A DNA stretch of 64,000 bases from Leifsonia shinshuensis (GTDB lineage: Bacteria > Actinomycetota > Actinomycetes > Actinomycetales > Microbacteriaceae). A program made the position numbers and the translations under genes. This document shows positions 1 through 64,000 of this stretch, piece after piece; positions within the stretch are counted from its first letter, which is position 1, and every line of letters begins with the position of its first letter. The notes beneath the pieces are model-generated. The model ran no database searches. It saw nothing but the letters and a program-made list of their open reading frames with translations, and was not told the DNA's origin. The stretch is taken from contig NZ_JAVDVK010000001.1 of NCBI RefSeq assembly GCF_031456835.1, positions 3,720,001 to 3,784,000 of the forward strand, in the 5' to 3' direction.

Positions 1-13
1 ATCGTGACGCGCG

Positions 14-1357
14 TCAGCCCCCGCGCTTCGTCGAGACCGCCAGCGCGACGAGCAGCGCCCATCCGCCCTCGATCAGGATGCGGCTCTCGGCGAAGCTCTG
101 CGCGATCAGGGCCGCGAGCAGCAGCAGGGGGAGCAGTGCCGTCGCGGTGTACGCCGCGTCGTCCGCGATCCCGGTGCGGGGGCGGTCGACCGCCAGGAAC
201 CAGGAGCGCCCGAACGTCGTGAGCACCAGCAGGATGAAGACCACCAGGCCGACGATGCCGAGCTGCAGCCAGACGTCCAGCCAGGCGTTGTGCGCCTGCA
301 GGTATTCGACGCCGTTGCGGGTGGCGAGGCCGTCGAAGGGCTTCACCCACGGCGCCCAGTAGCTGACCCAGCCCCAGCCGAACACGGGGCGCTGCTGGGC
401 GAGCCCGATTACGGCGTGCCAGATGTCCAGCCGGCCGGTCAGGTCCTCGCTCTTTCCGAACAGGGCGGGGATGCGCGAGGCGAACACGGAGATGAGCACG
501 AGCCCCGCGATCAGCAGGGCGAAGGCCGTGACGTACACCGGCGTCCGGCGCGCGGGCCCCACACGCCGCGCCCACAGGGCGAAGGCGAGCACCACGGCGA
601 CGGCCAGGGTGGCCGCGATCACGGTGGCGGACCGCGTGAGCGCCAGCGTCAGCACCGCGACGACCAGCCAGCTGGCCGCCGATCCGCGGCGCACCGCCCT
701 GTCCGCGAGCTGGATGCCGAACACGACGATCGCCAGGAGCGCGATCATCGCGAGCAGGTTGGAGTTGCCGACGATCCCCTGGATCGGACCGCCGTGGAAC
801 AGCAGGTCACGGCTCCAGAAGAACGCCTGCGGCACCTTCCCCGGCGGCGCGGGCTGCACGGGCGTCAGCGGCAGCACCGGCTGCCGGACGAAGACGGCGA
901 CGACGAGCTCGAAGAGCAGCGAGAGGCCGAGGATCCACCGGAAGGCGTTGCCGAGGGCGCTCAGCAGCCCCCGCATCCCGAGGCGAAGCCCCAGGAACAG
1001 CCCGGCGATCGTTGTCGCGAGCTGAGCGAGGACGCCGAGCGCGCTCGCTCCCGGATAGGCCGACCACGCGATCGACACGATCGCCAGGGCGAGGAAGACC
1101 AGCAGTGTCTTCGGCGTCGTCCGCCAGCGGAACCGCGGACGCGCGCGCACCAGCACGACGGCGACCACCACGGCCAGAACACCGGCCAGCGCGAAGTAGC
1201 CTGGCCAGCTGATCAGGTCGCGCCAGAACTCGCCCGCGAACAGCGTGAACAGCACCACCGCCGCGAGCACCGCCTCGCCGGTCCCGCTCGCCGAACGGGC
1301 GGTGCGGATGCGCTCGTCCAGCGCGGAGGGCCTCGTCACTCCCGCAGAATAGCTCAC
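14..1357 (-). CDS. O-antigen ligase family membrane protein
   Basis: Predicted polytopic membrane protein of 447 residues, with about ten hydrophobic segments and a long extracytoplasmic loop late in the chain (around GWGWVSYWAPW, then LQAHNAWLDVWLQLGIVG). That loop pattern is typical of the Wzy_C/O-antigen ligase family, which joins or polymerises lipid-linked glycans on the outer face of the membrane. The GTG start shares bases with the manA stop (GTGA), so the two genes are [15 protein letters not shown] coupled and sugar-nucleotide supply is linked to glycan assembly. A second GTG lies 18 bases further in. The stop is 14 bases from the window edge, so the next gene of the operon is not seen. 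The substrate is unknown; a teichuronic- or arabinogalactan-type polymer is possible. Confidence 0.8.
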   Translation of the reverse strand: MSYSAGVTRPSALDERIRTARSASGTGEAVLAAVVLFTLFAGEFWRDLISWPGYFALAGVLAVVVAVVLVRARPRFRWRTTPKTLLVFLALAIVSIAWSAYPGASALGVLAQLATTIAGLFLGLRLGMRGLLSALGNAFRWILGLSLLFELVVAVFVRQPVLPLTPVQPAPPGKVPQAFFWSRDLLFHGGPIQGIVGNSNLLAMIALLAIVVFGIQLADRAVRRGSAASWLVVAVLTLALTRSATVIAATLAVAVVLAFALWARRVGPARRTPVYVTAFALLIAGLVLISVFASRIPALFGKSEDLTGRLDIWHAVIGLAQQRPVFGWGWVSYWAPWVKPFDGLATRNGVEYLQAHNAWLDVWLQLGIVGLVVFILLVLTTFGRSWFLAVDRPRTGIADDAAYTATALLPLLLLAALIAQSFAESRILIEGGWALLVALAVSTKRGG

Positions 1358-2520
1358 GCGTTCGGCATGGCGACGAAGAGGGTCCCCTGACCCGAGCCGA
1401 CCGAGAGCGTCCGCTCGTCCCCGGTGATCAGGGCCGCTTCGCCGCGGGCGAGGCGCAGCGCTCCGGTCTCGCCGGCGAGTTCGAGGTCGCCCTCGGTGCA
1501 CAGGGCGATGGCGGTGCCGGTGAGGGCCACCTCGGCCGAGGGGACGGCGGCATCGAGGCGCACCACGTCGAGGCGGAAGTCCGGCACGTCCGGGCGGAAC
1601 TCCGCGACCCCGGCGGCCGGGTGACCCGCCGCCAGCGGCGTCGCGCGGATCGGGGAGAAGTCCAGCACCGAGACCAGCTCCGGCACGTCGATCCTTTTGC
1701 GCGTGAGGCCGCCGCGCAGCACATTGTCGGAGGCGGCCATCAGTTCGATGCCGAGACCCCGCAGGTAGGCGTGGATGTTGCCGGCGGGCAGGTACAGCAC
1801 CTCGCCGGGGCGCAGGGTCGCGCGGTTGAGCAGCAGGGCCAGCACGATGCCGGGGTCGCCCGGGAAGGCCTCGTCGAGCATCCGCACGGTGTCGGCGTCC
1901 CGGTCGTCGGGCAGCTCGCGCGCCGCGGCGACCACTTCGGCCACCAGGAGGTCGACATCGGTGTCGCCGCCGAGCAGCCACTCGGTCGCACGGCGGAGCA
2001 CGGCCCTCGGCTCGCCGTCCAGGGTGCGGGCGAAGCCGGCCAGCACCGCACCGCCACGGCTCGCGGAGGTGAGCCGCTCGAACGCCGCCCGGCTCTCGGC
2101 CGGGTCGCGGAAGCCGCACAGCGCCTCGAAGGGGTCGCTCAGCGCGTAGATCAGCTCGGGCTTGTGGAACGGGTCCTTGTAGTTGCGGTCGGGCGAGTCC
2201 GGCGCGAGCCCGAGGGCGTTCTCGCGCTCGAACCCCGCGCGCGCCTGCTCGGGCGAGGGATGCGCCTGCAACGACAGCGGGCCGTCCGCCGCGAGCACCT
2301 TCAGCAGGTAGGGGAGCTCCGCGGTGCGCTCCCACGCGGCGAGGTCCTCCGCGCCGCCGGTCAGCGCAGGGTCGAGCACGCGGGCGGGGGAGCCGGGATG
2401 CGCGCCCAGCCACAGCTCCGCCTCCGGACCGCCGCTCGGCTCGGTGCCGAGCAGGCCGGCGATCGCCGTCTCCGAGCCCCAGGCGTAGTCCCGCGGAGTG
2501 TTGCCGATGCGCACAAACAT
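1354..2520 (-). CDS. manA: mannose-6-phosphate isomerase, class I
   Basis: 388 residues, the usual length for type I phosphomannose isomerase, which interconverts fructose-6-phosphate and mannose-6-phosphate using zinc. The N-terminus MFVRIGNTPRDYAWGSETAI and the segments LKVLAADGPLSLQAHPSPEQA (QAHP supplies zinc ligands), KDPFHKPELIYAL and EVLYLPAGNIHAYLRG match the cupin core. An AGGA motif precedes the ATG. With manB at 10,988 it completes the route from fructose-6-phosphate to mannose-1-phosphate for surface glycans. It overlaps the downstream ligase gene by 4 bases. Function call is secure. Confidence 0.95.
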   Translation of the reverse strand: MFVRIGNTPRDYAWGSETAIAGLLGTEPSGGPEAELWLGAHPGSPARVLDPALTGGAEDLAAWERTAELPYLLKVLAADGPLSLQAHPSPEQARAGFERENALGLAPDSPDRNYKDPFHKPELIYALSDPFEALCGFRDPAESRAAFERLTSASRGGAVLAGFARTLDGEPRAVLRRATEWLLGGDTDVDLLVAEVVAAARELPDDRDADTVRMLDEAFPGDPGIVLALLLNRATLRPGEVLYLPAGNIHAYLRGLGIELMAASDNVLRGGLTRKRIDVPELVSVLDFSPIRATPLAAGHPAAGVAEFRPDVPDFRLDVVRLDAAVPSAEVALTGTAIALCTEGDLELAGETGALRLARGEAALITGDERTLSVGSGQGTLFVAMPNA

Positions 2521-2565
2521 GCGTCCTCATCCCTTTCGTCGCGTTGGACCAAACTACCAATCGCT

Positions 2566-2594
2566 TTGTCCGCCCCCGTCCGGGTCTCTAGGCT
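2566..2594 (+). promoter_or_regulatory. housekeeping-type promoter of the acyl-CoA dehydrogenase gene
   Basis: TTGTCC at 2566-2571 and TAGGCT at 2589-2594 are separated by 17 bases, a good sigma-70-like spacing. The predicted start of transcription leaves a leader of about 35 bases before the ATG at 2635. Confidence 0.5.
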
Positions 2595-2634
2595 GACGGC
2601 GGCCCGACCATCCCGCGGACGCACTGGAGCGAAC

Positions 2635-3813
2635 ATGCCCTTCGAGACCATCGCCGGAGACTTCTACGGCTTCGAGAACCTGCTGACCGACCGCGAGAAG
2701 GAGTTCATCGCGAACCTCCGCGCGCAGCTCGAGTCGGAGGTCAAGCCGATCGTCAACGAGTACTGGGAGAAGGCGGAGTTCCCGCACCAGATCATCGACG
2801 TGCTGCACCGCAACGGCGCCATCGGGCTCGGCTTCCCGGAGACCGCCCCGTTCGAGAACTCGGCCGTGTTCCGCGGCTGGGTGGCGCTGGAGCTGGCGCG
2901 CGTGGACGCATCCGTCAGCACCTACGTCGGCGTGCAGAACGGCCTCGCGCTCGGCGCGATCGGGGTGTGCGGCTCCGACGAGCAGCGTGCCGAGTGGCTG
3001 CCGAAGCTGGCGAGCGGGGAGGTGCTCGGCGCCTTCGGCCTCACCGAGCCCACCTCCGGCTCCGACTCCGCGCAGGGCCTCAAGACGGTGGCGACGCGCG
3101 ACGGCGACAACTGGATCCTGAACGGATCGAAGCGCTGGATCGGCAACGCCACCTTCAGCGACATCACCGTCATCTGGGCCAAGAGCGCCGAGGACGGCCA
3201 GGTGAAGGGCTTCATCGTCCCGACGTCCACCCCGGGGTACACGGCGACCAAGATCGAGGGCAAGCAGTCGCTCCGGATCGTGCAGAACGCCGACATCACC
3301 CTCGAGGACGTCGTGGTGCCCGAGTCGCTGCGGCTCCAGAACGCGAACAGCTTCAAGGACACCGCGCGCGTCCTCCGGCTCACCCGCGCCGAGGTCGCGT
3401 GGGCGGCGGTCGGCGTCGCGGTGGGTGCGTACGAGGCGGCCCTGCGCTACACGAAGGAGCGCGTGCAGTTCGGCAAGCCGATCGCGGCGCACCAGCTGAT
3501 CCAGGACCTCCTGGTCAAGTCGATCGGCAACATCACGGCCTCCATCGGGCTCTGCACGCGTGTCTCGCAGATGCTCGACGACGGCGAGCAGCGCGACGAG
3601 CACTCGGCCCTCGCGAAGGCGTTCGCGACGGCGCGGATGCGCGAGACGGTCGCGTGGTGCCGCGAGGCCCTGGGTGGCAACGGCATCGTGCTCGACTACG
3701 ACGTCGCCCGGTTCTTCGCCGACGCCGAGGCCCTGTACTCGTACGAGGGCACCCGCGAGATGAACACCCTCATCGTCGGCCGGGCGATCACCGGCCAGGC
3801 GGCGTTCGTCTGA
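2635..3813 (+). CDS. acyl-CoA dehydrogenase, glutaryl-CoA-dehydrogenase-like
   Basis: 392-residue FAD enzyme with the full acyl-CoA dehydrogenase fold. FGLTEPTSGSD (about residues 134-145) is the flavin/acyl contact motif; RYTKERVQFGKPIAAHQLIQ and CREALGGNGI are C-terminal FAD contacts. The C-terminal SYEGTREMNTLIVGRAITG places the catalytic glutamate in YEGT, as in glutaryl- and isovaleryl-type enzymes, and the closing GRAITG is typical of the glutaryl-CoA branch. Substrate cannot be settled by eye. It may oxidise short-chain or glutaryl-CoA in amino-acid breakdown. The gene stands alone between manA (divergent) and galE and has its own promoter. Confidence 0.85.
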   Translation: MPFETIAGDFYGFENLLTDREKEFIANLRAQLESEVKPIVNEYWEKAEFPHQIIDVLHRNGAIGLGFPETAPFENSAVFRGWVALELARVDASVSTYVGVQNGLALGAIGVCGSDEQRAEWLPKLASGEVLGAFGLTEPTSGSDSAQGLKTVATRDGDNWILNGSKRWIGNATFSDITVIWAKSAEDGQVKGFIVPTSTPGYTATKIEGKQSLRIVQNADITLEDVVVPESLRLQNANSFKDTARVLRLTRAEVAWAAVGVAVGAYEAALRYTKERVQFGKPIAAHQLIQDLLVKSIGNITASIGLCTRVSQMLDDGEQRDEHSALAKAFATARMRETVAWCREALGGNGIVLDYDVARFFADAEALYSYEGTREMNTLIVGRAITGQAAFV

Positions 3814-3902
3814 GGGCTCGGCCGGCGCACGATCGGAGGCGGTTCGCGCGGTCCCGGTAGGGTTGCCCTGACCGTGATGTCGAACGAGCAGGAGGACCGC
3901 CC

Positions 3903-4865
3903 GTGGCGTGGTTGGTGACCGGAGGCGCAGGCTACATCGGAGCGCACGTCGTGCGGGCGTTCCGCCAGGAGGGCATCGACGTGGTCGTCGTCGACGACCT
4001 GTCGAGCGGTCACGAGGAGTTCGTGCCGGCCGACGTGCCGTTCTACCGCGGCACCATCCTCGACGGCGAGCTGCTGGAGCGGATCTTCGCCGAGAACCGG
4101 ATCACCGGGGTCGTCCACGTCGCCGGCTTCAAGTACGCCGGAGTGTCCGTTCAGCGGCCGCTGCACACCTACGAGCAGAACGTCACAGCGACCGCCGTGC
4201 TGCTGGCGGCAATGCAGGAGGCCGGTGTGGATGCGGTGGTCTTCAGCTCCTCGGCCGCGGTCTACGGCACGCCCGACGTCGACATCGTCACCGAGTCGAC
4301 CCCGAAGAACCCCGAGTCGCCGTACGGCGAGTCCAAGCTGATCGGCGAGTGGCTGCTGCGCGACCAGGGCGTCGCGGCAGGACTCCGTCACACGTCGCTC
4401 CGGTACTTCAACGTGGTGGGCTCCGGCGACCCGAGCCTTCGCGACACCAGCCCGCACAACCTCTTCCCGCTCGTCTTCGACGCACTCGCCGAAGGGCGCT
4501 CGCCCCGGATCAACGGGAACGACTACCCGACCCCGGACGGCACGTGCGTCCGCGACTACATCCACGTCGCCGACCTCGCCGTCTCGCACGTCGCCGCGGC
4601 CAAGCGGCTGGACGCCGGGGAGCCGATCGAACCCGTCTACAACCTCGGCAGCGGCGACGGCGTCTCCGTCGGCCAGATCATGTCGACGGTCGCCGAGGTG
4701 ACCGGAATCCCCTTCACCCCAGAAGTGGGGCCTCGACGCCCGGGCGATCCGGCGAGGATCGTGGCTTCGGGAGAGCTCGCAGCGCGCGATCTCGACTGGA
4801 AGATGCGGCACACGCTCGACGGGATGGTGCGCAGCGCCTGGGAAGCACGCCAGGCGGCGTCCTGA
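3903..4865 (+). CDS. galE: UDP-glucose 4-epimerase
   Basis: 320-residue extended short-chain dehydrogenase. VTGGAGYIGAHV at residues 5-16 is the NAD-binding TGxxGxxG loop. SSSAAVYG and SPYGESKLIGEW contain the catalytic Ser and YxxxK, and DGTCVRDYIHVADLA plus YNLGSGDGVSV are typical of GalE. It interconverts UDP-glucose and UDP-galactose for surface polysaccharides. The GTG start has an AGGAGG-like ribosome site about 6 bases upstream. The nearby manA, manB and large glycosyltransferase fit a cell-wall sugar role. Some close homologues use UDP-GlcNAc, so substrate range is less sure than family. Confidence 0.9.
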   Translation: MAWLVTGGAGYIGAHVVRAFRQEGIDVVVVDDLSSGHEEFVPADVPFYRGTILDGELLERIFAENRITGVVHVAGFKYAGVSVQRPLHTYEQNVTATAVLLAAMQEAGVDAVVFSSSAAVYGTPDVDIVTESTPKNPESPYGESKLIGEWLLRDQGVAAGLRHTSLRYFNVVGSGDPSLRDTSPHNLFPLVFDALAEGRSPRINGNDYPTPDGTCVRDYIHVADLAVSHVAAAKRLDAGEPIEPVYNLGSGDGVSVGQIMSTVAEVTGIPFTPEVGPRRPGDPARIVASGELAARDLDWKMRHTLDGMVRSAWEARQAAS

Positions 4866-4970
4866 GACACCGGTCCGTCGGGTCGGCCCCACCGGGCGTG
4901 TCGCGATTGTTGTCGTTAACCGGCGCGTCGCGAACTCTCGACCAGCGGTCAAGGCTTTACGATTCGCGAC

Positions 4971-4999
4971 TTGACGGAAGCGAATGACAACGGTGTAAT
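4971..4999 (+). promoter_or_regulatory. promoter of whiB2-like gene
   Basis: TTGACG (4971-4976), 17-base spacer, TGTAAT (4994-4999): the best housekeeping-type promoter I found in the window. Transcription would begin near 5006, downstream of an in-frame GTG at 5002. This excludes that GTG and favours the ATG at 5053. Confidence 0.65.
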
Positions 5000-5052
5000 T
5001 AGTGGCACACGGGAATCTCGTGTTTCAGCAGTCCATGGGTGGGGAGACCGAT

Positions 5053-5376
5053 ATGCCAGTTCCCGAATATCGTTCCGGGGTACCCGACGACTGGTTCATC
5101 GATCCGGTCCGGCTCGGCGTCCCGGGTGTCCGGTCGGCGGAGGTCGAGGACGACAACCCGCTCGCCTGGCAGACCGACGCCCTCTGCGCCCAGACCGACC
5201 CGGAGGCCTTCTTCCCGGAGAAGGGCGGATCGACCCGCGACGCGAAGCGCATCTGCACCTCGTGCGAGGTGCGGTCCCAGTGCCTCGAGTACGCGCTCGC
5301 CAATGACGAGCGGTTCGGGATCTGGGGCGGCCTCTCCGAGCGCGAGCGCCGCAAGCTCCGCAAGCGCGCCGGCTGA
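5053..5376 (+). CDS. whiB2: WhiB-family iron-sulfur regulator, WhiB2/WhmD type
   Basis: 107 residues from the chosen ATG, which follows GGTGGGGAG by 6 bases. Four conserved cysteines (C45, C68, C71, C77; the last three in ICTSCEVRSQC) should hold a 4Fe-4S cluster. GIWGG at about 89-93 is the family turn, followed by a basic tail ERERRKLRKRAG for DNA or sigma-factor contact. WhiB2-type proteins control septation genes in actinobacteria. The acidic N-terminal extension and tail fit WhiB2 better than WhiB1. A longer product from GTG 5002 is unlikely because the promoter lies across it. Confidence 0.9.
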   Translation: MPVPEYRSGVPDDWFIDPVRLGVPGVRSAEVEDDNPLAWQTDALCAQTDPEAFFPEKGGSTRDAKRICTSCEVRSQCLEYALANDERFGIWGGLSERERRKLRKRAG

Positions 5377-5444
5377 CCGCCGCCACGCCCTCGGCGAATC
5401 CGCGCCGCGCCCGGCCCAAAGAAGGGATCGGCGCGACCCCGACC

Positions 5445-5450
5445 TAGGCT
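5445..5450 (+). promoter_or_regulatory. leaderless-type -10 box (TAGGCT)
   Basis: TAGGCT ends 8 bases before the ATG at 5459 and there is no ribosome-binding site, so the mRNA probably starts at or very near the start codon. Confidence 0.5.
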
Positions 5451-5458
5451 GACTGGCG

Positions 5459-8400
5459 ATGTATCCGAGAGTCACCGCCATCGTCGTCGCCCAGAGCGGC
5501 GGCCCCCGCCTGCAGCGCACTCTCGACGCCCTCGCGGAGCAGACCCGTCGACCGGACGCCGTGATCGCCGTCGACTGTGCGTCCTCCGACGACGCCGCCC
5601 GGCTGCTGTCCGAGTCCCACCCCACCCAGCTGCTCTCCCTCCCCGAGAAGCTGGCCTTCGGCGCCTCCGTCGCCGCGGCCGTCCGCGTCCTTCCCCCCAC
5701 CTCCGGTCCCGACGAGCTGCTGTGGCTGCTCGCCCAGGACACCGCTCCCGAGCCTCAGGCCCTGGAGGCGCTGCTGGCCGCCCTCGAGGTGTCGCCGTCC
5801 GTCGCGGTCGTCGGTCCGAAGCTCGTCGACTGGGACGATCCCGCGTTCATCCGCGAGTTCGGCGAGGCGATGACGCCGTTCGGCGCCTCCCTGCCACTGG
5901 TCGAGAACGAGCTCGACCAGGCGCAGCACGACGGCCTCAGCGACGTGCTCGCGGTCTCCAGTGCCGGCATGCTCGTGCGCCAGGCGCTCTGGGAGCGGCT
6001 CGACGGCTTCGACCCGGCCCTCCCGACCATCGACGACGGCCTCGACTTCTGCACCCGGGCCCGTCTCGCGGGCTTCCGCGTCACGCTCGTGGCGCAGGCG
6101 CGCGTCGCCCTCGGCGGCGACGGCCTCGCCGGTCCCAACCTGTCCCCGAAGTGGACGGTCCGCCGGCGTCTGTCGGGGGAGCGTCGCCGCGCGCAGCTGC
6201 ATCGCCGCATGGTGTACGCGCCCGGCTGGGCGGTGCCGCTGCACTGGCTGACCCTGGTGCCGCTCGCCATCCTGCGCGGGCTCGTGCGGCTGCTGCGCAA
6301 GGAGCCCGGATCGATCGGGGGAGAGCTGGGCGCGGCCTTCCGCGTCGCGTTCTCCGGCATGGCGGTGGGCAACGCCCGGCGCCGGCTGGCGTCGGCCCGC
6401 GAGGTCGGCTGGGCGGCGGTCGCGCCGTTGCGCATCCCCTTCGCCGAGGTGCGGCGCGCCCGCGCGCTGAAACGCGAGGCGGCCGTGGTGCGCCAGCAGG
6501 GCGAGCGCCAGGACCTCGACTTCTTCGCCACCGGAGGCGGGTGGGCGGTTCTCGCCGCCCTGCTGGTCGGGCTGGCGCTGTTCTTCCCGCTGATCGGTTC
6601 CGGCGCCCTCAGCGGCGGCGGTCTGCTTCCGCTCGACTCGTCGGTCGGCCAGCTGTGGGCGAACCTCGGCTACGGGTGGCGGGATGTGAACCTCGGCTTC
6701 ACCGGAGCCGCCGACCCGTTCTCGGCCGTTCTGGCCGTGCTGGGCACGCTGACCTTCTGGCAGCCGTCGCTGTCCCTGGTGCTGCTCTGGGTGCTGGCGC
6801 TCCCGCTCGCGGCGCTCGGCGCCTGGCTGGCGGCCGCGCGGCTGACGGCACGCGGGACGCTGCGCGCCTTCGGCGCCCTGGCGTACGCGCTCGCGCCGAC
6901 CATCCTGGTCGCGCTGCAGGGCGGGCGTCCAGCCGCCGTGCTGGCGCACATCCTGCTGCCGTGGCTGTTCTTCGCCGGCCTCGCGGCGCGCCGGTCGTGG
7001 GCGGCCAGCGCCACCACGGCCCTGCTCGCGGCGGCGACCGTCGCCTGCGCGCCCATCCTGATCCCCGCGCTCGTCGTCGTCTGGATCGCGGCGATCGCGT
7101 TCGCCGGCCGCCGTGCCGCGCGCATCGTGTTCCTGCCGCTGCCCGCGGTCGTACTGTTCGCGCCTCTGGTGTGGCAGCAGGCGGCGCGCGGCGCGTGGCT
7201 GTCCATCCTGGCGGACCCCGGGGTGCCGCTGGATGCGCGGCAGACCCCGGCCTGGCAGCTCGCGCTGGGCTTCCCCGACGGCACCCTCGGCGGCTGGCAT
7301 CAGCTCGCCACGGCGCTCTCGCTGCCGACGGCCTCGGCGAACATCCTCGTCCCCATCCTGCTGGCGCCGCTGGGCGTGCTGGCCATCCTCGCGCTGTTCC
7401 TGCGCGGCACGGTCCGCGCCATCGTCGCTCTGCTCGTCGCACTCGCCGGCTTCACCACCGCCGTGCTCGCGCTGCACCTCCAGCTCACCGTCTCCGGCGG
7501 CACGGTCGTGCCGATCTGGCCGGGGAGCGCGGTAAGCCTGTACTGGCTGGGCTTGATCGGCGCCGCCGTGCTGGCGCTCTCGGCGATCGGGCGCGCCGCC
7601 GTGTACCCGGCCTGGGCGGCCATCGTGACGCTGGCCATCGCGGCCGTCCCGGTGGGGATCGCCACGCTGAACGGGCACGCCGCGGTCGCGGAGAGCGACG
7701 GACGCACCCTGCCGGCCGTGGTGACCGCAAAGGCGGCGACGCAGCCGCGCACCGGCACGCTGCGCATCATCCCGGAGCCCGGCGGCGGCATCCGCGCCGA
7801 CGTCCTGCGCGGCAGCGGAGAGACGCTCGACCAGCAGTCGACGCTCGCCGACACCTCCCGGGCGCTCACCCCGGGGCAGCGCGACCTCGCCGAGCTCGCC
7901 GGCAACCTGTCGTCGCGGAGCGGCTACGACGCGTCCGCGCAGCTCAAGCAGCTCGGCATCGATTTCGTCCTGCTGACGCCGTCCGCGACCGCGCTCGGGT
8001 CGACCGACACGTCGGCGGCCGACGCCACACGCTCGCGGGCGGAGGTCGCGATGGATGCGAACCCGCTGCTGGCACCGGTCGGTGCGACGGGCACCGGACG
8101 GCTGTGGGCGTTCGACCGCGCGACGGCCGACGTCCCGCCTGCCGCGCGCGTCCCCGCCGACGCAGGCGACCCGTGGCGCGTGCTCGTGCTGGTGCTGCAG
8201 GGCCTGGTGATCGGCGTGACGCTGCTCATGGCCATCCCCACGACGCGCTCGGCGGATCGCGTCTCCGAGCTGTCGGCGCGGCGCCCCCGCGGGCGCGGCG
8301 ACGAGCGCGCCGTCGAGCCGGACGATGCGCCCGAGACGCCCGAGGGCGCGGGCGACGGCGTCGCGGACGAGAGCCTGGACGAGTACGAGGCCGAACCCGC

Positions 8401-8782
8401 CGACGAGGCGGTCGTGGAGTCCGCCGAGGAGGACGAGCTGCGGGAGACCGCTGAGGAGCCCGTCCCCGAGGCGGAGGAGACGGACGAGGCCGAGCCGGAG
8501 CCGACGACCGAGCCGGAGGCGCCGCGCGAGCAGGAGGCGGCACGTGAGCCGGAGGAGGCGCGCGAGCCGGAGCCTGAGCCGGCCCCCGAGCCCGAGCCCA
8601 CCCCCGAGCCCGAGCTCACGCGCGAGCCCGAGCTCCCCGCCGAGGAGACCGACGGCGACCGCTTCGACGACCGCGAGCACGAGCGCGTGACGACACCGCC
8701 CGGTCCCACGACGCTCGAGGACGGCCTCGAGGAGACCATCATCCGACCCCGACGCAGCTTCGAAGGAGGCGACCGTGCCTGA
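5459..8782 (+). CDS. large membrane glycosyltransferase (GT2 head, multispan body, acidic tail)
   Basis: 1107 residues in three parts. Residues 1-230 are a GT-A family 2 glycosyltransferase (VTAIVVAQSGGPRLQRTLDALAEQT; LLWLLAQDTAP in the nucleotide-sugar position; GLDFCTRARLAGF later). Residues 255 to about 740 contain roughly a dozen membrane helices, for example WAVLAALLVGLALFFPLIGSG near 361, with another helix around 905. A final segment of about 120 residues (956-1074) is almost pure Glu/Pro/Ala repeats, with pI far below the rest. This architecture is seen in actinobacterial polyprenyl-linked glycan assembly proteins. It overlaps the DUF5719 gene by 8 bases, so the two are probably partners. 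Substrate unknown. The tail may be a cytoplasmic acidic spacer. Confidence 0.75.
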   Translation: MYPRVTAIVVAQSGGPRLQRTLDALAEQTRRPDAVIAVDCASSDDAARLLSESHPTQLLSLPEKLAFGASVAAAVRVLPPTSGPDELLWLLAQDTAPEPQALEALLAALEVSPSVAVVGPKLVDWDDPAFIREFGEAMTPFGASLPLVENELDQAQHDGLSDVLAVSSAGMLVRQALWERLDGFDPALPTIDDGLDFCTRARLAGFRVTLVAQARVALGGDGLAGPNLSPKWTVRRRLSGERRRAQLHRRMVYAPGWAVPLHWLTLVPLAILRGLVRLLRKEPGSIGGELGAAFRVAFSGMAVGNARRRLASAREVGWAAVAPLRIPFAEVRRARALKREAAVVRQQGERQDLDFFATGGGWAVLAALLVGLALFFPLIGSGALSGGGLLPLDSSVGQLWANLGYGWRDVNLGFTGAADPFSAVLAVLGTLTFWQPSLSLVLLWVLALPLAALGAWLAAARLTARGTLRAFGALAYALAPTILVALQGGRPAAVLAHILLPWLFFAGLAARRSWAASATTALLAAATVACAPILIPALVVVWIAAIAFAGRRAARIVFLPLPAVVLFAPLVWQQAARGAWLSILADPGVPLDARQTPAWQLALGFPDGTLGGWHQLATALSLPTASANILVPILLAPLGVLAILALFLRGTVRAIVALLVALAGFTTAVLALHLQLTVSGGTVVPIWPGSAVSLYWLGLIGAAVLALSAIGRAAVYPAWAAIVTLAIAAVPVGIATLNGHAAVAESDGRTLPAVVTAKAATQPRTGTLRIIPEPGGGIRADVLRGSGETLDQQSTLADTSRALTPGQRDLAELAGNLSSRSGYDASAQLKQLGIDFVLLTPSATALGSTDTSAADATRSRAEVAMDANPLLAPVGATGTGRLWAFDRATADVPPAARVPADAGDPWRVLVLVLQGLVIGVTLLMAIPTTRSADRVSELSARRPRGRGDERAVEPDDAPETPEGAGDGVADESLDEYEAEPADEAVVESAEEDELRETAEEPVPEAEETDEAEPEPTTEPEAPREQEAAREPEEAREPEPEPAPEPEPTPEPELTREPELPAEETDGDRFDDREHERVTTPPGPTTLEDGLEETIIRPRRSFEGGDRA

Positions 8783-10211
8783 CCGCAAGGGACTCGCCCG
8801 CATCGGCATCCGCGCCGCCGGCGGCCTGGTCGGAGTCGCGGTCGCGGTCGTCGCCATCGGCGGCGCCACGCTGCTGCCGCTGCCGGACTTCGCGATCGGC
8901 GCGCCCTCGCAGACGGTCACCCCGGTGCCGGCCGACCAGCAGCGCGTCTGCCCGGGCCCGCTCCTCCAGCTCGCGGCCGACGCCGGCGCGGCCACCCGGC
9001 CGAGCTCGGTCGGCGCGCCCACCACCACGACGGGCTCCACCGGCGCCGAGGTGCGCACGCACACGCTGAAGGCCGACACCGACTCCGAGTCCGCCGATGA
9101 GGCGCCGCTCCTGGCCACCGTCTCGACCCCGCCGGGCGCGAGCGCCGCACCGCTGATCGCGGGCGCTCAGCTGCAGAACGCCGCCGCGCAGGACCTCGCC
9201 GGCCTCGCCGCCGCGTCGTGCGCCGAACCGAGCGCCGACACCTGGCTCGCCGCCGGCTCCACCGCCCTCGGGCAGACCAGCCTGGTGCTGCTCGCGAACC
9301 CCAGCGCGGTCGACGCGACGGTCGATCTCGCGATCTTCAGCGAGTCCGGCCCGGTGAGCGCTCCCGGAGCGACGGGGATCGTCGTCCCCGCCGGAGCGCA
9401 GAAGGTGGTCCCCCTGGCCGGCCTCGCGCCGTCCGCCGCCGCGCCCGTCGTGCACGTGACGACCTCGGGCGGCGAAGTGGTCGCGTCGCTCCAGCAGAGC
9501 TACGAGCAGGGCATCCAGCCCCGCGGCGCCGAGATGGCCGGCGCCACCGGCGCTCCCGGGCGTCAGCAGATCATCCCCGGCGTGACCATCGCATCCATGA
9601 ACGCCGTGAAGGGCGCGCAGTCCGCGGAGGGCGTCGGCGTCGACTTCCCGGTCGTCCGCATCCTCGTGCCCGGCGATAAGGACGCCCAGGTGACCGTCGG
9701 CGCGGTCGGGGAGACCGGCACCGCGGCGGGCAACTCGTACGCCACCACGGTGAAAGCCGGAACGGTGGCCGAGGTGCCGCTCAACGACCTGAAGGACGGC
9801 AGCTACACCGTCACGGTGAACTCCAGCGTGCCCGTTGTCGCCTCGGCCCGGACGTCCGTGATCGGCTCCAAGACGCGCGACTTCGCCTGGTTCTCGTCGG
9901 CCCAGCCCCTGCTGAAGCAGGCCCTGACCAGTGTCCCGGGCGGGTACACGCCGACCCTCCACGTCGCGAACCCGGGCGAGGCCGACCGCACCGTCACGGT
10001 GCAGAGCGTCGCGGCAGGGAGCAAGGCGTTCACGCTGACCGTGCCCGCCGAGGGTGGGGCCGGCGCGAACCTGAAGCCCGGGACGTACGTCGTCACGGGT
10101 GCGGACGGCCTGACGGCGAGCATCAGCTACGCGGCCGACGGCCGCACCTCGAGCTTCGCGCTCGCCCCGCCCGGCCCGCTCGCCGCACCCATCACGGTCT
10201 ACCCGAACTAG
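8775..10211 (+). CDS. DUF5719 family secreted/anchored protein
   Basis: 478 residues. A hydrophobic segment at about 10-30 (IRAAGGLVGVAVAVVAIGGA) acts as signal anchor, and the rest is an extracytoplasmic, Ala/Val/Gly-rich, beta-sheet-like domain, in two tandem halves with phrases such as LVLLANPSAVDATVDLAIF and PTLHVANPGEADRTVTVQS. This matches DUF5719, almost always encoded right after the large GT2 protein in actinobacteria. The biochemical role is unknown; a surface scaffold or glycan-handling partner is my inference. The GTG start lies inside the end of the upstream gene, preceded by GAAGGAGG, so the pair is [15 protein letters not shown] coupled. Confidence 0.75.
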   Translation: MPDRKGLARIGIRAAGGLVGVAVAVVAIGGATLLPLPDFAIGAPSQTVTPVPADQQRVCPGPLLQLAADAGAATRPSSVGAPTTTTGSTGAEVRTHTLKADTDSESADEAPLLATVSTPPGASAAPLIAGAQLQNAAAQDLAGLAAASCAEPSADTWLAAGSTALGQTSLVLLANPSAVDATVDLAIFSESGPVSAPGATGIVVPAGAQKVVPLAGLAPSAAAPVVHVTTSGGEVVASLQQSYEQGIQPRGAEMAGATGAPGRQQIIPGVTIASMNAVKGAQSAEGVGVDFPVVRILVPGDKDAQVTVGAVGETGTAAGNSYATTVKAGTVAEVPLNDLKDGSYTVTVNSSVPVVASARTSVIGSKTRDFAWFSSAQPLLKQALTSVPGGYTPTLHVANPGEADRTVTVQSVAAGSKAFTLTVPAEGGAGANLKPGTYVVTGADGLTASISYAADGRTSSFALAPPGPLAAPITVYPN

Positions 10212-10265
10212 CCGCCGCTCCGGCTGAGCCGCTGCGGGCCACCCCGGTTGCCCCGGCGGTCCGCG

Positions 10266-10709
10266 TCAGAAGTGGCGGTACCGATCGGGCGCGAGGTCCC
10301 ACGGGTCCTTGCCGAGCAGCTCGGCCACGGCGCGGAACACGCATCCCTCGATGTACATGCGGCGGTGGAGCTCGTCGTCGCGGTGCAGCTTCGTCAGCCG
10401 CTGGATCGGGATGCGGTAGAGCACGATCCGCCGCCGGCCGGCGTCGACGCGCCAGCGGTCCACGCCGTCGGCGCCGGAGTTGCCGATCGGCGTCGCCGCG
10501 ACCTCGAAGTGCACGTTCGAGAGCTCCTCCGGCCAGATGCCCTTGAGGTAGTCGGCGGTGGATGCGACCGTCATGTCGAAGAAGTCGATCCGGTTCTGCA
10601 GCATGGGCAGGTGCGGACCGGTCACCGGCCCGCGCGCGCCCCGGCCGTGGCGGCTGCGCCACCGGCTCGTCGCCGGCGGCTGGCTGCTGGTGCGGCGGTT
10701 GCGGGGCAT
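10266..10709 (-). CDS. zincin-like metallopeptidase family protein without HExxH
   Basis: 147 residues matching the small actinobacterial metallopeptidase family (Zincin_1-like). The signatures are RIVLYRIPIQRLTKLHRDDELHRRMYIE and AELLGKDPWDLAPDRY. In related proteins from other phyla the helix carries HExxH. Here the corresponding stretch, around HRRMYIEGCVFRAVAELLG, has no HExxH, so hydrolytic activity is doubtful. The first 30 residues are a basic, Arg-rich extension. The gene is divergent from the DUF3499 gene and convergent with DUF5719. This neighbourhood (metallopeptidase, DUF3499, phosphomannomutase, ahcY) is conserved in actinobacteria. Confidence 0.75.
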   Translation of the reverse strand: MPRNRRTSSQPPATSRWRSRHGRGARGPVTGPHLPMLQNRIDFFDMTVASTADYLKGIWPEELSNVHFEVAATPIGNSGADGVDRWRVDAGRRRIVLYRIPIQRLTKLHRDDELHRRMYIEGCVFRAVAELLGKDPWDLAPDRYRHF

Positions 10710-10738
10710 GTCGCCATCCTACGTCCGCGGCGCTCGGG

Positions 10739-10744
10739 TAGTCT
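10739..10744 (+). promoter_or_regulatory. leaderless-type -10 box (TAGTCT)
   Basis: TAGTCT ends 7 bases before the ATG at 10,752, with no ribosome-binding site between. Confidence 0.5.
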
Positions 10745-10751
10745 GAGCCCG

Positions 10752-10961
10752 ATGTTGAGCCGTCCGTGTTCCCGTATCGCCTGCCCGCGCGACGCCGTGC
10801 AGACGCTCACGTACGTGTACGCCGACTCGATGGCCGTCATCGGGCCGCTGAGCCTGTCGCACGAACCGCACTCCTACGACCTGTGCGCGATCCACGCCGA
10901 GCGGCTGTCCGCGCCGCAGGGCTGGCAGATCGTCCGCCACGTCGGCGTGACCGACGCCTGA
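10752..10961 (+). CDS. DUF3499 family small protein
   Basis: 69 residues, unknown function, conserved across actinobacteria. It has a CxxxxC pair near the N-terminus (PCSRIACPRDA), then LTYVYADSMAVIGPLS, HSYDLCAIHAERL and a final GWQIVRH. The CxxxxC and CxxH pairs look like a small zinc-binding knuckle; that is inference. Start chosen at ATG 10,752 because a TAGTCT box lies 7 bases upstream. Next comes manB after 26 bases, with its own -10 box. Confidence 0.85.
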   Translation: MLSRPCSRIACPRDAVQTLTYVYADSMAVIGPLSLSHEPHSYDLCAIHAERLSAPQGWQIVRHVGVTDA

Positions 10962-10975
10962 CGGGGCGCTCGCGG

Positions 10976-10981
10976 TAGGTT
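10976..10981 (+). promoter_or_regulatory. leaderless-type -10 box (TAGGTT)
   Basis: TAGGTT ends 6 bases before the manB ATG at 10,988. The intervening AGGGCC is a poor ribosome site, so a leaderless transcript is likely. Confidence 0.5.
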
Positions 10982-10987
10982 AGGGCC

Positions 10988-12412
10988 ATGAGCGCGCCCC
11001 GGGATCCCCGTCTGCAGTCCGTCGTCAAGACCTACGACATCCGGGGACTGGTCGGCAAGGACCTCACCGAGGACCTGGTGGAGGCCATCGCCGCCGCCTT
11101 CGTCGACGAGGTCGAGGCTGCGGGGACCGATGTGATCGTCGGCCACGACATGCGCGACTCCTCGCCCGCGTTCGCCGCCGCCTTCGCGCGCGGCGCGCAG
11201 GCCCGCGGCGGGAACGTGGTGTCGATCGGCCTGTGCTCGACCGACGAGTCGTACTTCGCGTCCGGCTCGCTCCAGGCGCCCGCCGCGATGTTCACAGCGA
11301 GCCACAACCCGCCGACGTACAACGGCATCAAGCTCTCCCGCGCGGGCGCCCAGGGCCTCAGCATGGACACCGGGCTCGGGGCGGTCCGCGACCGCGCCGA
11401 CGTCTACCTGCGCGACGGCATCCCGAGCGTCGACCAGCCCGGTTCGTTCCGTGAAGAGGACGTGCTCGACCGCTATGCGGCCTACCTGCGGTCACTCGTG
11501 GACCTCAGCGGCATCCGCCCGATCACGGTCGTCGTGGACGCCGGCAACGGGATGGGCGGGCTCACCGTCCCCGCGGTGCTCGGCGAGGCCGCGGGCCTGC
11601 CCGCACTGCCGATCACGATCATCCCGCTCTACTTCGAGCTCGACGGCACGTTCCCGAACCACGAGGCCAACCCGCTGGAGCCGAAGAACCTGGTCGACCT
11701 GCAGCGCGCCGTCGTCGAGCACGGCGCCGACCTCGGGCTCGCCTTCGACGGCGACGCCGACCGCTGCTTCGTCGTCGACGAGCGCGGCTCGGCAGTCACG
11801 CCGTCGGCGGTGGCCGCCATCGTCGCGGTCCGCGAGATCGCGCGCGCCCGGAGGGAGGACCCGGATGCGGAGATCACGGTCATCCACAACCTGATCACCT
11901 CCAACATCGTCCCCGAGACCATCGAGGCCGCGGGCGCGGTGCCGCTGCGCACGCGGGTCGGCCACACGCTGATCAAGGACGCCATGCGGCGATCCGGCGC
12001 GGTGTTCGGGGGCGAGCACTCGGCGCACTACTACTTCCGCGACTTCTGGAGCGCCGACAACGGCATGCTCGCGGCGATGCACCTCCTCGCCGAGTTCGGC
12101 GCGCAGGACCGCCCGCTCTCCGCCCTCGCGGCCGAGTACACGCCCTACGCCATGTCCGGCGAGATCAACTCGACCGTGGACGACGTGCCCGCCGCCTTCA
12201 CCCGGGTCGTGGAGGCGTTCCGCAGCCGCGCCGACTTCGACGAGCTCGACGGGCTCACCGTCACCGGGCGCGTCGGACAGGACGAGACGTTCTGGTGGTT
12301 CTCCGTCCGCCCCTCCAACACGGAGCCGCTGTTGCGGCTCAACGTGGAGGCGGGGGACCAGGCGACCATGGCGCGCATCCGCGACGAAGTGCTCGCGCTG
12401 ATCCGGGGGTGA
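10988..12412 (+). CDS. manB: phosphomannomutase/phosphoglucomutase
   Basis: 474 residues, alpha-D-phosphohexomutase family. [14 protein letters not shown] (about residue 100) carries the phosphoserine, FDGDADRCF (about 253-261) binds Mg2+, [19 protein letters not shown] is the sugar-binding loop and [15 protein letters not shown] is the C-terminal phosphate-binding loop. It converts mannose-6-phosphate to mannose-1-phosphate (and probably glucose phosphates), feeding GDP-mannose synthesis. It follows manA in the pathway, although manA lies 9 kb away on the other strand. It is followed by ahcY, an arrangement common in actinobacteria. Confidence 0.92.
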
Positions 12413-12446
12413 CCCGGCCGGGCGACATGGATGCGAGAATAGGCGC

Positions 12447-13924
<1,478 letters not shown>

Positions 13925-13925
<1 letters not shown>

Positions 13926-14476
13926 TGGCGCTCGAGTTCGCCGACCGGGAGCTCCCCGGCGGCCTGATCCTGCGGGTGCGCAGCGAACGCGACGCCCCGG
14001 CCCTCGCGGCCGCCTACCAGCGCAACCGCGGTCACCTGGCACCGTGGGACCCGACGCGCACCGAGGACTTCTTCACGGAGGACGGCCAGCTGCAGCAGAC
14101 CCGCGAGCTGCTCGCCCTGCGTTCGATGGACGCGGGTCTGCCGCTGGTGCTGGTCGACGGTGAGGAGATCGCCGGCGGGATGACGCTGAGCGGCATCGTG
14201 CGCGGGGCGTTCCAGTCGGCGACGGTCGGCTACTGGCTCGACCGCAATCACACGGGACGCGGGCTCGCCTCCGCGGCGCTGGCCGCCGTCATCGAGGCGT
14301 CGCGCGACCAGTACGGGCTGCACCGCATCCAGGCGGCGACACTGCTGGCGAACCACGCCTCGCAGTCCGTGCTGACGCGCGCGGGCTTCGAGCGCATCGG
14401 CGTCGCGCCGAAGTACCTGCAGATCGCGGGCCGCTGGCAGGACCACGTGCTGTTCCAGCGCATCCTGCACGACTGA
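13925..14476 (+). CDS. GNAT acetyltransferase, RimJ/RimL-like
   Basis: 183 residues, Acetyltransf_3 type. VGYWLDRNHTGRGLASAALAAV carries the acetyl-CoA loop (GRGLAS), and YGLHRIQAATLLANHASQSVLTRAGFERIG is the usual C-terminal half of RimJ-like enzymes, which acetylate N-terminal residues of ribosomal proteins or small amines. The substrate cannot be read from sequence. The ATG overlaps the ahcY stop, so expression depends on ahcY. Confidence 0.85.
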
Positions 14477-14504
14477 GCGCAGGAGCGCGGGCGCGCGGGC
14501 AGGC

Positions 14505-15167
14505 TCAGGGCAGCTCGGCGAACGCCCGCACCGGGAACGTCCCGAACCCTTCGATCGCCGGCGGCGCGGCGGTGAAGCGCGCGCCGCGCTCCGGCAGCTT
14601 CTCGAGGCCCGTCAGGTGCTCCACCACATGGACTCCCGCGGCGAGCAGGATGCTGTGCGCCGGCCGGGTGCCGCCCGACTCGGTGTCGTCGATGTTGAGC
14701 GAGTCGATGCCCACCAGGGCGACACCCGCGTCGGCCAGGTGGCGCGCCCCGTCCTCGGTGAGGAACGGCGCGCCGCCGGCATAGGCGGGCGTCCCGAAGT
14801 GCGCATCCCATCCGGTGTGCAGGAGCACGGCTGCGCCAGCGGTGCCCACGTCGCGCAGGTCGGCCGCCGTGATGCCGCGCGGACCGCCCGCGGGCACGTG
14901 CACCACCTCGGCCGGCAGGCCGACCAGCGTCGTCAGGTCGAGGCCGGCCAGGTCAGGTCCGCCGGGATAGCGGTGGTACGGGCTGTCGAGGTACGTGCCG
15001 GTGTTGCCGATCATCGTGATGACGTCCATGGCGAACTCGGTCCCCGGCGCGTAGACCGCCCGGGAGTCCTCACGCGTCAGGTGAGGGGTGATGACCGGAG
15101 CGGGGAGTCCTGGGTAGGTGACCAGGCCCGCGCGGATGCGGTGGCTGAGGTCGACGATCTGGCTCAC
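14505..15167 (-). CDS. cyclase family protein (kynurenine-formamidase-like)
   Basis: 220 residues. IVDLSHRIRAGLVTYPGLPAP opens the fold, and GTYLDSPYHRYPGG occupies the place of the family HxGTHxDxPxH metal motif. The first two histidines are replaced (MIGNTGTYLDSPYH), so the metal site is altered. VALVGIDSLNID and ARFTAAPPAIEGFGTFPVRAFAEL are typical C-terminal parts. Members hydrolyse N-formylkynurenine or related amides/lactones. No tryptophan-catabolism genes are nearby, so the substrate is unknown. It lies 13 bases upstream of the convergent-facing RDD gene end, on the same strand. Confidence 0.75.
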   Translation of the reverse strand: MSQIVDLSHRIRAGLVTYPGLPAPVITPHLTREDSRAVYAPGTEFAMDVITMIGNTGTYLDSPYHRYPGGPDLAGLDLTTLVGLPAEVVHVPAGGPRGITAADLRDVGTAGAAVLLHTGWDAHFGTPAYAGGAPFLTEDGARHLADAGVALVGIDSLNIDDTESGGTRPAHSILLAAGVHVVEHLTGLEKLPERGARFTAAPPAIEGFGTFPVRAFAELP

Positions 15168-15180
15168 GGGACTCCTCGGG

Positions 15181-16020
15181 TCAGCGGTCGGGGAAGCCGT
15201 GCGGCAGGGCGCTCAGCACGGGGTCGAGGCGCTCCAGCCGCTGCCGCTCGAGCGCCAGGCCCCGGGCGTCGCGCTCGCGGCGCAGCGCGGCGACGGCGAC
15301 CAGGAAGGTCTCCGCGTCGACCAGCGGGAGCGGGGAGACGTAGGGTGCGGCCTCGCGGGCGAGTTCGGTGCTGAGGCCGTACCGGGCGGCGGGGGTCAGG
15401 TCGGGCGCCTGCCGCACGAACTGCGCGATCCGGCGGGAGAGCCGGTCGGGCAGCCGGGCCACGTCGGCCGTGGTCGCCCAGCCGGCCAGATGCGGAGCCA
15501 GGTAGAGGGGCAGCGGCTGCGGCTTCGGCACCCGCACGAGCTGGCTGTAGGTGCCGGCCAGCAGGTCGCCGAGACGCTTCGACCGGGTGTTCAGGAGTCC
15601 GGTGAGGGCCGCGATGGCGCCGACGGTCATGAAGATCTCGAGCACCCCGACGAGGGCACGGATGAACGCGTGCCGGAACCCGATGGCGCCGCCGTCGTCG
15701 CGGACGATCCGCGCGCCCACGGCGAGCTTGCCCAGCGACCGCCCGCGCGACGCGAGCTCGACCGTGGTCGGCAGGATGACCATCCCGAACACCAGGATCA
15801 GGACGATCAGCGCCCGGGCGAGCGCCTCGTCCAGGCCGGCTCCGGTGGCGACCAGCAGCATGATGCACCCGAACATGACCAGCAGAGAGAACAGCCAGTC
15901 GATGATGGTGCCGGCGGCGCGCAGGATGTAGCTGGCCGGTCTCACGTCGAGGGTCACGGCCTCGCCGGTGACCAGTTCGCGGTCGTCCTGCGACTCGCTC
16001 CCCGCCAGGGCCTGCGTCAT
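15181..16020 (-). CDS. RDD family membrane protein
   Basis: 279 residues from the ATG at 16,020 (282 from an alternative ATG at 16,029, MLSMTQ). The RDD domain begins VTLDVRPASYILRAAGTIIDW and includes RGRSLGKLAVGARIV, with three or four membrane helices. A soluble C-terminal half (LPDRLSRRIAQFVRQAPDL onward) is helical. RDD proteins have been linked to ion exchange, but no substrate can be claimed here. It is divergent from the SpoIIM-type gene, with the start codons under 20 bases apart. RDD, SpoIIM, DUF58 and MoxR genes usually travel together in actinobacteria. Confidence 0.85.
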   Translation of the reverse strand: MTQALAGSESQDDRELVTGEAVTLDVRPASYILRAAGTIIDWLFSLLVMFGCIMLLVATGAGLDEALARALIVLILVFGMVILPTTVELASRGRSLGKLAVGARIVRDDGGAIGFRHAFIRALVGVLEIFMTVGAIAALTGLLNTRSKRLGDLLAGTYSQLVRVPKPQPLPLYLAPHLAGWATTADVARLPDRLSRRIAQFVRQAPDLTPAARYGLSTELAREAAPYVSPLPLVDAETFLVAVAALRRERDARGLALERQRLERLDPVLSALPHGFPDR

Positions 16021-16023
16021 AGA

Positions 16024-16029
16024 TAGCAT
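16024..16029 (+). promoter_or_regulatory. leaderless-type -10 box (TAGCAT) in the RDD/SpoIIM divergent junction
   Basis: TAGCAT ends 8 bases before the ATG at 16,038. It also overlaps the alternative start codon of the opposite RDD gene, so the two promoters must physically overlap. Confidence 0.45.
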
Positions 16030-16037
16030 CTAAGCAG

Positions 16038-17033
16038 ATGGACCTCGACGCCTACGCCGCAGCGCACAGTGCCGACTGGGAGGAGCTCTCCCGGCTGGCC
16101 GCGAAGCGACGCCTCGACGGGCCGGAGGCCGACCGGATGATCGACCTCTACCAGTCCGGCGCCGCCGATCTGTCCGCAATCCAGACCAGTGCCGGCTCCA
16201 CCGCGGTCGGCGACCGTCTCTCGCTCGCCCTGTCGTCGGCCCGCCTGCGCTTCACCGGTGCGGGCGCCAACCTCTTCTCGCAGCTGCCTCGGTTCTTCGT
16301 GCTGCAGCTCCCCGCTGCCCTCTACCGCCTGCGCTGGATCGTGCTGGCGGTCGCCGTCGCCACGGTGGTCGTCGCGACGCTGTACGCGGTGTGGATCACG
16401 GGCAATCCGGATGTGCTCCGCAACCTGGGCGACGACGCGGACCTCCGCCGGTACGTCGAGCACGACTTCATCGACTACTACTCCAGCAACCCGGCGTCGT
16501 CGTTCGCCGGCCAGGTGTGGACCAACAACGCCTGGATCGCCGCGCAGTGCATCGCCTTCGGGATCACCGGCGTCTACGTGCCCTACGTGCTCCTGCAGAA
16601 CGCCATCGGCGTCGGAACGGCGGCGGGCGTCATGTTCGCGTATGGCCGCGGCGATGTCCTCTTCTCGTACATCGTGCCGCACGGCCTCCTCGAGCTCACC
16701 AGCGTCTTCGTCGCCGCGGCAGCGGGCCTGCGGATCTTCTGGGCGTGGATCGCGCCCGGTGCGCGCACCCGCGGCCAGGCGCTCGCCGAGGACGGGCGCG
16801 CCCTGTTCACCGTCGCGGTCGGCTGCGCCATCTCGCTCTTCGTCTCCGGGCTGATCGAGGGCTTCGTGACCCCCTCCGCACTGCCGGTCTGGGCGAAGAT
16901 CGGGATCGGCGCGCTCGCGCTCGCCGCCTTCCTCGCCTACATGCTGGTGCTCGGCCGCCGCGCGGTCCGCGCCGGTGAGACGGGAGACCTCACCGAGTAC
17001 GAGGCCGGGGCCCGGCGCATCGTGGGCGCCTGA
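16038..17033 (+). CDS. stage II sporulation protein M-like membrane protein
   Basis: 331 residues. A soluble N-terminal part (MDLDAYAAAHSADWEELSRL) matches SpoIIM-superfamily proteins. It is followed by about five membrane helices, including LPAALYRLRWIVLAVAVATVVVATL, with the family segments YVLLQNAIGVGTAAGV and IVPHGLLELTSVFVAAAAGLRI. In this non-sporulating lineage the role is not sporulation; association with MoxR/DUF58 systems suggests a cell-envelope function (inference). Convergent with the DUF58 gene, 35 bases apart. Confidence 0.82.
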   Translation: MDLDAYAAAHSADWEELSRLAAKRRLDGPEADRMIDLYQSGAADLSAIQTSAGSTAVGDRLSLALSSARLRFTGAGANLFSQLPRFFVLQLPAALYRLRWIVLAVAVATVVVATLYAVWITGNPDVLRNLGDDADLRRYVEHDFIDYYSSNPASSFAGQVWTNNAWIAAQCIAFGITGVYVPYVLLQNAIGVGTAAGVMFAYGRGDVLFSYIVPHGLLELTSVFVAAAAGLRIFWAWIAPGARTRGQALAEDGRALFTVAVGCAISLFVSGLIEGFVTPSALPVWAKIGIGALALAAFLAYMLVLGRRAVRAGETGDLTEYEAGARRIVGA

Positions 17034-17068
17034 AACCCTGCCGTCCCGGCAGCGCCTCGCCGCTTCGC

Positions 17069-18400
17069 TCAGAGCCGCCCGGCGGCCTTCAGGGCCAGAT
17101 AGCGGTCAGCGAGCGCCGGGGGCAGGTCGGCGGGTGAGCCCGTCACCACGTCACCGCCCTGGCGGCGGACCGCGGCGGACACGCGGCTGAGGTCGAGCAG
17201 GGACCGCTCGGCCGCCGCGGCGCGGTAGACGGCCTCGCGGTCGCCCCGGGAGCGCGTGGCCTCCAGCGTGTCCGGGTCGGTCACGCTCGCGACGACGACG
17301 ATGTGCTTGGCCGTGAGCTGGGGGAGCACCGACAGCAGCCCCCGCGACCCGCCCGGCGACTCGATCGACGTGAGCAGGACCACCAGCGATCGCTGCGTGG
17401 TCATGGCGGAGACCTGGGCGGGGACGGCCGACCAGTCCATCTCGATGAGGGCCGGGTCGATGCCGGCCATGACATCCACCATGCGGGACAGCAGCTCAGG
17501 TCCGCTCGCGCCCTGCACGCGTCCGCGAACGATGCGGTCGAAGGCGACGAGGTCGACGCGGTCGCCCGCCCGGGTCGCGAGCGCCGCGAGCAGCAGGGCC
17601 GACTCGAAGGCCGTGTCGATGCGGGGCTCGTCGGCGACGCGCGCGGCGGACGTGCGAGCGGTGTCGATCACGATCACGACCCGGCGGTCGCGCTCCGGCC
17701 GCCACGTCCGGACCATCACCCGCGCGCCGCGTCCGCCCGCCGGATCGTGCCGGCGAGCGGTGGCACGCCAGTCGATCGAGCGGACGTCGTCCCCGCGCAC
17801 GTACTCGCGCAGCGAGTCGAACTCGGTGCCCTGCCCGCGCAACAGCACCGTGGTGCTGCCCTCGAGCTCCCGCAGCCGTGCCAGACGCGAGGGCAGATGC
17901 TTCCGCGCGGTGAAGGGCGGCAGCACGCGGATGCGTCCCGGCGCCTCCAGCGTCGCCTGGCGGGCCCACAGCCGCAGCGGCCCCCACGAGCGGATGGTCG
18001 CCGTGCGCACGCGGCGCTCGCCGCGGCGCCACGGGCGCAGGGTGGCGGTCAGGCGGCGGCGCTCCCCGGCGGGGAGGGACACCCGCGCCCGGGTCGTCTG
18101 GGCCCCCGCGGAGGGCTCCCAGGCGTCGCGGACCACACCCCGCAACGTGCGCCGGCCGGTGTTCGTCACGTAGAGCTCGGACGTCGCCTCGGCGCCGAGC
18201 CGGACCCGCGCCGGCAGGCTGCGCTCGAGGACCACCCGGCGGGGGGATGCGGCCAGAATCAGGTCGAGAACGCCCAGCACGAGGCACAGGACGAGCCAGC
18301 CGCCGAGCACCGCGTACGCCACGCCGTCATGGCCGCCGAGCAGCACGACGGGGATGACGCCGAGCGCGAGCAGGGCGACGAAACGTCCGGATACGGTCAC
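17069..18400 (-). CDS. DUF58 domain protein (MoxR-associated)
   Basis: 443 residues with two or three N-terminal membrane helices (residues 5-50), then an immunoglobulin-like region (ELYVTNTGRRTLRGVV). The DUF58 core includes GQGTEFDSLREYVRGDDVRSIDWRATAR and a von Willebrand A-like domain (VVIVIDTARTSA, LVVLLTSIESPGGS). DUF58 proteins pair with MoxR ATPases, which are thought to act as chaperones inserting metals or maturing complexes. The MoxR gene ends 9 bases upstream in the same operon. Confidence 0.88.
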   Translation of the reverse strand: MTVSGRFVALLALGVIPVVLLGGHDGVAYAVLGGWLVLCLVLGVLDLILAASPRRVVLERSLPARVRLGAEATSELYVTNTGRRTLRGVVRDAWEPSAGAQTTRARVSLPAGERRRLTATLRPWRRGERRVRTATIRSWGPLRLWARQATLEAPGRIRVLPPFTARKHLPSRLARLRELEGSTTVLLRGQGTEFDSLREYVRGDDVRSIDWRATARRHDPAGGRGARVMVRTWRPERDRRVVIVIDTARTSAARVADEPRIDTAFESALLLAALATRAGDRVDLVAFDRIVRGRVQGASGPELLSRMVDVMAGIDPALIEMDWSAVPAQVSAMTTQRSLVVLLTSIESPGGSRGLLSVLPQLTAKHIVVVASVTDPDTLEATRSRGDREAVYRAAAAERSLLDLSRVSAAVRRQGGDVVTGSPADLPPALADRYLALKAAGRL

Positions 18401-18409
18401 GACGGGCGC

Positions 18410-19417
18410 CTAGATCGGGACCTGGACCTGCTGCACGATCGACCGCAGGATCGCGTCGGCGCCCACGCCCTCCAGCTCCGCCTCCGGGCGCAGCTGCAGG
18501 CGGTGGCGCCACACCGGGACGAGCATCGCCTGCACGTGGTCGGGCGTGATCGAGTAGTACCCCGAGAGCCAGGCCCACGCCTTCGCGGCCGCCAAGAGCG
18601 CCGTCGTTCCGCGGGGGCTGACCCCCAGGCGCACCGACGGGCTCCGCCGGGTCGCCCGTGCGAGGTCGACGATGTAGGCGAGCACGTCGGCGTTCGCCCC
18701 CACCGCCGCGGCCGACTCCCGGGCCGCGGCGAGCTCCGCGGCGCCGAGGACCGGCGTCACGCCGGCCGCCGTCAGATCGCGCGGGTTGAAGCCCGCTGCA
18801 TGGCGGCGCAGCACTTCCACCTCGGTGTCGCGCTCGGGCACGTCCAGCGTGAGCTTGAGCAGGAACCGGTCCAGCTGCGCCTCCGGCAGCGCGTAGGTCC
18901 CCTCGTACTCGATGGGGTTCTGCGTCGCGGCCACGATGAACGGGTCGGGCAGCTTGCGGCTGACGCCGTCGACGCTGACCTGACGCTCCTCCATCGCCTC
19001 CAGCAGGGCGGACTGCGTCTTCGGGGGCGTGCGGTTGATCTCATCCGCCAGCAGGATGTTGGTGAACACCGGGCCTTCGCGGAACACGAACCCGCCCGTC
19101 TGGGCGTCGTAGACGAGTGAGCCCGTCACATCGCCGGGCATGAGGTCCGGGGTGAACTGGACACGCTTGGTGTCGAGGCTCAGCGCCTGGCTCAGCGAGC
19201 GGACCAGCAGCGTCTTGGCGACGCCGGGCACCCCCTCCAGCAGCACGTGGCCGCGGGCGAGCAGCGCGATGATCAGCCCCGTCACGGCGCCCTCCTGGCC
19301 CACGACGGCTTTGCCCACCTCGGTGCGGACGCCCGCGAGGGCGGCACGGAGGCGCGACGCGTCGGCGGCTGCGCCGGGCGTGGGCGGGGTGGTGGTTCCG
19401 GTCGTGACGTCGGTCAT
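18410..19417 (-). CDS. MoxR family AAA+ ATPase
   Basis: 335 residues. Walker A is LLEGVPGVAKTLLVRSLSQ and Walker B ILLADEINRTPPKTQSALLEAM. The sensor region VAATQNPIEYEGTYALPEAQLDRF is diagnostic of MoxR, and a C-terminal lid ends in IVQQVQVPI. These ATPases work with DUF58/VWA partners, here the next gene. The start directly abuts the stop of the DUF4350 gene, with no intergenic base. Start chosen at MTDVTTG; a Thr/Pro-rich leader precedes the conserved part. Confidence 0.93.
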   Translation of the reverse strand: MTDVTTGTTTPPTPGAAADASRLRAALAGVRTEVGKAVVGQEGAVTGLIIALLARGHVLLEGVPGVAKTLLVRSLSQALSLDTKRVQFTPDLMPGDVTGSLVYDAQTGGFVFREGPVFTNILLADEINRTPPKTQSALLEAMEERQVSVDGVSRKLPDPFIVAATQNPIEYEGTYALPEAQLDRFLLKLTLDVPERDTEVEVLRRHAAGFNPRDLTAAGVTPVLGAAELAAARESAAAVGANADVLAYIVDLARATRRSPSVRLGVSPRGTTALLAAAKAWAWLSGYYSITPDHVQAMLVPVWRHRLQLRPEAELEGVGADAILRSIVQQVQVPI

Positions 19418-20719
19418 TCATCCATTCTTCCGGTCGGGCCCCGCTGAGGGCTGCGGCGTGACGGCGGCGGCGGTGGCGCGTTCGAGTTCGGCCAGGTCGT
19501 CGGAGAGGGAGAGCAGGTCGCGGTCGGTCGCGGGGATGCGGTCGAGCAGCACGTCGGACACGCGCCCGCGTTCGGAGTGGAGGACGGCGGCCACCGCATC
19601 CACCACCTCCTGCGTCGTCGCGGTCGACGGCAGGCCGACCAGCGCCGATAGTCGGCCCAGCGTGCCGATGCGCAGCGCGTCGGCGGCGCGCAGGCGTGCC
19701 GAGGAGCGCTGGTAGAGCCGGGCGCGGCCCTCGCGCGTCTCGCCGGCCCGCACCACGACCGGGAGGTTCTCGACCACCAGCGGCCCGAACCGGCGGCCGC
19801 GCCAGACGGCGGCCGCGAGGAAGACGGCGACCAGCAGGAGGACCACCGGGGTCACCCAGCCCGGGGTGAGCGCCGCGATGTCGGGCGGCCCGGTGACCGG
19901 CCGGTCGTCGATCGTCGGCAGGTACCAGACCAGCGTGCGGTGGGATCCCAGCAGGTTGAGGGCGAGGGCGGCGTTGCCCAGCCGGTCGACGCCTTCGTTC
20001 GTCAGCACCGCCGACGAGCCGAGCAGGTACACCGTGGAGTCGTCGAACGTGGTGCGGACGAGCGAGGCCCGGCCGTTCCCGTCGGTGAAGCAGGCGACCC
20101 CGTCGCCCGTCACCCGGAAGGTGCCCGGGAGTCCGGCGTCCTCGGTGTTCGGGGTCGGACGCGGGTCGATCCGCCCGGCGCGCTCCGCCGCCCGGACCCC
20201 GCACCCCGCCGACACCGGAGCCCGCGGCTCGCCGCCGGCACTCACACCGGGCGCGAGCGTCTGCAGGGCCTGGAAGACGGGTTCGACCACCACGAGCGTC
20301 CGTCCATCGCCGGCCAGCCCGCGGTACCCGGCGGCCGGGAGGTAGCCGTTGGGATCGGAGACGAGCACCGTCGCGTCGTCGCCGGCGGCCTCGCGCGCCT
20401 CGCTCAGAGAGCTCACCGCCCGGACGGTCACCCCCTGGCCGCGCAGCACCTGGGCCACCGCCTTCGCTCCTGCCGGAGCGGGGTTCGACGCGTCGAGGGG
20501 CGTGCCCGCACCCGCGCGTCCACCGCTGAGCAGCAGCCCGAACACGGCGATGAGGACCGCGATGACCGCGAGCACGATCCACGGGACGGCGCGGCGTGCC
20601 GTCGTCCGCACCGTGGGGGAGACGGCGCGCGCCTCGGCCGGGACCGCGCCCGGGGTCGCGGACGCGTCCGGCGCGCCCGGGGCCGCGGCCCGTTCGCGCT
20701 CGGGAGCCGGGGCGCTCAT
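19418..20719 (-). CDS. DUF4350 domain membrane protein
   Basis: 433 residues. A charged Ala/Pro-rich N-terminus (40 residues) is followed by a membrane helix WIVLAVIAVLIAVFGLLLSGG. Next comes the DUF4350 region (DASNPAPAGAKAVAQVLRGQGV; VLVSDPNGYLPAAGYRGLA; DDSTVYLLGSSAVLTNEGVDRLGNAALAL), a second helix WVTPVVLLLVAVFLAAAVWRG and a cytoplasmic tail. The fold resembles periplasmic ABC-auxiliary proteins of gliding type. Its gene overlaps the DUF4129 gene by 4 bases and abuts moxR, so the set is one operon. Function unknown. Confidence 0.85.
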   Translation of the reverse strand: MSAPAPERERAAAPGAPDASATPGAVPAEARAVSPTVRTTARRAVPWIVLAVIAVLIAVFGLLLSGGRAGAGTPLDASNPAPAGAKAVAQVLRGQGVTVRAVSSLSEAREAAGDDATVLVSDPNGYLPAAGYRGLAGDGRTLVVVEPVFQALQTLAPGVSAGGEPRAPVSAGCGVRAAERAGRIDPRPTPNTEDAGLPGTFRVTGDGVACFTDGNGRASLVRTTFDDSTVYLLGSSAVLTNEGVDRLGNAALALNLLGSHRTLVWYLPTIDDRPVTGPPDIAALTPGWVTPVVLLLVAVFLAAAVWRGRRFGPLVVENLPVVVRAGETREGRARLYQRSSARLRAADALRIGTLGRLSALVGLPSTATTQEVVDAVAAVLHSERGRVSDVLLDRIPATDRDLLSLSDDLAELERATAAAVTPQPSAGPDRKNG

Positions 20720-21357
20720 GCGGTCACCGCCGGGAGCGCGACGCGCGCCCCCTGCAGGCGCTGATCGAGGGCGACGAGCTGCTGGTACGCGGACTCCGTC
20801 CCCGGTCGATCGAGGTACCGCACCTCGTCGAACGAACGCGCCGCCTGGCGCAGCGCGTCGCGCTCCGCGGGCACGGCGTCGGCGGCGCGCTGCGAGAACT
20901 CGGTGGCCGTCGTCCCCGGCGACACGAGGACGAGCGTCCGCTCGTCGAGCCCCGCCGCGATCGCGCGGAACTGCTCCTCGACAGCGGTCACCCAGTCCCC
21001 GGAGCGGGCGGCACGCTCCGCGGAGGCGCGCAGCTCGGCCGCGCTGCGGATCGCGTCCGAACCGAACAGCGCGCGTCGCTCGAGGGACGACCGCCGGTTG
21101 ATGCGCGGACGTCCGAACACCAGGAATGCGGTCACGATGAGGCCGGCCACGATGAGCACGACGACCAGCAGCAGCACCGGACCGGCGTCGCCGCCCGGGC
21201 CCTGGAAGAGCGAGGCCAGCCAATCCTGGACCGCTTTGGACGCCAGGTCGAACCACGTCGGCTTCGCAGCCTGGTACTCCGGGCGCGCCAGTTCGTCGCG
21301 CAGCCATTCCTGCGCTTCCGGTGAGCTCGGGTCAACCGGGACGTCGACGTGGATCAC
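20716..21357 (-). CDS. DUF4129 domain protein
   Basis: 213 residues from a GTG at 21,357, two bases after the upstream stop. A single membrane helix (PVLLLVVVLIVAGLIVTAFLVFG, near residue 60) is followed by a cytoplasmic helical domain: SGDWVTAVEEQFRAIAAGLDERTLVLVSPGTTATEF is the DUF4129 signature. This domain is usually the C-terminus of transglutaminase-like proteins; here it stands alone, as often in actinobacterial moxR operons. Function unknown, membrane-associated. Confidence 0.85.
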   Translation of the reverse strand: MIHVDVPVDPSSPEAQEWLRDELARPEYQAAKPTWFDLASKAVQDWLASLFQGPGGDAGPVLLLVVVLIVAGLIVTAFLVFGRPRINRRSSLERRALFGSDAIRSAAELRASAERAARSGDWVTAVEEQFRAIAAGLDERTLVLVSPGTTATEFSQRAADAVPAERDALRQAARSFDEVRYLDRPGTESAYQQLVALDQRLQGARVALPAVTA

Positions 21358-21359
21358 GG

Positions 21360-22682
21360 TCAGCCAGCAGGCCACCCGGCCGCGGCCGGCGGCTGCGGCG
21401 GCTGGGCCCGCTCCGCCGGCGGAAGATACGGATCGGGGAGGTCCTGGCCGGTCTGCCGGCCCTCCACGAAGCGGACGAGTTCGAGATCGAGCCCTTCCTT
21501 CCGCATCCGGAGATCGAGGTACAAGAGCGAGACCGCCGCGGTCTGGATGACGCTGCCGATCGCGCCGACGACGGCGGTCACGATGCTCGCGAGGACGTTG
21601 ACGCCGAGCTGCGTGACGATCAGCTGGGTCATCGAGCTCGCCGAGTCGCCCGCCGAGGCAGCGGTGGGGGCGAACACGCCTCCGATCAGGCCGCCGAGCA
21701 GGCCGAACGGGATGCTGATCGTCTGGGTGATCGCGTAGACGATCAGCCAGACCAGCGCGATGATGCCGAACGTGCGCCAGAAGTAGCCGTTCGTCAGGCT
21801 CCACGAGCGGGCGACCGCGGAACGCATCGGCAGCCGCTCCAGCACGATCGCGCTCGGCACCATGGCGAGCTTCGTGTTGATCCAGACGGCCAGCGGGATG
21901 AGCCCGAGCCCACCGATAAGACCGACCGCGATGGCGCCGATCGTCCCGGCCACGCCGCCGATGCTCGCCAGCGCGACCACGATCGCGATGACGAGGGCGA
22001 TCACCACGATCCAGGCGAGCGCGAACAGCAGCGTGAAGCCGATGAGGGCGCCGAAACGGCCGCGCACCAGACGCCAGAGGGCTCCGAACGTGAGCTTCTC
22101 GCCGAGCGTCTCGCGGGCGACCTCGGCCACGATCACGCCCTGGAGGAGTGCGCCGAAGACGGTGGTGATGACCAGCGACAGCACGCCCAGCACGATGGTC
22201 CCGCCGATCAGGCCGGCCTGGAGCGCCGGCTTGTCCTGCGCGTCGGCGGAGAGGGCGCGGCTGACGAGCAGCGCGATGCCGCCGGCGATGAGGACGCTGA
22301 CCAGGATGGCGGGGATGCCCTGGAGGATCAGCGCGGCGCCGACCGTGATGCGCGGGTTGCGCCGCAACGCCTGGAACGGGGCGGCCAGCAGCGGTCCGAG
22401 CGTCAGCGGCCGTAGCGGGATGAGACCGGGCTTGGGCGGCGGCGTCCAGCCGGGCTGGCCTCCCGCCGGTGCGTACTGCTGGCCGTACGGCGGCTGCTGC
22501 CAGCCGTACTGCGGGGGCTGCTGTCCGTACTGGGGAGCCTGCTGCCCGTATTGCGGAGGCTGCTGACCGTACTGCGGCGGCTGCTGCCCGTACTGCGGGG
22601 GCTGTGCGCCCTGCGCGCCGTCCGCCCCCGGCGTCCCGCCGCCCTGCGACCCCGGCGCCTGCCAGTCCTGTTCGTCGGTCAC
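21360..22682 (-). CDS. membrane protein with glycerophosphodiester-phosphodiesterase-type membrane domain
   Basis: 440 residues from a GTG (VTDEQDWQ) with GGAAGG 7 bases upstream. The first 90 residues are disordered: about six copies of a PPQYGQQ heptad within a Gln/Tyr/Pro/Gly-rich stretch. Then come LIPLRPLTLGPLLAAPFQALRRNP and roughly eight membrane helices. This is the GPDPase membrane domain without the catalytic domain, so it is not an enzyme by itself. It is first in the operon with DUF4129, DUF4350, moxR and DUF58, divergent from mtrA. The Tyr/Gln/Pro repeats could mediate condensate-like or self-association behaviour (inference). Confidence 0.8.
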   Translation of the reverse strand: MTDEQDWQAPGSQGGGTPGADGAQGAQPPQYGQQPPQYGQQPPQYGQQAPQYGQQPPQYGWQQPPYGQQYAPAGGQPGWTPPPKPGLIPLRPLTLGPLLAAPFQALRRNPRITVGAALILQGIPAILVSVLIAGGIALLVSRALSADAQDKPALQAGLIGGTIVLGVLSLVITTVFGALLQGVIVAEVARETLGEKLTFGALWRLVRGRFGALIGFTLLFALAWIVVIALVIAIVVALASIGGVAGTIGAIAVGLIGGLGLIPLAVWINTKLAMVPSAIVLERLPMRSAVARSWSLTNGYFWRTFGIIALVWLIVYAITQTISIPFGLLGGLIGGVFAPTAASAGDSASSMTQLIVTQLGVNVLASIVTAVVGAIGSVIQTAAVSLLYLDLRMRKEGLDLELVRFVEGRQTGQDLPDPYLPPAERAQPPQPPAAAGWPAG

Positions 22683-22866
22683 GCCGTGCCCTTCCGTTCC
22701 CCCGCGTCGAAGCTGTGGTCCCATGCTGGCACATCGGCCCGCCGCGCGATGTCCCGTCCACAGGGCACGTGATGCTTTCATACAAGCCGGTAGCAGCCTG
22801 CTCCATTACGCTGGTCATGTTGTCCGCGGCCGTGGCCGCTCGAGGAGGGTTCGGGGAACATCCGAC

Positions 22867-23550
22867 ATGACTAGTCGCATCCTGGTTGTCGACGACGACA
22901 CCGCGCTTGCGGAGATGATCGGCATCGTGCTGCGCACGGAGGGTTTCGACCCGGTCTTCTGCGAAGACGGCGCGCTGGCCCTCGACACGTTCCGCACCGC
23001 GAAGCCGGACCTCGTGCTGCTCGACCTCATGCTCCCCGGCCTCGACGGCATCGAGGTGTGCGGCCGCATCCGTGCCGAGTCGGGCACCCCGATCATCATG
23101 CTCACCGCCAAGTCCGACACGGCGGACGTGGTGAAGGGTCTCGAGTCGGGCGCCGACGACTACATGGTCAAGCCGTTCAACCCCAAGGAGCTCGTCGCCC
23201 GCATCCGCACTCGGCTGCGCCCCGCGCCCGCCGCACCGCCCGCGGACGAGCTGACCGTCGGCGACCTGGTCGTCGACGTCTCGGGTCACGAAGTGCGCCG
23301 CGGCGACGAGCGGATCGCGCTCACCCCGCTGGAGTTCGACCTCCTGCTCGCCCTCGCATCCAAGCCGCAGCAGGTGTTCACCCGCGAGATGCTGCTCGAG
23401 CAGGTCTGGGGCTACCACTACAAGGCGGACACCCGGCTGGTGAACGTCCACGTCCAGCGGCTGCGCGCCAAGGTGGAGCAGGACCCGGACAACCCGAAGA
23501 TCGTCATGACCGTGCGCGGGGTCGGCTACCGCGCCGGCGCGGCCGCCTAG
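22867..23550 (+). CDS. mtrA: two-component response regulator MtrA
   Basis: 227-residue OmpR/PhoB-type regulator. The receiver domain has acidic D9-D11 and phosphoacceptor D53 (LLDLMLPGLDG). K103-equivalent lies in YMVKPFNPKELVARIR. The C-terminal winged helix shows LTPLEFDLLLALASKPQQVFTREMLLEQVWGY and VNVHVQRLRAKVEQDPDNP. Sequence and the mtrB-lpqB context identify MtrA, which coordinates cell-wall remodelling, division and osmotic response in actinobacteria. GGGGAA lies upstream of the ATG. Confidence 0.96.
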   Translation: MTSRILVVDDDTALAEMIGIVLRTEGFDPVFCEDGALALDTFRTAKPDLVLLDLMLPGLDGIEVCGRIRAESGTPIIMLTAKSDTADVVKGLESGADDYMVKPFNPKELVARIRTRLRPAPAAPPADELTVGDLVVDVSGHEVRRGDERIALTPLEFDLLLALASKPQQVFTREMLLEQVWGYHYKADTRLVNVHVQRLRAKVEQDPDNPKIVMTVRGVGYRAGAAA

Positions 23551-23564
23551 CTGCGGAGGGTCGG

Positions 23565-25196
23565 ATGCGCTTCCGGTGGCCCACGCGGGACGTGTGGCGG
23601 CAGGCGCCGTCCCGTCTCGTGCGCCTGTGGCGCGGGTCCCTGCAGCTGCGCACCGTGACGATCACGCTGCTGCTCACCGGCGCCGCCATCCTCGTCACGG
23701 GCATCTACATGGCCCTCAGCATCAGCAACGACCTCTACCAGTCGCGGCTCGACCAGGCGCTCCGCGACTCCAGCCGCGCGACGACCACGGCGCAGTCGAC
23801 CCTGAACGCGTCCGACGTGTCCTCCGGCGACGGCGGCAAGAACCTGCTCAACACCGTGCTGCAGAGCGTGCAGGCGTCGACGTCGAGCCGGCTGGTGGCC
23901 GCCTACCGGGTGCCCGGGCAGGACACCGGCGTGCTCGCTCCGCCCGACCGGGGGAGCCCGGCCATGAACTCGGTGATCTCGCCGGAGCTCCGCGCGAAGG
24001 TGCAGAACGGCGGGACCAAGCAGTACTACCAGTCGGTCGCCCTCCCGGCCGGGACCGGCGACACCGATCCCGGGATCGTCGTCGGCTCGCAGCTGACCCT
24101 CCCGTCGTACGGGAAGTACGAGCTCTACATCGGCTACAACCTGCGCGACTCCGAGAACACGCTGCTCTTCGTTCAGAACACGCTCCTGCTCGCCGGGCTC
24201 GCGCTCATCCTGCTGATCGGCGCCATCACCTGGGTCATCGTGCGGTTCGTGGTCGAGCCCATCCGGGTCGCCGCGCGCACCAGCGAGAGGCTGGCCGCCG
24301 GCGATCTGGCGGTACGCATCCCGGAACGCGGCGAGGACGTGTTCGCGACGCTGGCGCGCTCGTTCAACGGGATGGCCGACAGCCTGCAGAGCCAGATCAA
24401 CCAGCTCGGCACGCTGTCGCAGCTGCAGCAGCGGTTCGTGTCGGATGTGTCGCACGAGCTCCGCACGCCGCTCACCACGATCCGGCTCGCCGGCGACGTG
24501 ATCTACGACCAGCGGGAGGGCTTCGCCCCCGCGACGGCGCGCACCGCGGAGCTGCTCCACACCCAGATCGAGCGGTTCGACCGCCTCCTCTCCGACCTCC
24601 TCGAGATCAGCCGGTACGACGCCGGGTCCGTCGTGCTCGACGCCGAGCCCACGAACCTCGTGCGCCTGGCCGAGGACTGCGTCGACGAGCTGCGCACCCT
24701 CTCCGAGCAGAACGGCTCCGAGCTGACTCTGGATGCGCCGGGCGGCTACTTCGACGTGCCCATGGACCCGAGGCGCATCCGCCGGGTCGTCCGCAACCTG
24801 ATCGGGAACGCGATCGAGCACGGTGAGGGACGTCCGGTCGTCGTGACGGTCGACAGCAACGAGAGCGCTGTGGCGCTGACCGTGCGCGACTACGGGATCG
24901 GCATGAGCGCGGAGGACATGGCGCACGTCTTCGACCGCTTCTGGCGCGCGGACCCGTCCCGCAAGCGCACCCTCGGCGGCACGGGCCTCGGTCTCGCCAT
25001 CTCGCTCGAGGATGCGACCCTGCACTCCGGCTGGCTGCAGGTGTGGTCGGCGCCCGGCGCCGGTTCCTGCTTCCGCCTGACCCTTCCGCGGGTGCCGGGC
25101 CGGGAGATCACCGGCTCCCCGCTTCCGCTGCCGCCGGTCGACGCCGGCGCGACGATGCCGCAGGCGGCCGGGACCGGAAGCGAGGCGCACGCATGA
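23565..25196 (+). CDS. mtrB: sensor histidine kinase MtrB
   Basis: 543 residues. First membrane helix [21 protein letters not shown], an extracellular sensor of about 150 residues, second helix [22 protein letters not shown], and a HAMP linker ([23 protein letters not shown]). The H-box [17 protein letters not shown] has its phospho-histidine near 297; N-box [11 protein letters not shown] and G-boxes [21 protein letters not shown] and GGTGLGLAI follow. The ATG has GGAGGG 5 bases upstream. The stop overlaps lpqB by 4 bases. It phosphorylates MtrA; LpqB modulates it. Confidence 0.96.
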
Positions 25197-26899
25197 ACAG
25201 GAGAGGGATGCGCGGCGGCCGCTCGCTCGTCGCAGCGCTCGGGGCGCTGGTGCTGGTCGCGCTCGCCGCGTGCGCGAGCATCCCGGACTCCGGGCCCGTG
25301 CGGCAGGGCGGCCCGGTCGCCCAGGTCAACGACCCGCTCGACCTCGACTTCAACCCCTCGCCACCGGAGACGGGGGCGAGCCCGCAGCGGATCGTGCAGG
25401 GCTTCATCGACGCCGCCTCCAGCCCGAAGAACAACTTCCAGATCGCGCGGGAGTACCTCACCCACTCGATGGCGGCCAGGTGGAATCCGGACGAGTCCGT
25501 CACCGTCGACGACGGCCGGAACCGCAGCTACGAGGATCAGGGATCGCTGTGGCGGGTTGAGGTCACGCCGGTCGCCAACGTGGACGCCATCGGCACCTAC
25601 CACCCGGTCGCGAGCAGCGCGCCCGTCGGCCTCAACTATCAGCTGCTCAAGGAGAACGGGGAGTGGCGCATCTCCGTCGCCCCGGACGGCGTGGTGATCG
25701 ACGAGCCGACCTTCCGTGCCGTGTACGCGCAGCAGACGCTCTACTTCTACAGTTCGGGCTACACCTATCTCGTGCCGGATGCGCGTTGGTTCCCGGCGCG
25801 CGTGGCCTCCGCGGCCACCCGTGTCGCCAGCTCGCTGCTCGCCGGGCCCGCACCGTGGCTGAGCGGCGCGGTCTCGACGTCGTTCCCCAAGGGGACGCAA
25901 CTCGCGGTGCCGTCGGTGACCACGGTCGGCGGTGTGGCGCGGGTCGACCTCAGCTCCGAGGCGGGACAGGCGGACCCGGCCCAGCTGCAGCGGATGCAGT
26001 ACCAGCTCGAGCAGTCGCTCGGCACCCTCGCGCAGAGCGTCCAGCTCTCGATCGAGGGCAACGTGCAGCAGGTGCCCTCGCTGAGCGCGGCGGCCGCGCC
26101 GGTCCGGAACCCCTCGGTCGACGCGCACGCCTACGTCGTGCACGGCGACGCGTTCGGTCCGCTCAACGGCGACACGGTGACGGGCCTCAGCGGCCTGAGC
26201 GAGAAGGTCGCGGCCCTGCGTCCCACCGCGGTCACCCTCAGCGCGTCACACGACCAGGCGGCGGTGCTCTCGGCGACCGGCGTGTTCTCGGTGCGCAAGA
26301 CGGGCGACCCGGTCCGGGTGGATGCGCGGCCCGGCCTGATCGGCCCGTCACTCGACACGGACGGCTGGGTCTGGTCCGTTCCCGGGTCGTCGCCCAACGC
26401 CATCCAGGTGGCGGCCCCCAACGGCGGGGACGCCCACGCCGTGGCCGCGAGCTGGCCCAATGCCTCGTCCATCCTGTCGCTCGCGGTCTCCCGCGACGGG
26501 ACGCGGATCGCCGCACTGGTCCGCACTCCCACCGGGTACTCGCTGATGGCGGCGGGCATCCTGCGAGGGAACGGCGGGTCGCCGGCCTCGCTGACCGTGC
26601 CGGTGGAGCTGGCGGCGTTCGTGGACGGCGTGCAGTCCGCGGCGTGGACGAGCGATCTGACGATCGCCGTCCTCAGCACCACGACGGGGCAGGCGACGAG
26701 TATCGCGCAGCAGACGGTCGGCGGCGAGCAGACGACGACCTCCGGTCCCGCGAGCGGGCGCACCATCGTCGGCGCCGCCGGCCTCGCGCCCTACGTCGTG
26801 CTGAGCGCCGACGGCACCCTGCTGGCGCCGACCGGGAACGGATGGCAGGCGCAGCTCGACAAGGTCGGCGCACTGGCGGTGCAGCAGGGGCAGCCCTGA
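25193..26899 (+). CDS. lpqB: lipoprotein LpqB
   Basis: 568 residues. A lipoprotein signal peptide ends [16 protein letters not shown], giving lipidation at C27. SIPDSGPV is the characteristic LpqB opening. A GerMN-type domain occupies the middle ([19 protein letters not shown] to [21 protein letters not shown]), and a beta-propeller-like C-terminal part runs to the end. In mycobacteria LpqB binds the extracellular domain of MtrB and tunes the MtrAB system. The ATG overlaps the mtrB stop; a second ATG lies 15 bases downstream. Confidence 0.95.
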
Positions 26900-26986
26900 G
26901 CCCTCCACACCCCGCGGCCGCGAGCAGTTCTGCACAGATCCGCTCGACGCGCCCCGGCGGCGGGCCCGCGCCGCGAAGCTCGAAGC

Positions 26987-27769
26987 ATGACAGCACACAC
27001 CCTGGTCCGTGAGTCCCTCCTCGACGCCGCAGCGATCCTGCTGCCGGTGCGCTGCGCGGGATGCGGCAGACCCGACCGCACGCTCTGCGACGAGTGCGAG
27101 GAGGCGCTCCGCCCGGCTGCGCACGTCCAGCTCGTCGACGGCATCCGCGTCTGGTCGGCCCTGCGCTACGACGGCGTCGCTCGCCGCGTCCTGCTCGCCT
27201 ACAAGGACGGCGGCCGGACGGACGCCGCCCGTGCACTGGCGCGGGCGCTGCGCTGTGCGATCGCCGCCGCTCAGCGGGACGCCGAGCCGGGCAATGGCGA
27301 CGCCGCGCTGCTCCCTGTCCTCATCCCCTCGACACGTGCGGCCTGGCGACGGCGCGGGTATCACCCGACCCGTGCCGTGCTCGCCCGGGCGCACGTCCTC
27401 GTCCCTCCGCTGTGGGGAGCCCTGCGGCTTTCCCGGCAGACGGCCGACCAGGCCGAGCTCACGGCGGGGGAGCGCGCGGCGAACCGCGCGGGCAGCTTCG
27501 TCGCGTCGCCGCGACTCTCGGGCCGGGACTGCCTGATCGTGGACGACATTGTCACCTCCGGCGCGACCATCGCCGAGGCCGCCCGCGCGATCCGCGCCGC
27601 AGGCGGTCGTGTGTCGGCCGCTGCGGCGATCGCCCGCACGCCGCTCCGCAATCCGGGACAGGCTCAGGGAGCACTCAGCGGACGCACCGGGAATGCCGCA
27701 TGTTTTCCGGTTTCGCATCGGGGGGATGCGCACTACGGTGGTCCAAAAGGTGCGAGCGATCCGCCCTGA
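26987..27769 (+). CDS. comF: ComF family phosphoribosyltransferase-like protein
   Basis: 260 residues. A four-cysteine zinc site opens the protein (C23, C26, C34, C37: VRCAGCGRPDRTLCDEC). The PRTase PRPP loop is DCLIVDDIVTSGATIAEAA, and RGYHPTRAVLARAH is the typical ComF middle. In Gram-positive bacteria ComF helps DNA uptake and single-strand handling. In actinobacteria the role is less clear, and no other competence genes are visible here. The C-terminus (about 30 residues) is unlike the family and runs into the hpf leader. Confidence 0.88.
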   Translation: MTAHTLVRESLLDAAAILLPVRCAGCGRPDRTLCDECEEALRPAAHVQLVDGIRVWSALRYDGVARRVLLAYKDGGRTDAARALARALRCAIAAAQRDAEPGNGDAALLPVLIPSTRAAWRRRGYHPTRAVLARAHVLVPPLWGALRLSRQTADQAELTAGERAANRAGSFVASPRLSGRDCLIVDDIVTSGATIAEAARAIRAAGGRVSAAAAIARTPLRNPGQAQGALSGRTGNAACFPVSHRGDAHYGGPKGASDPP

Positions 27770-27809
27770 CTCCGCCGGGCGGTCATCGCGCCGGATCAGG
27801 GAGGTCTCC

Positions 27810-28511
27810 ATGGACATCAACATCATCGGACGCAACCTGGGCATCACTGATCGCTTCCGGGAGTACGCCACCGAGAAATCGGAGAAGGTCGCACACCTGG
27901 CCGAACGGGCCATCTCGTTCGAGATCAAGGTCAGCCGCCACAACGAGAAGCTGGGAAGCTCGAACGGCGACGACCGTGTCGAGCTGACCCTCGTGGGGCC
28001 GAAGGCCACGGTGAGATCCGAGGCGACGGGGCAGGACAAGTACGCCGCCTTCGATATCGCCCTCGGCAAGCTCCTGGAGCGGGTGCGCAGGGCGAAGGAC
28101 CGCCGCAAGGTGCATCGCGGCCAGCACAGACCGACCTCGCTGCGCGAGGCGAGTACCGACGGCTTCAGCGCGGTCGGCCTCTCGGCCGCCCCGGTCGCCG
28201 TGCTCGACCAGGTCCGCACCGGCTCGACGCCGGTGGTGTCCGATGAGACGGAGGAGACTCCGGAGGCGGAGGAGGCGTACAGCCCCGTCGTGATCCGGAA
28301 GAAGGTCTTCGCCTCCCTTCCGATGACCGTGGATGACGCGCTCTACTACATGGAGCTCGTCGGTCACGACTTCTACCTGTTCGTCGACCAGGAGACCCAG
28401 CGTCCCAGCGTCGTGTACCGCCGCAAAGGCTGGGACTACGGCGTGATCTCCCTCGACGACTCCGCCGACGAGCTGCAGGAGGTGGCGACCGCCGCGCGCA
28501 AGCTCGGCTGA
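27810..28511 (+). CDS. hpf: ribosome hibernation-promoting factor, long form
   Basis: 233 residues, long HPF. The S30AE domain occupies residues 1 to about 105 (MDINIIGRNLGITDRFREYATEK, RVELTLVGPKATVRSEA). A variable linker follows, then the dimerising C-terminal domain (VVIRKKVFASLPMTVDDALYYMELVGHDFYLFVDQET). Long HPF pairs 70S ribosomes into inactive 100S dimers in stationary phase. GGGAGG sits 5 bases before the ATG. A perfect hairpin follows and ends transcription before the convergent beta-lactamase gene. hpf next to secA is a common actinobacterial order. Confidence 0.96.
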   Translation: MDINIIGRNLGITDRFREYATEKSEKVAHLAERAISFEIKVSRHNEKLGSSNGDDRVELTLVGPKATVRSEATGQDKYAAFDIALGKLLERVRRAKDRRKVHRGQHRPTSLREASTDGFSAVGLSAAPVAVLDQVRTGSTPVVSDETEETPEAEEAYSPVVIRKKVFASLPMTVDDALYYMELVGHDFYLFVDQETQRPSVVYRRKGWDYGVISLDDSADELQEVATAARKLG

Positions 28512-28552
28512 CCGGTCCCACCCGGCCGCCACGCGGCCGGCGAGCACGGACG

Positions 28553-28587
28553 CCGATGGCGACCGCCCGGGCGGCGGTCGCCATCGG
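28553..28587. terminator. bidirectional hairpin between hpf and the beta-lactamase gene
   Basis: Perfect 15-bp stem (CCGATGGCGACCGCC and its complement) with a 5-base loop CGGGC. It lies between two convergent genes, so it probably stops transcripts from both sides. There is no U-tract, as usual in such GC-rich genomes. Confidence 0.75.
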
Positions 28588-28602
28588 GCCGTCCGGGGAG
28601 GC

Positions 28603-28641
28603 GCGCCCTCAGAGTCCGAGCGCCCTCAGAGTCCGAGCGCC
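28603..28641. repeat. 17-bp tandem duplication across the beta-lactamase stop codon
   Basis: The unit GCGCCCTCAGAGTCCGA is present twice in exact tandem, with a partial third copy (GCGCC). The second copy holds the stop codon of the beta-lactamase gene (28,626-28,628, minus strand). The first copy is its [12 protein letters not shown] twin. Confidence 0.95.
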
Positions 28642-29555
28642 GTCGAGAGCACTCTCGCGGCGTCGGCGATGAGGGCGTCGTCATAGGCGGCGTCCTTCGA
28701 CGCCTTCCGGGAGAGCACCACCATCACCACTGGGGAGCGGCCCGGGGCGGTGAGTACGGCGACGTCGTTGCGCGTCCCGAAGGAGGCGGCGCCCGACTTG
28801 TCGGAGACGGTCCATCCGGTCGGCGCTCCGGCACGGATGAGCGGATCGCCGGTCGCGTTCCCGGTCAGGTCGTCGACCAGGAGCTCCCGCTTCTCCGGAG
28901 GCAGCGCGTCTCCCAGGGCGTACGCCCGCAGGTCCGCCGCCAGGGCTCGCGGGGTGCTGGTGTCCCGCACGTCGCCCGGCGCCGCCTCGTTGAGGTCGGG
29001 CTCGGTGCGGTCGACCTCGGTCGTCTCGTCGCCCAGCTCCCGCAGCGCCTTCTCCAGCTCGGAGGGCCCGCCCAGCTGCCGGAACAGCAGGTTGGCGGCG
29101 GTGTTGTCGCTCTGCCGGAGCGCGGCCTCGACGACCGCCCGCACGGTCATCCCGCTCGCCACCGCCGTCTCCGTCACCGGGGAGTACGGGACGAGATCGT
29201 CGCTCGAGAAGCGCACCGTCGCATCCAGCTGCTCATCGCTGATGCGTGCGAGCAGAGCGCCGGCGAGCAGCGCCTTGGACGTGGACGCGTAGGCGAAGCG
29301 CTCGTCCGCCCGGTAAGCGACGGAACGTCCGGTCCCGGTGTCCAGCGCGTAGGCGCCGAGCGTCGCCCGGTACTGCGACTCGAGGTCGGCCAGCGCCCGT
29401 TGGGCCGCCCGTGAGCGCAGCTCTTCGGTCGTCCGCGCCGGGTGGGGCGCGGCCGACGGCGACGTCGGTGCCGCATCCTGCGCCGAGCAGCCGGTGAGCA
29501 CGGCGGCGGCCGCGATGGTGAGGGCGGCGACGGAGCGGATGCGGCCACGGAGCAT
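28626..29555 (-). CDS. class A beta-lactamase (lipoprotein)
   Basis: 309 residues. A lipoprotein signal ends AAVLTGCSA (C23). All class A motifs are visible: S91-T-S-K94 (YASTSKALL), S149-D-N151 (RQSDNTAAN), the omega-loop glutamate E185 in TEPDLNEA, and K253-S-G255 ([10 protein letters not shown]) in the KTG position. The overall length suits a serine beta-lactamase that hydrolyses penicillins at the outer membrane face. The substitution of T by S in KTG is common in actinobacterial chromosomal enzymes. Start set at MLRGR, with AAAGGA 7 bases upstream. No regulator or mobile element is adjacent, so this is likely an intrinsic gene. Confidence 0.92.
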
Positions 29556-29791
29556 GACGAGGTCCTTTCGGAGGGAGGCGGTCCCCACGGGGCGCAGAGC
29601 CATTGTCGCCGCCCGCATCCGCCCGCCTTCCAGGACTGACCGCTTTCGCCCAGAGTCCTTTCAGGCTCGGCAGGCCGAACGTCAGGGCTGAACAAGTAGC
29701 ATGTGTCTAGCGTCGGCGGAGTCTGCCGTCCGCGCGCGTCCGTCGGGGCGCCGGGCCATCGGCCCGAACCGAGCGTAAGTGGAGTGCATCA

Positions 29792-32599
<2,808 letters not shown>

Positions 32600-32644
32600 T
32601 CCGCAGCGTCCCGGCGCAAGCGCAGGACGCGCGCACGAGATGAC

Positions 32645-32672
32645 GAACGGCGGCCCCTCGGGGCCGCCGTTC
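32645..32672 (+). terminator. terminator hairpin after secA
   Basis: Perfect inverted repeat: GAACGGCGGCCCC (32,645-32,657) with GGGGCCGCCGTTC (32,660-32,672), separated by TC. In practice the loop is about 4 bases. It lies 45 bases after the secA stop, between convergent genes. Confidence 0.75.
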
Positions 32673-32722
32673 CGTCGTCTGCTCACGGTCGCAATGCGGT
32701 CAGAGCAGGTGCCTGAGAAGCC

Positions 32723-33307
32723 TCAGAGCACGTTGATCGCGCTCGCCCGCCACCGTTCCCGATGGCGCTCCAGCCGGATGGCGACGGCGCGTGAGCGACC
32801 CGGCTGGTGCACCAGCACGACCGCCTCCACCACCCCCTCCGACGGGCGCGCGAGGCGCGGCTCGCCGATCCGCATGCGCGGTCGGAGCGCGCCCTCCGGC
32901 GCGACGGCGCGAGCGCGGGCCGCGATCATCGTCCGCCGCAGCAGGTGGACGTAGACGGCGTCGCTGACCCACCGGCCGATCTGGTCGAGCGGCCGGGCGC
33001 CGGCCAGGATCTCGACCGCGCAGCGCGCCAGATTCGCGCACAGCGTCGCGGGCTCCGGGTTGGCGGCGTCCGCGATCGGGGCGAGTGCATCCAGTTCGGG
33101 CGCATCCGCCGGGCGGGCCGTGCGCGCCGCCGTGGGGCCGCGGAGCTCGCGTGCCTCGCGGAGTTCCCGCACCTCGCGGAGGTCGCGGACGGGGGAGGGG
33201 CGCAGCCGCGTCGTCGGCCGGGTCGCCGGAACGAGCGGACGGACGGGTGCGGGGGCGAGTGCCGGGTGGTGCAATGGTTCTCCTGGTGAGGTGTGTCGGT
33301 GGTCCAT
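32723..33307 (-). CDS. Rv3235 family protein
   Basis: 194 residues. The disordered N-terminal third is rich in Pro, Arg and Ala and carries an imperfect run of REVRELREARELR. The conserved C-terminal domain (LCANLARCAVEILAGARPLDQIGRWVSDAVYVHLLRR and VVEAVVLVHQPGRSRAVAIRLERHRERWRASAINVL) matches the Rv3235/DUF6459 family, found next to secA throughout actinobacteria. Function unknown; the genomic link to secA suggests, but does not prove, a role in secretion or its regulation. The convergent secA is ended by a hairpin just before it. Confidence 0.85.
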   Translation of the reverse strand: MDHRHTSPGEPLHHPALAPAPVRPLVPATRPTTRLRPSPVRDLREVRELREARELRGPTAARTARPADAPELDALAPIADAANPEPATLCANLARCAVEILAGARPLDQIGRWVSDAVYVHLLRRTMIAARARAVAPEGALRPRMRIGEPRLARPSEGVVEAVVLVHQPGRSRAVAIRLERHRERWRASAINVL

Positions 33308-33419
33308 GATGAGATGGACCCGTGATATTTACGATGCCTTACTCAAGCAGGGGGTATCGAGTCGGGCCAGGGCATTGGTGCCCTGTGGATAACTCGACGC
33401 CCGCTCGAACCGCGCCGTT

Positions 33420-33425
33420 TAGGAT
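33420..33425 (+). promoter_or_regulatory. leaderless-type -10 box (TAGGAT)
   Basis: TAGGAT ends 6 bases before the GTG at 33,432 but only 3 bases before the GTG at 33,429, so it supports the downstream codon as the true start of the kinase. Confidence 0.5.
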
Positions 33426-33431
33426 GGGGTG

Positions 33432-34925
33432 GTGTCGACGCTCAGTGATCTCGTCCATGCCCACGGCCGCTCCTCCGAAGAAGACGTGGAATGGCTGCAC
33501 GGGCTCGTCGGCGACTGGCAGCTGCTGGCCGATCTCGCCTTCGCGGACATCGTGCTCTGGGTGCCGACGACGGACGACGACTTCGTCGCGGTCGCGCACG
33601 CCCGGCCGTCCTCGGCGGCGACGCTGTTCTACCGCGACTTCGTCGGTCAGCGGATCAAGCCCGAGTGGCGTCAGCAGGTGATCGACGCCTTCAGCTCCAA
33701 GCAGATCATCGACACGTCCGCGCCCGACTGGTACGAGGAGACGCCCACGCGGGTCCGTGCCGTCCCGGTCATCCGCCGGCTGTCCATCCACTCGCCCGAC
33801 ACCGCGGACGAGCCGGTCGCGGTGATCACGCGCCACACCAACCTCAGCGAGGCGCGCACGCCGAGCCGTCAGGAGCTGACGTTCAACGAGTGCGCCAACG
33901 ACCTCTTCGCCATGATCGCCACCGGCGACTTCCCGGACCTGGGTGCCCCCGCGGCCCCACGTAGGGGCGCCCCGCGCGCGGCCGACGGCCTGATCCGGCT
34001 GGATGTGGACGGCACCACGAGCTTCGCCAGCCCGAACGCCCTGAGCGCCTTCAACCGGATGGGCTTCACGGGCGAGCTCGAGGGGGAGTCCCTCGCCACC
34101 GTGACCACCGGCCTCCTCGCCGGGACGATCACGGTGGACGAGTCGCTGCCGCTGGTCGTCACCGGCCGTGCGCCCTGGCGCACCGACATCGAGGCGCGCG
34201 GCGTCACCGTGTCCCTCCGCGCCATCCCGATCCGCAACCGGGGCGAGCGGGTGGGCGCGATCGTGCTCTGCCGCGACGTCTCCGAGCAGCGGCACCAGGA
34301 GCGCGAGCTGATCACGAAGGATGCGACCATCCGCGAGATCCACCACCGCGTCAAGAACAACCTCCAGACGGTCGCCTCGCTGCTGCGCATCCAGGCACGG
34401 CGCACGCACTCGGAGGAGGCGCGGGAGGCCCTGAGCCAGGCGATGCGGCGCGTTGCGGCCATCGCGGTGGTCCATGACACGCTGTCCACGGGCCTCGCTC
34501 AGATCGTCGACTTCGACGACGTCTTCGACCGCGTGCTGCTGCTCGTCGCGGAGGTCGCCGCGAGCCACACGACCACCGTGCATCCGAAGAAGACGGGCCG
34601 GTTCGGCTCGCTGCCCTCCGAGTACGCGACTCCGCTCGCGCTCGCGCTGACGGAGCTCGTCACGAACGCAGTGGAGCACGGGCTCGCCGGCCGCGAGGGT
34701 CAGGTCGAGATCGTGGCGGATCGGTCGGAGGAGTCCCTGACCGTCAAGGTCGTGGACAACGGGTCCGGCCTCCCCGAGGGCAAGGTCGGCAGCGGGCTGG
34801 GTACGCAGATCGTGCGCACGCTCATCCAGGGCGAGCTCGGCGGGGCGATCGACTGGCACACCATGATGGGGCAGGGAACCGAGGTCACCATCGAGGTGCC
34901 GCTGCGCTACCTCACCAAGATCTGA
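33432..34925 (+). CDS. pdtaS: sensor histidine kinase, PdtaS-like
   Basis: 497 residues. It opens with STLSDLVHAHGR and WLHGLVGDWQLLADLAFADIVLWVPTTDD, the GAF-like N-terminal domain of PdtaS. A PAS domain lies near 185-285, then the HisKA_2 box IREIHHRVKNNLQTVASLLR (phospho-histidine near 304), LTELVTNAVEHGLAG (N box) and GSGLGTQIVRTLIQGE (G box). In mycobacteria PdtaS is a soluble kinase that phosphorylates the RNA-binding antiterminator PdtaR; no PdtaR gene is visible within this window. No membrane helices, so cytosolic. The start is chosen from the upstream -10 box and from the family N-terminus MSTL. Confidence 0.9.
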   Translation: MSTLSDLVHAHGRSSEEDVEWLHGLVGDWQLLADLAFADIVLWVPTTDDDFVAVAHARPSSAATLFYRDFVGQRIKPEWRQQVIDAFSSKQIIDTSAPDWYEETPTRVRAVPVIRRLSIHSPDTADEPVAVITRHTNLSEARTPSRQELTFNECANDLFAMIATGDFPDLGAPAAPRRGAPRAADGLIRLDVDGTTSFASPNALSAFNRMGFTGELEGESLATVTTGLLAGTITVDESLPLVVTGRAPWRTDIEARGVTVSLRAIPIRNRGERVGAIVLCRDVSEQRHQERELITKDATIREIHHRVKNNLQTVASLLRIQARRTHSEEAREALSQAMRRVAAIAVVHDTLSTGLAQIVDFDDVFDRVLLLVAEVAASHTTTVHPKKTGRFGSLPSEYATPLALALTELVTNAVEHGLAGREGQVEIVADRSEESLTVKVVDNGSGLPEGKVGSGLGTQIVRTLIQGELGGAIDWHTMMGQGTEVTIEVPLRYLTKI

Positions 34926-34936
34926 GCAACGAAAAA

Positions 34937-34980
34937 GCCGAGGAGGCGCTCGGTGCTAGGTGTGTGAGCGCCGCCTCGGC
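34937..34980. terminator. bidirectional terminator between pdtaS and whiB1
   Basis: GCCGAGGAGGCGCTC (34,937-34,951) pairs with GAGCGCCGCCTCGGC (34,966-34,980), with one mismatch and a 14-base loop. It is preceded by GAAAAA, which gives a U-tract on the opposite strand, so it could end the convergent whiB1 transcript efficiently as well. Confidence 0.7.
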
Positions 34981-35038
34981 GGGTTCGGACGCGCGGCGGA
35001 AGCCGGGCGACCGGTGGTGCGGATGGAGCGGGCCGGCC

Positions 35039-35287
35039 TCAGGAGGCGCGGCGGGCGCGAGCGGCGCGGCGCTTGAGCGCGCGACGCTCGTCTTCGGAGA
35101 GGCCGCCCCAGACGCCCGAGTCCTGGCCGGTCTCGAGGGCGTACTGCAGGCAGATCTCCGTCACGGTGCAGCGCGCGCAGACCGCCTTGGCCTTGTCGAT
35201 CTGGTCGACCGCGGGTCCGGTGTTGCCCACCGGGAAGAACAGCTCAGGGTCCGCGGTGAGGCAGGCGGCTTTGTCGCGCCAATCCAT
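35039..35287 (-). CDS. whiB1: WhiB-family iron-sulfur regulator, WhiB1 type
   Basis: 82 residues, the size of WhiB1. MDWRDKAACL opens the protein. Cluster cysteines are C9, C37, C40 and C46 (VCARCTVTEIC), and GVWGG is followed by a basic tail RALKRRAARARRAS. WhiB1 binds the housekeeping sigma factor and its 4Fe-4S cluster reacts with nitric oxide. AAGGAG lies 9 bases before the ATG. Its 225-base upstream region up to 35,512, shared with the divergent membrane-protein gene, is AT-richer than average and must carry both promoters, but I cannot assign a clear -35/-10 pair. Confidence 0.93.
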   Translation of the reverse strand: MDWRDKAACLTADPELFFPVGNTGPAVDQIDKAKAVCARCTVTEICLQYALETGQDSGVWGGLSEDERRALKRRAARARRAS

Positions 35288-35512
35288 GTAGATGTGCTCC
35301 TTGTTTACTGGGGGTTCCAGGCCGAGGGGGCCATAGAATGCAGGTAAGCAGTCGGGTTGCAGGGTGCTTAGATCCGTGGGGAATCAGACCTGCCCACGAC
35401 CCTGTGAGCGTTAACTCGACCGTTGAATATGGTCCCATAGCGCTTATCCCGAATCAATAGTTTTGTATGGGATAACGCTGGGAACACGAGCCGGAAACGT
35501 CAGGATGCTATA

Positions 35513-35956
35513 GTGCCCGACCCTCAGAACGCCCCCACCGGCGTGCCCCAGGCGGCACGCCCCGCCCGTCCGGGGTTGCTGGTCCTGCTCACCGTCATCG
35601 TCGCGCTGGAGGCGGTCCTGGTCCTGGTCCTGGCCGTCTGGCTGCTCGTGGACCTGCTCACCGTGCGACCCACGTCCTACCCGACCGCTGTCGCGATCAC
35701 GGTGCTCGCGTTCCTGGCGGCCGCCTGGGCCGTCTCGACCACCGTCGGCCTGCTCCGGCGCCAGAGCTGGGCGCGTGCCTCCACCGTCACGATCCAGATC
35801 CTGCAGCTGGCGGTCGCCGTCGGCTGCTTCCAGGGCCTCTACGCCCGTCCGGACCTCGGCTGGGCGCTCCTCGTCCCCGCGGTGATCGCCGGCGTGCTCG
35901 CCCTGACGCCGTCCGTCGTGCGGGCGACCGCACGCAACACGGAGCAACACGAATAG
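35513..35956 (+). CDS. small four-helix membrane protein, unknown
   Basis: 147 residues. Pro/Ala-rich N-terminus (about 20 residues), then four hydrophobic helices: LLVLLTVIVALEAVLVLVLAVWLL, TAVAITVLAFLAAAWAVSTTVG, IQILQLAVAVGCFQG, LLVPAVIAGVLALTPSV. The short cytoplasmic loop LLRRQSWARAST follows the positive-inside rule. I do not recognise a named family. Starts with GTG. Upstream of the DUF1684 gene by 29 bases and probably co-transcribed with it. Confidence 0.7.
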   Translation: MPDPQNAPTGVPQAARPARPGLLVLLTVIVALEAVLVLVLAVWLLVDLLTVRPTSYPTAVAITVLAFLAAAWAVSTTVGLLRRQSWARASTVTIQILQLAVAVGCFQGLYARPDLGWALLVPAVIAGVLALTPSVVRATARNTEQHE

Positions 35957-35985
35957 GCGAACACGGGAACAAGCCCGAGACTCGG

Positions 35986-36762
35986 ATGGTTATGTCCGAC
36001 ATCGTGACTGATCTCTCCACACAGCTCTCGGCCTCCCCGTCCACCATCGAGCACGCCCGCGAGCGCTGGGACGCCTGGCGCGCCGACCGCCTGCGGTCCG
36101 TGGCCGCGCCGACGGGCAACCTGGCGCTCATCGAGACCCGCTGGCTCGCCGCGGACGACACCACGACCCCCGAGGACGCACTCGTGGGCCTTCCGGAATC
36201 GGTCACGGCGACCGAGCTCTCCCGGCGGAGCCTGGAGACCGGCGAGGTCGAGCGCGGGATCCGCCTCTGGGACGCCGCGTCGCCCGCCATCCGCGACTTC
36301 GAGACGATCGACGTCTTCCCGTTCGACGAGAGCTGGGTGATCGAGGCCACGATCACCCCGGTCTCCGACGACCGCACCATCCCGTTCGAGCACATCCGTG
36401 ACAACGGCCTCACCCGCGACCTCGTCGTCCCGGGCGACATCACCTTCGAGCGCGACGGCGTCTCCTACACGCTGAGCGCCTTCGACGACGACGGCACCCT
36501 GCTGCTGGTCTTCGGCGACCCGAGCAACGGGGCCGACGGCGAGGACGGCACGTACGCCTCCGGCCGGTTCCTGTTCGTCGAGCACGCCGACGATCACGTC
36601 GTCCTCGACTTCAACCGCGCCTTCGTCCCGCCCTGCGGATTCTCGGACCAGTACAACTGTCCGCTGCCGCCGCGCAACAACCGGTTCCCCGTACCGGTCA
36701 CTGCGGGCGAGAAGCGCGTCGTCTTCCGCGACTCGGCAGACCGCGCAGCCGCCGGCCACTGA
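35986..36762 (+). CDS. DUF1684 domain protein
   Basis: 258 residues, cytosolic. The signature lies near the C-terminus: VVLDFNRAFVPPCGFSDQYNCPLPPRNNRFPVPV, where the conserved CxxxxxxxC...PxxxN(R) pattern of DUF1684 is intact. The N-terminal half includes ARERWDAWRADRLRSVAAPTGNLALIETRW. Function unknown, probably a beta-rich binding protein. A second ATG six bases in (MSDIVTDL) is equally possible. Confidence 0.8.
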   Translation: MVMSDIVTDLSTQLSASPSTIEHARERWDAWRADRLRSVAAPTGNLALIETRWLAADDTTTPEDALVGLPESVTATELSRRSLETGEVERGIRLWDAASPAIRDFETIDVFPFDESWVIEATITPVSDDRTIPFEHIRDNGLTRDLVVPGDITFERDGVSYTLSAFDDDGTLLLVFGDPSNGADGEDGTYASGRFLFVEHADDHVVLDFNRAFVPPCGFSDQYNCPLPPRNNRFPVPVTAGEKRVVFRDSADRAAAGH

Positions 36763-36790
36763 ACCCGCGCGAGAGCGCATCCCCCGTCAC

Positions 36791-36820
36791 CACAGCACCC
36801 CACAGCACCCCCCACAGCAC
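36791..36820. repeat. three copies of CACAGCAC before the binding-protein gene
   Basis: CACAGCAC occurs at 36,791, 36,801 and 36,813, separated by C-runs, directly upstream of the ribosome site of the solute-binding protein gene. It could be an mRNA leader feature or simple slippage. Confidence 0.8.
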
Positions 36821-36830
36821 TGGAGAACCC

Positions 36831-38330
36831 GTGAGAAAGTCTTCCCTGTTCGCGACGCTCGCCGTCGGCCTGGCCTCGGCCCTCGCCCTGGCCGGCTGCG
36901 CGGGCGCGTCGTCGTCCTCCGCAGGCGGCAGCGACGCCTCGATCGCCATCGGCTCGCTCTACGAGCCCGTCAACCTCGACAACACCGCGGGCGGCGGCCA
37001 GGGCGTCACCGAGGCGCTCAACGGCAACGTCTACGAGGGCCTGTTCAAGCTCACCGACGACGGCAAGGTGGAGCCGCTGCTCGCCACGAAGTACACGACC
37101 AGCGCCGACGGCATGACGTACACGTTCACCCTGCGCGACGGCGTGAAGTTCCACTCCGGCAAGGCTCTGACCAGCGCCGACGTGAAGCGCAGCATCGAGC
37201 GCGTGACCTCCGACGACTCGCAGTCCGCGCGCAAGTCGCAGCTCGCCGTCATCAAGGGCATCGAGACGCCCGACGACAAGACCGTGACCATCACGCTGTC
37301 CTCCCGCTCGATCTCCCTGCCGTACAACCTCAGCTACGTCTGGATCTACGGCCCGGGCACGTCGAACTACAAGACCGCCGAGGACGGCACCGGCCCCTAC
37401 AAGCTGGGCACCTGGAAGCGCGGCAGCTCGCTGAGCCTCGAGCGCTGGAGCGGCTACTGGGGCGGCCAGGCGAAGAACAAGGAGGTGGAGTTCGACTACT
37501 TCACCGACGCGTCGGCCCTCTCCAACGCGCTGCAGACCAAGCAGGTCGACATCGTCACGAGCATCCAGAGCCCGGATGCGCTGAGCACGTTCAAGGGCAA
37601 CAAGGACTACACGATCTCGGACGGCAAGTCCACGACGAAGGAGCTGCTGGCCTTCAACGACAAGGTCGCGCCGTTCAACAACGTCGAGGTGCGCAAGGCG
37701 GTCTACTCCGCCATCGACACCAAGAAGCTCCTCAACTCCATCTGGGGCGACTACGGCACGCTGATCGGCTCGATGGTCCCGCCGAGCGACCCCTGGTACG
37801 AGGACCTCACGAAGGTCAACCCGTACGACGTCAACCTCGCCAAGAAGGAGCTGGCCGAGGCCGGTTTCGCGAACGGCTTCAGCTTCACGCTGGACACCCC
37901 GACCTACGACCCGCACCCGGCGGTGGCCGAGTTCCTGAAGAGCGAGCTGGCCAAGGTGGGCATCACCGTGACGATCAACTCGATCTCGGCGGACGAGTGG
38001 TACACCAAGGTGTTCAAGAACCACGACTTCACCGCGACGCTGCAGGAGCACGTCAACGACCGTGACGTCGTCTGGTACGGCAACCCCGATTTCTACTGGG
38101 GCTACGACAACCCGCAGGTCACCAAGTGGGTCGACGAGGCCGAGCAGTCGACCACGACGGCCGAGCAGACCGCGAAGCTGAAGCAGGTCAACGAGCAGAT
38201 CGCGAAGGATGCGGCCAGCGCCTGGCTGTACCTCTACCCGCAGATCGTCGTGGCCGACAGCAACGTCACCGGCTACCCGGTCAACGGGCTGAACTCGCAG
38301 TTCTACGCCTACGACATCGTCAAGAAGTAG
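36831..38330 (+). CDS. peptide-type ABC transporter substrate-binding lipoprotein
   Basis: 499 residues. A lipoprotein signal ends LALAGCAG (C23). SBP_bac_5 family signatures: GKVEPLLATKYTTSADGMTYTFTLRDGVKFHSGKALTSADV near the N-terminus, TGPYKLGTWKRGSSLSLERW, and EVRKAVYSAIDTKKLLNSIWG. It captures oligopeptides, nickel or another solute outside the membrane for the permeases and ATPases that follow. Start GTG, with GGAG 5 bases upstream. A strong hairpin follows it. Substrate not predictable. Confidence 0.93.
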   Translation: MRKSSLFATLAVGLASALALAGCAGASSSSAGGSDASIAIGSLYEPVNLDNTAGGGQGVTEALNGNVYEGLFKLTDDGKVEPLLATKYTTSADGMTYTFTLRDGVKFHSGKALTSADVKRSIERVTSDDSQSARKSQLAVIKGIETPDDKTVTITLSSRSISLPYNLSYVWIYGPGTSNYKTAEDGTGPYKLGTWKRGSSLSLERWSGYWGGQAKNKEVEFDYFTDASALSNALQTKQVDIVTSIQSPDALSTFKGNKDYTISDGKSTTKELLAFNDKVAPFNNVEVRKAVYSAIDTKKLLNSIWGDYGTLIGSMVPPSDPWYEDLTKVNPYDVNLAKKELAEAGFANGFSFTLDTPTYDPHPAVAEFLKSELAKVGITVTINSISADEWYTKVFKNHDFTATLQEHVNDRDVVWYGNPDFYWGYDNPQVTKWVDEAEQSTTTAEQTAKLKQVNEQIAKDAASAWLYLYPQIVVADSNVTGYPVNGLNSQFYAYDIVKK

Positions 38331-38367
38331 CCGATTCCTCCACACCCCGATCCGTATTCCACACCCT

Positions 38368-38401
38368 GATGCTCGGGGAGCCGACCGGCTCCCCGAGCAT
38401 C
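38368..38401 (+). terminator. hairpin between the binding-protein and permease genes
   Basis: GATGCTCGGGGAGCC and GGCTCCCCGAGCATC form a perfect 15-bp stem with the loop GACC. It lies 38 bases after the binding-protein stop. It should end or stabilise the upstream transcript, allowing more binding protein than permease. Confidence 0.75.
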
Positions 38402-38416
38402 TACGCTGAAACGACC

Positions 38417-39379
38417 ATGGCTTCCTACCTGCTCCGCCGCACCGCGTTCCTCGTGGTGTCGCTGCTGCTCGCCATGGTGGTGCTGTTCTTCCTGCTGCGG
38501 GTGCTCCCGGGAGACCCGTCCAACGCCCTCCTCTCGGTCGGCGCGACCAAGGAGCAGATCGCGGCGGCGCAGCGGCAAGTGGGCAGCGACCAGCCGCTCT
38601 TCCAGCAGTTCGTCACGTGGTTCGGCAGCCTGCTGACGCTCGACCTCGGTCAGTCGTTCATCAGTTCCCTGCCCGTCGGTCCCGAGATCGCGGCCCGGCT
38701 CTCGGTGACGGTGCCGTTGACGCTGCTCTCGTTCGGGCTCGCGCTCGTGCTGGCGCTGCCCATCGGCTTCGTCGCTGCCTGGAAGGCCGACCGCTGGTAC
38801 GGAGTGGCCCTGTCCGCGTTCTCGCAGCTCGGCATCGCGGTGCCGGTGTTCTGGGTCGGCATCCTGCTGGTCGACGTGTTCGCCATCACGCTCGGGTGGT
38901 TCCCCTCCGGGGGCTTCCCGCGGGACGACTGGTCCGATCCCACGGCCGCGCTCACGTCTCTCGCCCTGCCGGTCGTGACCATCGCGATCGTGATGAGCGC
39001 GTCCATCTCGCGATACGTGCGGAGCGCGACGCTGGATGTGATCGGCAGCGACTACCTGCGCAACGCCCGTGCGCTGGGTTCCGGCTTCGCCCGGTCGATG
39101 TGGCGCCACGGCCTGCGCAACGGCGCCGTCCCGGTCATCTCAGTGCTCGGTATCGAGCTGGCGACGACGTTCCTCGGAGCGGTCGTGGTCGAGAGCGTGT
39201 TCACCCTGCCGGGCCTCGGCAGCATGCTGCTCAAGGCGATCGAGCAGCACGACTACCCGAACATCCAGGGCATCCTCTTCGTCTCCACGCTGCTCGTGCT
39301 CATCGTCGGGTTCCTCGCCGACATCGCGCAGCGCCTCGTCGACCCGCGGCTGCGCCGCAGCATCTCGGGCAACGCATGA
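38417..39379 (+). CDS. ABC transporter permease, DppB type
   Basis: 320 residues. MASYLLRRTAFLVVSLLLAMVVLFFLLRVLPGDP is the standard DppB start, with a short cytoplasmic tail, then six membrane helices. The EAA-like loop is YVRSATLDVIGSDYLRNARALGSG. One permease half of the importer. A TACGCT -10-like box 9 bases upstream suggests its own promoter directly after the hairpin. It overlaps the next permease gene by 4 bases. Confidence 0.94.
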   Translation: MASYLLRRTAFLVVSLLLAMVVLFFLLRVLPGDPSNALLSVGATKEQIAAAQRQVGSDQPLFQQFVTWFGSLLTLDLGQSFISSLPVGPEIAARLSVTVPLTLLSFGLALVLALPIGFVAAWKADRWYGVALSAFSQLGIAVPVFWVGILLVDVFAITLGWFPSGGFPRDDWSDPTAALTSLALPVVTIAIVMSASISRYVRSATLDVIGSDYLRNARALGSGFARSMWRHGLRNGAVPVISVLGIELATTFLGAVVVESVFTLPGLGSMLLKAIEQHDYPNIQGILFVSTLLVLIVGFLADIAQRLVDPRLRRSISGNA

Positions 39380-40257
39380 GCGCGATCGTGGAGCAGGCGG
39401 CCGACACGGTCGCGCCCGAGCCGGCGAAGGGCACCCGCACCCGTGCGCGGCGCTCGGTGTCGCTCGGCATCGGACTCACGCTCGTCGGCATCGTCGTCGT
39501 GGTGGCGGTCGTCTCGTTCTTCTGGCTTCCCTACGCCCAGTCCGACACGTCGGGCACCCGGCTGGAGCAGCCGAGCGCGTCGCACTGGCTCGGCACCGAC
39601 CGATTCGGACGCGACCTCCTGACGCAGCTGATGATCGGAGCGCGCATCGCGCTCGCCGTCGGCCTCGGGTCCGTCGCCATCGGCGCCGTCGTCGGCATCA
39701 CGCTCGGCCTGCTCGCCGCCTTCGCCACGAAGTGGCTGGACGACACGCTCTCGGCCGTGCTCGATATCCTGATCGCGTTCCCGACTCTGCTGCTCGCGAT
39801 GCTGATCGTCGCCGCGCAAGGGGCGTCGCTGGGCACGGCCATCGTCGCGATCGGACTCGCGATGTCCGCGGTCGTCGCCCGGCTGACCCGCGTGCTCGCG
39901 AAACGGGTGCTCGCCCAGCAGTACGTCACGGCGGCACGAACGTCCGGGACCTCCTGGGCGGGGATCGTGGCGCGCCACATCCTGCCGAACATCTGGCCGA
40001 CGCTCAGCGTCAACCTCGCCCTGCAGTTCGGCGTCGCCGTGCTGGCGGAGGCCAGCCTGTCGTACCTGGGCCTCGGCGCCCCGCCGCCGAACGCCTCGTG
40101 GGGGCGGCTGCTGCAGGAGGCGCAGGGCACGGTGTCGACGGCGCCGGCCGGCGCCATCGCACCGGGCGTCGCGCTGGTGGTGCTGGTCATCGGCGTCAAC
40201 CTGGTGGCCGACGGCCTGCGCGACGTGGCGGACCCGACACGGAGGAGGTCGCGATGA
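39376..40257 (+). CDS. ABC transporter permease, DppC type
   Basis: 293 residues. Thr/Arg-rich cytoplasmic N-terminus, then six helices. HWLGTDRFGRDLLTQLMIGARIAL is the DppC opening motif, and QQYVTAARTSGTSWAGIVARHILPN the EAA loop that contacts the ATPase. ATG overlaps the previous stop (ATGA); its own stop overlaps the next start. Second permease half. Confidence 0.94.
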   Translation: MSAIVEQAADTVAPEPAKGTRTRARRSVSLGIGLTLVGIVVVVAVVSFFWLPYAQSDTSGTRLEQPSASHWLGTDRFGRDLLTQLMIGARIALAVGLGSVAIGAVVGITLGLLAAFATKWLDDTLSAVLDILIAFPTLLLAMLIVAAQGASLGTAIVAIGLAMSAVVARLTRVLAKRVLAQQYVTAARTSGTSWAGIVARHILPNIWPTLSVNLALQFGVAVLAEASLSYLGLGAPPPNASWGRLLQEAQGTVSTAPAGAIAPGVALVVLVIGVNLVADGLRDVADPTRRRSR

Positions 40258-41090
40258 GCGGCGATCGTTCGCAGGAGGCCACCGTGGCGTCGGCGCAGAC
40301 GCCCGTGCTCGAGGTCCGCGGTCTGTCCGTGGCGACGCCCGACGGCGTGCCGCTCGTGCACGACGTGTCGTTCGGACTCGCGCCGGGGGAGCGGTTGAGC
40401 CTGATCGGGGAGTCCGGCTCGGGCAAGTCGCTGACCTCGTTCGCGCTGACCGGTCTGCTGCCGGAGGGGCTGGTGGCGTCGGGCAGCGTCCTGCTCGACG
40501 GCGTGCAGGTGATCGGGGCGCGCGAGCGCGACCTGGTGCCGCTGCGCGGGCGCGTGGCGTCGACCGTCTTCCAGGAGCCGCTGACCGCTCTCGACCCGCT
40601 CATGCGCCTCGGTCGTCAGGTCGCGGAGCCGTTGCGCCGCCACCTCGGGCTCCGCGGCGACGCGCTCCGCCGTGCCGTGCTCGACGCCCTGGCGGAGGTC
40701 GGGTTGCCGGAGCCGGAGCGCATCGCCCGCGCGTACTCGTGGGAGATCTCCGGCGGCCAGCGCCAGCGCGTCGCAATCGCTGCGGCGCTCGCGTGCCGTC
40801 CGCGGCTGCTGATCGCCGACGAGCCGACCACGGCGCTGGATGTGACCGTGCAGGCCGACGTGCTGTCCCTGCTCGAACGGCTGGTGGCGGACCGCGGCAT
40901 GTCGCTGCTCTTCGTCAGCCACGACCTCGCGGTGGTGTCGCGGATGGCGCAGCGCGCGCTGGTGCTGCGCGCGGGCCGTGTGGTCGAGGAGGGCCCGATC
41001 GCCCGGCTGCTGAGCGAGCCTCGGGAGCCGTACACGGCGGAGCTCGTCCGGAGCGCCCGCGAACTCGACGCGGCACTGGAGGTGCGATGA
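40254..41090 (+). CDS. ABC transporter ATPase, DppD type
   Basis: 278 residues, single ABC domain. Walker A SLIGESGSGKSLTSFALTG, Q-loop TVFQEPLTALDP, signature EISGGQRQRVAIAAAL, Walker B RLLIADEPTTALDVTVQA, H-loop LLFVSHDLAVVSRM. The C-terminal oligopeptide-type extension is truncated relative to classic DppD, without a CxxxC iron-sulfur motif. Overlaps neighbours on both sides by 4 bases. Confidence 0.95.
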   Translation: MSGDRSQEATVASAQTPVLEVRGLSVATPDGVPLVHDVSFGLAPGERLSLIGESGSGKSLTSFALTGLLPEGLVASGSVLLDGVQVIGARERDLVPLRGRVASTVFQEPLTALDPLMRLGRQVAEPLRRHLGLRGDALRRAVLDALAEVGLPEPERIARAYSWEISGGQRQRVAIAAALACRPRLLIADEPTTALDVTVQADVLSLLERLVADRGMSLLFVSHDLAVVSRMAQRALVLRAGRVVEEGPIARLLSEPREPYTAELVRSARELDAALEVR

Positions 41091-41851
41091 CCGCCATCCT
41101 GGAGCTCCGCGACGCAGGCTTCCGCTACCGTCGCGCCGCCACGCCCGCGCTCGACGCCGTCTCGTTCTCGGTCGAACCCGGACGGAGCGTCGGCCTGGTC
41201 GGCGAGTCGGGAGCGGGCAAGACGACCGCCCTCTCCCTGCTGCTCGGGCTCGCGGCGCCCACGTCCGGAGCGGTGCTGTTCGACGGCCGGCCGCTCGACC
41301 TGCGCGACCGCGAACAGCTGCGCCGCTTCCGCCGCAGCGTCCAGCCGGTCTTCCAGGACCCGTACTCGTCGCTCGACCCGCGCCAGAGCGTCGGCCGCAT
41401 CGTCGGGGAGCCGCTGGCCTCGCTGCGGGTCGCGTCCGGCACGGACGCCCGCGACCGGGTCGCCCGGGCACTCGAAGCGGTCGCCCTGCCCGCGGACGCC
41501 GCCGGGCGGTACCCGCACGAGTTCTCCGGCGGTCAGCGCCAGCGCATCGCGATCGCCCGTGCCATCGTGTCGCGTCCGCGGGTGCTGCTGGCGGACGAGC
41601 CGGTCAGCGCGCTCGATGTCACGACGCGCATCCAGATCATCGACCTGCTCGCGGAGCTCGCCACCGCCGAGGGGATGACCGTCGTCATGGTCTCGCACGA
41701 CCTCGGCGTCGTGGCGTCGCTGTGCGCGGAGACCGTCGTGCTGCAGGGCGGCCGGGTGGTCGAGCAGGGGCGCACGGCTGAGGTGCTCGGTGCACCGCGC
41801 GAACCGTACACGCGCCGGCTGCTCGCGTCGGTGCCGCGGCTGCCGGCCTGA
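41087..41851 (+). CDS. ABC transporter ATPase, DppF type
   Basis: 254 residues. Walker A GLVGESGAGKTTALSLLLGL, Q-loop PVFQDPYSSLDPRQSVG, signature EFSGGQRQRIAIARAI, Walker B VLLADEPVSALDVTTRI, H-loop VVMVSHDLGVVASL. It lacks the long C-terminal OppF extension, so the gene is shorter than typical DppF but complete. Last gene of the five-gene importer. Confidence 0.95.
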   Translation: MTAILELRDAGFRYRRAATPALDAVSFSVEPGRSVGLVGESGAGKTTALSLLLGLAAPTSGAVLFDGRPLDLRDREQLRRFRRSVQPVFQDPYSSLDPRQSVGRIVGEPLASLRVASGTDARDRVARALEAVALPADAAGRYPHEFSGGQRQRIAIARAIVSRPRVLLADEPVSALDVTTRIQIIDLLAELATAEGMTVVMVSHDLGVVASLCAETVVLQGGRVVEQGRTAEVLGAPREPYTRRLLASVPRLPA

Positions 41852-41852
41852 T

Positions 41853-41911
41853 TACGCGTCGTGCCCGCCGCCGCCGCTACGCGACGTGCCCGCCGCCGCC
41901 GCTACGCGTCG
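41853..41911. repeat. 25-bp tandem repeat after the importer operon
   Basis: TACGCGTCGTGCCCGCCGCC(GCCGC) at 41,853-41,877 is followed by the same 25-mer with one change at 41,878-41,902, then a partial third copy (TACGCGTCG). The third copy contains the bcp stop codon. Confidence 0.9.
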
Positions 41912-42378
41912 ATACCCAACTTCTTGCGGAGCGACGCGACGTGCCCGGTCGCCTTCACGTTGTACAGCGGCAGGCGCAGCGAGCCGTCCGGGTCCACCAC
42001 GAACGTCGAGCGGATGACGCCCTCGACGGTCTTGCCGTAGAGCTTCTTCTCGCCGTACGCGCCGTACGTCTTGTGCACCGCGAGGTCCTCGTCTGAGAGC
42101 AGCGGGAAGTTGAGGCCCTCCTGCTCCTGGAACTCCTTGTTGCGCGCCGGCGCATCCTTGGAGATGCCGATGACCTGGTAGCCCGCCGACTTCAGCGAGT
42201 TGAGGTTGTCGCGGAAGTCGCACGCCTCCGTGGTGCAGCCCGGGGTCATCGCCGCAGGATAGAAGTACACGATCACGTTCTCGCCGGCGAAGTCGCCGAG
42301 CGACACCGTGGAGCCGTTCTGGTCGGTCAGGCTGAACGCGGGGGCCTGCTCGCCCGCTTCGAGTCGCACATCCGTCAT
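41902..42378 (-). CDS. bcp: thioredoxin-dependent thiol peroxidase (peroxiredoxin Q/Bcp)
   Basis: 158 residues. YPAAMTPGCTTEACDFRD carries the peroxidatic C48 and the resolving C53 five residues later, typical of atypical two-Cys Bcp. It reduces hydrogen peroxide and organic peroxides using thioredoxin. Third gene after aroA and rsgA, 28 bases after rsgA. Its neighbour on the other side of aroA is the sigH/rsrA thiol-stress module, so a shared oxidative-stress role is plausible. Confidence 0.94.
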   Translation of the reverse strand: MTDVRLEAGEQAPAFSLTDQNGSTVSLGDFAGENVIVYFYPAAMTPGCTTEACDFRDNLNSLKSAGYQVIGISKDAPARNKEFQEQEGLNFPLLSDEDLAVHKTYGAYGEKKLYGKTVEGVIRSTFVVDPDGSLRLPLYNVKATGHVASLRKKLGIDA

Positions 42379-42406
42379 GGCTCCATTCTGTCAGCGAACG
42401 GAGGCG

Positions 42407-43471
42407 TCAGCGGGCGAAGGTCAGCAGCAGCCGCTGGAGCGAATCCAGCCTCGCACGCCCCGCCTCGCCGAGCTTGCCGGCCTCGACCGCCTCGATGATG
42501 GCGCAGTCGGGGGCGTCGGGCAGGTGGGTGCAGCCGCGCGGGCAGTCCTCGGCCAGCTCCGCGAGGTCGGTGAACGCCTTGAGGATGCTGTCCGTGTTGA
42601 CGTGCCCGAGTCCGAACGAGCGCACGCCCGGGGTGTCGATCACCCAGCCGTGGCGGCCCGCCTCGTCCTCCACCCGGAGGGACACCGTGGACGACGACGT
42701 GTGCCGGCCGCGACCCGTCACCACGTTGACGTGACCGGTGGCCCGGTGCGCGCCGGGCACCAGGGCGTTCACGAGCGTCGACTTGCCGACGCCGGAGTGC
42801 CCCACCACGACCGTGTCGTGCCCGACCAGCGCCGCACGGATGTCGTGCACGGGGATGCTGTCCTCGCGGCTCGTGAAGACGGGCAGGTCCAGCCCGGCGA
42901 AGTTCTCGAGGAACGGCTCCGGGTCCGCGAGGTCGGTCTTGGTGACGCACAGCATCGGCGCGATGCCCGCGTCGTACGCCGCCACGAGGTAGCGGTCGAC
43001 GAGGCGCGTGCGCGGCTCCGGATTCGCCGCCGCGACCACGATGAGCATCTGGTCGGCGTTGGCGACGATCACGCGCTCGACCTCGTCGGTGTCGTCGGCG
43101 CTGCGGCGCAGGAGCGTGGTGCGCGGCTCGATGCGGACGATCCGCGCGAGCGACCCCTCCTCGCCGGAGGTGTCACCCACGACGGCGACCCGGTCGCCGT
43201 TCACGATCGGGTTGCGGCGCAGCTCGCTCGCCCGGGCCGCGGTGATCTGGCGCTCATCGGGCGTGTCCTCGTCGAGCATCACGGTGTAGCGGCCGCGGTC
43301 GACGCCCAGCACGCGCGCGATCTGCGCATCCGCGTGCTCGGGGCGCGTCTTCGTGCGCGGACGGTTCCCCTTCGGGTTCGGGCGCGAGCGGATGCTCGAC
43401 TCGTCGTAGAGGTCGAACTCGTCGTCCTCGTCCTCGCCGTCCGACCACCAGGGCCCGGTGCCGTCAGTCAC
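42407..43471 (-). CDS. rsgA: ribosome small subunit-dependent GTPase A
   Basis: 354 residues, circularly permuted GTPase. An OB-fold N-terminal part is followed by the G4 motif VTKTDLAD, then G1 GHSGVGKSTLVNALV, then G3 in VIDTPGVRSFGL. The zinc finger at the C-terminus is CPRGCTHLPDAPDC. It assists late 30S assembly and checks the decoding centre. The start lies within the end of aroA (8-base overlap), so [11 protein letters not shown] is coupled. The first 40 residues are acidic and disordered. Confidence 0.96.
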   Translation of the reverse strand: MTDGTGPWWSDGEDEDDEFDLYDESSIRSRPNPKGNRPRTKTRPEHADAQIARVLGVDRGRYTVMLDEDTPDERQITAARASELRRNPIVNGDRVAVVGDTSGEEGSLARIVRIEPRTTLLRRSADDTDEVERVIVANADQMLIVVAAANPEPRTRLVDRYLVAAYDAGIAPMLCVTKTDLADPEPFLENFAGLDLPVFTSREDSIPVHDIRAALVGHDTVVVGHSGVGKSTLVNALVPGAHRATGHVNVVTGRGRHTSSSTVSLRVEDEAGRHGWVIDTPGVRSFGLGHVNTDSILKAFTDLAELAEDCPRGCTHLPDAPDCAIIEAVEAGKLGEAGRARLDSLQRLLLTFAR

Positions 43472-44834
43472 GCGGCTCCGTGCCCGGGTTCAGCATCCGC
43501 GTCCACAGCTCGGTGAACTGGGGGAGGGTCTTGGCGGTGGTGGCGACGTTCTCGATCTCGACGCCGGGCACGCGAAGGCCGACGATCGCACCCGCGGTCG
43601 CCATCCGGTGGTCCTCGTAGCTGCGCCAGACGCCGCCGTGCAGCGGGCGCGGCTCGATGCGCAGACCGTCCTCGAGCTCGGTCACCGCGCCGCCGAGACC
43701 GTTGATCTCCGCGGCCAGCGCCGCGAGACGGTCCGTCTCGTGGTGACGGATGTGCCCGATCCCGGTGATCTCGCTCGGCCCGTCGGCGAGGGCGGCGATC
43801 GCCACAAGAGCGGGCGCGAGTTCGCCGCCGGTGGTGAGGTCGAGCGTCACGCCGTTCGGGCGCTCCGGGCCGGTGACCGTGAGGCGGTCGCCATCGCGGG
43901 TGACCGTCGCCCCGAACAGGGGGAGGAGGTCGGCGAGGTCGGCTCCCACCTGGGTGGTCGCGGCCGGCCAGCCGGCGAACGTCACCGTGCCGCCCGTGAC
44001 GACCGCGGCCGCGAGGAACGGGGCGGCGTTGGACAGGTCGGGCTCGATGTCCACGTCGCGCGCGGCGATCGTGCCCGGCGCGACGACCCAGCGTCCGGTC
44101 GACGGTGATTCGACGGCGACCCCGCGGGCGGCCAGCGTCTCGATGGTCATCTCGATGTGCGGGAGGCTGGGCAGCCGCTCGCCCGAATGCGTGAGGTCGA
44201 GGCCGTTCTCGAAGCGGCTGGCCGACAACAGCAGAGCGCTCACGAACTGGCTGGAGCTGGACGCATCCACCTCGATCGCTCCCCCGGCGACCGTCCCGGT
44301 GCCGTGGACGGTGAAGGGGAGGGATCCGCGGCCGTCGTCGTTCACGTCGACGCCGAGGGCGCGGAGGGCGGCGATGATGGCGCCCATCGGGCGGCCGCGG
44401 GCGGAGTCGTCGGCGTCGAACATCGTCGGGCCGAGGGCCAGCCCGGCGATCGGCGGGACGAACCGCATCACCGTGCCCGCCTGGCCGCACTCGATCGTGG
44501 TGCTGCCGAGCAGCTCCTCGGCCGGGGTGACCAGCAGGTCGGCGCCGAACGCGCCGGACCCCGGCCGCTCCTCCACGCCGACGCCCAGCGCGCGGAGCGC
44601 CTCGATCATGTTGGCGCTGTCCCGGGAGTGCAGGGGCGCCCGCAGCAGGGAGGGACCGTCGGCGAGGGCCGACAGCACCAGCTCCCTCGCCGTCAGCGAC
44701 TTGGAGCCGGGGAGCGAGACCGTCGCCGTCACGGGACCGGCCGCGACCGGAGCGGGCCACAGCGTGTTCGGCTCGTCGGCGCGGTTGTCGCCGTACGGGT
44801 CGAAGTCCGGAGCGGAATATTTCGAGATCAGCAT
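43464..44834 (-). CDS. aroA: 3-phosphoshikimate 1-carboxyvinyltransferase (EPSP synthase)
   Basis: 456 residues from the ATG at 44,834. [18 protein letters not shown] is the substrate-binding N-terminus, [18 protein letters not shown] the LxxGNAGTA-like loop (as QAGTVMRF), and [18 protein letters not shown] the C-terminal DHRMAMA region. It joins shikimate-3-phosphate and phosphoenolpyruvate in aromatic amino-acid synthesis. The central glycine and the adjacent alanine of the NAGTA loop are present. Divergent from the sigma-factor gene with overlapping promoters. Confidence 0.96.
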
Positions 44835-44841
44835 TGTTGTC
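44814..44841 (+). promoter_or_regulatory. SigR/SigH-type promoter for the sigma-factor gene
   Basis: GGAAT (44,814-44,818) and GTTGTC (44,836-44,841) are 17 bases apart, matching the GGAAY-N17-19-GTT consensus of the SigR/SigH group. The site lies inside the 5' end of aroA and includes its start codon. Transcription would start near 44,846, leaving a 35-base leader with GGAAGG before the ATG at 44,881. It suggests the sigma factor drives itself. Confidence 0.65.
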
Positions 44842-44844
44842 AAG

Positions 44845-44850
44845 ATTATC
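44845..44850 (-). promoter_or_regulatory. aroA -10 box (GATAAT)
   Basis: On the minus strand GATAAT ends 10 bases before the aroA ATG, near consensus TATAAT, so the leader is only a few bases. It faces and overlaps the SigR/SigH-type promoter of the other gene. No convincing -35. Confidence 0.5.
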
Positions 44851-44880
44851 CGTGATCGCACCAGCCGGAAGGAATCATCC

Positions 44881-45600
44881 ATGGCCGCCACCGCTCTGCT
44901 CGACGCCCCGAGCGTCCTCGCAGACGACGAGCGCGACCTGGACGACCGCTGGGGCGCTCTGCGGGCGTCCGAACTAGACTGGCCGGTGATGAGCACCGAG
45001 ACCGAGGATACGGGCAGCCTCTTCGAGGAGCAGGCCCTGCCCTTCATGGATCAGCTGTACGCGGCTGCCCTGCGGATGACGCGGAACCCGTCCGACGCGC
45101 AGGACCTCGTACAGGAGACGTTCGTGAAGGCGTACGCGGCCTTCAACCAGTTCCAGCAGGGCACCAACCTGAAGGCCTGGCTGTACCGCATCCTCACCAA
45201 CACGTTCATCAACACGTACCGCAAGAAGCAGCGCGAGCCCTACCAGGGGACGATCGACGAACTCGAGGACTGGCAGCTCGGCGGAGCCGAGTCGATGTCG
45301 TCGTCGTCGAGCCGCTCGGCCGAGGCCGAGGCGATCGACCACCTGCCGGACAGCGCCGTCAAGGACGCGCTGCAGGCCATCCCGGAGGACTTCCGGCTGG
45401 CCGTGTACCTCGCCGATGTCGAAGGGTTCTCCTACCAGGAGATCGCCGACATCATGAAGACCCCGATCGGCACCGTGATGAGCCGCCTGCACCGCGGCCG
45501 TCGCATGCTGCGGGAGCTTCTGACCGACTACGCGCACGAGCGCGGGCTCTCCGCCGTTCAGGGAGACCGGGCCGTGCAGACCACCAGGAGCAAAAAATGA
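44881..45600 (+). CDS. sigH: ECF sigma factor, SigR/SigH group, with two possible starts
   Basis: 239 residues from ATG 44,881; 203 from an in-frame ATG at 44,989 (M37; a GTG precedes it). Region 2: [34 protein letters not shown] and [27 protein letters not shown]. Region 4: [44 protein letters not shown]. These are close to SigR (Streptomyces) and SigH (mycobacteria), which drive thioredoxin and other thiol-stress genes. The 36-residue N-terminal extension is not part of the sigma domain. Its ribosome site is GGAAGG; the short form has its own leaderless -10 box. The stop overlaps the anti-sigma gene (ATGA). Confidence 0.92.
44975..44980 (+). promoter_or_regulatory. internal -10 box (TAGACT) for a short sigma-factor isoform
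   Basis: TAGACT lies inside the sigma-factor reading frame and ends 5 bases before a GTG and 8 before the ATG at 44,989. This is the same arrangement as the other leaderless genes here. It could give a constitutive short isoform. Confidence 0.45.
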
Positions 45601-45842
45601 CGGACTGCGGCTGCGAGAAGGCGAAGGCCGAACTCGAGGAGTACCTGCGCAACGAACTGTGCAGCGAGGATGCTGCCGACGTGCGCGAGCACCTGGCGAA
45701 CTGCGCCGGATGCTCCGACGAGGCGCACCTCAACGTGGTGCTGACCGAGGTGGTGCAGCGGGCGTGCAAGGAGACGGCGCCCGAGACGCTGCGCACCGAG
45801 GTGCTGCTGCGCATCCGCTCCTTCCAGGCGACCGTCCACTAG
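45597..45842 (+). CDS. rsrA: zinc-containing anti-sigma factor, RsrA type
   Basis: 81 residues. ZAS motif: H32-LAN-C36-AG-C39 (EHLANCAGC), with C6 placed 26 residues before H32, the same spacing as the zinc ligand C11 of RsrA. C4 and C22 are further cysteines. Under oxidation such proteins lose zinc, form disulfides and release the sigma factor. It overlaps the sigma-factor stop by 4 bases, so the two proteins are made in step. Confidence 0.92.
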
Positions 45843-45868
45843 GCCCGTTCGCCTGGCGTGGGGGCACG

Positions 45869-46651
45869 CTAAGCCGCGGAGCCCGACCCGACCTCGTGGA
45901 GGAAGAAGAGCCCTCCGAGCGGGTCGGTGGCCTGCGCGAAGCGGCCGAACTCGCTGTCCCACGGATCGCGGATGACGGTCCCGCCGAGTTCGACGACCCG
46001 CTGCGCGGCCGCTGCCGCATCGGCCACGCCGAAGTAGACGACCCAGTGCGAAGGGACGCCCTCCGGCAGCATCCCGTTCGCGTCGAAGACGCCGCCGCTC
46101 GGGGAGTCCGGGTCGCCGAAGGTCGAATAGCGGAAGTCGGCGGTGTCGCCGAGCACCTGCGTCGTCCAGCCGAAGACCTTCGTGTAGAAGTCGACCTGCG
46201 CCCGGAAGTCGCGCGCATACAGCTCGTGCCAGGCCGGCGCTCCCACCTCGGCGACGAGGTCGAAGCCCCGGTGCTGCTCGGGATCCCACAGGCCGACCAC
46301 CGCGCCTCCGGGATCGGCGATGACGGCCATCCGCCCCTGCTCGCCGACGAGCATGGTCGGAGCGATCACCTGCGCGCCCGCGCGCAGCGCAGCGTGCTCC
46401 GTCTGCGCGGCGTCCTCCACCAGGAGGTACGTGAGCCAGTTGTCGCCCGCTCCGTCGCCCATCACGGGGCCGAGCCCGGCCACCGCGCGGCCGTCGCGCC
46501 GGAACGTGACGTAGCCGCCGTACTCTTCGCCCGCGGTGTCGGCCGTCCAGCCGAAGAGCGCGCTGTAGAAGTCGCGCGCGCGGGGCACGTCGGTGCTCGA
46601 GTAGTCGACCCAGCAGGGCTCTCCGAGGCGGTGGTTCGTCACGACGGTCAT
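45869..46651 (-). CDS. VOC family protein with two glyoxalase-like domains
   Basis: 260 residues, two tandem vicinal-oxygen-chelate domains. The first starts GEPCWVDYSSTDVPRARDFYSALFGWTAD, the second GAPAWHELYARDFRAQVDFYTKVFGWTTQ. Each gives half of a metal site, but the usual His/Glu ligand sets are only partly present. These proteins include glyoxalases, dioxygenases and resistance proteins; no substrate can be inferred. It lies downstream of kgd, with a hairpin between. Confidence 0.85.
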   Translation of the reverse strand: MTVVTNHRLGEPCWVDYSSTDVPRARDFYSALFGWTADTAGEEYGGYVTFRRDGRAVAGLGPVMGDGAGDNWLTYLLVEDAAQTEHAALRAGAQVIAPTMLVGEQGRMAVIADPGGAVVGLWDPEQHRGFDLVAEVGAPAWHELYARDFRAQVDFYTKVFGWTTQVLGDTADFRYSTFGDPDSPSGGVFDANGMLPEGVPSHWVVYFGVADAAAAAQRVVELGGTVIRDPWDSEFGRFAQATDPLGGLFFLHEVGSGSAA

Positions 46652-46687
46652 GGGCTCAAACTACGCCGTACGGCACGTGACACGCGA

Positions 46688-46721
46688 GAGAGCCCCCGGT
46701 CCGGTCGGACCGGGGGCTCTC
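46688..46721 (-). terminator. terminator hairpin after kgd
   Basis: GAGAGCCCCCGGTCC pairs perfectly with GGACCGGGGGCTCTC (15 bp, loop GGTC). It lies 20 bases beyond the kgd stop on the minus strand and separates it from the VOC gene. A CGTCGTTG tail follows on the plus strand. Confidence 0.75.
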
Positions 46722-46741
46722 GTCGTTGCGGGAGCGCCGCC

Positions 46742-49700
46742 CTACAGCGTCAGCGCGCGCTGGATGAGCACCGACTGCTCCTGCGCGTGGCGCTTCGCCG
46801 AGCCGGCGGCCGGCGACGCCGACGGCGGACGCGAGACGACGCCGAGCGGGCGCGGGCCGAGCTTGGAGGTCTCCAGGATCATGAACGGCCAGGCGCCCTG
46901 GTTCTCGGGCTCGTCCTGCACCCACACCAGTTCGGCGTTGGGGTAGGAGTCGACGACCGCCTTCAGCTCGGCGCCGGGCAGCGGGTAGAACTGCTCGACC
47001 CGAACCAGGGCGATCTCCGGGTTCGGATTCTTCTCCAGCTCGTTGAGGAGGTCGTAGTAGAGCTTCCCGGCGAGCAGCAGGACGCGCTTCACGGCGCCCT
47101 TGTCGCTGATCCGCTGGTCGTCGATCACCGGCTCGAAGCGGCCGCTCGTGAAGTCCTCGACGTTGCTGGACGCTCCGCGCAGACGCAGCATCGCCTTCGG
47201 GGTGAAGACGACCAGCGGCCGGCGCGGACGCGCGTACGCCTGGCGGCGCAGCAGGTGGAAGTACGACGCGGGGGTCGACGGACGGGCGACGGTCATGTTG
47301 TTCTCGGCGCACAGCTGCAGGTACCGCTCGATGCGGGCGCTCGAGTGGTCCGGCCCCTGGCCCTCGTAGCCGTGGGGGAGGAGCAGCACCAGCGACGAGC
47401 GCTGGCCCCACTTCTGCTCGGCCGAGGAGATGAACTCGTCGATGATGATCTGGGCGCCGTTGGCGAAGTCGCCGAACTGGGCCTCCCACAGCACCAGCGC
47501 ATCCGCCCGCTCCACCGAGTAGCCGTACTCGAAGCCCATCGCCGCGTACTCGCTCAGCAGCGAGTCGTAGATCCAGAACTTGGCCTGGTTGTCGCTGAGG
47601 TTCGCAAGCGGCAGCCACTCCTGGCCGTTGACCCGGTCGTGCAGCACGGCGTGGCGCTGCACGAACGTGCCGCGGCGAGCGTCCTGGCCGGCGAGGCGCA
47701 CCGGGGTGCCCTCGACCAGCAGCGAACCGAGGGCGAGCAGCTCGCCGAAGCCCCAGTCGACGCCGCCGTTGCGGCTCATCTCGCTGCGCTTGTTGAGCAG
47801 CTGCTGCAGCTTCGGGTGCACCGTGAAGCCGGCGGGCGGGTTGTTGAACGCGTCGCCGATCATGTGGATGACCTGCTCGCTGACCGCGGTCGTCTCGGGC
47901 TCGCCGACGTTGTCGTTGACATCCGACTGCACCGGCTTCTCGAGGTCGGCGGAGCTGTCGGCGTCGATCACCGGCGTCGAGTTGGTCTGCGCCGCGTGCG
48001 TCTCCATGAAGGCGCGCTCCAGGCGGTCCTGGAAGTCGCGGTGCGCCTGCTCGTACTCCTCCTCGGTGATGTCGCCGCGGCCGACCAGGGCCTCGGTGTA
48101 GAGGCGGCGGACCGAGCGCTTGGCCTCGATGAGGCTGTACATCAGCGGCTGGGTCATCGACGGGTCGTCGCCCTCGTTGTGCCCGCGGCGGCGGTAGCAG
48201 ACGAGGTCGATGACGACGTCGCGCTTGAACTCCTGGCGGTACGCGAAGGCGATCTCCGCGACCCGCACGACGGCCTCGGGGTCGTCGCCGTTCACGTGGA
48301 AGATCGGCGCCTGGATGGTCTTCGCCACGTCGGTCGAGTAGACCGAGCTGCGGCCCTCGCCGGGGGGCGTGGTGAAGCCGACCTGGTTGTTGATGTTGAC
48401 GTGGATGGTGCCGCCGGTCTTGTAGGCGCGCAGCTGCGACATCTGCATCTGCTCGACCACGATGCCCTGGCCGGCCATCGCCGCGTCGCCGTGGATGAGG
48501 ATGGGCAGCGTCAGGAAGGTGCCCGCCGGGCGGCGGTCCTGCTTGGCGCGGACGATGCCCTCCAGGACGCCGTCGACGGCCTCCAGGTGCGACGGGTTCG
48601 CCGCGAGGTAGACGGGGATCTCCTCGCCGCCGGCGCCCTTGAAGGTGCCCTCGGTGCCCAGGTGGTACTTGACGTCGCCGGAGCCCTGCACGGTGCGCGG
48701 GTCCTGCGTGCCCTCGAACTCGCGGAAGATCTGGCCGTACGTCTTGCCGGCGATGTTCGTCAGCACGTTGAGGCGGCCGCGGTGCGCCATGCCTATGGCG
48801 ACCTCGTCCATGCCGGCCTCGGCCGCGCCCTGCAGGATCGCGTCGAGCAGGGCGATGGTGGACTCGCCGCCCTCCAGGCTGAACCGCTTCTGGCCGACGT
48901 ACTTGGTCTGCAGGAAGGTCTCGAACGCCTCCGCCTCGTTCAGCTTGCCGAGGATGCGCAGCTGCTCGTCGTGGGTCGGCTTCTCGTACGGGCGCTCCAG
49001 CTTGTCCTGGAACCACTTGCGCTGGGCCGGGTCCTGGATGTGCATGTACTCGATGCCGACCGTGCGGCAGTAGGAGTCGCGGAGCACGCCGAGGATGTCG
49101 CGCAGCTTCATCTTGCGCTTGTCGCCGCCGAACTGGCCGGTGACGAACTCGCGGTCGAGGTCCCAGAACGTGAGGCCGTGGTTCTCGATCTCGAGGTCGG
49201 GGTGCGAGCGCTGCTTGTACTCGAGCGGGTCGATGTCGGCCATCAGGTGGCCGCGCACGCGGAACGAGTTGATGAGCTCCTGGACGCGGGCGGTCTTGTC
49301 GACGGCGCTGGCCAGGTCGACGCTGATGTCCGGGTTCCAGTGGATCGGCATGTACGGGATGCGCAGCTCGGCGAAGATGTCCTCGTAGAAGTTGCGCTTG
49401 CCGATCAGCATCTCGTGCACGATCTTGAGGAACTCGCCCGAACCGGCGCCCTGAATGACGCGGTGGTCGTAGGTGCTCGTCAGCGTGATCGTCTTGCCGA
49501 TCGCGAGGCCGGCGAGCGTCTTCTCGCTGGAGCCCTGGAACTCGGCCGGGTACTCGAGGGCGCCGGCGCCGATGATGCAGCCCTGGCCCTTCATGAGGCG
49601 CGGGACCGAGTGCACGGTGCCGATGCCGCCCGGGTTGGTGAGCGAGACCGTGGTGCCGGCGAAGTCGCCCGCGGCCAGCTTGTTGTTGCGGGCCTTGCTC

Positions 49701-50608
49701 ACCAGCTCCTCGTACGCGGCGAGGTAGTCGCCGAAGCGCATCGTGTCGGCGCGCTTGATGCTCGGCACGAGGAGGGCGCGCGTCCCGTCGGGCTTCGGCA
49801 GGTCGATCGCGATGCCGAGGTTGATGTGGGCCGGCGCGACGACGGACGGCTTGCCGTCGACCTCCTCGTAGTAGACGTTCTGGCTCGGGAACTCCTTGAG
49901 CGCCTGGATGAGCGCCCAGCCGATGAGGTGGGTGAAGGAGACCTTGCCGCCGCGGGCGCGCTTCAGGTGGTTGTTGATGACGATGCGGTTGTCGATCATC
50001 AGCTTCGCCGGGATGGTGCGGACGCTGGTCGCCGTCGGGACGGTGAGCGACGCATCCATGTTGGTGGCGAGCGTCTTGGACATGCCGCGCAGCGGCGTGA
50101 TCTTGTCCTCTTCCGCCGCCTCGAGGGTCGCGTTGGGCGCGGTGACCGGGGCGTCGGCCGGAACGGGCTGGGGCTTCGGAGCGACGGAGGTGGTGCGCGC
50201 GACGGGCTGCTGGCCGATCACCGGGATGGGCGTGGTGACGGGCTTCGGCTCGTTCGGGTGGGGCTCGGGGGCGCCGCCCGCGGGCGACACCGGAGTCGTC
50301 GGCGACGTCGGCGTGGTCGGCTCGGACGGGCTCGGGACGGTCGGCTCGGCCGGGCTCGGAGCCGTGGGCTCGGAGGGGGTCGGGGCGCTGGGCTCCGACG
50401 GCGTCGGAGCGGGGGTCTCATCGGGCGACGGGGTGGAGTCGTCCGGCACGGCCGGGTGGTAGTTCTCGAGGATCGGCCACCACGATTTGTCGACCGAGTT
50501 CTTGTCCTGGATGAACTGCTCGTACAGCTCGTCCACCAGCCACTCGTTGGCTCCGAATTCGCCCGAGGAGCCGTCTTCGGTCCCTACTCCGGTCAACTGG
50601 CTCGACAC
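46742..50608 (-). CDS. kgd: multifunctional 2-oxoglutarate dehydrogenase/decarboxylase (KGD)
   Basis: 1288 residues, fusion of an E2-like acyltransferase and an E1 ThDP enzyme, as in mycobacterial Kgd and corynebacterial OdhA. NEWLVDELYEQFIQDKNSVDKSWW opens the chain. Residues 60-125 are a Pro/Ser/Glu/Thr repeat linker with PSAPTPSEP-type units. The E2 part carries DHRVIQGAGSGEFL near 378. The E1 part has GDAAMAGQGIVVEQ (ThDP) near 706 and NINNQVGFTTPPGEGRSS. There is no lipoyl domain; the complex borrows it from pyruvate dehydrogenase. It links the citric acid cycle to succinyl-CoA or succinic semialdehyde and is usually controlled by the FHA protein GarA/OdhI, not seen here. Confidence 0.96.
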   Translation of the reverse strand: MSSQLTGVGTEDGSSGEFGANEWLVDELYEQFIQDKNSVDKSWWPILENYHPAVPDDSTPSPDETPAPTPSEPSAPTPSEPTAPSPAEPTVPSPSEPTTPTSPTTPVSPAGGAPEPHPNEPKPVTTPIPVIGQQPVARTTSVAPKPQPVPADAPVTAPNATLEAAEEDKITPLRGMSKTLATNMDASLTVPTATSVRTIPAKLMIDNRIVINNHLKRARGGKVSFTHLIGWALIQALKEFPSQNVYYEEVDGKPSVVAPAHINLGIAIDLPKPDGTRALLVPSIKRADTMRFGDYLAAYEELVSKARNNKLAAGDFAGTTVSLTNPGGIGTVHSVPRLMKGQGCIIGAGALEYPAEFQGSSEKTLAGLAIGKTITLTSTYDHRVIQGAGSGEFLKIVHEMLIGKRNFYEDIFAELRIPYMPIHWNPDISVDLASAVDKTARVQELINSFRVRGHLMADIDPLEYKQRSHPDLEIENHGLTFWDLDREFVTGQFGGDKRKMKLRDILGVLRDSYCRTVGIEYMHIQDPAQRKWFQDKLERPYEKPTHDEQLRILGKLNEAEAFETFLQTKYVGQKRFSLEGGESTIALLDAILQGAAEAGMDEVAIGMAHRGRLNVLTNIAGKTYGQIFREFEGTQDPRTVQGSGDVKYHLGTEGTFKGAGGEEIPVYLAANPSHLEAVDGVLEGIVRAKQDRRPAGTFLTLPILIHGDAAMAGQGIVVEQMQMSQLRAYKTGGTIHVNINNQVGFTTPPGEGRSSVYSTDVAKTIQAPIFHVNGDDPEAVVRVAEIAFAYRQEFKRDVVIDLVCYRRRGHNEGDDPSMTQPLMYSLIEAKRSVRRLYTEALVGRGDITEEEYEQAHRDFQDRLERAFMETHAAQTNSTPVIDADSSADLEKPVQSDVNDNVGEPETTAVSEQVIHMIGDAFNNPPAGFTVHPKLQQLLNKRSEMSRNGGVDWGFGELLALGSLLVEGTPVRLAGQDARRGTFVQRHAVLHDRVNGQEWLPLANLSDNQAKFWIYDSLLSEYAAMGFEYGYSVERADALVLWEAQFGDFANGAQIIIDEFISSAEQKWGQRSSLVLLLPHGYEGQGPDHSSARIERYLQLCAENNMTVARPSTPASYFHLLRRQAYARPRRPLVVFTPKAMLRLRGASSNVEDFTSGRFEPVIDDQRISDKGAVKRVLLLAGKLYYDLLNELEKNPNPEIALVRVEQFYPLPGAELKAVVDSYPNAELVWVQDEPENQGAWPFMILETSKLGPRPLGVVSRPPSASPAAGSAKRHAQEQSVLIQRALTL

Positions 50609-50683
50609 AGCCGATCGCCCACTCTCTTCGTTGATTCGTCCTGTCCGGGCGGCGTTCGACCACCCGCTTCCATCCGATCCTCA

Positions 50684-50689
50684 AGCCTA
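50684..50689 (-). promoter_or_regulatory. candidate kgd -10 box (TAGGCT)
   Basis: TAGGCT on the minus strand, about 75 bases before the kgd start, in the 135-base gap shared with guaB1. The guaB1 box TAGCGT is 42 bases away on the other strand. Confidence 0.35.
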
Positions 50690-50730
50690 ATCCCATCGAT
50701 ACTCCGGTGCAGGCGCTCAGCCGAGCGGGA

Positions 50731-50736
50731 TAGCGT
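50731..50736 (+). promoter_or_regulatory. leaderless-type -10 box (TAGCGT)
   Basis: TAGCGT ends 7 bases before the ATG at 50,744 of the guaB1 gene; no ribosome site lies between. Confidence 0.5.
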
Positions 50737-50743
50737 TATTCCC

Positions 50744-52183
50744 ATGCAGTTCTATGGAACATCGCCGCGCCACGACCTCACCTACTCCGACGTGTTCCTC
50801 GTGCCGTCGCGCTCCGACGTCACGAGCCGTCTCGACGTGTCCCTCGCCCCCAACGACGGCACCGGTGCGACCATCCCGATCGTCTCCGCGAACATGAACT
50901 CGGTGACCGGCAAGCGGCTCGCCGCCACGCTCGCGCGCCGCGGCGGTCTCGGAGTGCTGCCGCAGGACATGCACCTTCAGGACCTCGACGAGGCGATCCG
51001 CTGGGTGAAGGCCCAGCCGGTCGCGTTCGACACCCCGTACGACGCCCGCCCGGAGGAGTCCGTGGCCGACGTGCTGCGCCGCATCCCGCCGGTGGAGGGC
51101 CACGGCATCGTGGTGAGCGACGCGGCGGGCGCGTACCTCGGCTGCCTCGCGGCCGTGCAGCTCGGCTCGGCCCTGCCGGACGCCCGCATCGGAGACCTGC
51201 TGCACGGGGCGCTCACCTCCCTCGACGCGGAGGACCTCACCGACGGCCGGGCTGCCTTCCGGGTGATGGATGCGGCGGGGCTCGAGTTCGCCCCGGTGCT
51301 CGACCACGGCCGCGTGGTCGGGACGCTGTCGAAGCGCAGCGCGCTGCGCTCCACCATCTACACGCCCGCCCTCGACTCCCATGGCCGCCTGCGCGTCGCC
51401 GCCGCGGTCGGCATCAACGGCGATGTCGCGGGCAAGGCGAAGGCGCTCGCGGCCGCAGGCGTCGACGTGCTCGTCATCGACACGGCGCACGGCGACCAGG
51501 ACGGCATGATCCGCGCCATCCGCATCGTCAAGGAGCTCGGCCTCGGCCTGCCGATCGTCGCGGGGAACGTCGTGACCGAGCAGGCGGTGCGCGACCTCGT
51601 CGCGGCGGGCGCGGACATCCTCAAGGTCGGTGTCGGTCCCGGCGCCATGTGCACCACGCGCATGATGACCGCGGTCGGGCGTCCGCAGTTCTCCGCGGTG
51701 CTCGAGACCAGCGCCGCGGCACGCGAGCTCGGCGCCCACGTCTGGGCCGACGGCGGGGTGCGCTACCCGCGCGACGTCGCGCTGGCGCTCGCCGCGGGCG
51801 GCGCCTCCGTGATGATCGGGTCCTGGTTCGCCGGCACGATCGAGGCCCCCGGGCAGCTCGACCGGGATGCGAAGGGCGCGCTGTACAAGGAGAGCTGGGG
51901 CATGGCCTCCACCAAGGCGGTCAAGGGCCGGTTCGAGCGGCTCGACGCCTACGAGCTCGCCCGCAAGGAGCTCTTCGCGGAGGGCATCTCCAGCTCCCGC
52001 ATCTACCTGGACCCGCTGCGTCCGTCGGTCGAGGACCTGCTCGACATGATCACCACGGGCGTCCGCAGCTCCTTCACCTACGCGGGCGCACGGTCGCTGG
52101 CCGAGTTCCACGAGCGCGCGCTCGTCGGCATCCAGTCGGCGGCCGGCTACGAGGAGGGCAAGGCGCTCCCCGTCAGCTGGTAG
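50744..52183 (+). CDS. guaB1: IMP dehydrogenase-family protein GuaB1 (probable GMP reductase)
   Basis: 479 residues with the IMPDH/GMPR barrel and a CBS pair inserted after about residue 95. Catalytic loop: VGVGPGAMCTTRMMT (Cys in CTT), preceded by VLVIDTAHGDQDGMI and followed by WADGGVRYPRDVALALAAGG. MQFYGTSPRHDLTYSDVFLVPS is the start typical of the GuaB1 branch. In mycobacteria GuaB1 works as a GMP reductase rather than IMP dehydrogenase, in purine salvage. I assign by similarity; the reaction direction is not proved by sequence. Confidence 0.88.
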   Translation: MQFYGTSPRHDLTYSDVFLVPSRSDVTSRLDVSLAPNDGTGATIPIVSANMNSVTGKRLAATLARRGGLGVLPQDMHLQDLDEAIRWVKAQPVAFDTPYDARPEESVADVLRRIPPVEGHGIVVSDAAGAYLGCLAAVQLGSALPDARIGDLLHGALTSLDAEDLTDGRAAFRVMDAAGLEFAPVLDHGRVVGTLSKRSALRSTIYTPALDSHGRLRVAAAVGINGDVAGKAKALAAAGVDVLVIDTAHGDQDGMIRAIRIVKELGLGLPIVAGNVVTEQAVRDLVAAGADILKVGVGPGAMCTTRMMTAVGRPQFSAVLETSAAARELGAHVWADGGVRYPRDVALALAAGGASVMIGSWFAGTIEAPGQLDRDAKGALYKESWGMASTKAVKGRFERLDAYELARKELFAEGISSSRIYLDPLRPSVEDLLDMITTGVRSSFTYAGARSLAEFHERALVGIQSAAGYEEGKALPVSW

Positions 52184-52214
52184 CCCCGGCCGCCCCGTCC
52201 CCATGCGCGCGACG

Positions 52215-52272
52215 GCGGCGCCGCGGAACGAGTGCGGTGCGTCGAGCACGCGCATACGTTCCGTGGCGCCGC
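52215..52272. terminator. bidirectional terminator between guaB1 and the MFS gene
   Basis: GCGGCGCCGCGGAACG (52,215-52,230) pairs with CGTTCCGTGGCGCCGC (52,257-52,272): 16 bp with a single G-T pair. The 26-base loop can itself pair partly. It lies between convergent genes. Confidence 0.7.
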
Positions 52273-52288
52273 AGTCGCGGACAGACGC

Positions 52289-53716
52289 TCAGCGCCGGCG
52301 CACCAGCAGCGTGACCGCGCCGCCGACGATCGCGAGCACCGCGACTCCGAGGAACAGCAGCAGGAATCCGCCGGCCGCCGCGTCGGTCGCGCCGCTTCCC
52401 GCCTCCAGCATCGAGGAGGTGCGGGCGGAGGCGATCCCGCCGAGGACCGCGAGTCCGAGCGCGCCGCCGATCTGCTGCGCGGTGTTGACCAGGCCGCTGG
52501 CGAGACCCGACTCCGACTCCGGCACGCCGCGGACGGCGAGCTGGGTGACGGTGACGAAGGAGGCGCCCAGTCCGAGACCGATCACGATGCTCGGCAGGAT
52601 GAACCCGGCGACGAACCCGGTGCCGCCCGCCAGGGCGAACCAGACGACTCCGGCGGCGAGCACGACGAGCGCACCGGCCAGCGTCGGGCGCAGCCCGGCC
52701 CGGGCGACGACGGCGGGGACCACGCCGGCGATGGCGACGAGGGCGACGGCGAGCGGCAGCTGGCTGAGTCCGGCCGCCAGCGCATCCAGGTGCAGCACCT
52801 CCTGCAGGTAGACCGAGAGCGCGAAGAACAGCGCGACCGTGGCGCCACCGACCAGCAGCATCACGATGTCCCCGGCGAGGGCGTCGCGGTTGCGGAAGAA
52901 CGAGAACGGCAGCAGGGCGTGCTCGGTGCGGCGCTCGATCAGCACGAACGCGGTGAGCAGGACCACCGCGGCGGCCGCGAGGCCCAGCACGATCGGGTTC
53001 GTCCAGCCGAGCGTGCCGCCCTCGCTGAGCGCTGCGACGGCCGCCGCGAGTCCGAGCGTGGCGGTCGCGGCACCGGCCGCATCCATCCGCTCCGCGCTGC
53101 CCGCCCAGTCGCGGTTGATCAGGAACGGGATGACGACGAGCACGAGGACGCCGACCGGAACGTTCACGAAGAAGACCGCGGACCAGCCGAAGGCGGCGGT
53201 GAGCACGCCGCCGAGCAGGACGCCCGCGGCGCTCCCCATCCCGGCCACGGCACCCCACAGGCCCAGCGCCTTGCCGCGCGCCTCGGCGTCAGGGAAGAGC
53301 TGCGTGAGGAGCGCGAGCGACGCCGGCGCAAGCAGCGCGGCGAACGCGCCCTGCACGGCCCGTGCGCCGAGCAGCATGGTGCCGTTCACCGCGAGACCGG
53401 CGGCGAGCGAGGCCAGCGCGAAGCCCGCCACGCCGACGAGGAACACCCGGCGGTGCCCGAACCGGTCGGCGAGTCGGCCGCCGAGCAGGAGCAGGCCGCC
53501 GAAGGGGAGGACGTATGCGGTCACCACCCAGGCGAGCGCGGCGGTGTCGAGCCCCAGGGCGGTGCCGACGGTCGGCAGGGCGATGTTCACGATGGAGGCG
53601 TCGAGCACCACCAGGAACTGGGCGAGGGCGAGGACGCTGAGCGCCCACCAGCGGTGGCTGCTGCGGGAGGTGGCGGCGCGCGGAGTCGCGACCACGGGAG
53701 CGGTGTGTGTCGTCAT
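52289..53716 (-). CDS. MFS efflux transporter, DHA2 (14-helix) type
   Basis: 475 residues, about 14 membrane helices. Motif D/1 region LVVLDASIVNIALPTVGTALG, motif A GGRLADRFGHRRVFLVG, and motif C GAVAGMGSAAGVLLGGVLT identify a drug/proton antiporter. The TetR-type regulator gene lies 75 bases upstream on the same strand, and an 18-bp palindrome sits 19 bases before this start. The pump probably exports a hydrophobic toxin or dye; the ligand is unknown. An Arg-rich C-terminal tail (LLVRRR) is intact. Confidence 0.93.
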   Translation of the reverse strand: MTTHTAPVVATPRAATSRSSHRWWALSVLALAQFLVVLDASIVNIALPTVGTALGLDTAALAWVVTAYVLPFGGLLLLGGRLADRFGHRRVFLVGVAGFALASLAAGLAVNGTMLLGARAVQGAFAALLAPASLALLTQLFPDAEARGKALGLWGAVAGMGSAAGVLLGGVLTAAFGWSAVFFVNVPVGVLVLVVIPFLINRDWAGSAERMDAAGAATATLGLAAAVAALSEGGTLGWTNPIVLGLAAAAVVLLTAFVLIERRTEHALLPFSFFRNRDALAGDIVMLLVGGATVALFFALSVYLQEVLHLDALAAGLSQLPLAVALVAIAGVVPAVVARAGLRPTLAGALVVLAAGVVWFALAGGTGFVAGFILPSIVIGLGLGASFVTVTQLAVRGVPESESGLASGLVNTAQQIGGALGLAVLGGIASARTSSMLEAGSGATDAAAGGFLLLFLGVAVLAIVGGAVTLLVRRR

Positions 53717-53734
53717 TGTTCTGCCTTTCGTGTG

Positions 53735-53752
53735 AGTGATTGATCAATCACT
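53735..53752. promoter_or_regulatory. 18-bp palindromic operator before the MFS gene
   Basis: AGTGATTGATCAATCACT is a perfect palindrome between the TetR and MFS genes, 19 bases before the transporter start. The size and position suit a TetR dimer site. It starts inside GTGAGTGA, a sequence also present in the site before the regulator gene. Confidence 0.7.
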
Positions 53753-53791
53753 TTCGGATGCCGGAAAAAGCCGGCTGAATGGATGGTGCGG

Positions 53792-54343
53792 TCAGGGGTG
53801 CCGGATGCCGTTCGTGAGCGTGCGCGCCCACTCCTCGGGGATCTCCTCGAGGCCCGCGGTGACCACGAGGTGGCACAGCTGCCCGTAGGCGATGAAGCGC
53901 TGCACGGCGTCGGGGTCGGCGCCCGAGCGGATGCCGGCGAAGCGGGTGATGCGCGCCAGGCCCCGGCGCAGGGCCTCCCGGATCTCCGGGGTGTCGGAGG
54001 CCGACTGCGCGTGCACCTGGAGCATGAGCAGCGAGCGGTCGGAGATGAGCTCGGCGTACGCGTCGCCCATCCGGTCGAGGATCGCCGTGGGGGTCTCCCC
54101 GTCGGCGGCCCGCGCGCCGTCCTCCAACGCCTGCTCGATGCGCTCGAAGCACCGCTCGAGCGCCGCCACGAACAGGCCCTCCTTGCTCGGGAAGAGCTTG
54201 AAGACGTACGCGGGCGAGATGTCGGCGGCGCTGGCGACCGCTGCGATCGGGGTGCCGAGGTAGCCGCCGACCGCGAAGGTCGCGATCGCGCTGTCGAGCA
54301 CCGCCTCGCGGCGGTCGTCTGCGGTGGAGAGGGTTCGTGCCAT
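53792..54343 (-). CDS. TetR family transcriptional regulator
   Basis: 183 residues. The N-terminal helix-turn-helix spans about residues 13-58 (REAVLDSAIATFAVGGYLGTPIAAVASAADISPAYVFKLFPSKEGLF), followed by an all-helical ligand-binding domain. It is predicted to repress the following MFS gene and itself, because inverted repeats stand before both. Its own start codon abuts one of them. Ligand unknown, probably a pump substrate. Confidence 0.92.
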   Translation of the reverse strand: MARTLSTADDRREAVLDSAIATFAVGGYLGTPIAAVASAADISPAYVFKLFPSKEGLFVAALERCFERIEQALEDGARAADGETPTAILDRMGDAYAELISDRSLLMLQVHAQSASDTPEIREALRRGLARITRFAGIRSGADPDAVQRFIAYGQLCHLVVTAGLEEIPEEWARTLTNGIRHP

Positions 54344-54363
54344 GTGAGTGACTGTACACTCAC
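54344..54363. promoter_or_regulatory. inverted-repeat operator before the TetR gene
   Basis: GTGAGTG and CACTCAC form a perfect 7-bp inverted repeat with a 6-base spacer, immediately next to the regulator's start codon. It shares the half-site GTGAGTGA with the operator at 53,735, so the TetR protein likely controls both genes. Confidence 0.65.
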
Positions 54364-54405
54364 TCTTCTCGACGTGTCAACGATCGCGACGAATTCCGTC
54401 CGGGG

Positions 54406-55443
54406 TCAGGTCCGCCGGGTCGCGTCCTGCACTTCGCCGACCAGCTCCTCGATGATGTCCTCGAGGAACAGCACGCCGGCGGTCGCGCCCTCGCCGTCGA
54501 CAACGCGGGCCAGGTGGCTGCCGGACCGGCGCATGGTGGCCAGCGCGTCCTCCAGGTCGCTGCCGGAGAACACGGTCACCAGGCGGCGGATGCGCTTCGC
54601 GGGCACGGGGAGCTCGAAGCCGGTCTCCTCCAGGTCGAGCACGTCCTTGAGGTGGAGGTAGCCGGTCGGTTCGCCGTCGGCGTCCGGGACGACGTACCGC
54701 GAGAAGCCGTGCTTCGCGACGGCCTTCTCCACGTCCTTCGGCGTGGGGGAGGACGGGAGGGTGACCAGCGCGTCGAGCGCGACGGCGACATCCCGAACCT
54801 TCTTCTCGGTGAACTCGAACGCCGCGGTCAGTGCTCCCGTGCGGTCGGTGAGCACACCCTCCCTCGTCGACTGCGACACGATCGTCGCCACCTCGTCGAG
54901 GGTGAACGTGCTCGCGGCCTCGTCCTTCGGTTCGACGCGGAACAGCCGCAGCACGGCGTTCGCGCTGGCGTTCAGGGCCACGATGATCGGCCGCACGGCA
55001 CGTCCGATGCCGACGAGCGGCGGCGCCAGCAGGAGCGCGGCCTTGTCGGGCATCGAGAACGAGATGTTCTTCGGCACCATCTCGCCGAAGACCACGTGCA
55101 GGAACGAGACGACCACCAGCGCCACGATGAACGCGATGGTGCCGATGACCTCCTCCGACCAGCCGGTCGCGTGCAGCGGCACCTCCAGCAGGTGGTGGAT
55201 GGCGGGCTCCGAGACGTTCAGGATCAGCAGCGAGCACACCGTGATGCCGAGCTGCGTGGTCGCCAGCATCAGGGTCGCGTGCTCCATGGCGAACAGCGCC
55301 GTCTTGGCGCTCCGCTTGCCCCGCTCCGCGAGCGGCTCGATCTGCGAGCGGCGGGCGGAGATGACGGCGAACTCCGCGCCGACGAAGAAGGCGTTGACGG
55401 CGAGCAGCACGACGAGCCACGCGATCCCGGCCCAGTCACTCAT
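54406..55443 (-). CDS. CNNM/CorC-type (hemolysin family) membrane protein A
   Basis: 345 residues. Four helices of a DUF21 domain ([68 protein letters not shown]) are followed by a CBS pair ([52 protein letters not shown]). It lacks the C-terminal CorC/HlyC domain found in its neighbour, so it is the shorter paralogue. CNNM proteins transport or sense Mg2+. The start overlaps the end of the partner gene by 8 bases. Confidence 0.88.
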
Positions 55444-56800
55444 GGGCGGCCCCCTCGCCGTTCGCGCTCTTCCCGTTTCCGTTCTCGCCGACGGGCACCG
55501 GATCCGGCGTGTACCGGATGCGGTCGACGCGCCGGCCGTCGAGACGCTCGACGCGCAGGGTCCCTCCGTCGATGACGACCTCGTCGCCCACCTTCGGCAG
55601 GCGCCCCAGCTCGTTCATGACGAACCCGGCGACGGTCTCGTACGGGCCCTCCTCCGGCACGGTGACGCCGGCGCGCTCCTCCAGCTCGTCGGGGCGCAGG
55701 ATTCCGGGGAACGTGATCGAGTCGCGGCCGCGGATGACGCCGGCGCGCGTGCGGTCGTGCTCGTCCGCGACCTCGCCCACGATCTCCTCGACCAGGTCTT
55801 CGAGAGTCGCGATGCCGGACGTGCCGCCGTACTCGTCGACGACGATCGCCAGCTGGTAGCCGCGCCCGCGCAGCTCGCCGAGCAGGGTGTCCAGGTTCAT
55901 CGTCTCGGGGACGCGCAGCGGGTCGGTCATCAGCGCGGACGCCGGAACGCGGCCGCGGCGCTGCCGGGGCACGGCGACCGCCTGCTTGACGTGCACCACG
56001 CCGAGCACGTCGTCGATGTCGTCGCCGATCACCGGGAAGCGGGAGTACCCGGTGCGCCGGGCCAGCTCGGCGACGGCCTGGGCGGACTCCGTGCGCTGCA
56101 CCGCCTCGATCCGCGGCCGGGGCGTCATGACGTCCGAGGCGTTGCGCGACGAGAACGCCAGCGTGCGGCTGAGCAGCGTCGCCGTGTCCTCCTCCAGCAC
56201 GCCGGCGCTCGCCGAGCGGCGGACCAGGGACGACAGCTCATCGGCCGTGCGCGCTCCCGACAGCTCCTCCTTCGGCTCGATGCCGAGCAGACGGAGGAAC
56301 CCGTTGGCGGTGCCGTTCAGCAGCGCCACGAACGGCCGGAACACGGTGGTGAACACGGTCTGGAACGGGATCACCAGCTTGGCCGTCGCCAGCGGCAGCG
56401 CGAGCGCGAAGTTCTTGGGGACCAGCTCGCCGAGGATCATCGACAGCAGGGTCGCCACGGCGATGGCGACGATCGTCGCGATCGGGGTGACCGCCCCCTC
56501 CGGGAGCCCGGTCGCGGTCAGCGGCCCGCGCAGGAGCGAGCTGATGGCCGGCTCCATCGTGTAACCGGTGAGCAGCGTGGTCAGCGTGATGCCGAGCTGG
56601 GCGCTCGACAGGTGGGTCGACGTGATCTTCAGCGCCGCGATCGTCATGGTGAGCCGCGACTCGCCGCGCTCCCGCCGGGCCTCCAGGTCGCCGCGGTCGA
56701 GATTGACGAGGGCGAACTCGCTGGCGACGAACAGGCCGGTGCCGATCGTGAGCAGCAGGCCGACGCCCAGCATGATCCACTCAGAGAGCACGGCGTTCAC
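55436..56800 (-). CDS. CNNM/CorC-type (hemolysin family) membrane protein B
   Basis: 454 residues from a GTG at 56,800. DUF21 domain ([66 protein letters not shown]), CBS pair ([51 protein letters not shown]) and a CorC domain ([22 protein letters not shown]). First gene of the pair. The two paralogues probably form a heteromer (inference). The true start could be a GTG 9 bases downstream (VLSEWIM). Confidence 0.88.
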
Positions 56801-57013
56801 CTCGCACGCTCCGTCGCGGGCGCGCCGGGAGGAATGGGCTACAAGAGGGAGGGTCGTCCATGTGACGGCCAGTATATCGAGGCGGGATGCGGTGCCTGCG
56901 GGACTTCTCAGGCGGATTCCCAGCCGTGAGGGCGACGGGTAGACCCGCGATTCCAGGAGCAGAGCGAGCCCCCGACGCGCGTAGCATGCCGCGCGGATGA
57001 AGGAGGAATTCTC

Positions 57014-57391
57014 ATGTTGGAGACGTGTGTCACGTACTCCGTCCTTCCTGCCTCCGACCTGCGGCGGGCCACTGCGTGGTACCGCGACAAGCTGGAGCTC
57101 GAACCGGAGCAGACGAACGAAGGCGGCGTGCTGTACGGCACAGGGTCGGACGCCAAGATCTACGTGTACGAGACGGCCAACGCCGGCACCGCGAAGAACA
57201 CCTCGATGTGCTGGCTGGTCGACGACATCGAGGCGACGATGGCGCACCTGCGCGAGCGGGGGGTCGAGTTCGCGGACTACGACTTCCCCGGGCTCACGAC
57301 GGTGAACGGCATCGCCACCGACGAGATGGGGCGGTCGGCCTGGTTCCAGGACAGCGAGGGCAACTATCTCTGCCTGACGCAGCCGACCTGA
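57014..57391 (+). CDS. VOC family protein
   Basis: 125 residues, one vicinal-oxygen-chelate unit. TYSVLPASDLRRATAWYRDKLELEPE starts it; YVYETANAGTAKNTSMCWLVDDIEATMAHLRERGVEF and SAWFQDSEGNYLCLTQPT end it, with the terminal Glu typical of a metal ligand (FQDSEGN). AGGAGG lies 8 bases before the ATG. Isolated gene; role unknown (glyoxalase/bleomycin-resistance type). Confidence 0.85.
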   Translation: MLETCVTYSVLPASDLRRATAWYRDKLELEPEQTNEGGVLYGTGSDAKIYVYETANAGTAKNTSMCWLVDDIEATMAHLRERGVEFADYDFPGLTTVNGIATDEMGRSAWFQDSEGNYLCLTQPT

Positions 57392-57406
57392 CCTCGGCGG
57401 CGCAGT

Positions 57407-58489
57407 TCAGCGGCGCCAGCGCGCCCGCAGGTACTGCGGCGGCCAGTACCCGATCTCGACGCCCAGCTCGTGGGCGGCGCGGAGGGGGAAGTGCGGGTCG
57501 CGCAGCAGCTCGCGGGCGAGCATGACGGCGTCCGCCTGACCGCTCTCGACGATCTCGGCGGCCTGCTGGGGCGTCGTGATGAGCCCGACCGCGCTCACGT
57601 CCACGTCGGAAGTGCTCCGCACGTGGTGCGCGAACGGAACCTGGTAGCCGGGCTCGAGCGGGATGCGGATGCCCGCCTGGATGCCGCCGCTGGAGATGTC
57701 GAAGAAGTCGGCTCCGGCATCCTGGGCCCAGGTGGCCACGGTCGCCGTCTGGTGCTCGTCCCAGCCGCCCTCGGTCCAGTCGCTGGCGGAGAAGCGGACG
57801 AACAGCGGAGCGTCGGGCGCCTCCTCGCGCACCGCCGCGATCACGCGGAGCAGCAGGCGCGCCCGGTTCTCCAGCGACCCGCCGTACTCGTCCGTGCGCC
57901 GATTGGAGATCGGGGACAGGAACTCGTGCAGCAGGTAGCCGTGCGCGGCGTGCAGCTCGAGCACACGGAAGCCGGCCTCGATCGACCGCCGTGTCGCGGA
58001 GCGGAAGTCGTCGACGACCTTGTCGATACCGGCCAGGTCGAGCTCCTGCGGGACGTCGTAGCCCTCGAAGGCGACGGCCGACGGGGCGACGGTGCGACAG
58101 CCTCCCTCGCTCTCGGGCACCGTGCCGGTGCGGCCCTCGAAGCCCCAGGCGGCCCAGGTCGATGCCTTGCGGCCGGCATGGGCGAGCTGGATGCCGGGGA
58201 CGGCGCCCTGCTCCTCGATGAAGGCGACGATCGGCGACCACGCGTCGCGCTGCTCATCCGTCCAGATCCCCGTGTCCTGCGGGCTGATGCGGCCCTCCGG
58301 GCTGACCGCGGTCGCCTCGCTGAAGACGATGCCGCTCCCGCCCGTGGCCAGGGAACCCAGGTGGACCAGGTGCCACGTGTTCGGGACGCCGGACTGGTCC
58401 AGCACCGAGTACTGGCACATCGGCGAGGCCCAGATGCGGTTGCGCGCGGTCACGCCGCGCAGGGTCAGGGGATCGAAAAGAGAGGGCAT
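57407..58489 (-). CDS. NADH:flavin oxidoreductase, old yellow enzyme (YqjM-like)
   Basis: 360 residues, FMN-binding TIM barrel. The start SLFDPLTLRGVTARNRIWASPMCQYS holds the YqjM-specific active-site Cys (SPMCQY). HAAHGYLLHEFLSPISNRRTDEYGG contains the catalytic HxxH and Tyr, and VGLITTPQQAAEIVESGQADAVMLAREL closes the FMN site. These enzymes reduce activated alkenes (enoates, quinones, nitro compounds). The HAD gene ends 8 bases upstream, so the two are one operon. Confidence 0.9.
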   Translation of the reverse strand: MPSLFDPLTLRGVTARNRIWASPMCQYSVLDQSGVPNTWHLVHLGSLATGGSGIVFSEATAVSPEGRISPQDTGIWTDEQRDAWSPIVAFIEEQGAVPGIQLAHAGRKASTWAAWGFEGRTGTVPESEGGCRTVAPSAVAFEGYDVPQELDLAGIDKVVDDFRSATRRSIEAGFRVLELHAAHGYLLHEFLSPISNRRTDEYGGSLENRARLLLRVIAAVREEAPDAPLFVRFSASDWTEGGWDEHQTATVATWAQDAGADFFDISSGGIQAGIRIPLEPGYQVPFAHHVRSTSDVDVSAVGLITTPQQAAEIVESGQADAVMLARELLRDPHFPLRAAHELGVEIGYWPPQYLRARWRR

Positions 58490-58497
58490 GTCGTTAT

Positions 58498-59115
58498 CTA
58501 AGACCCGAGGGCGTCGAGATATGCCCGGAGGTCCCGAGGAGTCGTGAAGACGTGCCCTGCGATGCCGAGCGCTTCCGCCCCGCGCACGTTGGCCTCCTTG
58601 TTGTCGATGAAGACCGTCCGGTCGGGCGTCACGCCGAGTTCCGCCATCACGTGCTCGAAGATGTCGGCGCTCGGCTTGATCGTGCCGAGCTCCCCGCTCA
58701 CGAAGACCTTCTCGAAGAGGTCGCCGAGCGTCCCGTGCCGGAAGTAGGAGCCGAAATCGCGTCCCGCGTTCGAGAGCAGCGCCATCCGGGTGCCGCCTGC
58801 CTTGAGGTCGAGCAGCACGTCGAGCGTGTCGTGGTCGATGGTGAGCCAGCTGCGGAAGTCGGCCAGCCACAGCCGGTGGATGGTCGCGTCGCCCCAGCTC
58901 TCGCCGAGCTCCCGCTCGATGCCGCGCCAGTACGACTGGATGCTGAGGGTGCCCTGGTCGAGTGCATCCCGGTGCCGCCAGTACGCGGGCCAGAACACCT
59001 CGGCCTCTCCGCCGGCGAGTTCGGCCAGCGCGGCGCGGTCCTCCTGCGTGGGGGTCGTCGAGATGACCTCTCCGTAGTCGAACACGACCACCTTGCCGGG
59101 GATGCTGATCGCCAT
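58498..59115 (-). CDS. HAD family hydrolase
   Basis: 205 residues. Motif I VVFDYGEVIS (nucleophile Asp; third residue Gly, unlike the DxD of phosphatases), motif II LLSNAGRDF, motif III lysine in GTIKPSADIF, motif IV FIDNKEANVRGA. The DxGxV form is common in HAD-IA enzymes such as epoxide-hydrolase- or phosphatase-like members. Substrate unknown. Upstream partner of the old-yellow-enzyme gene. Confidence 0.87.
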   Translation of the reverse strand: MAISIPGKVVVFDYGEVISTTPTQEDRAALAELAGGEAEVFWPAYWRHRDALDQGTLSIQSYWRGIERELGESWGDATIHRLWLADFRSWLTIDHDTLDVLLDLKAGGTRMALLSNAGRDFGSYFRHGTLGDLFEKVFVSGELGTIKPSADIFEHVMAELGVTPDRTVFIDNKEANVRGAEALGIAGHVFTTPRDLRAYLDALGS

Positions 59116-59213
59116 GCCCCCAACCTATCGCGGGGTCCTATCGTGAGGTCGGATGGGGTTCGATGGTGGCGGGCGCGCGTGCGCTCGGCGGCGACGAGGA
59201 GCGGAGGCGGCCG

Positions 59214-60071
59214 GTGACCGGATGGCGGAGCTGGGACGAGGGGGACGCGGCGGCCTGGATCGCCGTCCCGCAGGAGTCGAGCGACAAGTACTCGCGCGGC
59301 GTGCTCGGGGTGGTGACCGGTTCGGACCGCTACCCGGGCGCGGCCGTGCTCGGCGTCGAGGGGGCGTCGCGCACCGGGGTCGGCATGATCCGGTACCTGG
59401 GGGCCGACCGGCCCTCCGACCTCGTGATGCGGCGGCGGCCCGAGATCGTGACGGCGCCGGGACGAGTGCAGGGCTGGCTGATCGGCTCCGGCATGGATGC
59501 GTCCTCACGGCCCGACGACGACGCCCAGCGCCTGCGCGCGGCCCTGCGCGACGGCACGCCGCTGGTGATCGACGCCGGCGCGCTCGACCTGGTCGGCCGG
59601 GCGTCCGCCCCGGTCATCGTCACGCCGCACTTCCGCGAGCTGGCGACGGTGCTCGCGTCCGGCGCCGATGACGACTCGGACGCGGTGACGGCCGACGACA
59701 TCGCCGCCGACCCCGGCGACTGGGCGATGCGCGCCGCGGACAGCCTGGGCGTGACCGTGCTGCTGAAGGGCCACACCACCTACGTGGCGGCCCCGGGCGG
59801 ACCGCGCTACACGGTGACGGCCGGACCGGCGTGGCTGGCGACCGCCGGCAGCGGCGACGTCCTCGGAGGGGTGCTGGGCGCCCTCGTCGCGACGCACGCG
59901 CGCGAGATCGACGAGGACGGGCACGCGGCGCTCGCCGCCCTCGGCGCCACCGCCGCCTGGGTGCACGGCCGGGCGGGGGAGCGGGCGGCGGACGGCGGCC
60001 CGATCGTGGCGCTCGACATCGTGGGAGCGCTGCCCGGGGTGGTGCGGGATCTGGTCCGCGCGCGGCGCTGA
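59214..60071 (+). CDS. nnrD: ADP-dependent NAD(P)H-hydrate dehydratase
   Basis: 285 residues from a GTG (VTGWRSWD) with GGAGG 6 bases upstream; an in-frame ATG at 59,163 would add 17 residues. Ribokinase-like fold: YSRGVLGVVTGSDRYPGAAVLGVEGASRTGVGMIR near the N-terminus, the catalytic region VTPHFRELATVLA and AGPAWLATAGSGDVLGGVLGAL (GSGD base). It repairs hydrated NAD(P)H (NAD(P)HX). The NnrE epimerase domain often fused N-terminally is absent here and must lie elsewhere. Confidence 0.9.
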   Translation: MTGWRSWDEGDAAAWIAVPQESSDKYSRGVLGVVTGSDRYPGAAVLGVEGASRTGVGMIRYLGADRPSDLVMRRRPEIVTAPGRVQGWLIGSGMDASSRPDDDAQRLRAALRDGTPLVIDAGALDLVGRASAPVIVTPHFRELATVLASGADDDSDAVTADDIAADPGDWAMRAADSLGVTVLLKGHTTYVAAPGGPRYTVTAGPAWLATAGSGDVLGGVLGALVATHAREIDEDGHAALAALGATAAWVHGRAGERAADGGPIVALDIVGALPGVVRDLVRARR

Positions 60072-60128
60072 CCGGTACCGTCTGACCGCCGGCCGTCCGC
60101 AGTTCAGGAGCCCGATCACGGCATCCCC

Positions 60129-60134
60129 TAGGAT
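60129..60134 (+). promoter_or_regulatory. leaderless-type -10 box (TAGGAT)
   Basis: TAGGAT ends 8 bases before the ATG at 60,143, with no ribosome site. Confidence 0.45.
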
Positions 60135-60142
60135 GTGGCGAC

Positions 60143-61483
60143 ATGGGGATGGAAGCGGCGCCGGTTCCCGCCCCGGCGACCCCGCGCGCGGAACCCGGAG
60201 CCCTCCGCCGCGCCGCCTACAGCCCGCTCTCGCTGTGGATCGCCTTCCTCGCCGTCCACCTGATCGTCGCCGGGCTCGCGCTCGACCAGGGCAAGGGCCT
60301 CGGGGACGTGTTCCTCGTCTACAAGCCCTGGGCTCAGCTGGCGGCGCAGGGCACCCAGATCGTCGGTGTCAACTCGGACTGGGTGTACCCGTTCGGCGCC
60401 ATCGTGCCGATCATGCTCCCGCTCCTGTTCGGCAGCGACGGGTACGTGTGGGGCTGGCTGAACCTGGTCACGCTGCTCAACGCGGCCGCCTTCGCTGTGC
60501 TGATCGTGGGGCGCGAGCCGCGCCGCATGATCGCCGCGTGGTGGTGGCTCGCGTTCCTGCTGCTGCTCGGCCCGATCGCGGTGGGACGACTGGACGCGGT
60601 CTCCGCCTCCCTCGCGATCGTCGGGCTCCTCTGGCTGACCCTGCACGAGCGGGCGGCGGTGGTGGTGCTGACCGCGGCGACGTGGATCAAGGTGTGGCCT
60701 GCCGCCATCCTGCTCGCCGCCGTCGTCGCCCTGCGCTCGCGCTGGCACATCGTGCTCGTCGCGGTGGTCACCTCCGCGGTGATCGCCGCGGTGCCGCTGA
60801 TCTTCGGCGCCGGATGGCACCTCCTGAGCTTCATCACCATGCAGACCGACCGCGGACTGCAGATCGAGGCACCGGTCAGCACCATCTGGATGTGGCAGGC
60901 CGCGTTCCACGTGCCGGGCGCCGAGGTCTACTACGACCGTCAGCTGCTCACCTTCCAGGTGAGCGGACAGGGGACAGCGGCTGCGGGTTCGCTCATGAAC
61001 CCGCTGTTCGCCCTGACCGCGATCGTGGTCACACTGATCGGAGTGCGCGCGGTGCGGCGGGGAACGCCGTACACGCGCATCCTGCCCGAGCTGTCGCTCG
61101 CGCTGGTGACCGCATTCATCGCGTTCAACAAGGTCGGGTCGCCGCAGTACGTGGTGTGGCTCGCGGCGCCGGTCGTGATCGGGCTCGCGTACCAGGGCAG
61201 GGGGTTCCGCATCCCCGCGATCCTGGTGCTCGTCACGGCGGGGCTCACGCAGGTGTTCTACCCGTTCCTGTACGACTGGCTTCTCGTGCCCGACCCTGCG
61301 ATGGTCGCGGTGCTGACGGTGCGCAACCTGATGTACTTCGTGATCCTCGGCTGGACCGTCGCCGCCCTCTGGCGGAAACGGCACCGCCAGGAGGCGGCCG
61401 GCGACCTGGTGCCGGCGCATGCGTGGCCGTTCCACTCGGCGCCCGGGGCGCACGCGGAACCGGTCGGGGGCGACCCGCGCTGA
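60143..61483 (+). CDS. GT87-like polyprenyl-phosphate-dependent glycosyltransferase
   Basis: 446 residues with about ten membrane helices. The first extracytoplasmic loop carries DQGKGLGDVFLVYKPWAQL and VNSDWVYPFGA, in the position of the acidic catalytic loop of GT-C enzymes (DUF2029/GT87). GSPQYVVWLAAPVV in the late part is also typical. Such enzymes add mannose from polyprenyl-phosphate-mannose to lipid-linked glycans outside the membrane. The acceptor is unknown. The stop codon lies inside a four-fold 15-bp repeat. Confidence 0.8.
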   Translation: MGMEAAPVPAPATPRAEPGALRRAAYSPLSLWIAFLAVHLIVAGLALDQGKGLGDVFLVYKPWAQLAAQGTQIVGVNSDWVYPFGAIVPIMLPLLFGSDGYVWGWLNLVTLLNAAAFAVLIVGREPRRMIAAWWWLAFLLLLGPIAVGRLDAVSASLAIVGLLWLTLHERAAVVVLTAATWIKVWPAAILLAAVVALRSRWHIVLVAVVTSAVIAAVPLIFGAGWHLLSFITMQTDRGLQIEAPVSTIWMWQAAFHVPGAEVYYDRQLLTFQVSGQGTAAAGSLMNPLFALTAIVVTLIGVRAVRRGTPYTRILPELSLALVTAFIAFNKVGSPQYVVWLAAPVVIGLAYQGRGFRIPAILVLVTAGLTQVFYPFLYDWLLVPDPAMVAVLTVRNLMYFVILGWTVAALWRKRHRQEAAGDLVPAHAWPFHSAPGAHAEPVGGDPR

Positions 61484-61529
61484 CGTGACCCGCGCTGGCG
61501 CGACCTGCGTCGAGGCGACCCGCGCCGAG
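61470..61529. repeat. four imperfect 15-bp tandem repeats
   Basis: Units of the form GYGACCYGCGYYGRS follow one another at 61,470, 61,485, 61,500 and 61,515. The GT87 stop codon is in the first unit, and the leader of the next gene begins after the fourth. Confidence 0.8.
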
Positions 61530-61554
61530 GCGCGGACGGAAGAAGGAGGAAGAA

Positions 61555-61863
61555 ATGCTGGTGGCATTCTCAGTAGCTCCGAGCGGGGGCGAAGGCGCGG
61601 ACGCGTCGGTGCACGACGCGGTCGCCGCGGCGGTGCGCGTGGTGCGCGAGTCGGGCCTCCCGAATCGCACGGACGCGATGTTCACGACCATCGAGGGCGA
61701 GTGGGATGAGGTCTTCGACGTCGTCCGCCGGGCGACCGAGGCGGTGGGGCGCTACGGGACGCGGGTGTCGCTGGTTCTGAAGGCGGACATCCGCCCCGGG
61801 TACTCGGGTGAGCTCGACGGCAAGGTGCAGCGCCTGGAGGCTGCGCTGGAGTCGGGCGACTGA
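61555..61863 (+). CDS. thiamine-binding (MTH1187/YkoF-like) protein
   Basis: 102 residues. LVAFSVAPSGGEGADASVHDAVAAAVRVVRESGLPNRTDAMFTTIEGEWDEV matches the small MTH1187 family, ferredoxin-like folds that bind thiamine or similar. AGGAGG is 6 bases before the ATG. It ends 2 bases before the next gene, which encodes a membrane protein. Confidence 0.85.
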   Translation: MLVAFSVAPSGGEGADASVHDAVAAAVRVVRESGLPNRTDAMFTTIEGEWDEVFDVVRRATEAVGRYGTRVSLVLKADIRPGYSGELDGKVQRLEAALESGD

Positions 61864-61864
61864 C

Positions 61865-62125
61865 GTGGACGTCTACACGCTGGTCAGCCTCTTCTTCGGA
61901 CTCCTCGTCGCGTTCGGGCCGTTCCTGGCGATCGTGGCGGTGCTCGTCGGAGGGCTGCTGGTCGGCTGCGTGATCGTGGCGATCGTCGGAGCCGTGCGAA
62001 CCCGCGTCGCACCCCCCGAGGAGACGCGCGACGTCGACGTGGCCGAGTTCTTCGAGGAGCAGACCGCGGCGGCGGCCGCCGCGGCGGCGGCGCCGGCCGC
62101 GCCTGGCGGCGAGCCACGCGCCTAG
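61865..62125 (+). CDS. small membrane protein, unknown
   Basis: 86 residues from GTG 61,865. Two hydrophobic helices (TLVSLFFGLLVAFGPFLAIVAVLV and GGLLVGCVIVAIVGAV), then an acidic stretch EETRDVDVAEFFEEQ and an Ala run (nine alanines). I do not recognise a family. Probably [14 protein letters not shown] the thiamine-binding gene. Confidence 0.7.
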   Translation: MDVYTLVSLFFGLLVAFGPFLAIVAVLVGGLLVGCVIVAIVGAVRTRVAPPEETRDVDVAEFFEEQTAAAAAAAAAPAAPGGEPRA

Positions 62126-62151
62126 GCGCGCCCCGCCGGCGTCTGTCGCGG

Positions 62152-62210
62152 GACATTCGTGCCGAATGTCGCCTCCGCGCCGGGGTTTCGCGACATTCGG
62201 CACGAATGTC
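62152..62210. repeat. inverted repeat 1: two ATTCGTGCCGAAT hairpins 40 bp apart
   Basis: GACATTCGTGCCGAATGTCGC (62,152-62,172) and its exact complement GCGACATTCGGCACGAATGTC (62,190-62,210) form a 21-bp stem with a 17-base spacer. Each arm is itself an 8-3-8 palindrome centred on TGC/GCA. Centres 62,161 and 62,201. Confidence 0.95.
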
Positions 62211-62226
62211 GGCCCGGGAGCGCGCG

Positions 62227-62283
62227 CGATTTGTGCCAAATCGCGGTTATGGGGGCGCTATAACCGCGATTTGGCACAAATCG
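62227..62283. repeat. inverted repeat 2: two ATTTGTGCCAAAT hairpins 40 bp apart
   Basis: The 24-base arm at 62,227-62,250 (CGATTTGTGCCAAATCGCGG, then TTAT) and its complement at 62,260-62,283 pair perfectly, with a 9-base loop GGGGGCGCT. Each arm again holds an 8-3-8 palindrome. Centres 62,235 and 62,275. It sits just upstream of the promoter of the MFS gene. Confidence 0.95.
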
Positions 62284-62317
62284 TGGGGCGGGGTGGGCGG
62301 GTCGAAACGATTCGATA

Positions 62318-62323
62318 TAGGGT
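62318..62323 (+). promoter_or_regulatory. leaderless-type -10 box (TAGGGT)
   Basis: TAGGGT ends 6 bases before the GTG at 62,330. The end of inverted repeat 2 is about 35 bases upstream, close to where a -35 would be. Confidence 0.5.
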
Positions 62324-62329
62324 AGGCGG

Positions 62330-63622
62330 GTGACCCCGCTTATCGACGGGCCGACGCAGATGTCGTCGGCCCGTATTCGTCTTGCGCTGCTGGCGCTCGC
62401 CCTCGGTGGCTTCGGCATCGGATCCACCGAGTTCGTGGCGATGGGCCTGCTGCCCAACATCGCCCACGACCTGCTGCCGCAGCTGTACGCCGCGTCCCCG
62501 AGCGACGCCAACGCGCAGGCGGGGTGGATCATCTCGGCGTACGCCCTCGGGGTCGTGGTCGGCGCACCGACGATCGCCGCGTTCGCCGCGCGGTGGCCGC
62601 GCAAGAAGCTGCTGCTGTGGCTGCTCGTCGCGTTCACGCTCGGGACGGTCGCCTCGGCGGTGGCCCCCACGTTCCAGCTCGTGATGCTGGCGCGCTTCGT
62701 CTCGGCGCTGCCGCACGGCGCCTACTTCGGCATCGCGTCCCTGGTCGCCGCGTCGCTGATGGGCCCGGGCAAGCGCGGCCGCGGCGTGGCGTTCGTGCTG
62801 TCGGGGCTCACCATCGCGAACGTCATCGGCGTGCCGACCATCACCTGGATCGGCCAGCACAGCGGCTGGCGCATCGCCTACCTGGTGGTCGCCGCGCTGT
62901 TCGCCCTCACGTTCGTGGCGGTCGCGTTCCTGGTGCCGTGGCAGGCGGGCGACGCCCGCGCGACCGTCCGGAACGAGCTGAAGGCGTTCACGCGGCTGCA
63001 GGTCTGGCTGGCACTGCTGATCGGCGCCGTCGGGTTCGGCGGCTTCTTCGCCGTCTACACGTACATCGCGCCGATCGTGACCACGATCACCGGGATGCCG
63101 GAGGCGACCGTCCCGCTCGTCCTCGTCCTCGCGGGGCTGGGCATGACGGTCGGCAACATCATCGGCGGACGCGCGGCCGACCACAGCGTCCCGCGCAGCA
63201 TGCTGCTGTTCTTCGCCATCCTGCTCGTCGGGCTGGCCGCGCTCTGGCTCACCGCATCCACCGTCGCCGGTCTGCTCATCTCGGTGTTCGTGGTGTCGGG
63301 CGCGTGCTCGGCGCTGTCGCCGACCATCCAGACCCGGCTGATGGATGTGGCGCGCGACAGCCAGTCGATCGCCGCGGCGCTCAACCACTCGGCGCTCAAC
63401 ATCGCGAACGCCGCCGGGGCGTTCTTCGGCGGTCTGACGATCGCCGCCGGGCTGGGCTACCTGTCGCCGGTCGTGGTGGGCGGGCTGCTCGCCATCGGCG
63501 GCATCCTGCTGGCGCTGATCTCGTTCGGAATCGACCGGTCGCGCATCCGCCGCGGGGTGGTCACCGGGTCGGTCGCGGCCCAGCGGCCGCTTCCGGAGCC
63601 GGTCTCCGCGCCCGTCGACTGA
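62330..63622 (+). CDS. MFS transporter, DHA1 (AraJ-like, 12-helix)
   Basis: 430 residues, twelve predicted helices. FGIGSTEFVAMGLLPNIAHDL at the N-terminus is the AraJ/arabinose-efflux signature, and YALGVVVGAPTIAAFAARWPRKKLLLW holds motif A. AQAGWIISAYALGVVVG and NHSALNIANAAGAFFGGLTI are further family parts. Exports sugars or drugs by proton antiport; substrate unknown. GTG start supported by the -10 box; an ATG 30 bases in is an alternative. Large inverted repeats lie just upstream. Confidence 0.9.
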   Translation: MTPLIDGPTQMSSARIRLALLALALGGFGIGSTEFVAMGLLPNIAHDLLPQLYAASPSDANAQAGWIISAYALGVVVGAPTIAAFAARWPRKKLLLWLLVAFTLGTVASAVAPTFQLVMLARFVSALPHGAYFGIASLVAASLMGPGKRGRGVAFVLSGLTIANVIGVPTITWIGQHSGWRIAYLVVAALFALTFVAVAFLVPWQAGDARATVRNELKAFTRLQVWLALLIGAVGFGGFFAVYTYIAPIVTTITGMPEATVPLVLVLAGLGMTVGNIIGGRAADHSVPRSMLLFFAILLVGLAALWLTASTVAGLLISVFVVSGACSALSPTIQTRLMDVARDSQSIAAALNHSALNIANAAGAFFGGLTIAAGLGYLSPVVVGGLLAIGGILLALISFGIDRSRIRRGVVTGSVAAQRPLPEPVSAPVD

Positions 63623-63657
63623 CGCGTCGGTCGACTGACGGCGCGAAACCCGCAGCC

Positions 63658-64000
63658 TCAGTCGTTCTGCAGCAGGATGCCGTCCTGGATGGCGCGCTTC
63701 CGCAGGGCGACCTTGGTTCCGACGTCGTAGCCGGCCACCCGGTACTTCTCGCGGATGCGCTTGAGGTAGCTCTTCGCCGTCTCGTCCGAGATGCCCAGCT
63801 GGAAGGCGACGGCCTTGACCGGCTCGCCGGCGCCGTAGAGGGCCATCACGCGGCGCTCCTGGGCGCTGAGCTTCGGCGCGCCGCCGGCCTCGCCGGCGTT
63901 CAGCGCCAGGTCGAGCTCCGCCGAGATGAACGACTCGCCCTTGCGGGCGGCGCGGATCGCCTCGACGATCATCTCCGCATCCTCGCTCTTCACGAGGTAG
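63658..64000 (-). CDS. response regulator with LuxR-type HTH (5' end outside window)
   Basis: The C-terminal 114 codons are present; the gene runs off the window edge. The apparent GTG start at 63,993 is internal: the codons before it read YLV, and LVKSEDAEMIVEAI is the usual end of a receiver domain (last lysine K of GYLVK). A DNA-binding domain follows: LSAQERRVMALYGAGEPVKAVAFQLGISDETAKSYLKRIREKY. It is a NarL-like fold. The paired kinase is not in view. Confidence 0.85.
   Translation of the reverse strand, partial: YLVKSEDAEMIVEAIRAARKGESFISAELDLALNAGEAGGAPKLSAQERRVMALYGAGEPVKAVAFQLGISDETAKSYLKRIREKYRVAGYDVGTKVALRKRAIQDGILLQND

Follow-up and report, generated by a model that had tools for sequence, protein, structure and literature searches.

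A REP-like, genus-specific family of paired palindromes held in exact 40-bp register at gene ends of Leifsonia

The window, i.e., the whole stretch of 64,000 nt that was analyzed, comprises bases 3,720,001-3,784,000 of the 3,788,128-base single-contig genome of Leifsonia shinshuensis (hereafter the host). Near its end, a small gene and a putative MFS transporter gene in the same direction are separated by a gap of 204 bases (62126-62329), the length given in the original prediction. This gap holds two elements of 53 bp each, as identified by core matches, a repeat search, and an element listing. Gene positions here and below rest on a home-made codon-usage gene caller. The features are as follows.

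61865-62125, plus strand: small upstream gene (home-made gene call), with its stop codon 29 nt upstream of element 1
62152-62210, no strand: perfect inverted repeat around element 1, with 21-nt arms at 62152-62172 and 62190-62210
62155-62207, plus strand: element 1, 53 bp, C/G type, consisting of core 62155-62167, linker 62168-62174, middle 62175-62187, linker 62188-62194, and inverted core 62195-62207
62227-62283, no strand: perfect inverted repeat around element 2, with 24-nt arms at 62227-62250 and 62260-62283
62229-62281, plus strand: element 2, 53 bp, T/A type, consisting of core 62229-62241, linker 62242-62248, middle 62249-62261, linker 62262-62268, and inverted core 62269-62281
62330-63622, plus strand: downstream transporter gene (putative MFS), with its start 48 nt 3' of element 2

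All four cores match the consensus without mismatch, at 62155-62167 (+), 62195-62207 (-), 62229-62241 (+), and 62269-62281 (-), and their centers lie at the predicted positions (62161/62201 and 62235/62275). One correction concerns the outer arm of the fourth core, which reads CGT rather than CGC. Folded as RNA, the inverted repeat around element 1 reaches -45.7 kcal/mol (z = -7.7) and that around element 2 reaches -50.9 kcal/mol (z = -11.0). A known RNA family was rejected as an explanation, as the five weak Rfam matches over 61800-62700 all fell below their gathering scores.

The transporter gene has DNA matches in all 28 genomes of the genus, and 26 of the 27 relatives share at least 79% identity over ~1.2 kb. 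Just 5' of this gene (62302-62320) lies a palindrome, TCGAAACGATTCGA, followed by TATAG; the 14-mer recurs in 26 of the 27 orthologous Leifsonia loci and thus looks like a conserved operator or promoter. The leader ATCGACGGGCCGACGCAG occurs unchanged in 10 of the 27 orthologues. A scan for canonical intrinsic terminators (a GC-rich stem followed by a T-run) gave no match at the two elements; its sole match was a GC-rich hairpin with a weak T-run at 62346-62374, which overlaps the start of the transporter gene (alternative start ATG at 62360) and could be an attenuator.

The two pairs in the window are copies of one family that is dispersed in the host and its relatives. The host genome (3.79 Mb) contains 190 cores at no more than one mismatch (80 forward and 110 reverse), compared with a single match for a reversed-pattern control. 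This difference, together with the presence of cores across same-genus relatives, led us to reject a one-off or chance origin. In a search of 60 genomes (the host and 59 relatives, namely, 27 of the same genus and 32 others), at least one core was found in 26 of the 27 same-genus relatives, with a range of 0-463 cores and five genomes having five or fewer; the 32 relatives outside the genus had no more than 15 each, and the controls gave up to nine. In this search, G015, G020, and G010 were rich in cores, and G004, G007, G012, G018, and G023 were poor in them. A fixed-gap inverted-pair pattern run over named genomes returned 68 stretches, every one from Leifsonia (L. aquatica DSM 20146 and H1aii, L. 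virtsii, species C5G2, and species 71-9). Another search, with a pattern blind to the three central bases, covered 398 genomes of the bacterial family; this sample lacks G004, G007, G018, and G023, all core-poor in the 60-genome search. The pair was present in all 10 Leifsonia genomes sampled with 1-348 copies each, including 94 in the host, 348 in G015 (the most in the sample), and one with one mismatch in G012, and 6 of the 388 other genomes had one imperfect match each. Along the host genome, exact clusters are ~0.1 Mb apart, and no exact core was listed between ~2.64 and 3.37 Mb; this 0.73-Mb gap may not be real because not all one-mismatch cores were listed.

The elements share a rigid architecture. 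The core is a 13-bp quasi-palindrome with the consensus ATTYG-NNN-CRAAT, and 83 host and 81 relative elements align without gaps in the order core, linker, middle, linker, core (13-7-13-7-13, i.e., 53 nt). In 37 fetched stretches plus the window, which together cover 160 of the 190 host cores, 155 cores have a partner (at most three mismatches) at exactly 40 bp, and the off-register partners comprise two at 39 and two at 41. The exact 40-bp spacing that had been noted for the window is a property of the family, largely independent of spacer sequence. The outcomes that the original prediction named as refuting, i.e., a motif confined to this locus or a variable spacing, were checked for, and the element was not refuted. 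It is also kept regardless of orientation: among 85 host pairs, 34 are inverted, 41 are same-oriented, and 10 have other central bases or loops. The -+ orientation is rare (one of 77 host pairs at 40 bp), such that the core center may not be free, or ancestry may shape orientation. At 10.5 bp per turn, 40 bp corresponds to 3.8 helical turns, which is not a whole number. The middle can also be a core, as in some elements of L. virtsii, C5G2, and G009, where three palindromes then lie 20 bp apart; the listed elements of G026 and G008 have a 15-nt palindrome as their middle, with the total length still 53.

Arrays were observed among the relatives. One (L216; G015 C10:13852-14100) has seven cores in an unbroken 40-bp tandem array. 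Another (L222; G013 C1:572542-573000) has six elements in which the C/G and T/A types alternate, and these look as if they had multiplied as a larger tandem unit. This compound array is a good internal control for the register: the core distance is 40 within all six elements, while the distances between elements are 43, 39, 41, 36, and 41.

To avoid choosing by core, orthologous sites were sought by their flanks (17 sites in three genomes). Among 20 partner places fetched, 15 were compared after viewing, and five were left out for having no element in line with the flanks (L206, L207, L210, L212, and L215). Alignment across the element succeeded for 12 of the 15 pairs (all but L079/L208, L103/L198, and L083/L197); these 12 represent eleven source elements, as L104 was used twice, and one of them (L132/L200) was found partly via the element itself. 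In these 12 pairs, the conserved core columns differ at 7 of 192 positions (3.6%), compared with 13/48 (27%) for the C/T-G/A columns, 16/72 (22%) for the central bases, 23/168 (14%) for the linkers, 37/156 (24%) for the middle, 92/414 (22%) for the nearest 20 flanking bases, and 294/3237 (9%) for the farther flanks. No indel occurs within the elements and 17 occur outside; when only 25-nt flanks are considered, the counts are 0/636 inside and 11/559 in the flanks. A second set of pairs found by pattern, which is biased to conserved cores, gave 0/272 differences in the conserved core columns and 0 indels inside versus 26 outside (0/901 versus 16/850 with 25-nt flanks); 17 of these 18 pairs were used, as L093/L108 did not align. 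Replacement of elements by new full-length copies does not account for this pattern, given that the spacers have diverged and the cores have stayed alike. The core and the spacing look protected by selection, and the loss of damaged copies could be an added cause of core conservation.

The original prediction proposed that pairing rather than sequence seems conserved, which our results do not support in that form. The coupling that prompted the idea is real. Core positions 4 and 10 are either C/G or T/A, and the corresponding element positions 4/10/44/50 are uniformly of one type in 74 of 83 host elements, whereas shuffled columns gave a mean of 10.4 and a maximum of 22. In Leifsonia sp. 71-9, these positions are uniform in 18 of 23 elements (shuffled mean 4.0, maximum 11), and each of the five all-T/A elements of this species carries a different spacer, which means that they did not arise by recent copying from each other. 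Furthermore, one orthologous pair (L072/L124, flanks 95.8% identical) shows the compensating switch in place, with the four coupled bases being the only differences within the 53 and the 27-nt spacer identical. Elements with mixed states at the coupled positions occur as well, which means that the four bases can change step by step. Paired arms would fit the coupling, as would a preference for a symmetric site. A long hairpin and separate short hairpins predict the same coupling, and double changes are thus mostly uninformative.

Conservation of pairing in place of sequence does not hold for the core as a whole. Eight of the 13 core positions (1-3, 5, 9, and 11-13) are nearly invariant, as is also evident from the seven differences among orthologues, and the spacing is kept in the 41 same-oriented host pairs, whose three central bases cannot pair across a long stem. 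With nearly half of the host pairs same-oriented, no single perfect long stem is possible there, and a perfect long hairpin is not required. The outer cores are complementary to each other at their three central positions in only 54, 40, and 43 of 83 host elements.

The spacers, which had been described as unrelated, are unrelated only in part: across the family as a whole, one 7-nt linker tends to complement the other. In the relatives, for which the fetched pairs are inverted only, four of the five genomes show covariation in the middle stem (the exception is H1aii, z = 0.7), and the linkers covary only weakly within genomes (z = 1.4 to 2.5). The middle-stem covariation in relatives and the linker covariation over the whole set speak for hairpin pairing. 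In the host, only the same-oriented C/G-type elements show more linker pairing than shuffles (z = 2.7), and the other three subfamily classes do not exceed them; most host linker pairing therefore reflects subfamily consensus.

The elements are concentrated at gene ends. Convergent gaps make up 21 of the 42 gaps with an element in the host and 40 of the 72 in the relatives, with four relative elements at stretch ends set aside, and the odds ratio for convergent gaps is ~10 in both sets when compared with other gaps of at least 60 nt in the same stretches. Divergent gaps are avoided (three in the host and five in the relatives; odds ratio 0.1 for the pooled sets). One of 83 host elements falls inside a gene call, which is itself weak. 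In the relatives, the median distance to the stop codon is 13 nt, with many elements at 9-13 nt; in the host, it is 95 nt, as arrays there displace copies away from the gene end. These are short palindromic repeats with many copies, mainly extragenic, that lie between convergent and unidirectional genes near 3' ends; in the broad sense, they are REP elements.

The original prediction also raised a double terminator, which is plausible from the position behind stop codons, although no U-tract is present. In its plain form, this explanation states that the element acts as RNA, as a strong, protein-free hairpin without a U-tract that terminates transcription in both directions and has spread by duplication. 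The location agrees with this, and five inverted elements fold far better as RNA than their shuffles (z = -7 to -11). Hairpins without poly-U have been reported as intrinsic terminators in the portion of PMC8355165 considered here. Moreover, another perfect stem of at least 12 bp is present in 10 of 37 element-free convergent gaps and in 0/37 when shuffled. However, pairing alone does not demand the eight nearly fixed core bases, and the two same-oriented elements folded do only slightly better than shuffles (one with z = -1.5 as RNA and z = -1.0 as DNA, the other with z = -3.2 as DNA), with the register still kept. Among convergent element gaps with a stem of at least 8 bp, a T-run beside the longest stem is absent in all 13 from the host and in 31 of 32 from the relatives. 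We consider this explanation unlikely.

Other hairpins at gene ends were noticed by eye. An unrelated long hairpin replaces the element in the relative at two orthologous sites (L061/L131 and L135/L210), other long hairpins free of T-runs lie upstream of the transporter in L149, L153, L155, and L156, and long hairpins without a T-run lie at gene ends in convergent gaps of L044 and L080. Some of these other hairpins are alike between genomes, with CGAGG...CACGT...GTTG arms or AACACGCCG...CGGCGTGTT arms, and are perhaps further repeat families.

The elements come and go between strains. Among the 27 orthologous transporter loci, two elements are present in the host, one in G019, three cores in G003, and a degenerate element in G014, and in the other 23 no pair was found within the 330-420 bases examined. 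Of four sites inspected closely, three are filled in L. aquatica DSM 20146 and empty in H1aii, and the fourth is filled in both. These patterns indicate that no single site is essential. At L207 and L206 of Leifsonia sp. 71-9, the flanks are ~1.3-1.6 kb apart, although their counterparts in L. aquatica DSM 20146 surround a single element, such that other DNA was gained or lost there.

Multiplication of the family within genomes is supported indirectly, by species-specific linkers and loops, tandem arrays, and filled and empty sites, and appears to proceed by a mechanism without the standard RAYT transposase. The search for a mobilizer, which also bears on a possible MITE of a known transposon, covered four enzyme families. 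The RAYT domain (Y1 transposase, PF01797) was found in none of the 28 Leifsonia genomes, with a positive control in 5 of 14 named genomes, and RAYT was rejected as the mobilizer. IS110/IS1111 (PF02371) occurs in 14 of 28 genomes, which include neither the host nor G015, the richest genome, and was likewise rejected, as was reverse transcriptase (PF00078; 2 of 28 genomes). For IS91-type Y2 (PF04986), there was no match in the 28 genomes, and the controls were silent as well, which makes that result uninformative.

A purely selfish, REPIN-like repeat is one alternative explanation. According to this explanation, the copying limits of a hypothetical mobilizing enzyme that recognizes the two palindromes set the core and the spacing, recent copying makes the copies similar, and they are tolerated only behind genes without benefit to the host. 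The signs of multiplication listed above, the wide range in core number among the 27 same-genus relatives, and the avoidance of divergent gaps all agree. On the other hand, orthologous copies keep their cores while the spacers diverge, which recent whole-element copying would not produce, and RAYT and IS110 show the absences just described. Additionally, no transposase was recognized next to the 14 gaps with elements that were inspected (in 11 loci plus the window), where the neighboring genes, judged by eye from their first 70 residues, encode ordinary cell proteins, and no clean target duplication was found at the three sites empty in H1aii compared with DSM 20146. Taken together, we regard a purely selfish repeat as rather unlikely.

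Each genome tends to have its own typical linkers, central bases, and core type. These species-typical variants resemble the DUS dialects of Neisseriaceae, as presented in the part of PMC3630211 considered, and could suggest a DNA-uptake-like signal that is paired at gene ends and doubles as a terminator. The cores number hundreds rather than thousands and are nearly always paired in a fixed register, which makes such a signal highly improbable.

Within limits, these results show that the element is REP-like and specific to the genus, that it comprises two sites, and that it is under selection where genes end. A predicted DNA-binding protein probably holds the two dyads in register, and the element possibly ends or insulates transcription, as a U-less two-way terminator or insulator. 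In the mechanism that we propose, each core would be a two-fold symmetric site read by a predicted symmetric DNA-binding protein, and the two cores, or in some species three at 20-bp intervals, would need a fixed register for a higher-order complex to form. Such a complex at gene ends may block or insulate transcription from both sides, and the very stable hairpin of inverted copies may help the blocking. In favor of this reading are the exact register, the protection of core and length in orthologous copies, the coupled positions, the preference for convergent gaps, the unrelated hairpins at two orthologous sites, and the negative RAYT search in 28 genomes. Against it are the covariation that points to hairpin pairing, the rarity of the -+ orientation, the non-integral number of helical turns, the gain and loss of elements between strains, and the eight of 20 partner places that dropped out of the substitution count. 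The reading as a whole, i.e., a REP-like 3'-end family with a protein-read two-core register that serves as a U-less two-way terminator or insulator and spreads independently of RAYT, has in our judgment an even chance of being correct.

REP elements are common, and the reason for their persistence is disputed, with selfish copies and useful parts as the two views. For the Leifsonia family, orthologous copies reveal which features are protected: the exact length is kept, as are eight of the 13 core positions, and the spacer is left to drift. With this difference, recognition can be told apart from pairing more readily, and a testable binding protein is predicted.

Among known systems, the REPINs of Pseudomonas fluorescens are REP doublets linked to RAYT transposases, with a preferred spacing of 71 or 110 bp, according to the sections of PMC3116915 used here. 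As described in those sections, they resemble the Leifsonia elements in being extragenic doublets of palindromes that can be inverted and form hairpins, occur in hundreds per genome, and have preferred spacing. Unlike REPINs, the Leifsonia elements have no RAYT domain in the 28 genomes, their spacing is single-valued and free of indels in the compared pairs, and nearly half of the host doublets are same-oriented (41 of 85, with 34 inverted).

The text of PMC3733652, as far as it was available to us, allows a comparison with two REP superfamilies. It reports REP dimers that may differ in spacer sequence yet share a similar length, some with complementary ends, conv-REPs mostly within 20 bp of 3' ends (shown for two species), and CGTC REPs that lack a dedicated transposase; Leifsonia is not named in that text. 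CGTC REPs are similar to the Leifsonia elements in their AT-starting stem, their arrangement as dimers, spacers that are comparable in length and in some families complementary at their ends, 3'-end location, and absence of a dedicated transposase. The stem is 8-9 bp with a loop of 4-5 nt in CGTC REPs, compared with 5 bp and 3 nt in Leifsonia. GTAG REPs are likewise palindromic extragenic repeats with dimers and a 3'-end location, and the Leifsonia elements differ from them in lacking the GTAG tag and RAYT. Among 656 core sides, the tags of the CGTC superfamily abut the stem in two (CGTC), zero (TGTC), and one (CCTC) cases, or 16, 0, and 4 when read outward, and GTAG abuts it in none (six read outward); GTAG or CTAC lies within 8 nt of 7 of 328 cores. 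Membership in either superfamily was rejected because the tags do not abut the cores.

Poly-U-free terminators, as characterized in the consulted part of PMC8355165, are also hairpins close behind stop codons, whereas the Leifsonia elements all belong to a single dispersed sequence family whose core and register are fixed. In the table of PMC12306157, RepRanger predicts REP-like palindromes in three Actinomycetota species, none of them Leifsonia. Palindromes, MITEs, and hairpins are not mentioned in the accessible portion of PMC2516522, which concerns IS elements of Leifsonia xyli. A search of the open-licence literature found no description of this family, which is weak evidence of absence given that some search terms were broad. 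It is possible, if somewhat doubtful, that this is a gene-end element not described before, in which two (or three) 13-bp dyads in exact 40-bp (20-bp) register are used by a dedicated Leifsonia protein to mark or insulate convergent units, and which would have species dialects (ATTCG/ATTTG, center TGC/CGC) that track changes in the protein and would spread without a classical transposase. The kind of element, i.e., REP-like, is known. This family departs from the known systems in lacking the GTAG and CGTC tags as well as the standard RAYT enzyme, in the third palindrome at 20 bp, in an exact register that is independent of orientation and of perfect pairing, and in the protection of its cores in place.
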